From: Sphaerolaimus hirsutus
Taxonomy: Eukaryota; Nematoda; Chromadorea; Monhysterida; Sphaerolaimidae
DNA length: 64,000 nt
NCBI GenBank assembly: GCA_964036195.1
Contig: OZ038455.1
Location: 3,675,855 to 3,739,854, forward strand
Direction: 5' to 3'
Positions within the stretch are counted from its first letter, which is position 1, and every line of letters begins with the position of its first letter. The notes below the pieces were generated by a model. That model did not search any database and was not told the DNA's origin. It saw only the letters and a program-made list of their open reading frames with translations. A program made the position numbers and the translations under genes. Shown in pieces: positions 1 to 64,000 of the stretch.

Positions 1-200
1 CAATTGAACCATTTCGGGCCCATGACTGAACTCCCCTGTGCAAGGTGCTCTTGCCAGATTTGACTCCATGCGGCGTTCATGCGACCCACAAAGTCATTAT
101 ATTTTCGATCGAAATTCACGCCGTTGTGTTTCACAAAAAAGGCGGTGCACGCGTAAACGGAGTTTTCCAATTCAATGCTCCCCGCTGCCTTTGCTTCAGC
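1..200 (-). CDS. Exon 9 (partial) of the unknown minus-strand gene
   Basis: A 3' splice site (ttaatcattctcag) ends at 201, followed by a 66-codon open stretch that begins AEAKAAGSIELEN and contains WSQIWQEHL and SSVMGPKWFN. The intron before it is phase 0, matching exon 8, which ends at 613 with ATG|GTGGGT. It is cut off by the start of the window. The 264-base AT/homopolymer-rich stretch between about 265 and 470 belongs to intron 8. Confidence 0.6.
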
Positions 201-3200
201 CTGAGAATGATTAATGTGTATAAATAATCCAGTTTTATTGTATGTCACTATTACTGCTACGTATTCATTCACTTTTAAAAAAAAAAAAATTTTTTTTAAA
301 TATTTTTTTAAAAAAAACACCATTTTTATGAGATGTGGTTTCTTGGTATTTAGGCTGTTCAATTACCTGAGATGACCCATCGAGTAAATTATCAATTAAA
401 TTAATACACCTTGTTTTTAAAAGTATTTTTTTTTTAAATGTATTTTTTTTTTTAAAACTGTTTTTGAGGGGTTTTGTTGTTTGACATTCATTATATTTGG
501 CGTTTGCAGTAAAGTGAGTTTGATACAGTGAGTCCTCGCGATATTGTTCGGAACCACACATTGTCAGGGGTAGATTAGTACCTTGCAGCTTGTAATATGA
601 AAAAGAACCCACCATCATTAGGGCCAGGGCGATACATGGGAATTTTTTGCCGCCGCTGATGACTGTCAGAGGGAACATGTATCCTAGTATATCCAGCGGG
701 TCAGTGAGTGTCACCAGTATGTCATTTTTCCCATCTCTCCCGCGATACTCTTTTGGAATTGAGCCAATTTCCGCCGGGACATTCTGTGAGTAGAGAGCAA
801 GATGTGATTTCAAAATGTGGTAGGTTTTAAAAACGGATTTTATTTCAGTATAATAGTTAGGTTTCACAAAATTGTACTGGGACTCAAAATATCGAACACA
901 TCTATAGCCCCCCGAATATCTAACCTTAGGGGCATTGATGTCTGGTGCACTGGACAGTTTAGGAGCGATTTGCACATCTTCTATTCCTGTTTTGACCCGT
1001 TTCGGTTCGGATACACTCGTGCCAGTGTCCGTTTTGCGCTTCACCCCCGCTGTCGCATCGGCACCCCCCTTGACAACTGATGCAAAACTGGCTGGGCGCT
1101 GCTCGATTGCGGAAATTCTGTCTTTTATCTCGGTGATGTTTGCAAGTAGCTCATCGCGTTTCGACGTGCACTGAAAAGTGTAAGTTTTTGATCCGATTAA
1201 GTAGTGGCAAAAGCGATACCTTTCTATAGAATGACTCTTAAATTTTTTATTTTTTTTACTTTGTGGGAAAACCCCCGTACCTCGTATCGAAAAATTTTTT
1301 GTAAAAAGGGTGAGCATTGTTTTGTCCCTTTCGAAGATAAGTATACTCTCCGAAAAATGTATATTCGAACATTCAGACGATTGAAGGCATGGTTTAAAAT
1401 GTCTACCTACCGTTGTTGCATTTTCTGCCAGCTTATCATCCATTTTGACGGTATCGTCAATAAGCATAGTTATGTCCCCCTCGACGGCTTCTAGGCGTGC
1501 ATATACGCCATCACAATCTTCTTTAATGCCACTTGCAAAATCTGCCAGTAATATCTCCAGCTGAAAAGGTGTATGTTCGGTAAATTCCAAGATTATCTGG
1601 AAATGCTTATTAATTCGACCATCACATATTCTATTTTGAAACTTTTGCCATTTTCGGGCGTTGCAAACCATAGTTGCAAATATCCTGCCATTTTTTCTGA
1701 CATGTATCCTATTACCATTTAACCCCATATTGGCCGATTGCCAAAAAAAACCTGAAAACCACACCTGTTCATTGCACTTTGTCACCATACTCAACTCGGA
1801 CGCCGTGTGATGTAGGAGATGACTGATCATCATCACCGCTCTACAGACATTGTTGCTGCTATCCATCCCCCTGACACAGCTTTGAATTTCCGCCATCACA
1901 ATGTCTGGTTTGAATGGGGCACCCCCCACAGAGTACTGCCGCCGTAGTTCCGCTGCATAACTGTTCCAGTTGAAAAAATAGTTTTTGGGCGGCGCACTGG
2001 GATCTGCAACGATTTTAGATGTTCGTTTATCCCAAACAACTTTGTCATTAATATGTATTGACAATATTAGAATGACTTTTGACAATACTAGGGAAACATG
2101 CGTTGGAAATATTCCAAAAGTGTGGGCTAGCCTTTCCATTATATTTAAGCCCAGGACTACATTAATAATACCAGATAGCAGCCGTTGTAGGCAGTAGTAT
2201 TTAACAATTTTCCAGTGCGTGACCCCCCCCACGACAATTAACGTACTTAAGTGCTTGTGGAAATCATCCATAGACAGCGGGGGGTTGTTGCTTGTCTCTA
2301 AATCTCCTTTTAAATTCATCCCCCCCAATCTTGTGTTTGAACGTTCCAGTGCAGCAGTGCGCCGTTTTTGCAGTAGTTTGCTCGATTCCGCTCCTGCAGG
2401 GAATGTTAAAGTGCGTATAGGTTTCAGATTTTGAGTCAGAAATGACATGAACCCTGGTGTGTTTCGGACCAAGGCACACTTGAGTATTTGTACGTATTTA
2501 GGATATGTTTCCATGCGATTTTTGCCAACCCAATTCTCAGGGAATTTTGAAAGGTGTATAGAATTCAGATCTAATCTGTCTAACATCGTCAGATACAGAA
2601 TCAAGGTATATACACTTCTTAGCGTACAGCGCGTTGTACCCTGAATCTTATGAGAAACACTAAAATATTTTGTACATAGAGAATGCTCGATGATTCCCAT
2701 TAAAAATGTTGACCGAATGATACGAGATCCCAGAGTAGCTCGCCCCCAAAACCAGGTTAATGTCCACATACCCTGTGGTGGGAAACCATCGGTGCTGTCG
2801 GAAACGTCAACAGGAACAGTTGTCGGGTTAGAAACCCCCCCCCGCCAACGCCAATGCTTGTTCGGACAACGGCGGGTCGCTGCATTTCTGCGCCGGATCA
2901 GACCCCATTTCCGGCGATGGCTCGTCGTCCGGTAAATCACTGCAATGGTGGAACCATTTTTGTGCATTTGTATACTGAACGATATCTGTAGAATGTGACA
3001 TTAAACCCCCCTTATTTTTCATAATGTTTGTATCAGTCTTCAACCGTACTGAGCTTATTACGGGTATAGAAATTATCAATATAAAACCGTCAACATACCG
3101 TATAGCCGACAGCCTTGTCGGGTGTGGAGTTGTGCTGTATGATCTCTGCCGCGTGTTTTTAGACTTTTTCCATACCACTCTCAGCGCCGCCTTTTCAGCA

Positions 3201-3595
3201 TCATCCATTTTCGATATTGCCTCCTGAAAATGGGAAATAGGTTGAGATGGCATTGACCTTGAAATGATTTCGATACACCTCTCACACAATGTCACGATTT
3301 CGATTACGGTTGTAAATACCCATCGTATTTTAATTACGTATCCATGGGAACATGCGAATTTTATGGCCCATAAAACTCCCTGTATTTCTTTACCACTACA
3401 CGAATCTGTTGTAATTATTCGCCCATGAAACCATAAACAATTTACGACCCATAAAGTCACCTCAAATTTTTCCTCATCTTTTATTGCCAAAATCTCGGCC
3501 GCGTCGCTGTCGTCTGGCAGCGCTTCCTCAAATGTCTCTGTCGAATTTTTAGATGAGCGCAAACGCCCCGTTTTGCGCTTCGGCTTGTCGCTCAT
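1..3595 (-). CDS. Nine-exon gene of unknown function, 3' end beyond the window
   Basis: I do not recognise the family. Exons in transcript order: 3595-3461 (ATG), 3223-3099, 2939-2772, 2640-2247, 2003-1765, 1560-1411, 1170-925, 783-613, and 200 to 1 and beyond. All introns are GT-AG and splice phases agree at every junction. The protein opens basic then acidic (MSDKPKRK..., DDSDAAE), is proline/aspartate-rich around exon 3, has a coiled-coil in exons 6-7, then a basic Lys/Arg/Thr stretch (VKRKTDTGT, EPKRVKTG) that could be a nuclear signal. Two one-nucleotide frame breaks are visible: in a nine-G tract at about 2835-2843, and in exon 4 near 2545-2555. Each is restored by removing one base, so they are either sequence errors or pseudogenisation. 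The 'introns' are strangely stop-free (see findings). It could be a host gene, a domesticated mobile-element gene or an integrated viral gene. Confidence 0.6.
925..1560 (-). CDS. Exons 6-7: coiled-coil and ASVVK-like segment
   Basis: Exon 6 (1560-1411, 50 codons) and exon 7 (1170-925, 82 codons) join in phase 0. They carry heptad-like acidic/hydrophobic repeats (GVYARLEAVEGDITMLIDD; ELLANITEIKDRISAIE) followed by RPASFASVVKGG. A coiled-coil followed by an 'ASVVK'-type motif is reminiscent of LINE ORF1 or gag-type proteins. That is only a resemblance and no zinc knuckle or RRM is visible. Splice signals: cctttcag-type acceptors at 1561 and 1171, donors GTAGGTAG at 1410 and GTTAGATA at 924. Confidence 0.5.
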
Positions 3596-3982
3596 GTTGT
3601 TAGTATAGAAAAATATTAGTATAACAGCCCCCGGCGTATCTCTGCGTGTGTATAAGAGATTTTCAAGATTTTGGCAGCGTGCCAATTTTTCAAAATTTTT
3701 TGCCAGCGCCCTATTACGTAGCGGCGAAGTGAGTAAAGAAGGGAAAACATCAGGCATATCTATCCGATACACCATAAAGAGTAATGAGAATGATGATTGA
3801 GTTAGTGATTTGAATGTGAGAATGGTTTGACCTGTGAGAGGTCGAGCCAATAATTTTTGGCTCAGTGCCAATCCGGCATAGTCGGCTAGTTTGCCAACTT
3901 TTGACGACTGTCGGTCCTTGTTGGACTTTCGACAGCCGCCAGAGGTGGTCGACTCAACCACCTGAACCCTAACAACCCACAA
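3596..3982 (-). other. Stop-free leader upstream of the unknown gene's ATG
   Basis: Reading the minus strand from 3982 down to the ATG at 3595 gives 129 codons without a stop, in frame with exon 1. It could be 5' leader, coding sequence from an earlier start, or an upstream exon. The chosen ATG (3595-3593) starts a lysine/arginine-rich segment that looks more protein-like than the leader. No clear TATA box was seen. From about 3983 to 4378 the DNA is AT-rich with no recognised feature. Confidence 0.3.
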
Positions 3983-4378
3983 AAAACGTTTCCTAGCGTC
4001 AATCAGCGTTGTACCTGCTTGACCAGAAAGCGGATTTTTCTCCTTTTCAACTAGTTTCCCAGTTTTTGAGTATTTTTGGAAAATTTACAAATTTACATTT
4101 TTGGAAAATTTTTGGAAAATTAGCCCAATTTACACTCAAAATCACTCATTTACGTACCTTTTTGAGCATTTTGCCTAAGGTGTCAAATTTCCGTTTTCTG
4201 TTTTCCCGTTTCCGCTTTCCGCAGGCAATTTTCTTCCGTTATCGGTTCCGTTTTCCAGCAAGTGCAAAAAAATTTCCGTATCCGTTTTCCGTAAAAAAAA
4301 TTTGTTGACACCCTAATTTTGACCTTCAAATTCACAAGTACATGTGTTATGTGTCTTGAAAAAGCCTATCTGAAATAC

Positions 4379-4518
4379 GCATTCTGTACTCGAGTACTTT
4401 CAAAAAGTATACGTAAAAGCGAGTACAGCTACTTTTTTCAAAGTATAGGTATACGTATTTACTCAGTACTCGAGTATACGTACTTTTTGAGTAAAAGTAA
4501 ATACGTTTTAACAACTAT
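4379..4518. repeat. ACTCGAGTA-type repeat, copy 1 (partial)
   Basis: Built of alternating 'tactcgagtac', 'agtaaaagtaaatacg' and 'acttttaacaact' motifs. The same vocabulary recurs at 10220-11490 (interrupted) and 52252-52761. Its right edge ends in 'gttttaacaactatg', close to the 'TTTTAACAACTCTG' terminus of the longer copies. Confidence 0.5.
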
Positions 4519-4580
4519 GCTTGCAGGGTTGCAAACCACGCTTTTTGTGGTGTGAGGCATCTGGGGGCAATCTCGCAACC

Positions 4581-4790
4581 AGTGATGGAAAAGCGCCAGA
4601 AAAAAGGGCGCCAGGCGCCAATGGCGCCATAGCGCCATTCGGAAACTGGGCGCCACAGAAAAAGGGCGCCAGGCGCCAAGGGCGCCATGGCGCCATTCGG
4701 AAAGTGGGCGCCAGGCGTCAAGGGTGCCACGGGAAGAGGGCGCCATGGCGCCATTTGAAAATTAGGGCGCCAGGCGCCAACGGCGCCAGG
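4581..4790. repeat. GGCGCC hairpin element
   Basis: It begins 'agtgatggaaaagcgcc' and consists almost wholly of spaced GGCGCC/TGGCGC hexamers, so each strand can fold on itself. Frames on both strands stay open, giving spurious proline/alanine/arginine 'ORFs' (such as WRLAP repeats) that are not genes. The 'AGTGATGGAA' end is shared with the other copies. Confidence 0.7.
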
Positions 4791-5236
4791 ATAAATAAGT
4801 GTGTATGATACCCTGCGTGTGCTAACAATGGTTCTCAACACTATATTTCACACAATCACTTCTTTAATTATGTTCTCTAGCATGTAATCAACAAAAACGA
4901 AACTAGCAACAAAATTTTTGCATAAAATCATATTTACTCACGCGTGAATTTTAATTCAAACACAATGAAAATTGTCGCAAAGCATTCACCTCAAATAGAT
5001 TTTTGCAATGGATGTTTTTGGAGTGGATAAAAACGGAATTAAAACGATTTGAATCCGTTGATTGACGAGTTTGTTGGTTGCACGGCCCATCATTCCAGCC
5101 GAAGTGTCTGATAAACTATGGGATGAACGATTTCAATCCACTGGCACCGCGTGTATTTTTCCAGCGAATTTTGATTATCCACAGACTCGCTTTTTTCTTT
5201 TTTATCGTTTTCGCAGCGCTCACCTTGAAATCCTGC

Positions 5237-5457
5237 TGGCGCTATTTTGGCGCCCTTTTAAAGCAGGGCGCCAGGCGCCAAGGGCGCCACGGAAAAAGGG
5301 CGCACAGCGCCAAGGGCGCCATGGCGCCTTTCAGAAAGTGGGCGCCAGGCGCCAAGGGCGCCACAGAAAAAGGGCACCTAGCGCCAATGGCGCCATGGCG
5401 CGGCGCCCTTTGGCGCCCTCAAAAGGCGCCAGCGCCATGGCGCCATTCCATCACTAT
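5237..5457. repeat. GGCGCC hairpin element ending in TTCCATCACTA
   Basis: Dense GGCGCC palindromes, closing with 'gccattccatcactatg', the inverted form of the 'AGTGATGGAA' start seen at 4581. The copy looks nearly complete. About 5460-5950 has no recognised feature. Confidence 0.7.
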
Positions 5458-5956
5458 GACATACGTATGTGCCCCTGCATGTGCCCGGTATGTATGTTCC
5501 CCATATTTGGGAAAGTGCACGCGATTTTGAAAATCACCCATTTTTGGAATGCTAATCATGACACATATTTGAAAGGAAACTTGATACTGACAAGGCACTT
5601 TGTTTATCATATTCATTCCACACTAAGCTAACAGAGGGAACTTATTCAAGGATATATAATACTGTAGTTAAGAGGAAACTTGATAGAACGCAGACACACT
5701 CAGTTTACATAAACATGTTTACATGAACATTTCTGTGAAAAGCGTTAGAAAAAAGCAAAAACTTCAGTTGAATTAAAACGTAGTTGCAAATGCCAGTGCT
5801 CAGCCACATGTTTGATAGACTGCCTTAAATATTTATGTTTGAACTTAACTGTGGTACATTGATATGCTAGTGACTGCAGTGACATGACAAGCACAGTTAT
5901 TTATGTCTCACATTGGAAGTGTGCCAATGATAATTAAAGCATGCATTTTGGAGAAA

Positions 5957-6377
5957 ATACCGTATTACCTCGAAATACCCCCATGGGGGTTTATTATTTC
6001 GCCAGCAAAATTTGAGGGTGGGTTAATTCGAGGGGGGGTTTATTCGAGGGTTTTTTTTATTATTTCGCCAGAAAATTTCGTGGAATTCGTAGTAAAGAAT
6101 ACGCTATTTCTTACACAAAAACGGTAATAAATGTGAGAATATAGGTTATATTGGGGCTATAGATGTACATCTGTACATAAATGAGCGTATAAGAGTAGCT
6201 GCGATGCAAATAAGTAGTAATAAATACATCATGTACATTGCATACATGATGTACATCATTCCGGAGGGGGGGTATTTCGAGGGGGGGGGGGTTTATTATT
6301 TCCCCAGCCCATTTTGAGGGGGGGTTTATTCGAGGGGGGTTAATTCAAGGGGGGGGGATAATTCGAGGTAATACGGT
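5957..6377. repeat. ACCGTATT...AATACGGT element with G-run interior
   Basis: It starts 'ccgtattacctcgaaatacc' and ends 'cgaggtaatacggtatt', giving a terminal inverted repeat. Inside are repeated 'gggggtttattcgaggg' units with runs of 6-10 G. Internal 'tgtacatcattcc' palindromes occur near 6220-6265. It represents the most frequent repeat family of the window. About 6380-6727 is AT-rich with no recognised feature. Confidence 0.7.
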
Positions 6378-6727
6378 ATTAAAAAACTTTATTGTTGTGA
6401 GTACATTAAAGCAAAACGTTATAACAGTAATGAATTTGTCGTATTTTAATGATAATCAGATGCGCTTAATATTGTTGGTGCAAAGCAAGTGTGCATGGTG
6501 TAAAAAACGATGGCAAACTTTTTCGAAAAAAGTATTGAAATTTTGAAGTGTTTTTTTCAAAAATGACTTTTTGAATTTCCAATTTACTCCAAAAATATTT
6601 GTAAATTTTCGAATTTAGTTTTCAACTTTTCAAATCTTGTTGGCTACTTTTTCATTTTTTTGCCCCAAATTATTTCATTTTCGAATTGTATGCTGAATTT
6701 TTATTTTGCGGCTTTTTAAAACTGTTA

Positions 6728-6990
6728 AGCGGGAATTAGAGCTCAGCGTCGATTCGACGTGAAATGACGTCGTGAAATTAATTACACGAGTGTGGATCAA
6801 GCTACGGGTCTACAATTTTCTAAGGATAATATATGAATCAATACCTTAATCGTGTCCAATACTGAGTGTTATCAGCCACAACTAGAGCGAATTGTAAAAT
6901 TCAATTTTTATCATTTCACGTCATCATCATTTCACGTCACGGTGTCAGGGAACAACTTGACATTTCACGTCAGACTATTGCAAGCACGGA
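6728..6990. repeat. Solo arm of the GACGTGAAAT foldback element
   Basis: It begins 'agcgggaattagagctcagc' and runs through 'tcacgtcagactattgcaag'. It matches one arm of the near-perfect palindrome at 41001-41523 almost base for base, apart from small indels in the 'gacgtgaaat' repeats. Only one arm is present here. Confidence 0.7.
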
Positions 6991-7103
6991 CTGTGGAGTA
7001 TAAGCTGCTAGGCTGCAGATAGGTATTACATCGATTTACCATATCTTATATACCAATTGATCAATCACATCTATTGTTTACTGTTTTCCCATGATGTACT
7101 CAG

Positions 7104-7167
7104 ATGGCTGCAATCATCAGGGCACTTATTTTGGTTTCACTGTTCTGGCAAAATGCAGATTTCTCAG
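7104..7167 (+). CDS. Exon 1: signal peptide of the CUB protein
   Basis: The ATG at 7104 opens MAAIIRALILVSLFWQNADF, a short basic N-terminus followed by a hydrophobic core, as in a secretory signal peptide. The donor TTCTCAG|GTGTGT at 7168 leaves phase 1, which matches exon 2 (AC ACT TGT...). No clear TATA box was seen. The start is chosen because it gives a signal peptide in the frame of the first CUB. Confidence 0.65.
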
Positions 7168-10100
7168 GTGTGTTGCATCCTACATTTTATTCATTACATG
7201 TTGATGAAGATTTTGATTTTGTGATGATGACAAGTTTTTGGGCAACACAACCACAGCAAAAAAATGGGTTCGTGAAGCATGTGGAAGCAGGCTGGATGTG
7301 CCTGAAGCGGCCTCTGTGAAGACTAGTGATGTTAAAAGTGCCAGAACTTTGGCGCCAAAAGCACCATGCGCTTTTTCAACCCTTAGTGTCAAGCGCAAAT
7401 GGCGCCAGAGCAAAATGGCGCTAGGTGCCAGAACAGAAGCGCCATGACGCTTTTTGCATTGGCACTAGCGCCAAGCGCCAGCGCCAGACATTTTGTTTTT
7501 GGCGCCAGTCAAGTGCCATGGCGCTTTTTGCTTTGGTGCTAGATAGGGATGAAACCTCATACATATGCCACATAACACATAAATGATAAGTGTGTGGAAG
7601 TGTCTTCACAGAGGCTGCTTCACATTCACACCCTGCTTCAACATGCTTCACGATCCTATTTTTTGCAGTGATACAAAACCACATTCTCAACATTTGTCAT
7701 GTAGCTTTTCAACGCAGACACTTGTAACTGCTCTAGTACAACATATGGAAAAGATGTGCATACAGGCATCATAAAGTCACCAAATTACCCTGAACATTAT
7801 TGTAAAAATATTGAGTGCACCTGGATTATAGAGCCATCTGACAGCAATGATTTGGCGATAAAAATTGATTTTAAAGATTTTAATATTTGGAATGATTATT
7901 TGATTTTGAGTGTGACAAGTGACGACAAGGGTTTTCAAATGAGAGATGTTTATAATTATCGGTTGGTTGGATGCTGTTGGAAAAATTTGTAAAAAAATGT
8001 GTGATGGTGTATTTACTATTCACATAAGTTAGTTCTCTTCTAGTGGCTGAAAATTCATAAACTCGGCGGACATGAAACGAATCAGTGATTCGGCCCTTCG
8101 TTACCAATGACGTGTGTTTTTTAATTCGAACTTGAATGGACGGATTCCATTCGGTTCATGATACATTTGATTCAATCCGACTTTTTATGCGAGAATGATG
8201 TGAATTTGATAGACAACTCGTTATAGAACGTCGGATTGTTAGGTCTTAGGTAGGATCTTACCGTCGCAGTCCCGACAAATTCATTCAAAAAATTACGTAT
8301 GAACTTAGCGCTGCGTCCAAGATACTGTTGCGTTTTATATGAACGAAGTAAAAAACGCATGATTTCCGTTCGCGTCAACGATAATGACCGCGGAATGCAA
8401 TTAAGTCAACACAAGTGTCAACTCGTGTGTGGGCTGCCATTAGCGACCAATTGCGGTCGCTTAATCGCATTCCGCAGTCATTTTTGTTGACGCTGACGGA
8501 AATCATGTGTCTTTCATATTTGGTAACATTCTCGCAAACAGTAACTTGGACGTGTGCCAACTACGAATATACGCAGTTGTACGAAAATTCCTTAGACCAT
8601 TGACTTCTATAATGTCCGTCGAGTTTAAGTTCAAAATTTTCAAAGATAACAGTATTTGAATTTTGATTTGTTGAAATTTTAAGTTTTGTCAATATGCAAA
8701 CTCACATTAGAAATCCACAGTTCACCTGTATATTTGATATTAAAGCTAATAAGTGTAACAAACAATTTTTTACCAAAAAACGACTCTTAACCAAAAAATT
8801 TATCCCACAACCAAACACAACACAATTGAAAAATTTTTAAAACAGTTTTTGAAAAAAAACAAAAGGTTCATTTTTAATAAAAAAAACTTGCAACTTTATT
8901 TGCCCAGTATGACTAAAGAGCACAATGCTCCCTTCATCACTCCCCCTGGTGCTGGTGTTACACTGCAATTTGAATCAGATTATGTTTTGACAGAGCATGG
9001 ATTTTTTGCCACATTCACTAGAGTCAATGGTAAGCCATTTTTTGTTGTTGTTTTTGTTCTTGTATTTGTTGGAGAGTGATATATCACACAATAAAGTTGG
9101 GTGTGTGATGCACACTCACAGCACAAAATGGGTGTGTGGATGTGCAGTGAAGTGTCGTGAATAGTGATGGAAAAAGCGCCAGGCTTTCAGCGCCATGGCG
9201 CTTTTCTAACCCCGGCGCCAAGCGCCAATGGCGCCAGAGCAAAATGGCGCCAAGCGCCAAAAGCGCCATGGCGCTTTTCTGAACCTCAGCGCCAAGCGCC
9301 AATGGCGCCAGAGGGTGATGGCGCCAAGCGCCAATAGCGCCAGCGCCAAAATTTTTTTTCTACAATTTGATGGTAGAAAAATGAGTGCATAACTGTGAGT
9401 GACGTACCGCTGAAGTCATAGTAGTCTATTCAACTTTTGCCCATTCAAACAACCACTAAATCGGGGCAAAGTTTCTCAAAAAAGCGCTCTGGAGACATAC
9501 GTATCTGGTCGATTTGGGGGGGTGGGGGGGCTCGAGCGATAGTAGCCTAAAATTTAGCCTCAGGTTAGATAGATAGCTGAGCGGCACCGGGGATAGATAG
9601 ATAGCCGGAGCGTTTGTTGGGGGGTAACCCCCCCCCCCCCACCCCCCTCCAACCCCCGCCAGACTGAACCCCTGATTTAGACTGCAACAAAGAATTGGGA
9701 GGAAAGCATAAAAGGGGATTTACCGCTATTTTAACACCTCTGCTTTTATTCGATGTTCACATCTATTTATATAAAGTCTACCCTAATATTAATCAATATT
9801 TATTCAGTTGCCTCAAAATTGATCAACTGCAGTGTCGATTTCCCCGTATTATAAAATTTTTTTATTATCATGGTTGGCGCTTTTTTGGCGCCATTTATAA
9901 TGCCGGCGCCAGGCGCCAATAGCGCCACCAGAAAATGGTGCCAAGCGCCAAAAGCGCCATGGCGCTTTCTCAAACACCAGCGCCAAGCGCCAATGGCGCC
10001 AGAGCGTTTTAGCGCCAAGCGCCAAAAGCGCCATGGCGCTTTTTGCTTTGGCGCTAGCGCCAGGCGCCAGCGCCATGGCGCTTTTCCATCACTAGTCGTG

Positions 10101-13100
10101 AAGTGTTTCCTGATTGTTCACCAAGCATGCTAGCATTTCCACACACATCACGAAAATCTTCATGAAGGCACTTCACGCTTCTTAATATAGCACTGACACA
10201 CAAATGTATATGTTAGTCACAGTTGTTAATGCATATTTACTTTTACTCAAAAAGTACGCATACTCGAGTACCGAGGAGTAGCTGCCGCTGGAAAAACGCA
10301 ATAGCTTGAGCTACAGTTGAGCTATCACATTGAAATTTTAACACAATAGAGTATACTCCATAGGATACCTATTCTGAAGTTTGCAACCCAAACAGCCACA
10401 TTTTGGGTGAGTTGTGGAATACACAGTTTTTAGTGTGATTTTGTGACTTGGCGTCACCCATAGGCTAAATCTAGGGTGGCCTTTGAGGGGGGGGGGTCAC
10501 CGATCTTTGGTGTCGTCCCATTCTGTCGTACATTGGCCGATTTTGATGCCCTTTGAGTGATTGGGGTTTGGGGTCAGGGCTATGACCAAATTCGTTTTTT
10601 TTTCTCGAATAGTCCCCCAGTCCCGATATAAGGGGCATAGGCAGCGCAAGGTCTAAATTTGCGCTTGTGACATTCACATTAGCCAAAATTTCCCATTGTG
10701 ACACCTTTTTATTGGAGCCCTTATGTGAAGTTGGCAGTCAGCCAAAAATTTCAAAATCGCTATAAATATAAGTAAAATTGGTTAAAAATAGGTATATAAC
10801 CATGTATATAGATGAAAATAGTGATTATAAAGGTAAATTGGCAAAATAGAGCAAGATTTTAGCAATTTTGAGTTAATTTTGAGCATTCACTCTTATTTGT
10901 ACAATACACGCTTGTGAATGTCACCATGTGACAGTGAAATTTCTGCTTGTGACACCAAAAATCCCACTTGTGACATTCACAAGCGCACAAGCACTTACGC
11001 TGCCTATGATAAGGGGATCAAGTCACAAAATTACACTAAAAACTGTGTGTTCCACAACTCACCCAAAATGTGGCCGTTTTAGTTGCAAATATCAGAATAG
11101 GTGTCCTCTGGAGTCTACTCTATTGTGTACAAATTTCATTGTGATAGCTCAACTGTAGATCAAGCTATTGCGTTTTTCCAGCAGCAGCTGAAAATGCCCA
11201 ACCCTGTACTTTATTAATAGAAAGAAAATGCCTTTTTGTTGTACAGTGTAAACATTCATAATGCTCCCGTCTTTGTTTTCCAGAAAGAAAAAGCCATTTA
11301 ACCTGCTTTTATGCTTCCTGCGAAAAAATACTTTTTACACCTTCTGAGAAAAAAGTATTTTACTCTCATTTACTCACGAGTAGAAGTAAAAAAATTCTTT
11401 ATGCTTTCTGTACTCAGGGTGTGAGTAAAAACAAAATACTTTATGCATACACATACTTTGAAAAAGTTTGGTACTTTTAACAACTCTGATGTTAGTTAGT
11501 AAAGCGTGTGGAAACGCCTGTATTGCGAAGTGTCATCCACAATTTTGGAAGTGTATTTGAATAATTCATACGAAAATGTAAACAAATTATGTCTTCCCTG
11601 GTTTTTTCAAGAGTGATTCACCATTCTCAGTTCCATTTTCCTCCAGAGATTCTCTTGAATTATATTTCTTTGAAAACAACCATCTTTGGAATGCTGATCA
11701 TAACCACAGCACATAAGTATTATCTCTGCCTCAGGACTGCACTGCATGTAGTGATTGAAAAGGCACCGGAAAAAATGGCACCGCACCGCACCGGCACTGG
11801 TGCCATTTTGAAAAAATAGCACCGGCACCCTGGGGCACCGGCTGGCTGCCGGTGCTAGCACCGAAAGGCACCGCACGGGCTGTAGTTTCCGAAGTATTTA
11901 TCTGCTATTTTCTAAGAAGCCGCACCTTCGGAACTGCATATTTCCATGAATTCTCAACCGATTATGATGGTTGAGCACTTAAAATGATCAGAATGATGTG
12001 GCGATGACTTTATGAAGCAATTAGAATTGTTACAAATGAAACTCAAATATTTTATATGCTCGAATACTGTTGTCTACTGACCATAGGCGGCGCAAGGTTC
12101 CAATTTGCGCTTGTGACATTCACACAGAGTTGTACAAATACTGGTATTTTCGGAAAACGTAAACGTAAACGTAAATACCTTTTCTAAATTGTGAGTATTA
12201 ATACTGAAAACGTAAAATACTTTTAAAATACACGGGTAAACGTAAAAAAACGTAAACGTAAAAATTTCTTTGAAGTGCACAACCCATGATAAGATGCATT
12301 GAAAAACACCTTTGTTTTTCCTATTTCAAGCATTTCTCTGCTAATAAGATCACATTTTTGTTTACCTATGTTATTTATCAAACAATTTAGCAGCTAATTG
12401 GCCAAAAATATAAATTGTACTTATTGTATCAGAAAAAAGTTCAAAAATGCACTGTTTTTGTGCATTTTCCATACGATTTTTACGTTTTCTCTGGTACCCG
12501 GGTAATTGTGCCAGGAAAACGTGACAAAACGTAATGGTATTTTTGGAAAACGTAAACGTAAACGTAAATATAAATACCCAAATAACCGGGTATTTCAGGT
12601 AAACGTAAATAGGTACGTTTTTCCAACTCGGCATATAACTGCCAATTTTTGCCAATTTTCTCTCATTTTTTGAATTATGCTGAAAACCGGCAGCAAAAGA
12701 ACACATAAATCACCCAGCGACTGCGCCGCCGACATGTCCGAAGACAACTCCACACCCACCGCCGCTGCCCCAGTAAGTTTGTAGGAGGTAGGGTTAGGGT
12801 TGTAGGAGCTTAAAAGTGGTGGTCAGTACTGATGAGACCCTGCCACCTCTCTCTAAAAAATCCCTGTCTACTGAAAAGGGTCGAAACAGGGTGTAGGCTT
12901 GGAGGTGCTGAGGGAGTGCACCATGTGATTTTTCCAAGCCTTTTTTAGCATCTTTACTTTTCTTATACAAGACTTTCACTCAATTACTCAATTCACATTA
13001 GCCAAAATTTCGCTTGTGACACCTTTTTATCGGGGTCCTTATGTGAAGTTGGCAACCAGCCAAAAGTTTCGAAATCACTATAAATATAAGTAGAATTGGT

Positions 13101-16100
13101 AGAGTAGTACTGACTGAGGTGGATGTTCTACAGAAAATGTTATTATAATTTAATAAAAAACTGACAACAAATTATGAAATAAAGGTTGAAAGAAACATAA
13201 TATTTATGACAGAAAATACAACACACTTTTTTGTTTTCTTTTCAGAGGTATATGACAGATTTCAAAATATATTTGATGGACCATTTTTTCAAAAATAATC
13301 CAAAAAACAGTTGGGTAATTATACCGCTGCTTTATTAATATGAATAAGCGCATGCTGTGCACGAACTTTTACGACTTGGCTGGTGCCTTTCCCGGTTCGT
13401 TTCAGTTTTTCCCTGGTGCTAGCACCTTTGGCACCCTGCAAAAAAATGGTACCGCACCGCACCGGCACCATTGCTATAAAAAATAATGGCACCGGCAGGG
13501 CACCTCTGAAAATGGCACCGACACCGAACCAGCACTGGTGCTGGTGCCCAGCACCGGGGCACCGGTGCCCCGGTGCCTTTCCATCACTAACTGCATGACA
13601 CATTCAAAATGATTTGTAACCATATAACAACTAAAATATGTGAATATTTTTCTCAGTCAGTGGCTGTCCAGAAACATTTTATGAAGTTCCACACCATGGG
13701 ACACTGGAGATATCATCTGCAGGGTTTCCCAAAAGGGGTGGAGTTATGAATTGTTACGTCGTGATAGATAGCCAACAGGTAAAATGTGCACATCTTTTTA
13801 GTATACTCGGCGGACATCACTCGTAGTATGAAAACCTACCCTAACCCATCTGAATAATGAACCAAAAATTGTACTGTTTTTCATCATAATGTTTGTTTTG
13901 GACTATGGAATAATATTTTACAAAATTTATCACCAGATTTTATTCACAAAATTATGGTAGTTTTCCATACTAAGTGTGCTGTCTGCAAAGTATAACATGT
14001 TATATTTCAATTTGTTATGGGCTTGTTTTTTCTAACTGTGAGTCTTTCAGCTAGCTGTGTAAACAGTATTTCAACATCTTGCAAATCAAATTCCATGGCA
14101 CCATTTCATCACTAGGCATACTAATCTTGTATTAAATGCAGGCATGTTTCAATCCATTTGATTACCGCTGTTCGATAAAATTGACACTTCAAAACTTTGA
14201 ATCTTCTGGTGCAGCTGAGTCTTGGTACTTGTATGAAGCTAACCACAATTCTGCTAAAAATGGTACTGCTGTGCTCAGGTGAAACACATCATTTCTGTTT
14301 CCCCAGAGGGTTTATTTTTCCAGAGTGCAAATTTTGAGGGGGGTCAAACGAGACAGGGGGGTATTTCGAAGGGGTTAATTTTTTTGCCAGAAATTTCTTG
14401 AACTCCCAGTACTAATTTGTTGTTTGTAATGTTTGCCAAATTTTAAATGATGATCAATAGAAAATATTCAAAGATGATGATCAATAGGCACTGTTATCTG
14501 AAAGTTTGCTATGGAAACAATGGCACCACACAAGCTAGTTTTCATAGTCCCAATTTGAAAACTCATTCAAAATCTTGTCGATATCCTCAAACAGTAGTTC
14601 ATGGACTGATCATTTCTGTAAACTAATAATTGCACCCTAATACTAGTGCGCTGAGCCTAAGTGCTCAGTTTCGGGGTGGTGGAAGTGTCAATCAGCGTTT
14701 GAGTCTCCATTCAATTTCTCGGAATGTGTTTTCAAATTGGAACCATGAAAACTGGATTGTGTGGCTACTATGCACTTTCCCATCACAAATTACAAATGCA
14801 ATGTTTCTCAACATGATTTCAAACTTAGTGTATCCGCAACATGCAATACCCCCCCCCCCCGAAATACCCCCCACCTCGTTTAACCCCCGAGGGAACTATT
14901 CAAGGGGGGAACTATTCAAGCAATTACGGTATGTTGTAAACTGTTTTCAATGAATCAAAGCTTTACCTGGGTTAACTACACTTGCAGGATCAGCAATGCA
15001 AATGACATCACACTTCCAATGGATTACACTTCACTGGGGCAGCGTTTGGTCATTGAACATTCGTTGGCATCTTCCATGGGAAATGGTGGTTTTAAGGTCA
15101 CTGTCGAGAGATCTCACAGTGACAACCATGGTTATTTTATTTTTTTATTTTTTGTCAATTTTTTCAATTTATATTTGTAAATTTATTGAATATCCTAAAT
15201 ATCTTTGGTTTGACCACAGAACATAATTGTACCTGCATCTAATGATTCCACATACCGTATTTCCTCGATAAACCCCCCCCCCTCGCAATACCCCCCTCGA
15301 AATACCCCCCCCCCTTGAAACCACTATGAAACAATCACCCCCCCTCGAAATACTCCCCCCCAAATTGAGTGTAAAGAGAACGTACATGACAAAAACTGTA
15401 GTTAATGTTCTGTGTAATGCATAACACACGTTAAAACAATGTCGGTGTCACGTTAGAACTGTGTTTATACCATCTACATACTAAGCACCTTCCCGATCAA
15501 GTCCGGCCCCCAATTTTTTACTTTACTTCTGACGTCCTATCTACAGTTCTATGATGTGCCAGAAGCTGAAACTTGGGGTAGATATTGGTGCAACCTCTCT
15601 CTACTTCGCATGAATTGAAGGGGTCACGGCGACCTCCTACAGGGTGGGTCGCCGAGTGCAAAAAAATTTTGCAGCTTTTTTAGTGTCCCACACAGGTCCG
15701 GCCCCCACTGATTTCTTACACTGCGGGTGCCGTACCTCCAGGCTGTGGGAGGGGTATAAATCTAAAATTTTGGGGATGTGTCGCCAACAACCACCCCTAC
15801 TATACACTGGCCAGGCGGTTTTTGGCAACTCACCACAGTGTGGGGTGCAACGTTCAAAATTTATTAAAATGTTACTGTCCCACACAAGTCCAGCATCCAA
15901 TTGAATTTCAAAAAATGGATACTTTTGTGTTGTTTAAACACTAATGTGGTTGACAATGTGAAATAAGCATGAAATATCCTCTAAAAATATCTTATCCAAC
16001 CTAAAACTGCCCACCACATGAACCCCACCCCCCAAGTGGGTGACAAAAAAATCACTTTTCACAAATTTTTTTGTAGACACTTGAAATGCTGGTTTACAAT

Positions 16101-19100
16101 AATTTATAGGGGAGGGTTAAAGGTTTCAAATTGTGTAAACAACCTTACCTCCAAAATGCCTTCATAAGAAAATTTGCTGGGGGTAAATTTTAAAATCGTA
16201 AATTTTGCCTATTTTTGTTCCTGCAATGATGTCATTTTTACAATTTGAAATTCACCCCCAGCAAATTTTCTTATGATAGCAATTTTGAGGTAAGATTGTT
16301 TACACAATTTGAGACCTTTAACCCTCCCCTGTAAATTATTGTAAACCAGCCGTTGAAGTGTCTTATAAAAAAGTTGTAAAAAGTTATTTTTTGTCAGCCA
16401 CCTGGGGGGAGGGTTTCATGTGGTGGGTGGTTTTGGGTGGGATAAGATATTTTAGCGGATATTTCAGGTTTATGTCACATTATCAAATGCTTAAGTGTTA
16501 AAACAACACAAAAGTGTTCATTTTTTTTATGCAATTAGGTGCTGGACTTGTGTGGGACCGTAATGTTTTAACAAACTTTTAGCGCTGCACCCCTCACTGT
16601 GGTGAGTTGCCAAAAACCGCCTGGCCAGTGTATAGTAGGGGAGGGGTGTTGGCGACACATCCCCAAAATTTTAGATTTATACCCCTCCCGCAGCAGGAGA
16701 TCCGGCACCCGCAGTGTAAGAAATCAAGTGGGGGCCGGACCTGTGCTGGACAGTGAAAACGCCGCAAATTTTTTTCACATATATGGCGACCCCCTCTATA
16801 GTGAGTCACCGCTGCCCCATTTATTCATGAGGGGTAGTGAGGGGTTGCGCCTATGTACCACCCAAGTTTTAGTTTTCCATCCCTCCCATAACCGGAGATA
16901 TGGCCTGCGAAGTGAAAAAAAATAGGCGGCCGGACTTGATCGGGAAGGTGTTTAATATTAGTCTACAGAACCTTATATATGTCAGTTATTGTTGCATTTT
17001 TCTGCCTCAGCGTACATTACAAACAACGAATTTGTACCGGGATTTCAAAAAATTTCTGGCGACATAATAACCCCCCCTCGAAATACCCCCCACCTCGTTT
17101 AACCCCCCCCCCTCTCGAGACCGCTTTGAAACAATCACCCCCGGGGGGTATTTTGAGGAAATACGGTACCATATTTCTTCTAATAAAATGGCATACCTCC
17201 AATAGAACGGCACCTCCAATAGAATGGCAGGTTTTGGCAGGTCTTTGTGCTCACAAAAACAATAGTATGGCTGCCTCCAATTGAATGGCACCTCCAATAG
17301 AATGGCAGGTAGGAATTACATTGGGAGTGTGCCAAAACACAAAAAAATAAATCAAAAATGGATGGTGAGAATGTTCAAAGCATTCAAATGTGTGTTAAAT
17401 TTAAAATTGATGTTTTGATGTTAAAATATTCTCAAGGTTCATAAAAATAAGGCTATGTTGAAATAAGAAATCTGTGACAAAAATTGGTGAAATAAATAGA
17501 ACAGCAGCCTCCAATAGAATGGCAGGTAAAAAAGTTGACAAAAAAAGAATGGCACTCTATTAGAAAAAATGCGGTACTTTACTAGATTGAAGGTGAAGTG
17601 TCTTCCACATGCTTCACCATGCTTCATCATGACAGGTGAAATTTGTGAAGCACAACACATGTACCATTGCAGCATACTTTGCAATGTCAATGGAGTATCT
17701 TGAAGTGACTTCACTCTGACACTCGCATGAAGACACTTCACAACACTTCACCATGTATCACACCCACTTTTTGTAGTGATTTGTATACAGCTGGGTAATG
17801 TTCCAAATAAATACATACGCATATCTTCAGCATGTAAGTGTCTGGATGCATCACAAACAATTCGAGCACCGAAACAAATGACTTCACCTGGCTACCCAAA
17901 TCTACAATACTGCACAAATATGAACTGTTAGTTTCACTTTGCATTGTGTTTCCTAAAATGTTAAAAAATAAGTTAGATGAATGATCTGATGTTAAACAAT
18001 TTATCATAACGCACAAATAATTATTGTAAATTTGGTGGACATAAGAGAAACTCAATGCAATTCAAAAAATCCAGGTATACTTGGCGGACAGATGTTCTTT
18101 GGTAGTTTATTTTTTATGAATATTTTTACGTTTACGTTTTATTTTACATATTCCCATGTATTTTAAAAATACCTTACATTTCAGTCTTTGTACTCCAAAA
18201 TTTGACAAGGTATTTACGTTTTCCAAAAATACCAGTATTTGAAAAACGCTGCTGCCAAGTATAAGTGTCATCATTCAAACAACATCCTTTCAGGCATATG
18301 TAAGAATTTTAAATGCAATTCTAAAAAAAATATATGAAAACCATATGTCTTTAACATATTTATCTAAATGGAATCCACAAACAACAGCATAAATATAATG
18401 TACAACAAATAAAAAATTTCCACACCACGCACATTTACAGGTAGTTATCAATTTGAGTGTGAAGAAGGTCAATTTGCTCGATTTGTTGTACATGACTTTG
18501 CTGCGGGAGATAGTTATGATTATCTGGACTTACTTGACAGAAATCATTTGTCTCATCCCTCAGGTCTGCTAAGACAAAGGTCTGTTTATAAATTATAAAC
18601 ACTGTCCAAGCCATATCAGTCACCTTGTTTCTTAAAATGGGTGCCGAATGCCAAATATACAGTTGTGGGGGAGGCATGAACTCCAACTTTTTGAGGGATA
18701 TACTCTAACCCCCCCCCCCCCCCACCACAACTATGCACGGCAGCTGAGGGCTCGGTGACTTACATCAGTTTTACAGGTTACACAAACATTGCCTTTTCTT
18801 TGTGTTCTCAAAAATCCCCCCAATATCTCCCAGTGCATGTAATGTAAAAACCTTTGAAAAAATCTTTTTGAGTAACCTCTCAACCATGTTTGAAATTGGG
18901 TGGGTTATTCCCATGAAAACAAGTCTGATGAAACAGTAATTCTCTATGGGAATTATTCAGGCAAATATGGTAGTTTATTAGATTGGTTTACAATTTTCAT
19001 TGTGTACCAAATATCCTTGAATCAAACCCCCCTTGAATAACTCCGCCCTTGAATAACTCCACCCTCTTGAATAACTCCCCCCCTGGTATAACTCCCCCCT

Positions 19101-22100
19101 CTTTGATATGTGTATTCACAATGTGTATTTGAATGATTTGGATGCCGATCAACATGAATTTTAGCATCACGGATACCTTGTTTTTTGTTGTATAACCATT
19201 AAATAGCTGGATTTCATGAGTTGATCAATGCATTTATATGTACAATGAATAAAGTGCAAGTTATGAGGAAAAATAACTCCTCCTTTGAATAACATCCCCC
19301 GTTGAATCACTCCTCCCTCCAAAACATGTGACAGATAATAACTCCCCTGGGGTCTTTTTCAAGGATATATGGTATTTTGATAAGTTTACACATTTTTGAA
19401 ACAGTCCCAGGAAATACTCATGTAAAATTTGTCTGACAGAAAAAAAATCAATTCGGAAATCATCAACAATCATATACGCGCTACGCTACGCACACTGGTT
19501 TTCCCGGTTCCAATAGGAAAACTCAATCAAAAACTTTGCCATCTCCATTATGAAGGGTGTGCTTCTAAAAGTACCGATCTACAAAAAAATCGATTTTGAG
19601 ATAATCGCAATTGAAAGTTTGAAGTATGCAATACCCATACATGGGTATTGGGTATGGGAATTTTGGGTATGCGTATTTCGGCCATATTATTGGGTATCCA
19701 CATGCATGGGTATATAACACATGGATATAACACTAGGTATATAACATTTAGTGAGTCGTATTTTTTGTAGTACAGTACATTTTAAAGGAACTAATACTAA
19801 TTCTAATTCTCACCCAATGTTCACTTCTACATATCATCCATCACATATTCTGACAAATTTTTAGACTCAATTGGGTGGATCATATTGTTGAATCATTCAC
19901 ATTTGATGGGCCCAAGGCAGGGTTACATTTTTACACAGACAACACTGTCACAAACAGTGGGTACAATGTGTCTTTTGAGTGCATTACTAGAGGTCAGTCT
20001 GTACTTACTGTATTTGCTTGAATAGTCCCCCCTTGCATAATTCCCCCCCCCCTCGAATAATCGCCCCCTGTAAGACGAGTCAGGAAATAATAATTCCCCC
20101 TCGAATTATCCCCCCTAAACATATTTGATCAATTAGTTGTGCCAAATTTTTACAAAAATGGCACGTTTTTGTTTAAAAAAATGCATATTTCGTGAAATGA
20201 CTTGATAGAAATATGCTTGAAAATTTTGACGAAAGAATAATTCCCCCCTCAAATAATTCCCCCTCGAATAGTTCTCCCCTCAAAAAAGTTTGGCGAAATA
20301 ATAATCCCCAGGGGGATTATTCAAGCAAATACTGAATGTATGTTGGCGAACAGCAAACTGTGGTAGGTTATTGTTGCTGAAATGGTGCAGTGGTTTTTAT
20401 GGTGCAGTGTGCAGTGCATGCTGCAGGTAAGAATGTCAAACAGAAAATTGAGTTTTTATTCCACCATGGGAAAAAACCTCAAAATTATTGTACTTGATTT
20501 CAGAAGTGTTTTTGGTTATTAAAAAAACTTTTGGTTGAAAATTTATTTTAAATGCAAAAAAGACCATGTCAAGTTAGTGTCGGTTAACGATGGCAAAAAA
20601 AGATTCGAAAATTCGAAAATATTTTCGAATTTTCGAATTTTTTCGGAATTTTCGAATTTTTATTCCACCACTGGAAAAAACACTTAAAAATCGATTTTTT
20701 TGTTGCAAAAATTCGAAAATTCGAAAATTCAAAAATTCGAAAATAGTATTCGAATTTTTCAGGGAATTCAAGGACATAAAACACATTATTCGGTTCTATG
20801 TGCTAAATCGATTGATAATTGATACGCGGTGCATCTGAAAAAGTCTATCGAAACGAAAAAAAACGTCAATGAACATTGAAATGACATCTGTGGCAGACCC
20901 ATAGCTGGAATCGGGGAAGGCATTTTAGGGGGTGGGTGCACCAGACTTTGTGTCACCCCATTGTGTTGCATGTCAACCAAATTGTTTTGCTTCCTTGAAT
21001 CGTCCCCCAATCCCAAGTAGAGGCGGTCGATGAAAAGGTGTTGACTTTGCATTACCGATCTGGCTAGTTGACATTAGCTTAATGACTCGGCCATTTCTTG
21101 GCCAATTTGGACTGTTAAATACTTAAAATGATCTGCACTACCTGTAGATTCCATTTTTGATGCTGGATTAGTGATGTATAAATTCATTATGCCAAGTTGA
21201 CGCAGTATTTCAACGTGTAAAATAAATTTTTCTGGGGGGGGGGGATTTTTTGTCAGTGATTTTTGAGGGGACTTATTCGAGGGGGACTTATTCAACAATT
21301 AATGGTAAATATATACCTAGATGAAAATCACATAAATACAGGGTCAAAATACATAAAATTTTTGCAATTACATAATCAGCAAATGTACAACAGAATGGAA
21401 TGACACAAAAGTCTGGTGGACCCCCCCCCCCCCCCCCATAACAGCCACCCACAATTCCGGCTATGGGCAGACCCGGTCACATTGAAGAATGAACAGGAAT
21501 GCACCGAGCAGCCATAACTATTTCAACATAACTACTTAACAGCTTAAAAAAGCTCTTAATACAATATTTTTCCAAAAAATTCGAAAAGTATGTAAAAAAA
21601 TTCGAAAATTGCCCAAAAAGATTCGAAAATTCGAAAATTCGAAAATTAAATTCGAAATTCGAAAATTAATTTGAGAAAAAATTCGAAAATTCGAAAATTC
21701 ATTTTGGAAAAAACACTTAAAAATTTAAATACTTTTTTTCGGAGGGTTTGCCATCGTTAGTGTCGGTATAGTTTTTGACGCAACTTGGAACCTTTAAACC
21801 TACTCTATACGACATCCTAAACCTGTCACGTGTGTAAAAAAATAAAAGTGAAAAGTGAATTTTAAATTTTGCAAAAACTTTTTTTTTCTGCCACTTAGTT
21901 GAGAGGCTTCACGATAAATAATGGAATGGCGTTGATGCCATTTTAGGGCGTCAAATGGTGCCACGCCATGGCTCCCTTTATCTGTAGTGCCATAGGCACC
22001 TGGCACACCTTTTTCAAACTCTAGTATAACAAATAAAGTGGGGGCCGGATCTGTGTGGGACAGTGAAGATGCCAAGAAAAATTTTCACATATACTGCAAC

Positions 22101-25100
22101 CCACCCTGTAGTAAGTCGCCATGGCCCCTTCCATTCATGAGGAGTAGTGGGGGGGTTGCACCTATATATCAACTAAGTATTGGCTTTCCAGCCCGCTCAC
22201 ATCCGGAGATAGAGCATCTGAAGTGAATAAAAAAATAGGGGGCCGGGTCTAACTGGGCAGGTGTTTAGTAGTTCAAAATATAGCCTTGGGATACATTGTT
22301 AGCTGGAGTGTTTTGGGGTAGGTAACCAACCCCCCCAACCCCCACAAAACCCATATACTGGCACACTGCTCTATAGAGTAATAATATCCACTGTCTAGGC
22401 GTACCTTTGAACAGCCTAATATCCCATGCCCACGCAGACTGTAGCTGCCCCAGCCATTCATCCAACCTTGCATCTGGATAGTTATGTAAAAAAGACCCAG
22501 GACAGGATGTAAAAAACACTAAAATGTCAATTATCGTTTTGTGTAGGACCAAGTGCCAGTGCAAATGTAGCTTCTACATTTTCTTCAATCATTTATAACT
22601 GAAATTTCCAAAAGTTATAAAAATATTTTTTTGGAGTTTATGAATCTTTATTGCACTGAAAATGTGAAGGTAAACTATGTGGTACTTTTATGTGAAGGTA
22701 TGTGGTCTCATGTCTGTGGTACTTTTGGTTGAACTTTTGGTTTGGTTGCAAATTAAAATTAAATTGTCAAATTAAAAAACTATATGGAAACATCAATTTC
22801 AAGTATTTAGAAATGTTAATGCAAAGGTAGTAAATAAACTAAAAGCTATTCAAAAAAATTCAAGCATTCAAATTGAAACTGGAAAACTCATTTTAGAAAA
22901 TAATCTCTTCAAAATGTTCAAAACTGGAGGTGCAGTCTGGAGGTTCTACTATTCATTTACAGTGATATAATGCAGTAAATAAAGAGCAAAATCATCCTCT
23001 TATCTGTTTCCCTCTTCTTCCATCTAACACTGGCACCGGACACAAGTACCATAGAACTTTTACATAACTACACCTGGTACAGTGAGCTTTGAGCACCCGG
23101 AGAGTGGATGCCCACACATTGACTGCATTTATGTTTTAGAAGAACCAAAGGATGGCCAAGGGTTTGTGGGGCAACTTTGACATTTGGGCATAGTGGGTGA
23201 ATCATAGAAATACTTTGAGTGATGGCATAGTTGTTAAGATGTATCTATGTTTTCTTGAAAAATATGTATACTGGAGTATTGAGTAAATATGTTTATTTTC
23301 ATTTGAAAAAGAACCTGTGCTCTGTACTCACTTTTATGTATGCGTTTTTAGAGTACCGTATTACCTCGAAATACCCCCAGGGGGTTTATCCTTTCGCCAG
23401 CAAAATTTGAGGGGGGGATAATTCGAGGGGGGGTTTATTCTAGGGGGGGGTCTATTATTTCGCCAGAAATTTTCGGAAATTCCCCATACGCAAACGTAGA
23501 AAAATCTAACAATTACATAGATGTATATGTGTTTATAGGCATATATAACTGTATATACACAAAAAACCTTCCCTAACGTCACTTAATCATCAGTTTTAAC
23601 GTGTGTTCTGCATTGTTCTCACAAACTGCGGTATTTGTCATGTACGTTCACGTTACACTCAATTTTAGGGGGGGGGTATTTCGAGGGGGGGGTTTATTAT
23701 TTCCTCAGCCGAAATTTAGGGGGGGTATTTCGAGGGGGGGGGTTAATTCAAGGGGGGGTTAATTCGAGGTAATACGGTACTTGAGTAAAGAAAACATGTC
23801 AGATTGGCTTAAAATTTGCTTTTTCGAGGCATAGAAGAAGGGGAAAAAAGTGAAAAAGGCTAAAAATAAGGAAAAATGTGAAAAATTGGTATATAACCAC
23901 CTATATATTTAGGCAAAATAGCTGAAAATGTGAAAATAGAATGATGCAACTAGAAAGACCGTATTTGCTTGAATAATCCCCCTGGGGAATAATTTTTCGT
24001 CAGATCTTTTTCAGGGGAACTACTCAAGAGGGGGAATTATTCAAGGGGAGGGTGAATTACTTTTTTGCTAAAATTTCCGAGCATGTTTCTTTTAAGTCAA
24101 TACATCAAGTATGTTTTTTTTACAAAATAACATGTCATTTTTGTTCAGATTTGACACAAAAAGAGAAGGAGGACTAATTCTTTCCTCACTCATCTAACAG
24201 GGGGGTATTCACGAGGGGGATTATTCAAGGGGGGACTTATTCGAGCAAATACAGTATTGTGAAAAACGTTTACATTTAACAAGATGTTTCAAATCTAGGA
24301 GTACAGTAATCTCAGATTCTAAACAAAATCAAACTATCTTACACTCAAATAGTTAAATTCCCACCAAATACACCAGCTATGATTTTGTCATGAATGTTAC
24401 CATGACACCACTGGAGCCTGATGGCTATCTGCAGATTGCAGAAAAAACTTACATATATGGAGATATTCATTGGCTCAAACACATTCACAAATTCAGTGCA
24501 CAGGCTACAGATCAATATGTTAGACTTGACATGCCAACACGTATTTATTTACGGGTGAGTATTACTGTATATCCCCAGATAAGCCCCCCTCGAATGAGTA
24601 ACTCCCCCTTGCGAGCTTATGGCAAAAATAACTCCCCCATCGAAGGACTCCCCCTATGATTGATGCAAATAAGTTGTGTCACATTAAAAAACATTTTGAT
24701 GAAGCCATGGTCTGATTCATCGAATGGAAATGCAGTGAAGCATATGAAGCATATGCAACATAAACACAAAAGAATGTTTTACTAAATGTGTACAGGGTGG
24801 GGCAATTTAGTTGGCACTGGGTGGTCAAATAAACGTCAAATTGTAGGTCAACATGTACAACTGAATAGGAAAGGATCCCTGAAAATATGGCAGCGATGGC
24901 TTTCCTGGTTCAAGAGTTAGTCAAGCAAATCTCAGTAATCGTCGCTGTACGACCACCTCTTTTATGACCTGATTTCCTAATCAGCAACGCGGATTAGTGG
25001 CGCGCGCACACCCATTTAGGCGTGCCGCTGCTAAATGAAAAAGATAAAGAACTGCAAAAACCAATCGCAATCCCGATCCGGTCCCAAAAAGTGGATCCCG

Positions 25101-28100
25101 TTTGAACCCTATAACGAGGTTGCGGAAAAGTGACAATTACGCGTTTGCATGAATAACATGAGAACAGGTGTATCTATCGCAGCCATATTTTCAGGGATCC
25201 TTTCCTATTTAGTTGTTAATGTTGACCTAAAATTTGATGTCAATGCAACCACCTAGTGACAAGTTATTCGAAATCTAGAGCGTAGGTCTAAATTGCCCCA
25301 CCCTGTACGTACTTATGTATGCAGTGTGTAGCTTTCCTTGGAAACATTCCTGAATATTCCGATGAGAAAAACTCCCCCAGGAATAACTTCTCCCTCGATT
25401 AACTCTCTCCTCAAAATATTCTGACAAAAAATAACTCCCCTGGCAACTTATTTGTGGATTTATGTCATTTCCTTTCTGAATTGTTCCTTGTTGATTTTTA
25501 TTGTTGCTAGCACCAAAATGTCTATCAACAACACACAAACAATTTATCGAGGATAATGGCTGAAAACTGACAATTGACTTTTTTGTTGAATTAATTATAA
25601 TAATAATCTTGCACCACTTTCTACAGTACCACGCATCAACAGAAATGGACAGTGTTCCTAGAAATGTTGGATTCAGTGTAAACTACCGATGGCTACTTCG
25701 TTTGTTTTATTTTTTAAACAAAATTGTATTCCTAAGTGCATAAAAATGTATTTTCTTCTCATTTGGCAGGCTGCCAATGTGGTGAGCAAGCGCTCACAGC
25801 TGAAGTGGGGGAATTAAGATGGTTGACCAGTCCAGATTATCCCAGTAATTACTGCAACAGTTTGGACTGTTATTGGGTGTGTTTTTTATTGTGGCCACTA
25901 GTGCTGGAAAGGCACCTGGGAACCGGTGCCCTGGTGCCGGCGGCCGAAGGGCACCAGCACTGGTGCTGGTGCGGTGCCGGTGCCATTTTCAGAGGTGCCC
26001 CTGCCCCAGTGCCGGTGCCATTTTCAGAGGTACCCCTGCTCCGGTACTGGTGCCCTTTTTTAACAAATAGCACCAGCGCCGGTGCGGTGCCCTTTTTTGA
26101 GGGTGCCTTAAGGTGCCACCATCAGGGCCAACGTAAATTTTTTTGGATTCCAATTCCATTTCGAAAAATTCCATTTGTGGGAAAAAGCACCGGTGCTCGT
26201 GTGGTGCGGTGCCGTATTTCCATCACCAGTGGCCACCGAACTAGTTTTCATATTTCAAATTTGAAAACCCATTCAAAAACTGAATGGCGACGCGAACGCC
26301 GATTGACACTTCCACCATCCCGCAACTGAGCACTTAGGCTCAGCGCAATAGTATTGGGATGCAATTATTAGTTTACAGAAATGATCAGTTCATGAACTAC
26401 TGTTTGAGGAGAAAGACAAGATTTCTATTGAGTTTTCAAACAAGAACCATGAAAACTACCGTATTTCTTCTAATAGAAGGGCAGCTCTCCAATAGAAAGG
26501 CGTCTCCGATAGAAGGTACAAAAAATGCTGGAATTGTGCCAAATGCATAAAAAATACAAAAATATCAGCGGATGCTGTGATTTAGTGGCTTTAGTCCATT
26601 GATTTTGTGCTATTTTGCATCAAAAGTTGAATGAACTCTATATATCAAGGTAAATATTATGAACTGTCTGCAACCTCACACTTTGAAAAACCTTGGCAGT
26701 ACTTGAAAAAGATTGGCCGAAAAGTTGATGAAAAAAATAGAAGTGCGGTCTCTACTCTAATAGAAGGGCGTCTCAAATAGAAGGGCAGGTAAAAAAGTTG
26801 ATGAAAAAAATAGAAGGGCACCCTTCTATTAGAAGAAATACGGTAGCTTGTGTCTATGTGGTGCCAATGACTATAAATGCATAAAAAATTTAGAAGAGCT
26901 TCATTCAACAGGTTATCACTGCACCAGACAACCACAAAGTATTGCTTGAGTTCACTGATTTACAGACTGAAAGAGGTAACTTTGATCATGTAAGTATTTA
27001 TGATGGTGCAGTGACTGGCCAGGAGCAAACTACCAATGTGACCAGACTTGCAAGGTATTTTATTTAACATAGGGGCCATATACGCACATAGCATTGATAA
27101 AATTGGAGATTTAAATTATAAAAAAATATATAAGAAAATGTAGGATACTGTATATCCTCGAATAAGTCCCCGGTGAGTTATTTTTTCATCAATGCTTTTA
27201 GGCATAGTTATTCAAGGGGGAGTTATTTTTTCCTCATAAATTTCAGGAAAACATGCAGGTAGGTAGGTGTGTATACACTGTGTAAAATACACACTGCGTA
27301 AATATACACACTGTGTATCCGCTTTCGCCGCTGTAGGCTAACATCATTTTGTATTTTTTTATCACACACTGCACTGCATTTGCATTTAGTTTTTTCACTG
27401 GTTGCACTATCTTCTCTACTCATCACAGAGGGGTGAATTATTCAAGGGTGGGAAGTAGGGCTCGAAACTCGGGCTTTTTTTCAAACTCGAGTTCGAGTCT
27501 CAATCCCAAAATTTTTCCGGTTGAGTCGGCGGAGTCGAGTCAGGCGAGTCAGTGAAAAATCGAGTCGAGTCAGGCAAAAACCTCAAGTATCGAGTCGAGT
27601 CGGATACGTTACTTTTTGGCATGACGCTTGCAGATATTTCAAATACTTGTTTCTCTACCAATATTTTCACTCACACTTAATGAAGTCTAAATGCAACAGT
27701 TCATTTAAATATCAAAAAAACAAAAATACAGCCTTACATGCTCACTTTCTTGTTTCACTCACTTCTCACTCATGTTGCCACAAATAAAGTTGCAAAAATA
27801 AAATCAGCCTAGCGATTGAAATACAACATGTTTTAATGATCAAATTGATGTTTTTTATAATCAAAAACGATGCTTTTTTAGAAAAACCATTGAAAATACC
27901 ATCCATAAACCACCTGGTAAATTACATGTAATATCAATTTCAGGCAATGATTGCAAGGCAACTTCCCTTGTCAGAAACAAGTACCTATTTTTTATATTCA
28001 CAAAAGACACGGGTACTTATCATATGAAGATGATCAGCTACAACCAGGGATTTATCCAGTATTTTTTAATGGGAGTGTTTGTTGACCCTCTGTAATGGTG

Positions 28101-29782
28101 AATGAATCGTTACCTAATGGGTGAATGAATCGTAATGGGCTCGCTTATGACACACAAACTTTACCTACACAAATGGATTATGCCATTACACTGTCCCCTT
28201 CATAGGCACCACAACATGGCACCATTGGCAATAAGAAACATGAGTTTTAACATCATTCAATACATATGCCAAGCCAATCAATGATATATCATGCATATGG
28301 TGTGGCAATGCGCACTTGTGCACACAATTTTTGGAAAAATTTGTTAAAAATTCATATGAACATAAAATTTTTCTGGACATTATTCAATGAGAACCCTGAC
28401 TAGAAATTTGCCAAAATTTCGAGTCAAGTCAAGCAAAACCCCAAGTCTCGAGTCAGGGCCATATTTTTCCGGTCGAGTCGGGTGAGTCGAGTCGGCACCC
28501 AATTTTACCCTTGAGTCACGAGTCAAGTCGAGTCGAGTCGAGTTCGAGCCCCAGTGGGAAGTTATTCAATGGGGGAAGTTATTCAAGGGTGGGGAGTTAT
28601 TCAAGGGGACGGGGGGTCTTATTCGAGGATATACGGTATATAAGATTTTACCAAAATGGCAGACCACTACACAATGGTAAACTAGGGTGTTTCTGCACAT
28701 TTTGTCAAATTAAACAATGATACATAAAATTTCCAGCTTGTCAAAATTCCGGCTTGGCAACACAGAGTTGCAAATTTCACCCATTGAAAGTTCATCAAAT
28801 CAGCTTTCAGTGTGGCTGCATACTGGTGCCACTACCAGACCCTGTCAAGTTTCCTGTAAAATGTTAAATGTCATGCAAAGTGTCAAAAGTCATGTAAAAT
28901 GCCCTGCAAAATGGCAACCGAGTTGCATTTTACACGACTTTTGACACTTTGCATGACATTTGACATTTTACAGGGCACTTTACAGGGTCTGGGAGTGCCC
29001 CCTGATTACGGTCGTCGAATGCGTGGTTTCAATGCCTCATATGTGGCAGGTTCGTGTTTTGGGACAGTTTTTTTTGGAGACATTTGGAAATGTGATTATC
29101 ATGAAAATTCGCCTGCATAACAGGGATGGCCAGCGCTTTTTTCAACTGTCATATTTTTAATTAAAAAATTGCTTTAAAAGTGCACATCTGCAAGCACCTT
29201 TTTTAAAAGCACTGGCCAATTTTTCCAGAATTAAAAAAGTCTGGTGTGTTTTGAGTGTGAAATAGGCAGGTTAGAAAACTCAGGACATAAAAAAGCAAAA
29301 AATGCCTTTTATTTAAGAAATAGCTTTTATAAAGAGCAGGGGCACTGAAAAAATTGCCCGTTTCCACCCCTAGTACAGAATCATTGTCATTGAATTTGTA
29401 AATGCTGACTTACAAAAAAATCTAAAATAGCTGTCTCGCTGCACATAATCCATTATCAATAAAGGTATTTCTCATCTGTATTCTCAAATATTGTCTGTAT
29501 TATAGATGTTCTGTCACCCTAAACTAGCCCAAACATTCTAGAATATTTTCCATTTTCAGTGACCACCGCACCACAAGCAGTGGAGTAGAATTGCTGCCAT
29601 GGATGCAACTTGACAGAGTCAATGTCAATGATGGAACAGAAGTTTTCAATGCCATTTTTCAACTGATAGATTCTTATTCATTTCATTCATTTATTAAAAT
29701 ACACTGTAGTGTTCCACTAGTGTGCTGTACCCGCAGAGGTCAGGTTTCAGCATTCATTTATAAGGCAGCAGTTAGTATGTAA
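7104..29782 (+). CDS. Secreted multi-CUB protein, 17 exons, about 714 aa
   Basis: Exons: 7104-7167, 7718-7961, 8908-9029, 13657-13778, 14142-14278, 14988-15130, 17831-17926, 18441-18579, 19865-19992, 23083-23161, 24377-24554, 25627-25699, 25770-25876, 26912-27054, 28737-28825, 28996-29053, 29560-29782. Their lengths sum to 2145, a multiple of three, and all phases agree. Order: N-terminal signal peptide, five CUB domains (two-layer beta sandwiches that bind proteins or sugars outside the cell), then a short tail with HCSVPLVC. Domains are separated by phase-1 introns, the class expected for shuffled extracellular modules. The introns are loaded with MITEs and one is itself a transposon. Two weaker points: the donor GTTGGT after 7961, and the end of exon 16 (29053 keeps frame; a better-looking GCAG|GTTCGT at 29049 does not). 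Confidence 0.7.
7718..9029 (+). CDS. CUB domain 1 (exons 2-3)
   Basis: Exon 2 opens with two cysteines (CNCSS) and carries the CUB signature GIIKSPNYPEHYC, then ECTWIIEP. Exon 3 gives the C-terminal strands, FITPPGAGVTLQFESDYV and HGFFATFTRVN. These follow the usual CUB order: first Cys, G-x-I-x-SP-x-YP, C-x-W-x-I, then a buried GF-x-A-x-Y/F end. The intron between them holds a foldback at about 8340-8520. The donor at 7962 (GTTGGT) is weak. Confidence 0.75.
8340..8520. repeat. Short foldback (arms about 8359-8408 and 8457-8506)
   Basis: 'catgatttccgttcgcgtca' at about 8359 is repeated inverted as 'tgacgctgacggaaatcatg' ending near 8506. The inner part is also complementary (ccgcggaatgcaattaag against cttaatcgcattccgcag). 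It lies in CUB-gene intron 2. Confidence 0.6.
9162..9352. repeat. GGCGCC hairpin element starting TAGTGATGG
   Basis: It starts 'tagtgatggaaaaagcgcc' and is made of GGCGCC hexamers. The right end runs into a T-rich stretch, so the copy is probably truncated there. Confidence 0.7.
9520..9680. repeat. GATAGATAGATAGC-containing repeat fragment
   Basis: It contains 'gatagatagatagccgg' and long C runs ('ccccctccaacccccgcc'). Similar wording, including 'gatagatagatagctgg' and C runs before 'agacccctgctttt', occurs at about 62420-62565, so both are fragments of one family. Confidence 0.45.
9880..10096. repeat. GGCGCC hairpin element ending TTTTCCATCACTAG
   Basis: A dense GGCGCC core closing with 'gcgcttttccatcactagtc', the inverted 'TAGTGATGGAAAA' terminus. 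Confidence 0.7.
10276..11193. repeat. Long inverted-repeat element, arms about 190 bp
   Basis: Left arm: 'gctggaaaaacgcaatagct' to 'gtgattttgtgacttg' (10276-10450). Right arm: 'caagtcacaaaattac' to 'agctattgcgtttttccagc' (11020-11185). The two arms are imperfect complements. The element sits inside an ACTCGAGTA-type repeat, flanked left by 'tactcgagtaccgagg' and continued after 11210 by 'gtactttattaatag' and further units to about 11490. Its interior carries a second repeat ('gcttgtgacattcac'). Confidence 0.65.
11205..11490. repeat. Right half of an interrupted ACTCGAGTA-type repeat
   Basis: 'tttactcacgagtagaagta', 'gtgagtaaaaacaaaatact' and the terminus 'gtacttttaacaactctg' match the intact copy at 52252-52761. 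The left part lies at about 10235-10275, so the foldback at 10276-11193 inserted into it. Confidence 0.55.
11748..11882. repeat. GGCACC/GGTGCC hairpin element
   Basis: It begins 'agtgattgaaaaggcaccgg' and repeats GGCACC, GGTGCC and CACCGG units. The layout and 'AGTGATnGAAAA' end match the GGCGCC family, but GGCGCC is replaced by its CpG-to-TpG/CpA derivatives. Confidence 0.6.
12085..13095. repeat. GCTTGTGACATTCACA repeat split by an insertion of about 860 bp
   Basis: 'gcgcttgtgacattcaca' at 12108-12125 continues as 'attcacattagccaaaattt' at about 12986, exactly the sequence that is continuous at about 10665-10700. The intervening block has 'aaacgtaaacgtaaacgtaa' units in both orientations (12150-12610) and the orphan exon at 12677. 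Confidence 0.5.
12677..12772 (+). CDS. Possible orphan first exon (32 codons), function unknown
   Basis: An ATG at 12677 opens 32 codons (MLKTGSKRTHKSPSDCAADM, then SEDNSTPTAAAP) ending at CCA|GTAAGT, a near-perfect 5' splice donor. The stretch is GC-richer than its surroundings and lies in CUB-gene intron 3, in the insert that splits the repeat above. No downstream exon was identified. It could be the start of a mobile-element ORF, a nested gene, or chance. Confidence 0.3.
13380..13592. repeat. GGCACC/GGTGCC hairpin element ending TTTCCATCACTAA
   Basis: Dense GGCACC and GGTGCC units; the right end 'tgcctttccatcactaactg' is the shared terminus. It lies in CUB-gene intron 3. Confidence 0.65.
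13657..15130 (+). CDS. CUB domain 2 (exons 4-6)
   Basis: Exon 4 (13657-13778) opens SGCPETFYEVPHHGTLEISS and reaches GGVMNCYVVID. Exon 5 (14142-14278) gives the middle strands (YRCSIKLTLQNFESSG, AESWYLYE). Exon 6 (14988-15130) gives ITLPMDYTSLGQRLVIEH and the closing NGGFKVTVERS. The SP-x-YP signature is changed to SSAGFPK and the Trp after the second Cys to Tyr, so it is a divergent CUB. Donors are GTAAAA, GTGAAA and GTTATT; phases run 1-0-2-1. Confidence 0.65.
14302..14934. repeat. Div_element: G-run/C-run MITE region in CUB intron 5
   Basis: 'gaggggggtcaaacgag', 'ggggggtatttcgaagggg' at the left and 'aatacccccccccc', 'aactattcaagcaattacgg' at the right. It is a diverged, probably composite copy of the ACCGTATT family. 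The middle contains 'cagcgtttgagtctcc' and 'actagtgcgctgagcc', which recur inverted around 26280-26350. Confidence 0.5.
15255..15367. repeat. ACCGTATTTCCTCGATAAAC C-run element
   Basis: Opens 'accgtatttcctcgataaac' then C runs with 'cgaaatacccccc'. Only one end is clear. Confidence 0.55.
15484..16952. repeat. Large foldback element, arms about 700 bp
   Basis: Ends 'caccttcccgatcaagtccg' and 'cggacttgatcgggaaggtg' are exact inverted repeats. Inner blocks also mirror: 'caggcggtttttggcaactc' near 15810 against 'gagttgccaaaaaccgcctg' near 16605; 'ggtcatgtgg'-flanked blocks near 16015 and 16420; the centre is near 16200. The arms have diverged, so the element is old. No transposase frame is apparent. 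A right-end fragment recurs at 22027-22263. Confidence 0.75.
17057..17167. repeat. C-run element ending AAATACGGTA
   Basis: 'cgacataataaccccccctc' through 'ttttgaggaaatacggtacc'. It abuts the AATAGAATGG family element on its right. Confidence 0.55.
17160..17580. repeat. AATAGAATGGCA family MITE
   Basis: 'tacggtaccatatttcttct' at the left, 'ctattagaaaaaatgcggta' at the right, and several inner 'cctccaatagaatggcagg' units. Two relatives lie at 26459-26845 and 48478-48598. Confidence 0.6.
17831..19992 (+). CDS. CUB domain 3 (exons 7-9)
   Basis: Exon 7 (17831-17926) has ACKCLDASQ and MTSPGYPNLQYCTNMN, the CUB start with SP-x-YP. Exon 8 (18441-18579) continues the second-cysteine segment (SYQFECEEG) and GDSYDYLDLLD. 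Exon 9 (19865-19992) gives the closing strands HFYTDNTVTNSGYNVSFEC. The donor GTTAGT at 17927 and acceptor atttacag at 18440 split one codon so that a Cys is rebuilt at the junction, which supports the model. Confidence 0.7.
18118..18250. repeat. AAACGTAAACG-type repeat fragment
   Basis: 'tttttacgtttacgttttat' and 'ccaaaaataccagtatttg' match units at 12150-12610 and 56540-56690. It is preceded by 'tatacttggcggacag', a motif also found at 13802 and inverted at 32687 and 36130. Confidence 0.45.
18704..19371. repeat. Composite C-run element (TTGAATAACTCC units)
   Basis: Opens with a C run at 18710 and includes repeated 'cttgaataactcc' units at 19020-19110 and 19270-19330, ending 'tttttcaaggatatatggta'. 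It is a member of the ACCGTATT family with eroded ends. Confidence 0.5.
20007..20332. repeat. C-run element (GAATAATTCCCCCC units)
   Basis: From 'ctgtatttgcttgaatagtc' to 'gggattattcaagcaaatac', an inverted pair. It starts right after CUB exon 9. It holds 'gcgaaataataatcccc'-type units. Confidence 0.6.
20590..20775. repeat. TTCGAAAATT low-complexity palindromic tract
   Basis: Iterated 'ttcgaaaattcg' with the inverted half 'cgaattttcgaatttt'. A second tract lies at 21560-21755. Together with the 'gatggcaaaaa' / 'tttgccatcgtta' flanks they could be the two ends of one element spanning about 20588-21757. Confidence 0.5.
22027..22263. repeat. Right-end fragment of the 15484-16952 foldback family
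   Basis: 'gggggccggatctgtgtggg' and 'acatccggagatagag' and the end 'gggccgggtctaactgggca' parallel 16725-16952. About 22270-23080 has no recognised feature apart from AT-rich intron. Confidence 0.6.
23083..25699 (+). CDS. CUB domain 4 (exons 10-12), divergent
   Basis: Exon 10 (23083-23161) has SFEHPESGCPHIDCIYVLEE. Exon 11 (24377-24554) has YDFVMNVTMTPLEPDGYLQI and later HKFSAQATDQYVRLDMPT. Exon 12 (25627-25699) closes with HASTEMDSVPRNVGFSVNYR. The order of strands and the GFSVNYR end fit a CUB, but no separate first cysteine or SP-x-YP motif is visible. Either this domain has lost them or a small exon upstream of 23083 was missed. Phases are 1-2-0-1 and join cleanly. Confidence 0.55.
23356..23780. 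repeat. ACCGTATTACC...GGTAATACGGT element, complete
   Basis: Terminal inverted repeat 'taccgtattacctcgaa' / 'ttcgaggtaatacggta'. The interior has 'ggggggtttattcgagg'-like units and G runs of up to 9. Best copy of the family in the window, together with 5957-6377. Confidence 0.75.
23959..24256. repeat. CCGTATTTGCTTGAATAA element
   Basis: Opens 'accgtatttgcttgaataat' and closes 'ttattcgagcaaatacagta'; a member of the same family with the alternative 'GCTTGAATA' terminus. Confidence 0.65.
24793..25305. repeat. 513-bp MITE with TA duplication (Tc1/mariner-like)
   Basis: Ends 'cagggtggggcaatttag' and 'ctaaattgccccaccctg' are inverted repeats flanked by TA on both sides, the hallmark of Tc1/mariner-type insertion. 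Relatives: 47834-48373, and a fragment at 63962-64000. No transposase frame seen. Confidence 0.75.
25770..29053 (+). CDS. CUB domain 5 (exons 13-16), interrupted by a transposon-intron
   Basis: The most canonical CUB here. Exon 13 (25770-25876): CQCGEQA, WLTSPDYPSNYC, LDCYW. Exon 14 (26912-27054): VLLEFTDLQTERGNFDHVSI and YDGAVTG. Exon 15 (28737-28825): LQISPIESSSNQLSVWLHTG. Exon 16 (28996-29053): DYGRRMRGFNASYVAG. The acidic residues in the TER and FDHVSIYDG segments are where calcium-binding CUBs carry their ligands, so Ca binding is possible. Exons 15 and 16 are parts of one ancestral exon: the intron between them (28826-28995) is a foldback transposon. Three residues (VPP) derive from the insertion. 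Confidence 0.7.
25896..26229. repeat. GGCACC/GGTGCC hairpin element
   Basis: 'actagtgctggaaaggcacc' at the left and 'gccgtatttccatcaccagt' at the right frame dense GGTGCC/GGCACC units. It begins 20 bases after the donor of CUB exon 13, so reading through gives a false long ORF. Confidence 0.65.
26459..26845. repeat. AATAGAAGGGCA family MITE
   Basis: Ends 'accgtatttcttctaataga' and 'tctattagaagaaatacggt' are a clean terminal inverted repeat. Interior units 'ctaatagaagggcgtctc'. Length about 387 bp. Confidence 0.7.
27148..28640. repeat. Element with TATCCTCGAATAAG end, carrying a nested CGAGTC element
   Basis: Outer ends 'ctgtatatcctcgaataagt' (27150) and 'cttattcgaggatatacggt' (28618-28637). 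Nested inside at about 27455-28553 is an element whose ends are runs of 'gagtcgagtc' ('ctcgaaactcgggc' and 'gtcgagttcgagcccc'). The outer half-units 'gtgggaagt' and 'gtgggaag' flank the nested insert on both sides, as expected for a target duplication. Confidence 0.6.
28829..28999. mobile_element. hAT-like foldback (introner-type) inside the CUB5 coding sequence
   Basis: Terminal inverted repeats 'ccactaccagaccctg' and 'cagggtctgggagtg', with the interior folding on itself ('gcaaagtgtcaaaagtcatg' against 'acgacttttgacactttgc'). It belongs to the family at 40383-40683, which has a perfect 8-bp target duplication. Here the duplication is eroded (tactggtg / ccctgatt). Splicing GTGCCACT...TCTGGGAG at 28826-28995 removes it and restores frame. 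Reading through reaches a stop by about 28944. Confidence 0.7.
29560..29782 (+). CDS. Last exon of the CUB protein, possible partial ZP-like tail
   Basis: The acceptor is tccattttcag. The exon codes VELLPWMQLDRVN, EVFNAIFQLID, FIKIHCSVPLVCC and ends RRGQVSAFIYKAAVSM, stop TAA. The 'F-x-A-F-x-F ... I-x-C-x-V-x-x-C' wording recalls the C-terminal half of a zona pellucida module, and CUB+ZP proteins are known in animals. However, a full ZP module is about 260 residues and only about 70 are present. It may be a remnant, or exons between 29054 and 29559 were missed. No AATAAA is obvious after the stop. Confidence 0.4.
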
Positions 29783-30723
29783 CATTGGCTCTTTGGCTCA
29801 ACTACAGATCTATTATCCTATTCTACAGTTATTCAGATCCCACTCCATATCTTTGCAACATGAATTTGTGATGTTATAGAAGTGTGGACTTTTTGATTTG
29901 AGACTGCTTTCATCCTAATAGAATAGAACCAGGATCACTTTTTTTCACATGCCAAGATGAGCACCATTGGCAGCGTTCAACACTTGCTCGTTGAGACTCT
30001 GAATGTGCTAGGCAGTTCACTTGTGGTGCAGAAGTTGGATAAGTGAAGTCTTAAGTGCCATGGGCACAACATGGTGACCGTACCTAACTGAAAACCTGAC
30101 AAGTTTTCAGTTGAATCCACCGCTCCCAGGCAGCATACGCAGGGTGGCGCACCCAGCCGAGTGTCGGCTATAGGTATCGCTGTGAGTGCTCAGGGTGCCT
30201 GGGCAAGGGATGCAGATTGACGCTCATGGAGCACATTCACTGAGCCGTGGGCTCAACACAGATTTACGCAGTTTGAGTGGTGCACTTGGCCGAATGTCGG
30301 CTAAAGGTACTGTGGCATACACTCAGGGTGCCTGAGTATAAAAAAACAGTTTATATGAAACAAATCAACATAAAATGGATTTTTGGTAGAACAAAAAACA
30401 ACTTATTATTTATCCATGTCTCCATATCTCACACCACAACATCAACACACAATTGTAACTAAGACTGGTTCAAATAGATAGCAAATTGCCTCTATGTTGT
30501 GGTAGAAGCTGAAAAATTGTCTAGGGGTTGGGGGTTGCAGAGGTTCAATCTATTGGATATTTCAATATTTAACGTGCAAACCGTAAGCTAACAGGGTAAA
30601 AATTGCTAAAATATATACCTATCTGAGTAAAATACCTACGTAAAATAAACACATAGGTACATGGCCAAAAATTGCTGAAAATAAGCAATAAGGCACATGT
30701 ACACAGCGGCGTAATTATAACTC

Positions 30724-30937
30724 TCTGGCGCTTTTTGGCGCTTTAAAAAATGGTAGCGCCAAGCGCCAATGGCGCCACTGGAAAGTAGCGCCAAGCGCTA
30801 AAATCGCCATGGCGCTTTTCGGAAACACGGCGCCAAGCGCCGATGGCGCCACAGCATTTTAGCCCCAAGCACCATGGCGCTTTTTGCTTTGGCGCTAGCG
30901 CCAGGCGCCAGCGCCATGGCGCTTTCACATAACTATT
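30724..30937. repeat. GGCGCC hairpin element
   Basis: GGCGCC-type hexamers from 'ctctggcgctttttggcgct' to 'agcgccatggcgctttcaca'. Confidence 0.65.
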
Positions 30938-30950
30938 CTGATCACAATTA

Positions 30951-31135
30951 GTGATGGAATGGCGCCATGGCGCTGGCGCCATTTGAGGGGGCCAAAGGGC
31001 GCCACGCCATGGCGCCATTGGCGCTTGGCACACTTTTTTGGTGGCACCCTTGGCGCCTGGCGCCCACTTTCTGAAAGGCGCGATGGTGCCTGGCGCTCTG
31101 CCCTAAAAGGGCGCCAAAATGGCGCCAGCAGGGTT
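30951..31135. repeat. GGCGCC hairpin element starting TTAGTGATGGAAT
   Basis: Starts 'ttagtgatggaatggcgcc', ends 'gcgccagcagggtttcaaa'. It is only about 15 bases from the preceding copy, in opposite orientation relative to 5237-5457, whose end it mirrors. Confidence 0.65.
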
Positions 31136-31463
31136 TCAAAGTGACTGCTGCATAAAAAAAAATAAAAAATGCATGCGTGGATAATCGGAATTCACCGAAA
31201 AAAAACGGACTTAGTGGTGTGAGTGGATGAATATTTTTCGTCCAACAGACGCGTCTGTATCATCAGAAGCTGAGATCCGCTGACCGCACGCTATTCATTT
31301 TTCTGAAGGAAACACTTCATCATGACGTCATCATCTAAAAAAAAGATGTTTCAATAGAACGTTCCAGAAATAAACACTGCCTCTTCTACGTGACTCCGTC
31401 TCTTTCTTAATTTTTTTTCTTATTGTGAGAATACATCCTGCTCGCGCGTTATTGACTAAGACA

Positions 31464-31526
31464 TACCGTATTACCTCGAATTAACCCCCCCCTCCCCTTG
31501 AATTAACCCCCCCCCCTCGAAATACC
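31464..31526. repeat. ACCGTATTACCTCGAATTAAC C-run element, left part
   Basis: Opens 'accgtattacctcgaattaa' then C runs. The matching right end is 'gaggtacctaatacggtaag' at 32633-32655, so the two may be ends of one longer element. The right block (32546-32653) has 'cccccctcgaataaaccccc' units. Confidence 0.5.
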
Positions 31527-33360
31527 CCCCCCCCCTAAAATTGAGTGTAAAGAGAACGTACATAACAAATACCACAGTTTGTCATCTGTACAATGCAGAA
31601 CACACGTTTAAACTGATGATTGAGTGACGTTAGGGCAGGGTTTATGTGTATACACAGTTATGTATGCCTATAAACCGTTCCCGGAAACCTTCCCTCCGTG
31701 GACATCTTACCTTCTGAAGGTATGATGTCCAGGCGGACATCATATCTCCAGGCGGACATCTTACTTTCTCGGGAGACGGTCATCATCACTTTGCAATATA
31801 AAATTGATCAATTTATCATCAATCAATCACTCTTTGATCAATTTTTGCTGCTTAATCCATCCCAAAACTTGACCACAGCACCCCCCACTTATGTAACATC
31901 AAAAGGCTGATCACCTTATGTCATAATGAAATGGCACACATGCCCCGATTTTTGTGCAGAACAAAGAATAATCCCCTGAGAAAATATTATTTTTTTGGCC
32001 ACAAATAGCATAATAGATTGGCACCTTTGAGCAAATCTCAAGTGCCGCGACCACCGCGGGCCAGTATAAATACTGGGCCCACTTTCAAAAGAAACATCAG
32101 TTGGGCATTCTGAAAGTTTTTCTTGGCAGAACCGCATTTTGGTGCGCCAAGCGAAATCATGATTGGTGCAGCAGAGCCGTATTTTGACGCGCTGCCATGT
32201 GGGCAAAATTTTTGAGGTGGAGATATTTGTGGGTTAGTGGTGCCCACCCAGTTATGTTGTGCATAAATAGATTTGTAAGGGCCATTTGAATTCCACTGGT
32301 AGATAATTGTCAATTTAATATTTTTTTTGCTGCTGAGTGTAGATGCAATATTTAGGTAAAGTCAATGGACATAACACTCTACAAAATCGGAAAGTTAGGT
32401 GTTTTTTGCGCAGAGCAAATGGGACATTGGACATAACACCCATGTACAAAATGCACCCATGTACATGCACCCATAAACACATACATCTATGTAATTGTTA
32501 GATTTTTCTACGTCTGAGTATGGGTAATTTCCGAAAATTTTTGGCGAAATAATAGACCCCCCTCGAATAAACCCCCCTCGAATCATCCCCCCTCAAATTT
32601 TGCTGGCGAAATAATAAACCCCCTGGGGGTATTTCGAGGTACCTAATACGGTAAGTAATTTTTAGTGCATATTTTGCGGACCGCCGAGTATAGCTGTACC
32701 TAATTGAGTTAATATCATCGTGGACATCTTATTTCAAGCCATTTAGCCATACTGATAAAACATTTGAAAATATGAATAAACATTTATAGTGTTTCCATTT
32801 TTCCACTCACTGGACAATTTATAAAATCTAAAAAATCTTTTGTGGGTATACAATGACCATGGCCATTTTGGACTACATTTCAAAGTGGTTATTTTTACCA
32901 AAAATTGAATATTCATGTTGAATTGTTTTGTTACATTTATGCTGTTACGTGCGATTGATTGATGTAGTGTAATTGATATTTATAGGAATTTCTGACTGAA
33001 CTTTATATGATTTATAGCGCGGTCAATATCCATCCAATTTTTGAAAAGCGAAGGGAACATGACCGGGAGAGGACATTAGCCACAAAAGGAACGTGTCCAT
33101 TTTCCCTTGCAAACATTTCCAAATTACTCACACATATTCACACAACACATTTATAATTTAAAAAAAATAAATATAAATGTGAGCATAGATAAACAAAAAA
33201 CTACACAACAATACAATACAAAATTCAAAATCACCAAAACAAAACAAATCACAAAAAGCGTTCCAAAAATCTCGGGAAATTTATAATTTGAAAAAATAAA
33301 TGAAACTTAAAAACGTCGTAAAATATTCATTTAGATTTTCTGCACGTTCTTCAGAGAGAT

Positions 33361-33366
33361 TTTATT
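33361..33366 (-). terminator. AATAAA polyadenylation signal of the Tudor gene
   Basis: TTTATT on the plus strand reads AATAAA on the minus strand, 66 bases beyond the TGA at 33432. Position and sequence fit a canonical poly(A) signal. Confidence 0.55.
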
Positions 33367-33431
33367 GTATTTTGCTTTTGACACATTTTCCAAAGTATTT
33401 TCCGAAAAACACCCATTTTTGGATACGCTAA

Positions 33432-35115
33432 TCACAAAATGGATACGAGCCAGTCTCCAGTGACCGACTGTTCGATAATCTCAATCACAATAGCGGTGCC
33501 GGGTGCAAATCGACTAGTGAACGTTCTCGCATCGACACCTTCCAAGTCGGTTTCTGTGATTTTATTTGAGAATATGGATAATTTTTGGATAGATTTTTTT
33601 AATCACGTATCCAAATCTGATGCGTAAAAAGATGCGTACAATATGATTTTATTCATTCTAAATTATTGAAATTGGCACTTAAAAGGTGAATGAATATGAG
33701 ACGAAAATCAATCACCAATCCAGCAAAGAATGATAAAAAACAATAATAAAAAGTCAACAAACCAGCCAATTGACACTCAAACGCGCAAACAGCCATATGC
33801 TGGGCCATTTCTATAGGCATCGGCAACATTTGGTCAACTCTAACCCTCTCCACATTACCGTAATCCACCAATTGTACAGAATACGCCATTACCGTACTCC
33901 CAGCGCCGCTAGCGCTGGGTTTTAATTCAGATGAATTATGGTTTCCATTTGTGGGAACTGGGAGGGGGCCGTCCGCTTGCAACAAGGCACGGTACCAATA
34001 ATCTTCCCATAATGCGAGAATTGGCTGCCCGGGCACCAGGCGACTCTGAATTAATGTAGTGGGGTGGGTTATGGTGGACCTTTTATTCGGTGGTTATGGT
34101 AGATTGTAAAGCAGTCGATGGCTATGGTAAACTGAAAAATATTATGATGGCTGCGCACTAATTTTTGTATGGTTGATGTGGATTCGCGTTGGCCTGATTA
34201 AAATGCAGACGCTCATTTATTTATAAAAATGCAATAGCTTGCGATCTTGGCTATTTTGTTTGTTGTTTTCAAAAGACTTGTTTCAGAAAGCCTTAACGCC
34301 AATATGGAATCCAGCCCCGCGCCCTGTAAAGTGTAAAGTAAAGTGTCATATGCCATGCAAAGTGTCACTTAAGATAAAATTTAATTAAAATGAAACACAA
34401 AACTCAGAAATCAAAAAATTCATCAAACCTGATTAACAGTGACTTTCCTGGCAACCAAATCAGTGGCGGCAGCTTGCACTTTTTCATCCATTTCTGCCGC
34501 AGCAATGGCACAGCCCCTGGGAACCACGAAAAATGACCATGGCCCTTCGTTGCTCACCACCTGGGGGGTGGGTATTTCTTTTTTTGCGGGCGGCGTTTTT
34601 TTTTTTTGGGGGGGGTGTTTGGGGTGATGTTTTTTGGGGGTGATGTTTTTGGGGGGGTGATGTTTTTGGGGTGTAATAATTACCAGGGGGAAGTAACAAG
34701 ACAACATAGTGTAGTTCCTCAAAACATTACCCTTCAATTAATAGCCGTCCAGAATACCCCCAGAATCACTACCAAATTTCTGACCTTGATGAGTTTTTTA
34801 CAGTTTCTATACAATTTTTGTTTGTACATAACCAACCAAAATCAATTAATTCCCCAAAAATATGTAACCAAATTTCCGATGAGCAATTCTAAATCTGAAA
34901 TAAAAAGATTTACACACCACAACTTCCAAAAGGCCTGCGGCAATATCAATAAATTCCAGTGCATTCAAATCTGCAAATCTGTCCCCTGTCACGGGTTTAA
35001 CTGCACTTTTTGGCACACTGCCAGCGGTGGGTGGTGCTGGCTCATTGCCAATAACAATTGTAGTTGTGCTGTTTTTGTTGGTCTCCTTTGGCACCTGGCT
35101 TGATGTGGATGATGT
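33432..35115 (-). CDS. Extended Tudor domain 3 and C-terminus (four exons)
   Basis: Exons 35115-34924, 34560-34429, 34045-33763 and 33553-33432. Order: RFADLNALEFIDIAAGLLE, VVSNEGPWSFFVVPRG, LVPGQPILALWEDYWYRALL, VQLVDYGNVERV, LPMPIEMAQHMAVCAFECQL, then RFAPGTAIVIEIIEQ and DWLVSIL followed by TGA. This is the only one of the three with both WYRA and the DYGN cage asparagine, so it is the best candidate for binding dimethylarginine. Domain 3 mirrors the exon layout of domain 1 (breaks at the same places), suggesting internal duplication. Confidence 0.8.
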
Positions 35116-38100
35116 CTGCGAGTGCAGACTTAGTGGACTTCAAATTTTGGTGAAATAACATCACCATTTGTAGTTGTAACATGGTAACATACAATATTTA
35201 ACCAGGACCCTGTAAAATGCAAAATGTCATGCAAGTGTCAATAATCATGTAAAATGCCCTGTAAAATGTAAAATAACATGCGAAGTGTCAATAATCCTGT
35301 AAAATGACACGAAACATGTCAAAAACAAAATTTTAAACATCGAACCCTGATCAACAACCCGATGTCGAACAATTCGTTTGAGTAATGGTCCCAAACCATA
35401 AAATTCTTAACTCACAACCATAAATAGTAAAAAAGTAAATCGATAGATTCTTACGCAAGAGAATCAGGTTGAAAGTATTTTAAATTATAAATTGAGTTGA
35501 AATTATAGTTGAAAATATCTGAGAACCCTTAAATCTACATCTGTGGACTTATTGAAGAGCGCACTTATCGACATTCACGTTCAAAAAACCCCAACCTGAA
35601 AATGTTCATCATTTTCCATTTTCACCGGTTTTTCAGCAACAATTGGCGCCGCCTTAAAACTAGCTTCAGCCTTAGCATAGCTTCCCTGCACCCCAACACT
35701 TTTAGGGCGGATTTTCGCTGCAGTTGCGCAATATTGGGCCGGTTTTCTCAAGTTTCCCACTGCGTATGAATAATTTTCATCGTGAATTGGTGGTCCACCG
35801 GGTAGGGTTGGTGTCTGTGAAAGTGGGGTGTATTTATAGTGTGTGAAAGTGTGTGCATTTTTGACTTAATTTTACACTGCTGAAACGTATGTTATGCATT
35901 TTTCTCAAATTGAACACTTTATCATGACGTCATCAGAAACAATTTCAAAATTGTTCAAAAAAGAAAAATGATTTCAGGCATGTTGGTTCAGGTTGTACTC
36001 GATCGACTATGGGTTTTTCTTAAAATAAAAAACAATTTTCTGTTCTTGTGCAAGTGCGTGCATAAGTATGGTGTTGGTACGTTGGCATGTAAGACATAAG
36101 TATGTGCATATGCATACTCTGCGCTCCGCCGAGTTTTTTATATGAATAACATAATAAAACTCTAAAATAGAGGATCTCACGATTGATGTCATGACTTACA
36201 AGGTCAACTGATAAAAAGATATTTACTGGAAAGTTTGCTGAAAATAGAACTAAAATCTAAAAAAGCAACATTAGGATATTCAAAAACCCACACCCAAACA
36301 AACTTCTCTCTTTATCCTATCCAATTCCACTCTATCCCTCTTAGCAATTTCCTCAGCCAACGTATCCACCTCATTCAGCTGCACCATCCAAGTTTGTCTC
36401 TTATTACCCCCTGGGGTGCTCGAATTGGACCCCCCGGGGGTGCTATTTGGGCCCCCCTCCGCCCAAGATGGCGGGCGGCCCGATGGAAGTAGGGGGTGCA
36501 AAACTGCGCCACTTACAAATGTTCCAGGGGGGAAATTTGTGCGATAGTCACTATCGGATAGGCGAGCTGGGACTGCGGGTTTTTTGGGTGGTTCAGTAGA
36601 CATTTGTTGTGTAAAAATTTTACATGGCAAATGACATTACCTATGTCTCAAATAAGATAATGTAAGATTGTTTCTGCTATCAAAGTGCCTTTTTATTTTT
36701 CAATATTAATTTCAATATTTTTCTTTTTGTGAAAATGGGATATAAGTGTTGCACTGGCACGTTGTTGTGAAAGACGTATTTGTAGTGTATAATAACAAGT
36801 ATGAAATGATGTAATAACACTCACCTTTTATTCTAGCTTCAAAAGCAGCCACAGCCAACTCTGCCCACTTGAGAGGCAGCTGTCTCAACTGACATGCTTG
36901 CACCTTAAAATGGTTAAAAAGAACTTGAATGTGATTAAAAAGCAATTATTTATATTTACTATTACTCATACTTATAAAAGGTAAATAATGGTAAAATCAG
37001 CTGCTTGAAAATGGGAAAAAAGAAAGGCACAAATTTTGCTTTTGGAAAACAGCAATGGAAAATAGAAACCCAACTACCATCAATAACAGAGATCCCATCC
37101 AAAAGACATGCAATAACAAAAGACAACCACCACCCTTAACATCACACATCCCTCCCAATAGACATCCGTCCCACTAGACATCTCTCCCAAACCCCCCCCC
37201 CCCCAACCTGCACCACATGTCCATAATCCACCAATGCAACCCTGACCACACTCTGTCCATGCCTGACCACCCCGGGCTGGTGCACGGCCGCCCTGTACCA
37301 GTAGTGGTTGGCGCCCGCCACCGGGCATACTGGGTCCCTCCAACGGGCTAGTAGGGGTAGGTGGAGGGGCAGGGATGTCTGGGGGGTTGGGGGGGGAGTT
37401 GGGTGAGAGGTTTGTGGTTGGGAAATGGATTTAAAGGGTGAGGATTGAGCTGTGATGGGTGAGAAATTAGCAGGGCCGTATCCAGGGGGGGGTGGGGGGG
37501 CTGCAGCCCCCCCCCTCCCGGGGCGAGACCAGAAAGTGATCGGAAAATTCGACTTTTTTAACGTCAGCGTTTAAAATTTTGCGCGCAAACGCGCATTCTT
37601 GACCAGAAATACGGTATTATCATTCGATTTGCTCCGTGGCCGCAAATCGTTGTAAGTACACTCAATGTTGTGTTTTTTCTGTTTTGTATGTATATTTACA
37701 TACATATACAGCATTCCATGGCGCTGATGCCAACGCCAATGGTGCCATTCCGCCACTATGTAGCTAAAATCAGCCCCCCCCCTCGCCGGCCTCCGTAAAC
37801 AAGCAGCCCCCCCGCTCAAAAATCCTGGATACGTCCCTGGAAATTGAGGAGGGTTTTTCAATGTTCTCTAACACTTGGAGCACTTCTTTGATTTTTATGT
37901 TTACCTACTGTTTTATTATTTCCCAGGTTTCTTCAAAATATGATACATTTAAGGATAAAAAAAACAAATTGTAAAAATTGAGGCTTGTAGTGCCAGCAGC
38001 TTAATTACAGTGAAGCGGTCAATACGAACGGCAAGTAACATTTTGCAATCTTTGAAAGCCACCATAACACAACGAGTGTCCAATAAATTGCCATTTTTAC

Positions 38101-41100
38101 TCACAATAAATATTTACATCCAAATACGATCAAAATCACCCCCCCTCAAACAAAATCCAACACAAAAAGCACCCCCAAAACCCACATCCGCCTTCAATTC
38201 CAGCGCGCTTTCAGTAACTTCATTCATCTGCAACGATTCATCCAACTGTGCCAATGCGGCCGCGCTGGCGCAGGGAAGTAAAAATGTGCGCGATAGTCCA
38301 TCGTTGTTCACTATCTGGGCAATTAAGTATAAATTAATTAGCGAGTGATTTATTAATTGGGATAATTGATTTGTTGGTGGAAATGTTGACGAATGTGGTG
38401 GTGAAATAAGTTCGATGTGTACTAAATTTGGTGATGTATTCCTCGAAATTATTTATCGTACATTGTTCATACGGCAACAAAAATTTGCGGGAGGTTCCGA
38501 GGGTAGAGGGTAGTGCCAAAGGGATGATTCAAGAAAGTACTATCATTTTTCCATATAAAAGATGACAATTTAAAACAAATTCACAGTAAGCACTTCCAAA
38601 TTTTACATTCCTACAAATTTCTGCCAAAAACGACAAAAAGAAACCAACCACAAATGCATTGGCACCTGGTTGTAGCACTTTATAACTGTACTGAGTGGCT
38701 ACTTCACAATCAGACTGAACTTTATCTGTGACTGCACCAATGTTTGAGGCACATTTCAGAGTCATTTTGGCACTAGCTGTGATATTGGGAGGAAAATAAA
38801 ATTTGGCAATTTTTATTGAGTAATTTCGAAAGAAATGAAATAAATCTGCTTTATAATACTATGATAAATGTTCAGTAATGTTACAATTACCTCCAAAACT
38901 TGCAATTTCAACATAAAAATAAACTGACCAAATTGTGTATATTGTGTAAACTGCTGTGTGGCGATTTTTTGCTGAGGTTTGTGCTTGAATGAACCCAAGC
39001 AAAATGCCCTTTCCTCGGGTTTAGAACTGTCTGGCACAATGCCAACCAGCCGATTAACTGGTACCTCAGTTGAAGATTGTGACTTTTCACTGATGTTTTC
39101 TGCCACTTTCTGCTCAGAATTTGATGTCAAAATTGCTTTTTTATCTGGCTGTTTTATTGTTTCTGCGACAGGTGATCGATTCTGATCATTTGCCACAGTA
39201 GATTGCATTTGTTTTGCATCATGTACTTTTTTGCCAGACTGATCTGTAATGTGAAACAGGGAAAAGTGTTTAAATGAGGAAACTTCCAAAATCAAGAATT
39301 AAAATGTTTTTTTATGTAGTGACAGGGAATACCAAAACGCTGACAAATGCTGACAACCAAAGCTTGCTTGCGAGCCATCAAAAACGTGCCAGCGCCTTGG
39401 CAGTAAAAATTAGTTTGCTGACAACACGCTGACAGGTTATCTGGTGCATTTTGCAGCATGTTCAATTTTGTATAGTGCACACTATCAACAAGCTGACAAA
39501 TGCGATGTTGAGCATAAAAATATTGTCACTTAACTGCATAAATGCTTGAACTATATGATAGTGAGGGAACACTGTGTATGTACATACCGTATATCCTTGA
39601 ATAAGACCCCCCCTTGAATAATACCCCCCCCCCTTGAATAACACCCCCATGTTGGCCAGGTGAGGAAAAAATAACGCCCCCCCCCCTTGAATAACTCCCC
39701 CCTCTTGAATAAGTCCCCCCTCTGGGTAAAACGATCAATGAGCAACACACGAAAATGAAAACGAGACAAACAGAAAAATAAAGCTATGTCTGGGCTGATC
39801 CATCGAATGGGGTTTGGTGTGTGAAACGAAAAATACAAAAGAATGTTAGCCTATGATATTTTTTAGGTTTAGATGATTGAACACAAATTTTAGGATGGAT
39901 ACGTTGTTTTGTTAGTGTTGAACTGGTCATTTTCTGCATTAGATGTGTTGGCGGGATGCATACAAACAATGAATAAAGTGAAAAATTTTCCTGGAAGTTC
40001 TGAGGAAAAAATAACTCCCCCCCTTGAATAGTACCCCCCCCCCCCCTTGAATAACTCCCCCCTCCAAAACCTCTGACGAAATAATAACGCCCCTGGGGTC
40101 TTATTCAAGGATATACGGTAAGCCCCAATAAGAAAAATAAACACTCATTTTAGAAATATTTTCACCACATTACATACATATTATTCCACATAAAAACAAA
40201 AAATGAAAACAACCTGCAAGTGAAGCTGCACTTTGTTGCTCAACTTTATCATTATTCTGTTTCAAAATACCCCTTTCCGGAGCCGTTTTTTCAGACACTT
40301 TTCCAACGTTTGTCAAAGCATCTTCCTTTTTGCCAATGCTAGTTTTTGGTTTCTGCGCGGCACGTTCAGAAACGACCAGGGGACACTCCCAGACACTGTA
40401 AAATAACATGTAAAATGTAAAATGTCAAACTTGTCTGCCATTTTACAAAGCATTTTTGATCACTTTTGACACTTTGCATGACATTTGCCATTTCACAGTG
40501 GATGTTTGATGAATTTTGACACACTGCATGAGATTTTCATTTTTAACGCATTTTACATGACTTTGGCAAATTGCATGAGATTTACCATTTTACAAGCGAT
40601 TTTAGACGACTTTTGACACTTTACATGTCATTTTACTTGTCTTTTGTCATTTTACAAAGCATTTTACAGAGTCTGGGAGTGGTACCAGGGGAGATGGCAA
40701 AGGATTTTGCGTTGGCGCTGGCGCTTGGCGATTCGCAGATGGCAGTTTGTGGTTGAGAATGGCGTCGATCCCGCTTATGAGCACCTGTAGTTTTTGGTTG
40801 ATTGTTTTGGCTGTGAATGAGGTTATTTATCATAGTTACAGTAATAAGTTGATTGATAACGAGGAGATTTGATGGAATTTATACCATTTTCAGAGAATAA
40901 AAAGCATATTTGGGATGGATATTGCTCACAATTTATCCACACGTTGGAAAGTCACGGAGTGTTACAAACATATAACCGGAATCGGAATTATGCGATATAA
41001 AGCGGGAATTAGAGCTCAGCGTCGATTCGACGTGAAATGATGACGTGAAATGTTTTCGTGAAATTAATTACACGAGTGTGGATCATGCTACGGGTCTACA

Positions 41101-44100
41101 ATTTTCTAAGGATAATATATGAATCAATACCTTAATCGTGTCCAATACTGAGTGTTATCAGCCACAACTAGAGCGAATTGAAAAATTCAATTTTTATCAT
41201 TCCACGTCATCATTTTACGTCAGGGAACAACTTGACATTTCACGTCAGACTATTGCAAGCAAAAGTCTGACGTGAAATGTCAAGTTGTTCCCTGACACTG
41301 TGACGTGAAATGATGATGACGTGGAATGATAAAAATTGAATTTTTCAATTCGCTCTAGTTGTGGCTGATAACACTCAGTATTGGACACGATTAAGGTATT
41401 GATTCATATATTATCCTTAGAAAATTGTAGACCCGTAGCATGATCCACACTCGTGTAATTAATTTCACGAAAACATTTCACGTCATCATTTCACGTCGAA
41501 TCGACGCTGAGCTCTAATTCCGGCCTAAGGACCTCTGAAATTGGAACTTCGGAAGGCAGTTCGTCGAAATTCGGAAACTTCCCCTTGCATAATTCCACCA
41601 AAAATTTATTTCACTGCCGTGTGTCACTGTGATTGCGCACACTAGTTTTCACACGAAATTTCGAAAACTCACAAATCAGCTTAGAACGCATTTGCGTTTC
41701 CTACAATGAGGTGGTTGTCAACTACAGTTGACGGAGATTAAAAATGACTCATTGTGGAAAACTCAAACAGGTTTAAAGCTCATTTATGAGTTTTCAAAAT
41801 TTCATGTGAAAACTAGTGTGCGCAGGGCCATTAACTCATGGCATTATGTCATAAAGGTGCACATAGGTGAACAACTCCATGCACAAAACTCTAATTATGC
41901 TTAAGCTAACATTTACCACAGGATCACATTTGGACAGGCATCTTGCGTACAAAAGTCCTACACACTTGTTTTCAACTGGATCTTGAGAAACTCCCACCAA
42001 ATGAGCTTTGAATGCATTTGAGTTCACTGAAATAAGTCCTTTCTAATCCCAGTCAACAGTAGTTGACAAACAGAGCATTCTGGTAAACTCAAATGCATTC
42101 AAAGCAGATCTATAAGTTTTCAAAATGTTGGATGAAAACTAGTGTGTAAAAAAATCTAATCCACCAAAAACCACACAAACCTGTTCCCCCAATCCAGCGG
42201 CCCTCCTCAAAGTTTGCACATTGTCAGCGCTATTCAAAATCTGCACCAAGGTTTTTCCATCGCCAGCCAAACCGATTACATTCAATGGGAGCGGTGAACC
42301 CAATGGAATGTCCCGAATAAAATCATCTGCTGGGATGTCTGATGCAAGGAAGTCTGGGGGGGGGGTAAATTGGGGGGTAAGTTTTCATGTGATAATTGAA
42401 ATCTGGGATTTATTTTTTTTGTTGATATTATGGTTAACAGTAGCTCAAATTTTCACAGTAAGACGAAAAATGACATGGCATTTGAAAGAAATGAAGAAAT
42501 GAATTCTGCTCAGGCTGTGATACTGCTTGTCTTCATAACACATTTTACAAAAAATCCAAATTGTCACAGAAAAATCCTCCAAGTGGTTCACCAACACTTT
42601 CTCTACAGATTACCTTACAACTTTGTTTCACAACTTCAGCGTGCATAACAAAACAAGCTACCATGGTAAATCTCAATCAAACCGCAACACCCCAAAACAA
42701 CCCACAAGACATCCCAAGAAAAACCAACCCCCAAGGGTGCACTCAAACGTGGCAATGGGCACCTTAGCAATATCACTGGGTAACGGCCACACTCGTTCCA
42801 GGGTTACCCACTCAGTGGCTCCATAGTCCACAAGTGCCACCCTTCTCTGAAGAGACCCCCCTGGCCCACTGAGGGTCATTGGGTCACCCAAAACTAAAGC
42901 GCGTGAGAAGCAACCTTCCCCTTCACCATCAGAGATTATTGGGGTGCCTGGCATCAGGTTGTTCTGGGGGGGGGGGGTGATTTTTTTATTTTTTTTAGTG
43001 ATTTTGGATGTAATGAATGTCAATGGATTTTCGTGCAATCACTGTGCTGGTCCTTCCTAAGTGGAACATTTTTGTTTATTGGCCATCTGAGATTGGCCAT
43101 CTTTAAAAATTTACAGAGCAGTTGAAAGTAAATTTCTGAAATTCACATCAGGTCCCATCCCAGCCACATGAAGGTCATTGTGCCTTGTTTGAAACTTCTT
43201 CTCAATTTTGTGCAAAACAGTTCACACAAAAACCCTTGGATTGCACCCATCAGACCTAAGACAACCCACAAAATTTCAAAATTGAACATCCACCCCCCTT
43301 AACTAACCCTAATTAGCCTCACTCTGGGTCCCTGTATTTCATTTGAATTAACCAACTGTGCCAATTCCAATTCTAAGTCAGCAGCCACCAGTGCCCAGTG
43401 AGCTGGCATCACTGCAAAATCACTGGGCCCATTGTTGTGAGTTACCTGAAAAGTAGATGTGAGTACAGTACTGTTGATGGGTGAGTTTCTGTGTTTCTGG
43501 TGCCACTCCCAGACATGGTAAAATGTAAAATGTCATGCAAAGAATGTCTGAAGCCAATTCAGCAGCAGAAAAGTAACCAGAGTAGTGGTAAGAGGTCACA
43601 AAAGTTGTAATTGATACCTCAAGGTTTCTTAAATATAAAAGATATAAACATTTACAATTGTTCATCACTCAAACATTCAACCACAACAAAACTCACAATA
43701 GTCTGCAAAGGACCACATTCAATGGGCAGCCATTCATAAGCATTCAATTCCGCAAACTTCATCACCCTAGTAGGTGATGCTGCCAAATGTTTTTGCTTTT
43801 CCTTCTGTTCATCATTGACCAAATGTGCAGCAGGTACCAATTTGGTACTATCAACCACACTCTTATCATACACACTGGTACCATTTTGGTGCACTTTGGC
43901 TGGTGTCTGCTGTGGAGGCATGGCACAAGGCTGCTTTAAACCTGATTTTGGTTGTTGCTGTTTGGTAGCTAGTGGTGCCTGTTGTTTCACCTGTGGCACT
44001 GGAGTTGGTACTTGTGCCTGTGCCTTGTTTGGTGCTGAAATGGCAAATAAAGAAGAATTGAAAAACAACAAACAAAAAACTAGTTAATTCAATGGTTAAG

Positions 44101-47100
44101 CACAACACTCCTACCCACCTTTAGCAATTTCTCCAACAGGTTTCTTCATCATTTCCTGGCCCATGTGCCCATGCCTTTGCAGTTGCATTCCACCATTATC
44201 TGGATGTTTTGCACTCTGTGGCACTGCAGCTTGGGGTTGGGGTGGGGGCGGGGGTGGTGGCGCCATATTTGGTCGAACACCAGATGCCGCGGTCTTTGTA
44301 CTGTCAGTCTCTTTGTGTGTTGGCCCAGTGCCAAATTTGATAGATTTCCCTCCAGTGGGTGACATGGGTCCAATTGGTGTAGTAGGTGTGCTAGTCATGG
44401 GTGTAACAGGCATCGGGGGGCCCGCGGCACGTGCCCAGGGCAGTTTGGAAGTGGCCTGAGTGGTGTTGGAAGTGTGCCAAAAAATGTTGGGTGATGGTTT
44501 GATGGTTGCAAGGTGGCTGATTTAGAATTTTTGGCCCAGTTTTTTAAGTAGATAGATAGGTATGTCACTTTTAAAGTCAAACGTTTTTTTACACCTTGAG
44601 ATTTTAAGACCAGTACTTTTCAAGGTGCCTTCAATAATTACTTTTCAGAACATTTATGTCAGCTATGGGGTGTTGAAGTATACACTCACTCATTGATTTT
44701 TGTGGAAATTATAGAATTGATGATAATCATAAAATGAAACACAACCTTCTGTGATTGCTGAATCTGCTCAGCCCTCATTTGATTAAAATATTCATAAAGT
44801 GTGGCAGATTCCCTATCTGACACTGCCATTGATTTCGGCCTTGGCTTATTTGCACTTTGATTCACATCTTGATTAGTCATTACGTTCAATGCTTGATTCT
44901 GATTGGCTGGAACTCCACCAACTCCACCCATTTGTTGCACATTTTGTGGTGCTTGTGTAAAGTGCACACTGACCCTCTGCGGTTTGTTGTCAGAAACTTT
45001 TGACTTTTGGGCAGGCATCAGAGGCTCTTTTTGGACAGCTGGCAGGTTTTTCTCAGGAGCTGGTTTCAAAATGCTGGCAGCTTTTGACGGTGGTTCCTGT
45101 TTGTTTCTGACAGGCTGATTTTGACTTTGGATAGGTTTTGTGGGAAGCTGGACCATTGACTGTGGTTGCCCTGCAGTCTGTTTGACTGGCTGAAATGTCA
45201 AAAGTTTGTTGAAATGTCACAGAGCAAATCTTGTGATATCTTACACATAATCAATTCACATTGAAAGCAGTGCAAATTCTCACGAAAATTCCCCCTCCTG
45301 AATAAGTTCCATATTTAAGTATTTATGATGAAAAATAAGTACGCCGATGATGTATTCACTGATCAATTGAAAATATATGGCAAAAAGGATACATAAAAAT
45401 AATTACAGAAAAACCGATTTTACTACCATCAAACCATAAATGCAAAAATTCTAACCTCCTTAACAATGGCGCCAGGTTTTTGTTGTGTTATTGGTTTTGG
45501 TGGCTCCACCAATGAAATTTCACCCCTCCTGGGGCCTTTTGCGGTTGACACGTGTGATATCGTCTGGGACAAGGTGGAATAAATTTATTGCTTTAAAATA
45601 TACATGTTTTGTAGATGTACTGTTAAATTAAGAGGACTTGTCAGCTGAAGGTGACGAAAATGTTTAACAATGAAATTTTAAAACATCAAGATTTTCCTTG
45701 AGTTCGTGACACATAAATATAATAATTCCAATGGATTACTCACGTTTGGGTTAGCATATGCGATCTACACATACACAACAGTGCGAAATGTGTGTTTACA
45801 AATAACTGAACAACATTAGAGCTTTTCAATGGAACAGCGCAGGAATTCACAAAGCAACTGTTTCACATTTTACTCGAGATTTATTTAGACAATTTCAAGA
45901 GTGCTACTTTGGTTTCAGAATTATTGTCTACACCCACTAAAATAACAACAAAAAACATCCAAATAGTAAATACTCACATGTCTGCCTTCGAAAACATTCT
46001 TAACACCTCCCACTTTAGAACCGGCACTCTGTTTATCAACATCTCGACTTTGACCATCCATTTTTGCCCCTCCATCTATGTCAATTTGTATGACTGCAGT
46101 GTCAAGTTCACCCTGATTTTCAGGGCGACCCTTAATGGGATTTGGTGGGACTTTTGCCCTTGAATTTACTTGTCGCCTGACCGCACGTGCCGCTCCGTAA
46201 GGGGTCATTTTGGCGCTTTGCGTGACGTTTTCCGATGAACTGCTTCTGAAATTAGAGTTTTTTATACATGTTTTGGTAATTCCATTAGATTTAAATAGCC
46301 TAACTGCATTCTATGTATTTTTCTGAAGGAAACAGTCCATCATGACCAGGGTTGGTTTTATAAAAATCATTTGTATACAAATTGTATAAAAATTGTATAA
46401 AAATGTATTTTATTTTTATTTTATTCTTGTTTCATTTTATTTTATTTTATTTTGTTCCAAAATGAAAAAAAATAATAAAATGGACCATTTTACAAAAATT
46501 TTACAAAAATTTTACAGAAATTTTACAAAAAATCTGAATCTTGCATGCAAGGTCAGAAAAATGTGATAATTAGACCTAAACATGAAAAACGTGTGACAAA
46601 TTTTTCCATTACTTTGCAAAAGTTGCATGCAGTAGGTATTGTTGGCTAGTTGCAAGTGTGAAGTTACAATTATCGATAAGAATGGTTTGCATTTTCAGTA
46701 GAAGGATTACTGGAGTATGCTGGGCGCATTTGTAACACATTATACAAACTGTCAATTGTCATGACAAATGTAGTAAAGAGTCAATTGGCATCTCAAATGT
46801 CAAGCAAAGTATAATTGTCATGACAAATGTTGTGCAGAGTGTAAATTGTGTATCTGAATCATATGTTATGGTATCCAAACCTTATATTTTGGTATCCAAA
46901 CCTTACGTTTTGTATCCAAATGTTCACATAAGATTTGGTTACAAAAACAACAAGATTTGGATGCAAAAGATAAGATTTGGATACAATTTGCTTTACAGTT
47001 TCCACTTTAATTTATATTTGTCATGACACTTTACTTAACATTTTCATGAAAATTGACCCTTTCTATTCCATTTCATATGACATTTTGACACTTTACATGG

Positions 47101-50100
47101 CTTGGGAGTGCCCCAGCTCCGCGAATGAACAGGTTGAACTATAAACAACAGAAAAATTTTTTACAAAAAATATGAATTTTTATATAATTTTTACAAAAAT
47201 ATGAATTTGTATACAATTTTACAAAATTTTTACAAAAATTCAAATTTTTATACAATTTTTATTTTTATTTTGAAATTTTCCATTTTATTTTATTTTATTT
47301 TATTCTTCAATTTTCCATTTTATTTTTATTTTATTTTTATTCTTTTCTGAGATTTTGCCAACCCTGATCATGACGTCATTCCTAATGAAAAAACAATTGT
47401 TATTATTTTTTTGTGAAAGTGAGTGCATAAGTGTCGCGTTGCTGCGTTGGCGCGTAAAACAAGTTTGTGCGGATGTGTATACACTCTACTCTTCGCCAAG
47501 TATACGTAAACGTTTACCTACTTGAAAAACGGCTGCCAAAACTAATTAATTTGGAGTTAACAAATTAATAACACATATTTTCAAAAATAAAAAAGCAACA
47601 AACTTTTGCACCACCACCCTGGCCTTGGAGGGTTTCAATCTGGACTGAGTTATATCCTCTGAAATTGAAGCTGGCTCCTTGCTCTGACTTCTTTCTCGTT
47701 TGGGCGTCATTGTGCCCGTGTTATTGGCTACCTGCGAGAAATTGCGGCGTTTTAATTTGCATTTTCAATTTGCATGTGCAAACTTACATTTCAATTTTCA
47801 AGGATTGGTGTGGAAAGGCACTGCTGTCATATACAGGGTGCGGCAATTTAGACATGCGCTCTAGATTTCGAATAACCTGTCACTGGGTGGTCGGATTAAC
47901 GTCAAATTTTACGTCAACATTAACAACTAAATAGGAAAGTATCCCTGACAATATGGCTGCGATAGCTCCACTCGTTCTCAAGTTATTCATGCAAACGCGT
48001 AATTGTCACTTTACCACCACCCCGTGATAGGTTTCAAACGGGATACACTTTTCGGGACACGGATCGGGATTGGGATTGTTTTTTTCTGTTTTTTTCTCTC
48101 TTTTTTGCAGCGGCATGCCAAAATGCGTTCGCGCGCGCCACTAATCCACCTTACCGATAAGGAAATCGGCAGACGCTTGCGTAATTGGTTGTAAAGCGAC
48201 AATTATTGGTGTTAGCATCAATAACTTGAGAACAAGTGGAGCTATCGCAACTATATTTTCAGGGATCCTTTCCTATTTAGTTGTCAATGTTGACCTAAAA
48301 TTTGACGTTGATCCGACCACCCCGTGAGAAGTTATTCAAAATCTAGAGCGCAGGTCTAAATTGACGCACCCTGTATTTTCTATTGAGAGCAAAGACAGAA
48401 AATTTTACACTTTTTAAACAACACTTGAACTTTATGGTTTTCATCGAGCAAGACCGCCATTTGTGCCTTCATTGGATTTGAGGTATACCTTCTATTGGAG
48501 GTATTCTTTTTATTTATTTCGTCACGTTCAAAACGGCCGAAAACTGTACCTTCACTTAGAAGGTATAAAAATACCTTTTATTTGGGGTAATACGGTAAAA
48601 AGCATTTTATTTTTACCTCACCTGTCTAACTCTGGTCCTTTGGTCCGTACTGACGTAATCACTGCAAAATGACATTGGCCTATTATTAGGCACCGCTGGT
48701 TTATTCGAGACATTATTTCCATCTGCATTTGTCACCGGGGATTGCGATCCTGAGAATTTTTGAAATTCGATTTTTAATGATGATTAGTTTTATGAATTTG
48801 GAAAACATAATCGATTTTTCCTGTGGCCACTCCCGGACCCTGTAAAATGTTTTTTTTTCCTTGACGTTTGACATTTTTCAAGACATTTTACATGACATTT
48901 GTGGTTTTACTTGACATTTTCAAGGTCTGTGAGACTGAGTGGCACCTGATGAAGGCACAAAAACTGGGTATATTTTACATAGAGGAAAAAATTATCTGAG
49001 AATTGCTTGGGCAAACTTTTTTTGGTATGGTTAAATAGTTTGATTCTGTCTGAAATTATCTGCTGCTATATTCAACGAATTTATTACGTTTACACAGCTT
49101 TTTATTAGAAGTGGATATGTGACGGTAACTACACTGGCGCTGGCGCCTTTACTCTGGCGCCCAACGCCATTCCTCTGAATGGTGCAACAGTGGTATTTTT
49201 GGCGCATTGCCAGTGCGATCACTGGAAAATATATTTAAATACATAAATACAAAGCGCATATATTTAAAATTATTGTGCAATTTGAAAACTTTTTCATGAA
49301 TTTTTTCACATTAAATCGGGCAACCCGAAAAATTCGTCGGGCAGAAAATCGATCCCTAAAAAATCACCCGTAGAAGTCAGTCCTCTCTTTTCCAAATCGC
49401 TCAAAACCGCGGGCAGATTTTTACTGTGCGAAGTGTCCCCGCCGCCGGCGATAATCCGAATTCTGGGACGGCGTCTGCAAAAAAACGCGATGAATATTTT
49501 TGCAACTTGAGTAAAATAAAATTGCGTCTGTGCAAAATTGAATTAGCGGTGAGTAAAATGGGAAACTTTTTGCAACTGTGCTGAGACTAAATGGTTCTTA
49601 ATGACGTCACAGACGCTGGATGTCAACTGAATTCGTGTCAATTAAATTTTAGTGAATTCTGTGATTTCAACTTTCCTATCCGATAGACCATTGTTAATTT
49701 TACACCGTGACAATTATTTTTCATCGTTTCTGTTATAAGTGTGATGTTTACTTTTTATTTGTTTTTTTGTTATGTAGTTGACATTGACACGAATTTAGTT
49801 GACACGAATTTGCGATGTCAACTAGCGTGTGTTGCCTCAATGACGCATTTTTGAATGCATTTGGATTTAGAATATTCTTTTTGTATATTTACAATGGGTT
49901 CATTCATTGGCGCCCGTGTGCGCCAATCCCGCACTCTGTAAAGTGCAAAGTAAAGTGTCAAATGTCATGTAAAATGCCATACAGATTTGTCAAATGTCAT
50001 GCAAAGTTGATGCAATTTGACAATCTGACAAGGATACCTATTGGTAAGTGATAAGAAAAGTGGTACGTTAACAAGAAAAAGTCTCAATAATCTAGATACC

Positions 50101-50557
50101 TAATTATCTCAAAATTTGCACAGGAACCAACGCAAAATTCACAATTAAAAAAATAAAAACCTGCCTAAATTGGCCGACGAAAAGCTCGCCATTTTCCATT
50201 GAATTTTCCATATGAAAACTCTCCTCTTCCTCCTCGCTATTATTCCCAGCGCTATTTTCCAATTTTCTAAATTCTCCACTAGCGCTGGAAAAATTTGTCG
50301 CGCTTTTGCTCAAAATTTCATTTTGAGCGACATCGAAATCGTGACAATTTTTGCGATTTTCATCGACGCCCGCCAGCGATGTGGACTGGCTAAAATCCAC
50401 TTGCATCGCGGCAATTTTTTTATTATTTACGCAGCTCCCCCGATGCACTTTCGTTATCTGAAATACCGGGTAGTTCACTGGAAATTGTGTTTTTTATTTT
50501 ATTTTCCGAATATGGTTTACTGACTGCACACTTTGAGCTGAAATCTACCATATCCAT
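33432..50557 (-). CDS. Multi-Tudor protein, about 26 exons, three extended Tudor domains
   Basis: Extended Tudor domains bind symmetrically dimethylated arginine in Piwi-type proteins and scaffold germ granules. This is the known role of the family; the job here is inferred. From 48749 to 33432, 23 exons join in frame (about 1,525 codons). Upstream lie 50557-50467 (ATG, MDMVDFSSK), 50399-50161 (acidic, EEEEE) and 49474. The N-terminal half is Gln/Pro/Ser-rich and probably disordered; the three eTud domains fill the C-terminus and the protein ends WLVSIL. One junction is unresolved (50161 to 49474: phase 0 against phase 2), and the 49474 exon reaches a stop at 49306 unless it uses a donor at 49368. 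The real start may therefore differ. No DEAD helicase, LOTUS or RRM domain was recognised. Confidence 0.75.
35596..35814 (-). CDS. Linker exon between Tudor 2 and 3
   Basis: 73 codons, phase 0 on both sides: TPTLPGGPPIHDENYSYAVG, then lysine/alanine-rich sequence (KIRPKSVGVQGSYAKAEAS) ending MENDEHFQ. Acceptor actttcacag, donor GTTGGG. Confidence 0.6.
36304..38772 (-). CDS. Extended Tudor domain 2 (five exons)
   Basis: Exons 38772-38649, 38314-38182, 37347-37208, 36903-36825 and 36572-36304. Order: TLKCASNIGAV and PGANAFV, IVNNDGLSRTFLLPCASAA, then WRDPVCPVAGANHYWYRAAV and VRVALVDYGHVVQ, then LRQLPLKWAELAVAAFEARI, then the SN-like part FPPGTFVSGAVLHP ... RQTWMVQLNEVDTLAEE. WYRA is intact; the cage Asn is His. 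A glycine/serine/proline insert (STPGGSNSSTPGG) interrupts the SN-like part. A strong internal GTAAGT at about 36518 could shorten the last exon in an alternative transcript. Confidence 0.75.
37471..37839. mobile_element. hAT-like MITE, CAGGGCCGTATCCAGG end
   Basis: Ends 'cagggccgtatccagggg' and 'cctggatacgtccctg', flanked by 'gaaattag' and 'gaaattga' (an 8-bp target duplication, two mismatches). Poly-C/G stretches next to 'ctgcagcccccc' and a short GGCGCC-like block at 37702-37758 are shared with the copy at 56036-56472. It lies in Tudor-gene intron between 37348 and 38181. Confidence 0.7.
38925..40784 (-). CDS. Linker between Tudor 1 and 2, split by a transposon-intron
   Basis: Exons 40784-40686 (VLISGIDAILNHKLPSANRQ, ending PSPL), 40385-40214 (CPLVVSERAAQKPKTSIGKK) and 39243-38925 (DQSGKKVHDAKQ, TSNSEQKVAENISEKSQ). 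Low-complexity, charged, no fold recognised. The first two are halves of one ancestral exon. Removing the transposon and one copy of its 8-bp duplication would restore ...PSPL-VVSERAAQ; splicing leaves the additional CPL. The end of the third exon is uncertain: 38925 keeps frame with the next exon, whereas the better donor at 38890 does not. Confidence 0.65.
39586..39728. repeat. ACCGTATATCCTTGAATAAG C-run element
   Basis: Opens 'accgtatatccttgaataag' with C runs up to 9. Its likely partner end is 'ttattcaaggatatacggta' at 40098-40119, so one element may span 39586-40119, with a diverged middle. Both sit in Tudor introns. Confidence 0.6.
40383..40683. mobile_element. hAT-like foldback (introner-type) with perfect 8-bp target duplication
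   Basis: A 301-bp element with ends 'acactcccagacactgtaaa' and 'tttacagagtctgggagtgg', flanked by ACCAGGGG at 40375-40382 and 40684-40691. Both halves contain repeated 'cattttac', 'tttgacactttgcatgac' units. On the minus strand it is read as an intron of 300 nt (GTACCACT...GTCTGGGAG). Relatives are at 28829-28999 and, as fragments, at 34315-34375, 35203-35300, 43499-43545, 46735-47115, 48828-48943, 49930-50020 and 53735-53775. Confidence 0.8.
41001..41523. repeat. Near-perfect 523-bp palindrome
   Basis: Arms of about 255 bp, 'agcgggaattagagctcagc' to 'tgacatttcacgtcagacta' and back to 'gctgagctctaattccgg', with a centre of roughly ten bases near 41262. The arms differ only by tiny indels in 'gacgtgaaat' repeats. 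No coding potential. One arm alone is at 6728-6990. It lies in the Tudor intron 40785-42180. Confidence 0.8.
41633..41832. repeat. CACACTAGTTTTCAC family MITE
   Basis: 'gcacactagttttcacacga' against 'catgtgaaaactagtgtgcg'. Interior 'gtcaactacagttgacggag' is palindromic. A related fragment follows at 42057-42156. Confidence 0.65.
42181..44034 (-). CDS. Extended Tudor domain 1 (four exons)
   Basis: Exons 44034-43697, 43445-43308, 42963-42729 and 42353-42181. Order: FAELNAYEWLPIECGP, then VTHNNGPSDFAVMPAHW (N-terminal SN-like strands), then a core with FSRALVLGD and VALVDYGATEWV, then LPSDIAKVPIATFECTL and the SN-like C-terminal part (PLPLNVIGLAGDGKTLVQIL). The usual WYRA is FSRA and the cage asparagine (DYGN) is replaced by Ala, so methylarginine binding is doubtful. 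All joins are in frame. Confidence 0.75.
44119..50557 (-). CDS. N-terminal disordered region of the Tudor protein
   Basis: Exons 50557-50467, 50399-50161, 49474-49368 (or to a stop at 49306), 48749-48622, 47731-47604, 46245-45978, 45563-45456, 45189-44746 and 44455-44119. Composition is typical of flexible linkers: PVKQTAGQPQ, TKPIQSQNQPVRN, KPAPEKNLP, PTTPIGPMSP and a run of seven prolines (MAPPPPPPPQPQ). Arginine-rich patches (AARAVRRQVNSRAK) and acidic patches (NSEEEEESF) alternate. Acceptors are mostly tttcag type and donors include GTGAGG, GTGAGT and GTTAGA. Introns here hold MITEs, including two copies of the introner family. Confidence 0.6.
47834..48373. repeat. 540-bp MITE with TA duplication (Tc1/mariner-like)
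   Basis: Ends 'cagggtgcggcaatttagac' and 'gtctaaattgacgcaccctg' with TA on both sides. Close relative of 24793-25305. It contains 'tttcaaacgggatacacttt', which recurs at 63967-63990. Confidence 0.75.
48478..48598. repeat. Short relative of the AATAGAAGGGCA family
   Basis: 'gaggtataccttctattgga' against 'acctttta tttggggtaatacggta'-type end. Lies in Tudor intron 47732-48621. Confidence 0.4.
48828..48943. mobile_element. Short copy of the introner-type foldback, not at a splice junction
   Basis: Ends 'ccactcccggaccctgtaaa' and 'aaggtctgtgagactgagtg', with interior 'gacatttttcaagacatttt'. It lies inside the intron between 48749 and 49368/49306 and does not define its edges. Confidence 0.55.
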
Positions 50558-50989
50558 CTAAATAAGGAACCAGTGGGCGATTTCTTAAATACGTGAACGT
50601 GACTTCATCATCAAAATACGGCAACAAATACATAAAGTATAAATTAGGAAATTATACAGTATGCGCATGCTTTTGACCTCAAATACTGGGTTTAATCAGA
50701 AAAATACGGCTCAATAATAAAAACACCAGAAAAGCATAATTTTAGGATTTAAATAATAGAAAGGCCAATTTACCTAAAGGAATTAAAACATCATTTCGAT
50801 AGAAAACCTTTGAAAACTTCCTAACTACCAGAAATATTTACTAACAATTGAAAAAATAATTTGAAAACACAATCACAGAAATTCTAAAAACAATCAAACA
50901 AAAATGAACCACCCTCTATTTACAAGAAGCCCGCTTTTCAGTGGGCCCACTTCAGAACAGCTCCGCTCCCAATGCCGCAACTAGCCATA

Positions 50990-51215
50990 CAAATGGCGCC
51001 ATGGCGCTGTGCAGAGAAACTGGCGCCAACAAGAAAAATGGCGCCAGCGCCAGAGATAATTGTCGCCATAAATAATCGTGCTTTGGATACACAATGTTGG
51101 CGCCATTTCAATCGGGTGACGCACAACAGAAAACAATCACAACACCATGGCGCCCTCAAAGCACTGTCATCAAAAGGCGCCAGCGCCAGTGCCATGGCGC
51201 CATTCCAGCGCCATC
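50990..51215. repeat. GGCGCC hairpin element
   Basis: GGCGCC-type hexamers from 'caaatggcgccatggcgctg' to 'gccatggcgccattccagcg', less dense in the middle. About 51220-51600 is AT-rich with no recognised feature. Confidence 0.55.
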
Positions 51216-51776
51216 AAAGACCCACGATTCTTCAGTCTCACCAAAAGTGCGTGCAACTTTTTTCGCTTAGCGCAGTGCAATGTTGAAGGGCGCAGCCGCA
51301 GAGAAAAGAAAATGTGTGGGCGGCGGTTGGACATAAGTGCGCTTAGCATTGAAAAATGGGCGATTTTGAGAAAATAGAATTAAATATAATATCAGAAAAC
51401 TTCTCAATATAAATTTTTTATCAACTCTCGTTAAAAACCGTTAAAAAATTATATTTTTGACAATTTTTATATTTTTAAAAATTTCTCAAAAATGAAATAT
51501 AATTAAATCTCCGTGGAACATTATAAAAAAAATATATATAAAAGCTAATATATTTTTATATTTTATGTTTTTTAGAAATAACTCTCCCAGATTTTTTCAT
51601 TGCCAAGTGCACTTTTCGAATGGATTAAATGAGTTCACTGTTCGGGTAAAATGAAGGTGAATTATTTTATGTTGCTTTTGCTGTGTACTTGCTGCAGTGT
51701 CATATGACATATTTATTTGTGATAATTTTAATGCCATATTTACTGAGTGAATATGATTGAGTAAAATCTAAATTTC

Positions 51777-52022
51777 ATGTACTACACGGCAGAGTTTTCC
51801 TCTTCCTTTTTACCAGACTTTTTTCATTTTGCGAAAGATTTGAAAAGTTTGGTAATTTTGGAAATTTTCACTAAACACAGCACTGCACAGAGAGTTTCGG
51901 ACTGGCTCCATTTTCTCAAAATGGTCATTGTTGCAAAGCTACCTAAATTGGATAAAAAGTTTTCAGCGCAACAATGGGCAGTCAATGAATTGCACATAGA
52001 AATTAGAAATATTTACACGTAA
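51777..52022 (+). CDS. Small ORF, 81 aa, unknown
   Basis: ATG at 51777 to TAA at 52022. The composition is protein-like (AKDLKSLVILEIFTKHSTAQ, RVSDWLHFLKM, KFSAQQWAVNELHIEIRN), predicted helical, with no recognised domain. It ends cleanly before an 'ACTCGAGTA' repeat. It could be a single-exon gene, an exon, or chance in AT-rich DNA. Confidence 0.3.
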   Translation: MYYTAEFSSSFLPDFFHFAKDLKSLVILEIFTKHSTAQRVSDWLHFLKMVIVAKLPKLDKKFSAQQWAVNELHIEIRNIYT

Positions 52023-52251
52023 ACGACGTCAAATGATAGAATACCTATGTCAAATACATAACTGGTGTTTTTGCATCAATGCAAGCCACAAAAAAAATAA
52101 AAAATAAAAGTGTGCAGAACACCTGGCCCCAATCAAGATGTATACATTTTGTGAAGCAACCACAAGTAAACGAATAACTTACCGACCCGTTTCATCCAAC
52201 CAAATTAACCAAATTTAGAAAACTGATTAAACAGCTTTGAAGGCATCTTTC

Positions 52252-52761
52252 TAGCATAATTGTTAAAACGTATTTACTTTTACTCGATAAATACGTATAC
52301 TCGAGTACAGAGTAAATACGTTTACGTTTCCTCCGAAAAAGTTCTGGTACTCGGTTTTACGTATACTTTTTGAAAGTACTCGAGTACAGAAAACGTATTT
52401 TAGATAGCCTTTTATATGGCTTTTTAAAGGCATAGAATGGGAAAAAACGGAGAAAATTAGCTAAAAATACATGAAATTAGTCGAAAATGGGTATAGAACC
52501 AAAAATATACCTAGTCAAAAATCGCGTGAAATAGGCAAAAAGTTATGAAAATAGTTAATTTTGAGCGACATTTCTCGAAACTTTTGGCGACATTTCTCAA
52601 AAGTACTCACGTTTACGTTTTCTGCAGGGAAAAGTACGTTTACTCATGAGTAAAAGAAAAAAAAATACTTAACGTTTTATATACTCAAGGGGTGAGTAAA
52701 AAATAAATACTTTACCTTTACGCATACTTTGAAAAAAGTTCGGTACTTTTAACAACTCTGC
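52252..52761. repeat. ACTCGAGTA-type repeat, most complete copy
   Basis: It begins near 'ttgttaaaacgtatttactt' and ends 'cggtacttttaacaactctg', an inverted pair (TTGTTAAAA / TTTTAACAA). The interior alternates 'tactcgagtac' and 'agtaaaag' motifs. Confidence 0.6.
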
Positions 52762-52785
52762 TTTCTAGAATGAGTCATTGTTGTA

Positions 52786-53075
52786 GTACCTCAGTCAACT
52801 GTAATTGACGGACACTTATTCTAGAAAACTGAAATGCCTTTAAAGTAGTTTTCGAAATTTCGGTTGAAAACTCGAAGTGCTCAAGCACTGTCGGTGCACA
52901 CACCAGTTTGGTAACGAAAATTCATATTTTAGTTAACTCAGACATCAGCTTTGAACGAAATTCAGTTTACCAAAATGCATTATTTCCAATATCCGTCAAC
53001 TGTAATTGACTTACAGTTCATTCTGGTAAACTCAAATGCTTTCAATGCTGATGTACGAGTTTACGTATATTTGTG
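52786..53075. repeat. GTCAACTGTAATTGAC repeats of the ACTAGTGTG family
   Basis: Two blocks, each with 'gtcaactgtaattgac' palindromes and 'ctggtaaactcaaatgctt'-like arms, the same wording as at 42057-42156 and 55070-55277. Confidence 0.5.
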
Positions 53076-53207
53076 TAATAAGGGTGTAATTAATCACGCG
53101 TAAATAACTTAGCCCTGAGATGTGCAAAAACAATGAAATGTACATATTTCATCATTGACCATTGGCTACTCACATGCGCTGACCAATCAGCATGCGGAAA
53201 AATCATT

Positions 53208-53728
53208 CAATATAAATCCACGCAGTCCGGGAATTTAATATTGATTTAGACTGATCAGACAGGGTGGTATACAAAAAGAGCGCTACCGTATTTTGTTGAA
53301 TAAAGCCAGTGGAAGACCAAACTCACCAAAAACGAGACTAGTGTAACATGGTGAGTAAAAAATTTTATCAGAAGGGAAATGGTAGATTTAATTGTAAAGA
53401 GAGTGCTGTAAAATACCGTATAACACCCATTCATCATTTCACACCAAACACCAAACAATTAAAAGTGCCCACAAAGTACAAAAACTTGGCAAAATTCCAG
53501 TTTATCATTCTACACTATATTCAAACCAAAAATATCAATCATTCAGCTATAAACCTCCCACAAGGTGAGCTGAAAACTGTGAAGTCACTGGACTTTTCAG
53601 TGTCCCGGACTTGTTTACTGTCTTTTATTAGGTCACATCGCTTCAAGTCACAGATAAATGCGGTGCAAAAAATAGTGGAACGTTTTCAGGGGTGTGAAAT
53701 TTATGAAGTATTTTTGTGGCAGACATGA
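53208..53728 (+). CDS. Possible small gene: TATA-like box and 126-aa ORF
   Basis: 'caatataaatccacgc' at about 53207 could be a TATA box 120-130 bases before the ATG at 53348. The ORF runs 53348-53728 (MVSKKFYQKGNGRFNCKES ... ERFQGCEIYEVFLWQT, stop TGA). It contains a strong donor-like CAAG|GTGAGC at about 53564 and ATG|GTGAGT at its very start, so it may be spliced. No domain recognised. The coding start is 53348; the range includes the promoter-like region. Confidence 0.3.
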
Positions 53729-53902
53729 CTGTTGACACATTGGCCAATATTTTACATTTTACAGGGTCTGGGAGTCATCCAGCTACCTATCTTTCTATCC
53801 CAGATCCTGTTCAGCTATCAATAAATGGACAGAAAAAAGTTAGTCCATAACACCATAACACAACACCTGGAGGAACCATTTTACCATTCCCACTATCAAA
53901 AC

Positions 53903-54340
53903 TACCGTATTTCCTCGAAATACCCCCCAGGGGGTGATTGTTTCATAGTGGTCCCGAGAGGGGGGGGGGTTTAAACGAGGGGGGTATTTTGAGGGGGGGT
54001 TATTGTTTCACCAGAATTTTTTTTTCAAATCCTAGTACAAAATCGTCGTTTGTGATGTACACTGGGGTAGAAAAATGCATCAATAATTGACATGTATAGA
54101 CTCCTGTAGACTAATAGTAGTATGTAGATGGTAAATAGAACACTGTTCTAATGTGATTACGACATTGTTTTAACGTGTGTTCTGCACTACAAAGAACACA
54201 AACTGCAGTATTTGTCATGTACGTTCTCTTTACACTCAATCTGGGGGGTATTTTGAGGGGGGGTGATCCTTTCATAGTGGTCTCGAGAGGGGGGGGGGGA
54301 CAAACGAGGGGGGGGGGTATTTTGAGGATATATGGTACTG
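53903..54340. repeat. ACCGTATTTCCTCGAAATAC element, complete
   Basis: Ends 'accgtatttcctcgaaatac' and 'ttttgaggatatatggtact', with G runs and the block 'gtgttctgcactacaaagaa'. It shares internal wording with 15255-15430 ('gtacgttctctttacactc'). Confidence 0.6.
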
Positions 54341-54474
54341 ATTTAAATGCCTTCTTGATACTGCCTGAAATTGTTTTTACTGAACCCACACCCCTCCCAA
54401 AAATGAACAAAATTTTGATCAAAGCAAAACACTGGGAAATCTGGGGCCAGTTCTGCAAAATGAGAAGTGAAATG

Positions 54475-54655
54475 GCAAAGGCAAAGTAAAAGCACAAAGG
54501 CGAAGTGAAATGGCAAGTGAATTGAGAAGGAAATTGGCAAAAGCGAAGGGAAATTACTTCTTATTTTTACTTCACTTTTGCCAATTCACTTGCCATTTCA
54601 CTTCGCCTTTGTGCGTTTTCTTTGCCTTTGCCATTTCACTTCAAACTTCTCTTTT
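54475..54655. repeat. GAAGTGAAATGGCAA inverted repeat
   Basis: 'ggcgaagtgaaatggcaagt' is mirrored as 'acttgccatttcacttcgcc' around a centre near 54565; arms about 70 bp. Confidence 0.65.
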
Positions 54656-54700
54656 TGTGGAACTGGCACCAGGCCAACAGAAACAGCATAAATCTGGCAG

Positions 54701-54955
54701 TTGCGCAACGAATATCAAATTCCTCATTGTTATGAAAAACATGAGCAATTTCACTTTTTCGAAACAAATATCAAGTTTCACAATAAAATAGACACCCAGT
54801 ATTTCAGAATGGTTCCAGACTGCCACGAACGTTGGGGCGACAGCTGTAGCGAAATTAGTGAATGTATTTCAATTTTAAAACAGAAATACCGTATTTGTGG
54901 ATACATATTAATGCTATACAATACAACAAGTTTGAATAGTGCAACCAAAAGGTAA
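54701..54955 (+). CDS. Possible exon, cysteine-containing, unknown
   Basis: An acceptor 'aatctggcag' precedes an open stretch LRNEYQIPHCYEKHEQFHFF ... MVPDCHERWGDSCSEISECI ... YILMLYNTTSLNSATKR. It either stops at TAA (54953-54955) or is spliced at AAAAG|GTAATG (54951). Five or six cysteines with WGDSCSEISEC spacing suggest a secreted domain, but I do not recognise it. It may belong with the ORF at 53348. Confidence 0.35.
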   Translation: MRNEYQIPHCYEKHEQFHFFETNIKFHNKIDTQYFRMVPDCHERWGDSCSEISECISILKQKYRICGYILMLYNTTSLNSATKR

Positions 54956-55306
54956 TGCCGCATAATTGCAAATGGTGTATATTCATTAAAAGTTATTTAG
55001 GTATTTAACTTTTGAAGATGAAATTTATGCGTCCATATGGCCGGATCAGTCCAGACTTGAGTGTTGGTGCGGCACACACTAGTTTACCGGCTCAGTAAAC
55101 TAGGATTTGGTAAACTTATAAATCGACATTGAACGCATTTGAGTGTACCAGAATGAAGTATTTATCTCTCAACTAGTCGAGATAGATATAAAATAACTCA
55201 TTTTGGTAAACTCAAGTGCATTCAATGTCGATTTATGAGTTTGCCAGATACGAGTTTACTAACTAGTGTGTGAGGTAAACATTCGGAAAACTGTGTGTGC
55301 GGCACC

Positions 55307-55532
55307 AATGGCCCACCGCACACAGCAAAGTGGCACGGGAGGTTCGGACGTTTTTTTGCGTTGGTCGCAATTCAAAGGCGGAACGAAATTCATCCGAACC
55401 GACCCAAATTTCAGTATTTTTTCAGATTTGTCGTAAATAAAATCGTCCGAATCGACTTTACAATTCCGCCCGGGCGGAAATAAATAACGTCCGAACCGCC
55501 CGTGCCACTTTGCAGTGTGCGGTGGGCCATTA
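55307..55532. repeat. MITE with GGCCCACCGCACAC ends
   Basis: 'aatggcccaccgcacacagc' and 'gtgtgcggtgggccattaag' are inverted repeats extending about 50 bp ('aaagtggcacgggaggttcg' / 'gaaccgcccgtgccactttg'). Length about 226 bp. Confidence 0.75.
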
Positions 55533-56035
55533 AGTCAGCGGACTTTTCACTATCTATACACTTTTGTTCTACTCAGGCACGAGTACTACCTATTTCTCAA
55601 TTTCGAATTTGGATAAACAAATTCCGTTCGGTTAATGCTTAATTCTTTACGGTCCAAATTTTTTTTTTGAATGAAAAATCCACATACCGTATTTCCACGA
55701 AATACGCCCAGGGGTTGAAAATTTCATCAGCAAATTTTGAGGGTGGTTAATTCAAGCGGGTATTATTTTGTCAGTAAATTTCGTGAAGGATCGTAGTGAA
55801 GAATACGCCAAAACGGCGAGAGGACTCAGTGCGCATGTAGACCCGGTGCCCATCTGGCAATAGCCCGGTACCCATGTAGACTCGGTGCGCATGTAGAGCC
55901 CCCTAGATGGGCACCGGGTAACGTGCGCACTGGGTTTACACGTAACAGTGTTGCAAAAACGTATTTATGTTGACCCGAAATACTTGGGTATTCAGGTATT
56001 TTTACTTACGTAACTCTTTCCAAAAATACCGTTAT

Positions 56036-56472
56036 CAAGGACGTATCCAGGGGGGGGGGCGGGGGGGGCTGCAGCCCCCCCCGCTCCCGGGGTGAGACCT
56101 AAAAAATCCCGGGAAAAGCAACGTTTCCTATACATTTTTCATGGTAGGTGCAAAAAATTTCGCGCGCTGGCGCGCGACCTCCCCTCCAACACATAATTGT
56201 CAGCGGATCGGTCCCCGGTGACACAAATCCATGAAATTGTGTGCCCTCCGCTGTGTATGAACGTGTATTTCATACATATACAGCGGTTTCTGGCGCTGGC
56301 GCCAGCGCCAATGGCGCCATGGCGTGGCGCCAATGAATGGCGCCAGCGCCATGGCGCCATTCCGTCACTATGTAGGCGAAATTTCAAGGGGGGGGGGGGC
56401 TGAGCCCCCCCCGTTCGCCGGGCTCCGTAAACAAGCAGCCCCCCCCGCTCGAAAATCCTGGATACGTCCCTG
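56036..56472. mobile_element. hAT-like MITE with 8-bp target duplication, nested in another repeat
   Basis: Ends 'caaggacgtatccagggg' and 'cctggatacgtccctg', flanked by ACCGTTAT at 56028-56035 and 56473-56480. It interrupts an AAACGTAAACG-type repeat (55938-56690) and contains a GGCGCC block at 56284-56371. Confidence 0.8.
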
Positions 56473-56805
56473 ACCGTTATGTTTTGTCACGCCTTCCTGG
56501 CACAATTACCTGGGTACCAAAGAAAACTTAATATCATAACATTCTCGCATTTTCTACGTTTACGTTTTACTTTACGTTTACCTAAATATTTTAGAAATAT
56601 AAATCTGTTTTAGTCTAGAAATTTGGAAAAGGTATTAACGTTTAGTTTTTCCAAAAATACCAGTATTTTGACAACACTGCATGTACACATACATTACATG
56701 GTGCGCATGTAGACCCCATGTATATAAACCCGGTGCGCATGTACGGTTGAACAACATGCGCACCGGTCTACATGGGCACCGGATAGAAATACATGGGCAT
56801 TGTAC

Positions 56806-58076
56806 CTAAACTGGTGGACAATATAAATGGAAAATTCACAAAATAACATTTTAAAAATCACACAAGCAAGCCATCAGGCTGTCACTTAGTGTGAGGGTGC
56901 CGCGAAGTATATACTACATATAACCAAAGTGGCACCCCCTCAGGCCACCCTTGTTGCTGAAAATATTTTTTTTTCCACTTTTTTTCTGGTCAATATAAAT
57001 GGAAAATCCATACAAATTTTTGTTCAGGCCAGAATTTGATTTATTTATAAAATGGGTTGGGGATGGTTTAGGCCACTGATTTTTTGGGACATATGAGATG
57101 GTAACTTCCTGCAACTATTCCACCCCCTCACAACTGACGCAATCCCTACACCAAAATTTTGCTGAAGATCAAACCTGAAATATTTTTTTGAACAAAACAT
57201 ATATTGGAACTAATGTGTCTTACACAGCCCCAGGCTTATGATACAGCACATGGTGGCCAGGACTGGCTTCCTAAGTGTCATGAGCAACATGTGGCTGGTC
57301 CTGCACCACATTGTTGCATGAAGATTGCATTTATGGCGATCAGTGGAAATACCACTGTTCAAAGACAGCATTTCCGTAAAAGCGTGACCGGCCTCTGCAG
57401 CATCTGCATGCAAATCATTAAATGCTAGTGCCCATTGAATTCAGGCAACAATTATCTGTTAAACATATACCAGGGGACAACTGGAAATGTGTCCTGTATT
57501 TTGTGTAAATGGGCCAGACAGATGAAGAGGTCATTCCCAGAAAGTGTAAATTTGTGGTTTTTGCAATCACAATCAAAATGTTTGCACTTGTAAAGTTCTT
57601 AATATGTTTGAATGTCATGAAGTGGCTGATATCTGCAAATTGGGATGGATTTTTGTGAGGCAGCAGCAGTGTGGGGACAGCAGCAGGTAAAAATCACCCT
57701 GCAACCTATGTGCGGCTCTGAGCGAGCCATTAGTGATTTTTTTCCATCAAAAAACTGCCAGCACAAGCGTATCCAATGCTTGTGTTGGCAGCATGCCAAA
57801 AATGGCAGCGTGCTTTCCCACAGCAATATTCTGTGTGGGATTCCAAAATTTTCCATTTATATTGGCCAGAAAAAAAATCAGAAAAAATATATAGAAGGCT
57901 GTCACGGCTTACCAGGGGGTGCTGGGGGGTGCCATTTGGGGACAATGTAAAGAAATGTTGGCCCCACATTCACACAAAATTTTAGCTAGATTGGGCTGAT
58001 CATTTGCACATGAGAATATTTCGAAATTTTATGTAGTCAATTTTCCATTTAAATTGTCCACCAGTTTACATGCGCA
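56806..58076. repeat. 1.27-kb element with AAACTGGTGGACAAT ends
   Basis: Left 'taaactggtggacaatataa' and right 'aaattgtccaccagttta' are inverted. Secondary inverted blocks: 'ctggtcaatataaatggaaa' at about 56987 against 'ttccatttatattggccag' at about 57851. Frames inside (for instance 57645-57950) show no recognised transposase. It is flanked by 'gcgcatgtagaccc'-type repeats. Confidence 0.65.
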
Positions 58077-58741
58077 CCGGCACAGACCCATTTGGTAGCA
58101 ATCAATACAGCATGTACATTACATGCATGGTGAATAACGATGTACACTATTCGAGGCGGGGGATAATTCTAAGAAACACGGTACATATTTTTGGCTGAGT
58201 GCCAACATTTCGTGATGTGTTTGGAGTAGCGCGCGTTGAGGATGACGTGTGATTGACAGACAGCATCTGAAAGCGCCATTTCGCAATAGGACAAGCGAAA
58301 AGAAAAGTGACAAGTGATGAGAAAGGTTACGTGGTGAGTAAAGTGACAAGTGAACGCATAAGTGACAACAAATTATCCAACATCACATTTATTTTCACTT
58401 AATTTTACATAGGTAATCAGAAATCAAATTTCAAGTATTTCAAAGGCCACATATCTTCATTTATGAACGTGAATGAAACACTGCGTAAAGTCAATCATTC
58501 ACATTAAATAACTCTGCAGACAATACAAAAAATATGTACATAAAAAGAAACAAATCACAGAAAAAACACGCAATGGAAAAATTGAAACAACACAACAACT
58601 AGAAGACAACAAGCTAAAACGAAGCTTTAAAAATTCAAACTTAAAAGCAGAAAACCCCCCGGGAAAAGATGCATTAGTCCATTGCAGTAAATTGTTGTAG
58701 TATTTGATCCCAAACTACCTATGTATCTTAACTTTTTGTTT

Positions 58742-59252
58742 TGTTTCTGAAGCTACACTAGTTGACACTAGATCAGTGGTCAACAGAAATATCGGAAACT
58801 TTGAAAAAGTTTCAGTTAGCGGTAACGCATCAGTTCTGTTTTGGTCAGCACCAAACTATGAAGCGAAAAATATCTTGTATTGACATCAATAATTTTTTTC
58901 AAATGTTCTTCTTGGTTAACCGATGAGCGCCTGTCAACTAGTGTCACTTTTGCTACGAAAAATTTCAGGCATTCCTACCGTCATAAATACAATTTGATGT
59001 ATTGTGTCTACACACACTAGTTTTCACCGTGACTTCGTGTGAAAACTGAAATTTTTTCAAATGCAAATTAAAAATCACGGTTGAATGATTTGATTTGATT
59101 TAAATTTGAGTTTAAAAAAATGATAGTTAAACTTTGAAAATTTGAAAACTAAAACACATAAAGCATACAAAATGAGTAGGCTGAATGTCGCCATGTGGCC
59201 ATTTCAGTTTTCACATCAGTCACGGTGAAAACTAGTGTGTGTAGGGCCAATG
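58742..59252. repeat. Two ACTAGTGTG family elements
   Basis: The right one (about 59015-59250) has clean ends 'cacacactagttttcaccgt' and 'cacggtgaaaactagtgtgt'. The left one (58755-58945) has 'ctagttgacactagatcagt' against 'cgcctgtcaactagtgtcac'. About 58080-58740 and 59255-59830 have no recognised gene. Confidence 0.6.
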
Positions 59253-59858
59253 AAATTTTCCAACTTCATTTATTTTTTTCGAAATTTGGCCCCACCACCG
59301 TAGTGCTTCCCGTATAAACCTCCTTCATAAAACAGCCTATAAAAATGATAAATCGATAAAACAAATCGACAAAGAAACACAAGAATATAAAACATAAAAA
59401 ACAAAGACATAAAAACAACGACAACCAACGATAGCAAACATTGTATGTAGAAGAAAAACTGCTAAGTTGTTTGTGTGTGTTTTTAAAAATGACTTTTGAA
59501 TTTTCGAATTTCTTTCAAAAATAGTGTTCGGATTTTTTGAAGTACTTATCGAATACACGTTTACGTTGCAAGCTGTTACCGTAGAAACATCTGCACATTT
59601 ATGTTCTGCCGCTTTGCATAGCTCAATGTGAAATCGATGTTCTGAACCGTTATGCATAGCACTTTATACTATCTTCAACCAAAAATACTGAAAAATTTCA
59701 AAAAGTCAATCATGTTTACGAATTTTCTTTCTTTTTTTACGAATTTTTTTTTCTTCTGGTGAAATAACGTGGTGGTTGTGCTTGCCATCGTTGACGAAAA
59801 CACGGCACACGTAGCATCAGTGAAACGATGAAATATTTACAATTTACATGCCCACCCA

Positions 59859-62800
59859 TTATTTATTCCAAAAACTGGGCGATTCTCCCAACGCCAAACT
59901 CGATTTTTTCTCCGCACTCGTTCCACTTTCCGGACACTGTCTCTTTGTCTTCGGGACATAACTATCATTTTGGTCAGGGCTGTCCACCGTTATCGGTGTC
60001 ATCGGTCGCTTTTGCATGTTCCAGCCCATTTGCGTGAGCGTTTTTTGGCCAGTTGCCAGGCGCTGAAAATTCGGTGTGTAACATGTGTATTTACTTTAAT
60101 TTATGATAAATTCATTTTATTTATCGTTGGTGGTGTCTTCAGGGTGGGGTGGGGGAACTTATGCTAAAATATTCCCAAAATATTCAAGATTAATTTCTCA
60201 CAATTCCCACAAATTTCAGGGAATTTGAAATTTAGATCTAAAATTTCGATTCAAACCATAATTTCAATAACCCTTTATTCATACGGTACTAAATATCTAC
60301 ACTCGAAAACCAATACGGGAAAATCGAGTCTAAATATTACCAAGCATCATTCAATAAGTTCCGTCTTTTTCCAATTTTCCACAACCCACAAAAACTATTA
60401 AAACACCAAACCCGCACCTTTCCCTTCTTACTGCCGCTTTTCTTGCGCGCATCATTATTATTCTCATCCAATCCAGTCTGAGCGCCAGGCGCCACATTTC
60501 CTAGCGCCGTGACGCCACAATTTTCATTTTCCACAAAAATTGGCACTTGGCCAATGCCTGGCACCGAGCCAACCAGGTGCACTTTGAACGGCTCGCCGCA
60601 CATGTTGGCCATTTTGTAGGATAGGTCCTGGAGGGAAAGGGGGAAGTTTGAATGTTATCACTGTTTTGTCTAAATTAGGGATGGAAAATATTTTGTTTTA
60701 TAATTTAAAAAAGAATTTTTTGTCAATTTTTTTGTACTTTACCATACAGTATATCCTCGAATAAGTCCACCCTCGACCCCCCTTCCTGTTAGGACTTAGG
60801 AGAAAAGTCAACCTCGATCAACTCCCCACTCGAATAACCCCCCAGACAAAAGTCTAAAAAAAAATAACTCTCCTGCCGTCTTACTCGAGGATATACGGTA
60901 GTTATAATTCTGCATTTGCATCTGCACACCTAGATTTGCAACACATACCAGAAGAAAAGCGTGAATCGAGTTGTTCACAGTGCGGTTGTTCTCGCAGCGA
61001 AATGCAATGGGCATCGAGGCCAGCACGCAGCACGGCGGGTAGCTGCGTATTTAAAAACGCTGTTTAAAAAAGTATTTTTGAAAAAAACTTAGAATTCCGC
61101 TGGAAGCGAAGCGAACTGAGAAAATGGGAGCTTGAAATATAAATGTCAACATTATTTTCAAATAATTGTGCAACAGGAATTTAGCGTGAGGGGGGCGATA
61201 TGCTTTTCGAAACGGAAATAGCTCGAAAACCGAGCATTCTGAAATTGGTAAACATCACAATCACAAATACCGTATTTGCTTGAATAATTCCCCCTGTCAG
61301 AATAAGTGAGGAAAAAATAATTTCATCCACTAAGGTTATGATGAATTCGTATCACCCAATTTGAACAATTATAGCATATAATATTGTTCATAATAATATT
61401 GTGTGGAATGGCCTTAAAATTTTGACGAAACAATAATTCCCCATGGGAATTATTCGGGTGAATATGATATTCATTGTCAAAAACCCCTTTTCTCAAAACT
61501 TCCCGCCCACCAAAACAACATAAAAAATGCAAACACACGTTAGCGGCTTGGCGTTTTTGTTGCGAAACGCGCAAAAAGTCAACTCGTAATACATCATGGG
61601 CGGCACGTGCGGCAACTCGTAGCTGTACTGAAAACAATTTGGAGGGTTGTAATTCAATTGGAATAAAATCTAGATTGTTTTTTCGCCAAGAAAATTATTT
61701 TTCAATTTATGGCGCTGAAAAACTTTGGTTTCTGATTATTTATGGGTTCGAATGGTATCGCTTTTCCTCACTTTTCAATTATAGAAAATGGTCGATTCGA
61801 TCTATAGTCAGATACTTTCGTCAGTGCGGGTGGTGTTTTTATTTTACATTTAGGTAGAAGTGTTGGTAGATTTGAAAAAAGTTGAAAAATTGACGATTTT
61901 TTATAGACAATACAAAACAGCAAACTCCATCCAGTTTTTTGGCACAATGCCAAAAAACGCACCGCTTCCCGCCAATACTGTTTCATTTGCGGGTAACCGG
62001 CCAAATTGTCTTCACTGGGCGGTCGTTTTCGGATGCCAGTCACCAGACTGCGAGTCAATCTGAGCAGGGTTGGAAAAAGTAAACTTTTGACAAGTTTTTT
62101 GAACAACCTTTGAGCCACGTTTACACTGCATTTGTTCCGACCAAATAAAGTGGAAAAGTTCCATAATTCTGGAATAAAATTCCACATCGCCAACAAGAAG
62201 AAGTGATGTAGGTATACTCATGTTGAGTGTATATGCACAAGCCAATTTTCAGATTTTTCGTGCATTTCATTCAAGTTTGAAAACGAATTTCAGTAGTCGG
62301 TTCGGTTTTAAAACAGAATCCTAACCGACAACTGAAATTCGTGTTCGTGTCAACGACAGGATCAAATAATCCGTAAATCGGCATGTATACGCTTAACTAG
62401 TGAGCACACTTTACTGCCATTTCTTCAGGGGTCTCCAAGATTTTGGCCCTCGCGGAGGCTGGATAGGTAGCAAATCGCTCCTCCGGTGGGATAGATAGAT
62501 AGCTGGCCGATTTGGGGGGGGCAGCTCCCCCAGTCCCCCCCCTAGCAGACCCCTGCTTTTCTTGCAGATTTGGAAATTTATTCAAGAATAGGGTTGAAAA
62601 AAAACGTTTTTTTTTTAACTCGATATTTAAAAAAAAGTTTTTTTAAATAAAAAACGTTGTTTTTTTAAAGCTCCCAGATATGACCTAGTGTCAACATATA
62701 TAGGAATATCAGACAGTGGCAATACTCTGTGATGTTAAATATGACCATATAATGGCTGTGGACCCATGGGATACCATTATAAGTGGTGATTTGTGTCAAA

Positions 62801-63457
62801 AATATCCATTTTTTGTCGACATGTTCGTATATCGCCTTATAGTCGAATGTTCAGTGACTTCAGGTCAAGTTTGGAACGGAATAGTGATCAAACAAGGTTA
62901 TAAAAGGAGGTTGTTACTTTGGGAGTGAAGTTACACACTGTGGAGGTACATGGAAGCACATACCCTCAATATTATATACTACAGCAACATATGACGGCTT
63001 ATTAACCCATGGTAGCACATAGAAATGGATGCTTTGATACTAAAAATGCCACAAAACCAATGAAAACTACCACCAATGTCAATTTGTGTGTGAAATACCA
63101 ATTTGGCAAAATACCTAGTGCTTAGTAGTAAAAATTTCGGACGTCATGTTTTTTTTATTAAAAAAAATGTTTAAAAAAACATCGGCCAACCCTATTCAAG
63201 AATCATGAATTTTTCACATAATTTTTTGTCGGCGTACGAAACCATGTAAACGCTGCTTTAGAAAACAATAACAACCAACTTTGGCAAAATAAAACAGGGT
63301 CTTGGATCGACCAACTGCTTTCTCTCAATTTCATCCTCGTTTCCGTTATTCAGCAAATTTTTAAATTCGAGCGGGTCCAAAATGCGCATCAAAATTCTAT
63401 CCGCGCACACTCGGAGCAAAATTTGAGATTTGGCGAAGTCCCAAGTTATTTGCAGCT
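59859..63457 (-). CDS. Unknown gene, last six exons (277 codons seen)
   Basis: Exons 63457-63316, 62059-61963, 61627-61539, 61042-60949, 60627-60418 and 60062-59859; every phase agrees and the last ends in TAA with AATAAA overlapping it. Segments: ELQITWDFAKSQILLRVCAD, RILDPLEFKNLLNN, IRKRPPSEDNLAGYPQMKQY, YELPHVPPMMYYELTFCAF, CVLASMPIAFRCENNRTVNN, SIHAFLLDLSYKMANMCGEP, FKVHLVGSVPG; then a basic, disordered tail (DARKKSGSKKGK, MQKRPMTPITVDSPDQNDSY). The middle resembles the SN-like half of an extended Tudor domain (compare VPIATFECTL...), but no WYRA or VDYG is present, so I do not assign it. It lies upstream of and parallel to the Tudor gene; its 5' exons are probably beyond the window. Confidence 0.6.
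60746..60899. repeat. CAGTATATCCTCGAATAAG element
   Basis: Ends 'acagtatatcctcgaataag' and 'cttactcgaggatatacggt' form an inverted repeat about 154 bp apart, between two exons of the 59859-63457 gene. Confidence 0.65.
61269..61470. repeat. ACCGTATTTGCTTGAATAAT element
   Basis: Ends 'accgtatttgcttgaataat' and 'aattattcgggtgaatatga'. Short AT-rich interior. Confidence 0.6.
62600..63190. repeat. AAAAAACGTTTTTTTT-ended AT-rich element
   Basis: 'gggttgaaaaaaaacg' at 62592 and 'aaaaaacatcggccaaccct' at 63174 are inverted ends around about 590 bp. It holds repeated 'gtcaacatatatagg' and 'gtgatgttaaat' blocks but no convincing gene. Confidence 0.45.
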
Positions 63458-63961
63458 CTAAAATTGGAAAGGGTGAACGTGAATCGTAAGATGAGTGTCA
63501 ATAAAAACAGAAGGTACCGAGTTGTGAATAATTGGTATGTGAGTTTTTTAAACGATACTCGACATTTGACAATTTGTAGCGTTTTATGGATTTTGACAAA
63601 CTCTCTCAAGGGACACATCCCAAATGGTTTATTGGCGATTTTTGGAATGAAGACACCGATTGTGCCCACACACACTAGTTGACACCAGAATTCCTGTCAA
63701 CTCAATTTTGGCTAATTATGAGACATAAGATTTAAAGCTGTGTGGTCATAAGTGATCTCAAAAAGCCTAGCCCTCAAAAATCGCAGAAAACAAAAAAAAG
63801 AAACAAACGCAGTCGAGTGGTTTTTGTGCGGGCCGCATTTGTCAGAAAGTCGTAACCTGCGACATGAAATGTATTGATTTGACACAAAAAAAACACACAC
63901 GACCAAAAACAGTTAAGTTTCAAAACAAACGAAATGTGAACGAAACGAAAACGAGTGGAGG

Positions 63962-64000
63962 TAGGGTTCAAACGGGATTGACTTTTCGGGATCGGGATCG
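63962..64000. repeat. Fragment of the TA-flanked MITE family at the window edge
   Basis: 'gggttcaaacgggattgac' then 'ttttcgggatcgggatcg' matches the interior of 47834-48373 and, inverted, of 24793-25305. The window ends inside it. Confidence 0.6.

Follow-up and report, generated by a model that had tools for sequence, protein, structure and literature searches.

A putative introner-like MITE that duplicates CWG targets and splits coding exons in the nematode Sphaerolaimus hirsutus

The 306-bp element that cuts a coding exon of a multi-Tudor gene in the nematode Sphaerolaimus hirsutus is real, and we consider it rather probable that it represents one copy of a highly abundant, non-autonomous DNA transposon (MITE) which duplicates a CWG target, resembles NuwaI/Harbinger elements and splits exons with intron-like edges; removal by the spliceosome, and the choice of splice sites at copies with a CTG target, we infer from sequence. 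The family probably makes new introns, to judge by its predicted splice sites, and on its anatomy the most apt description is that of an introner-like animal MITE.

Results

Element, ends and copies in the window

The window, a stretch of 64,000 nucleotides (contig OZ038455.1 of assembly GCA_964036195.1, positions 3,675,855 to 3,739,854), holds three copies of the family. The Tudor copy (40380–40685, minus strand; boundaries set via the CWG rule) ends in inverted repeats and is bordered by the 5' and 3' copies of a 3-bp target duplication (40686–40688 and 40377–40379, respectively; CTG on the minus strand). Family ends are GTGCCACTCCCAGAC and GTCTGGGAGTGCCCC, which are unlike in having GTGC (end A) or GGGG (end B) ahead of CACTCCCAGAC; these are also the prevailing opening bases among 66 copies, in which end A mostly starts GTGC and end B mostly GGGG. 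In sense orientation, end A opens GTGCC and end B closes GCCCC, and the Tudor copy, read on the minus strand, has end A (GTACCACTCCCAGAC) first and end B (GTCTGGGAGTGTCCC) last. A second copy of 176 bp (28826–29001, plus strand, end A first) lies within a CUB-domain exon between two CTG duplications (28823–28825 and 29002–29004, plus strand), which bears out the claim of an earlier note on this DNA that one transposon family has inserted into coding exons of unrelated genes, Tudor on the minus strand and CUB on the plus strand. The third copy, recognised by eye (48824–48945, plus strand), has both ends and CTG on either side, and its surroundings look non-coding.

The interrupted exon (40214–40810, minus strand) encodes a linker region of the Tudor gene, for which 21 exon pieces were placed by eye between 33438 and 46244 on the minus strand, short of a full gene model. 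These pieces, chosen by eye, match Pfam TUDOR in three stretches with 98.8 bits; the interrupted exon itself has no Pfam match, and a homologue search with the pieced protein found nothing. The joined flanks of the exon are open in one frame, and the following exon continues in phase, by reading. Directly upstream of the exon, 41000–41520 holds a long, near-perfect inverted repeat (about 41010–41240, mirrored to about 41520, by eye) that is probably another inverted-repeat element.

Genome-wide abundance

A scan of 348 Mb in 762 contigs with a 22-base end pattern, allowing at most 2 mismatches, gave 8140 and 8111 matches on the two strands (16,251 in total), against 1 and 0 for the reversed control pattern in the same genome; the end pattern had no match in viral_contigs. 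On the premise that a copy matches with each of its ends, the family numbers about 8,000 copies, or one per 43 kb. Copies were sampled blind to genes: 90 sources scanned for paired ends yielded 66 pairs, including one nested and wrongly paired copy (L088_739) that was retained, and 14 of 20 later loci had an end pair. Among the 66 copies, 63 yielded an ORF of at least 45 aa (114 ORFs), while enough flank was available in 63 for a shuffle test and in 64 for a codon score; 10 ORFs from 10 of the 14 later loci were also sent to Pfam.

Target duplication and superfamily

Flank matches within and between copies were compared position by position at the paired ends of 66 genome copies (2000 permutations). 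The W of the flanking CWG matched within 44/66 copies vs 26.4 expected (0/2000 permutations) and the C showed a slight excess (55 vs 51.3 expected, 44/2000 permutations); at no position outside CWG did the 66 copies show a match excess. Both sides carry CAG or CTG in 44/66 copies and agree in 37 of these 44, as they do in 47/55 when the set is extended to 80 copies. One copy (L054_273) sits in a repeat of which three paralogs preserve the empty site, with a single CTG and an exact CTG^ join. The target duplication is 3 bp (CWG), not 8.

The earlier note had reported an 8-bp duplication at the Tudor site and attributed the family to hAT-type mobilisation, with a donor inside the duplication, a GGGAG acceptor and 9 nt always kept. 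This model has in its favour the exact repeat of ACCAGGGG on both sides of the Tudor copy (40375–40382 and 40684–40691) and an in-frame 9-nt outcome at both window sites. The repeat is in fact 9 bp (ACCAGGGGA), which we read as CTG plus host bases that happen to equal the element's own ends; the copy at 28826 lacks such a duplication, and a matching run of at least 8 occurs in just 2/66 genomic copies (runs of 9 and 10). Some exonic copies, moreover, lack GGGAG. The flank comparison of the 66 copies excludes hAT with an 8-bp duplication, and the model as a whole is very improbable.

MITEs of the hAT type are short, with inverted ends and an 8-bp duplication; the present element is likewise short with inverted ends but does not share the duplication. 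A CWG target duplication is known from NuwaI transposons of the PHIS/Harbinger superfamily, which, according to the section on NuwaI in their description (PMC4482050), have inverted ends of 12–61 bp that usually start GGG and occur in 16 animal genomes, in animals only. Like NuwaI, the element duplicates CWG; of its ends, B mostly starts GGGG and A mostly GTGC. Intron formation is absent from the same section on NuwaI (PMC4482050). The CWG duplication fits NuwaI/Harbinger elements rather than hAT.

Location in coding exons and orientation

Copies are enriched in coding sequence by ORF length, codon score and Pfam matches alike. Empty-site ORFs of at least 120 aa were found at 31/66 joined sites vs 25/151 control points, and the longest ORF exceeded dinucleotide shuffles at p <= 0.05 in 12/63 sites vs 3/73 controls and at p <= 0.1 in 19/63 vs 7/73, with no site/control difference at p <= 0.01 (3/63 vs 2/73). 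A codon score trained on Tudor exons called coding sequence on either side of the join in 13/64 sites vs 9/335 controls, or in 12/63 (Fisher p 9e-6) once the Tudor copy, itself in the training set, was left out; scored with no threshold, the best codon-bias frames on the two sides agreed hardly more often than at controls (18/64 vs 77/335). Any Pfam match was obtained for at least 12/66 copies vs 1/50 control points, with control ORFs trimmed to 60 residues on each side and site ORFs untrimmed; matches to Mak10 and DUF6518 were assigned to no particular copy. Flank GC was 0.485 at sites vs 0.42 at controls, and since the flanks are GC-richer, target preference may account for part of the exon enrichment.

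A Pfam domain spans the join in 9/66 copies, namely LURP-one, carnitine acyltransferase, triose-phosphate transporter, DNA primase large subunit, two exons of one chondroitin GalNAc-transferase (CHGN) gene, Ig, a secretin-type receptor (7tm_2; E 0.0015, below the Pfam cut-off) and CUB. A Cullin domain, its match also below the Pfam cut-off, spans the join in one of the later 14 loci. Similar elements at many places in the genome, a share of them within coding exons, are a feature that the family has in common with introners.

Read along the gene strand, end A precedes end B in 9/9 domain-spanning copies with unambiguous ends, a set made up of eight of the nine domain-spanning copies (without LURP-one) plus Cullin; the two-sided p is 0.004 if the copies are independent, and two of the nine share a gene (CHGN). 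The LURP-one and MOFRL copies, whose ends are ambiguous, were excluded. The two CHGN exons, about 1 kb apart and each with a sense copy, are both in locus L059 (1497–1762 and 2541–2704); an assignment of CHGN to L068/L070 was wrong. The copy near GDT1 (L073) is antisense, and the GDT1 domain does not extend across the join. Strand calls by codon bias (8 sense, 5 antisense) proved unreliable, since both CHGN copies and 7tm_2 were called opposite to the Pfam strand. ORF-strand calls in the shuffle test gave 6 sense, 2 antisense and 4 unclear, the antisense ones being L073 and the Tudor copy, in which the longest ORF is on the wrong strand.

Uninterrupted paralogs and the CUB exon

With the joined flanks of 12 exonic copies as queries, we searched the genome at the DNA level. 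For the CUB exon this recovered uninterrupted paralogs that align without gaps over the join (141/141 bases, 77% and 76%), with SVWLHTD-ASGRWRGFKTSYVAG aligned against SVWLHTD-YGRRMRGFNASYVAG, together with three weaker uninterrupted paralogs. LURP-one has one uninterrupted paralog, gap-free over the join (146/146 bases). For these 2/12 exons, CUB and LURP-one, the alignments indicate that an ancestral exon without the element was newly interrupted by it. For the other 10/12 the genome, at the sensitivity of this DNA search, yielded interrupted places only, one per exon and two for primase.

The earlier note had pointed to the same donor and acceptor geometry at 28826–28995 as in the Tudor gene. 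Cutting the CUB copy at 28826/28995 does leave VPP in frame; the outcome is not unique, with 13/30 site pairs in frame, and with so many pairs in frame the in-frame result at two sites cannot serve as proof. In the joined exon the CUB domain reaches 61.4 bits. Retaining VPP lowers the score to 53.7, and use of two other donors within the element to 49.4 and 49.3; the left side by itself scores 47.7.

DNA primase large subunit

A Pfam search of the genome found the primase large-subunit gene at just two loci, both carrying the element. These lie about 100 kb apart, are 99.3% alike over 2.1 kb and could represent either a duplication or two haplotypes. Of seven exon differences that separate the loci, six are synonymous, and the sole difference within the element is GGGAG to GGGAA in the second copy. 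Because a conserved replication gene is present only in interrupted form, this argues that the element is removed from the primase mRNA in at least one copy. As a separate observation, the six synonymous differences between the loci (L053, C1:3009246-3009576; L124, C1:3109242-3109572) are packed into about 60 exon bases right before the element, with just 13 differences over the first 1,740 compared bases, a cluster that looks like gene conversion or haplotype mixing.

Predicted splice sites

A sense insertion into an exon would leave CWG-GTGCC...GCCCC-CWG where CWG had stood. With CAG as the target, the product would be CAG|GTGCCA...GCCCCCAG|, a complete GT-AG intron with its 5' site supplied by the element and its 3' site by the duplicated target, and removal would restore the exon exactly, with no residue. 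At a CTG target, as in Tudor and CUB, the AG at the duplicated target would be missing and another site would be needed, whether GGGAG|TG (which would retain 9 nt and stay in frame whatever the phase), an internal site, host sites or a non-AG (TG) end. TG 3' splice sites are documented in human genes (PMC2374985). A GGGAG acceptor at CTG copies would keep TGNCCCCTG, the 9-nt residue arising because 6 element bases and the 3-bp duplication remain. Element lengths do not favour multiples of three (modulo 3, 26/23/31 of 80 copies leave 0/1/2), so selection for element length 3n is rejected; the selection for 3n residues that the earlier note had raised as a possibility is not supported.

Splice scores are rough, being derived from 19 native donors and 15 acceptors of the Tudor gene that were selected by eye; the TPT copy was outside the scored set. 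Among in-frame pairs, the exact CAG|GTGCCA...CAG| ranks first in the carnitine acyltransferase, Ig and MOFRL copies, with scores still low vs native sites (3.7, 4.1 and −0.6), and second in the Cullin (donor CTG|GTGCCA) and receptor copies. For LURP-one and CHGN1, whose right target is CAG in each case, an in-frame internal pair ending TTTTACAG outscores the exact one. The CAG|GTGCCA donor stands at the 63rd percentile of all GT; the element donor is without G at +5, which 16/19 by-eye native donors have. Some native Tudor-gene acceptors are C-runs ending in CAG.

The Tudor copy is one of the weaker examples, of the CTG kind and with weak sites. Cutting it at CTG|GTACCA and GGGAG|TG (40386–40685, minus strand), the intron proposed earlier, leaves 9 in-frame nt (CPL), an outcome that our analysis confirms. 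It was likewise correct that the acceptor TTTTACAG, the best-looking one of the element (~95th percentile), shifts the frame here, 0/5 donors being in frame and open with it. Of 20 donor-acceptor pairs 4 are in frame, all via GGGAG, as are the 3 in-frame pairs obtained with cross-gene scoring. Both proposed sites score poorly: GGGAG falls within the lowest 11% of AGs in the window (10th percentile), and GTACCA at the 18th percentile of all GT, which speaks against the strong self-carried splice signals that had been proposed. A wider scan of the exon gave 12 in-frame pairs, topped by host sites 40784/40353. Use of host sites outside the element, which the earlier note took to count against its reading, may apply to the Tudor copy.

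The 9-nt form would be unable to serve all CTG copies, because the second primase copy has GGGAA and CHGN2 has GGGAC in place of GGGAG. Targets with CAG are not significantly commoner than those with CTG (25 vs 16, p 0.21). CHGN1, Cullin and the copy beside a 7tm_1 domain have CTG on their left side and CAG on their right, a combination that would supply the AG otherwise lacking; among oriented copies overall, CTG/CAG was found in 5 and CAG/CTG in 3, so that improvement of the 3' target from CTG to CAG is only a hint.

Discussion

What the earlier note had proposed survives in part: the family does interrupt exons, and its copies could be removed in frame, while hAT mobilisation, the 8-bp duplication and selection for 3n residues have fallen away. 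We regard it as unlikely that the family is an ordinary CWG-target MITE favouring GC-rich exons, with its exonic copies damaging or neutral and left unspliced. The weak donor and the weak GGGAG acceptor would suit such an element, and the GC content of the flanks (0.485 vs 0.42) means that target preference alone could yield the exon enrichment; the sense orientation of 9/9 copies, the interruption of both primase loci with mostly synonymous exon changes, and the 10/12 queried exons for which no uninterrupted copy was found at the DNA level all argue against it. Less likely again is the use of other sites, in which an internal intron GTCATG...TTTTACAG would keep about 15–25 terminal-repeat codons in the mRNA, or host sites would drop part of the exon. 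Internal pairs are indeed the top scorers among those in frame for both primase copies, CHGN1, CHGN2, LURP-one and CUB, and host sites 40784/40353 score highest for the Tudor exon. The Tudor copy, however, lacks any in-frame TTTTACAG pair, long inserts would land in conserved domains, and the CUB score drops to 49.4 and 49.3 bits when more of the element is kept.

We thus favour the reading of a CWG-duplicating MITE whose exonic copies are probably spliced out. Its most far-reaching form, which we advance tentatively and hold to be somewhat less probable than not, is that of an intron factory, in which, given the CWG target and the GT...CCCC ends, sense insertions at CAG would be born as exact GT-AG introns, adding up to roughly a thousand in one genome, and CTG copies would be tolerated via the 9-nt fallback or a GT-TG end and improvable by a change from CTG to CAG.

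Introners as surveyed by Gozashti et al. 2022 (PMC9860276) obtain one of their splice sites through the target duplication, form families of 5 to >2,000 copies and include a codon-adding form in Aureococcus that keeps 12 bp; in animals they are reported from two groups only, and bursts there are very rare (PMC9860276). The present element resembles them in being short and non-autonomous, with inverted ends, a target duplication and a location in coding exons, and in drawing one candidate splice site from its own sequence and the other from the duplicated target. Unlike the introners of that survey, it has ~8,000 copies at all locations and a 3-bp CWG duplication, and the likeness here is one of anatomy and predicted splicing. 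'Harbinger' is absent from the main text of that survey (PMC9860276), and a literature search for 'introner' together with 'Harbinger', in a collection with few subscription papers, brought up a single paper, on fungal introns. How new introns arise is a long-standing question, and a family this large (~8,000 copies), bound to an exact 3-bp target, would offer many comparable insertions in one animal, in which splice-site recruitment, orientation bias, the outcome of CAG vs CTG targets and the cost to genes could be measured.

Further repetitive sequence was observed beside the family. Within the window, 39600–40110 and 28560–28640 contain C/G-run repeats of the type CCCCCCTTGAATAA ... TTATTCAAGGATATACGGTA. 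Elsewhere in the genome, two loci (L025 and L041, C4:2704700-2706400 and C4:2708200-2709900) carry element-like units that recur about every 500 bases, the right flank always being GACCATATGGAAACC.
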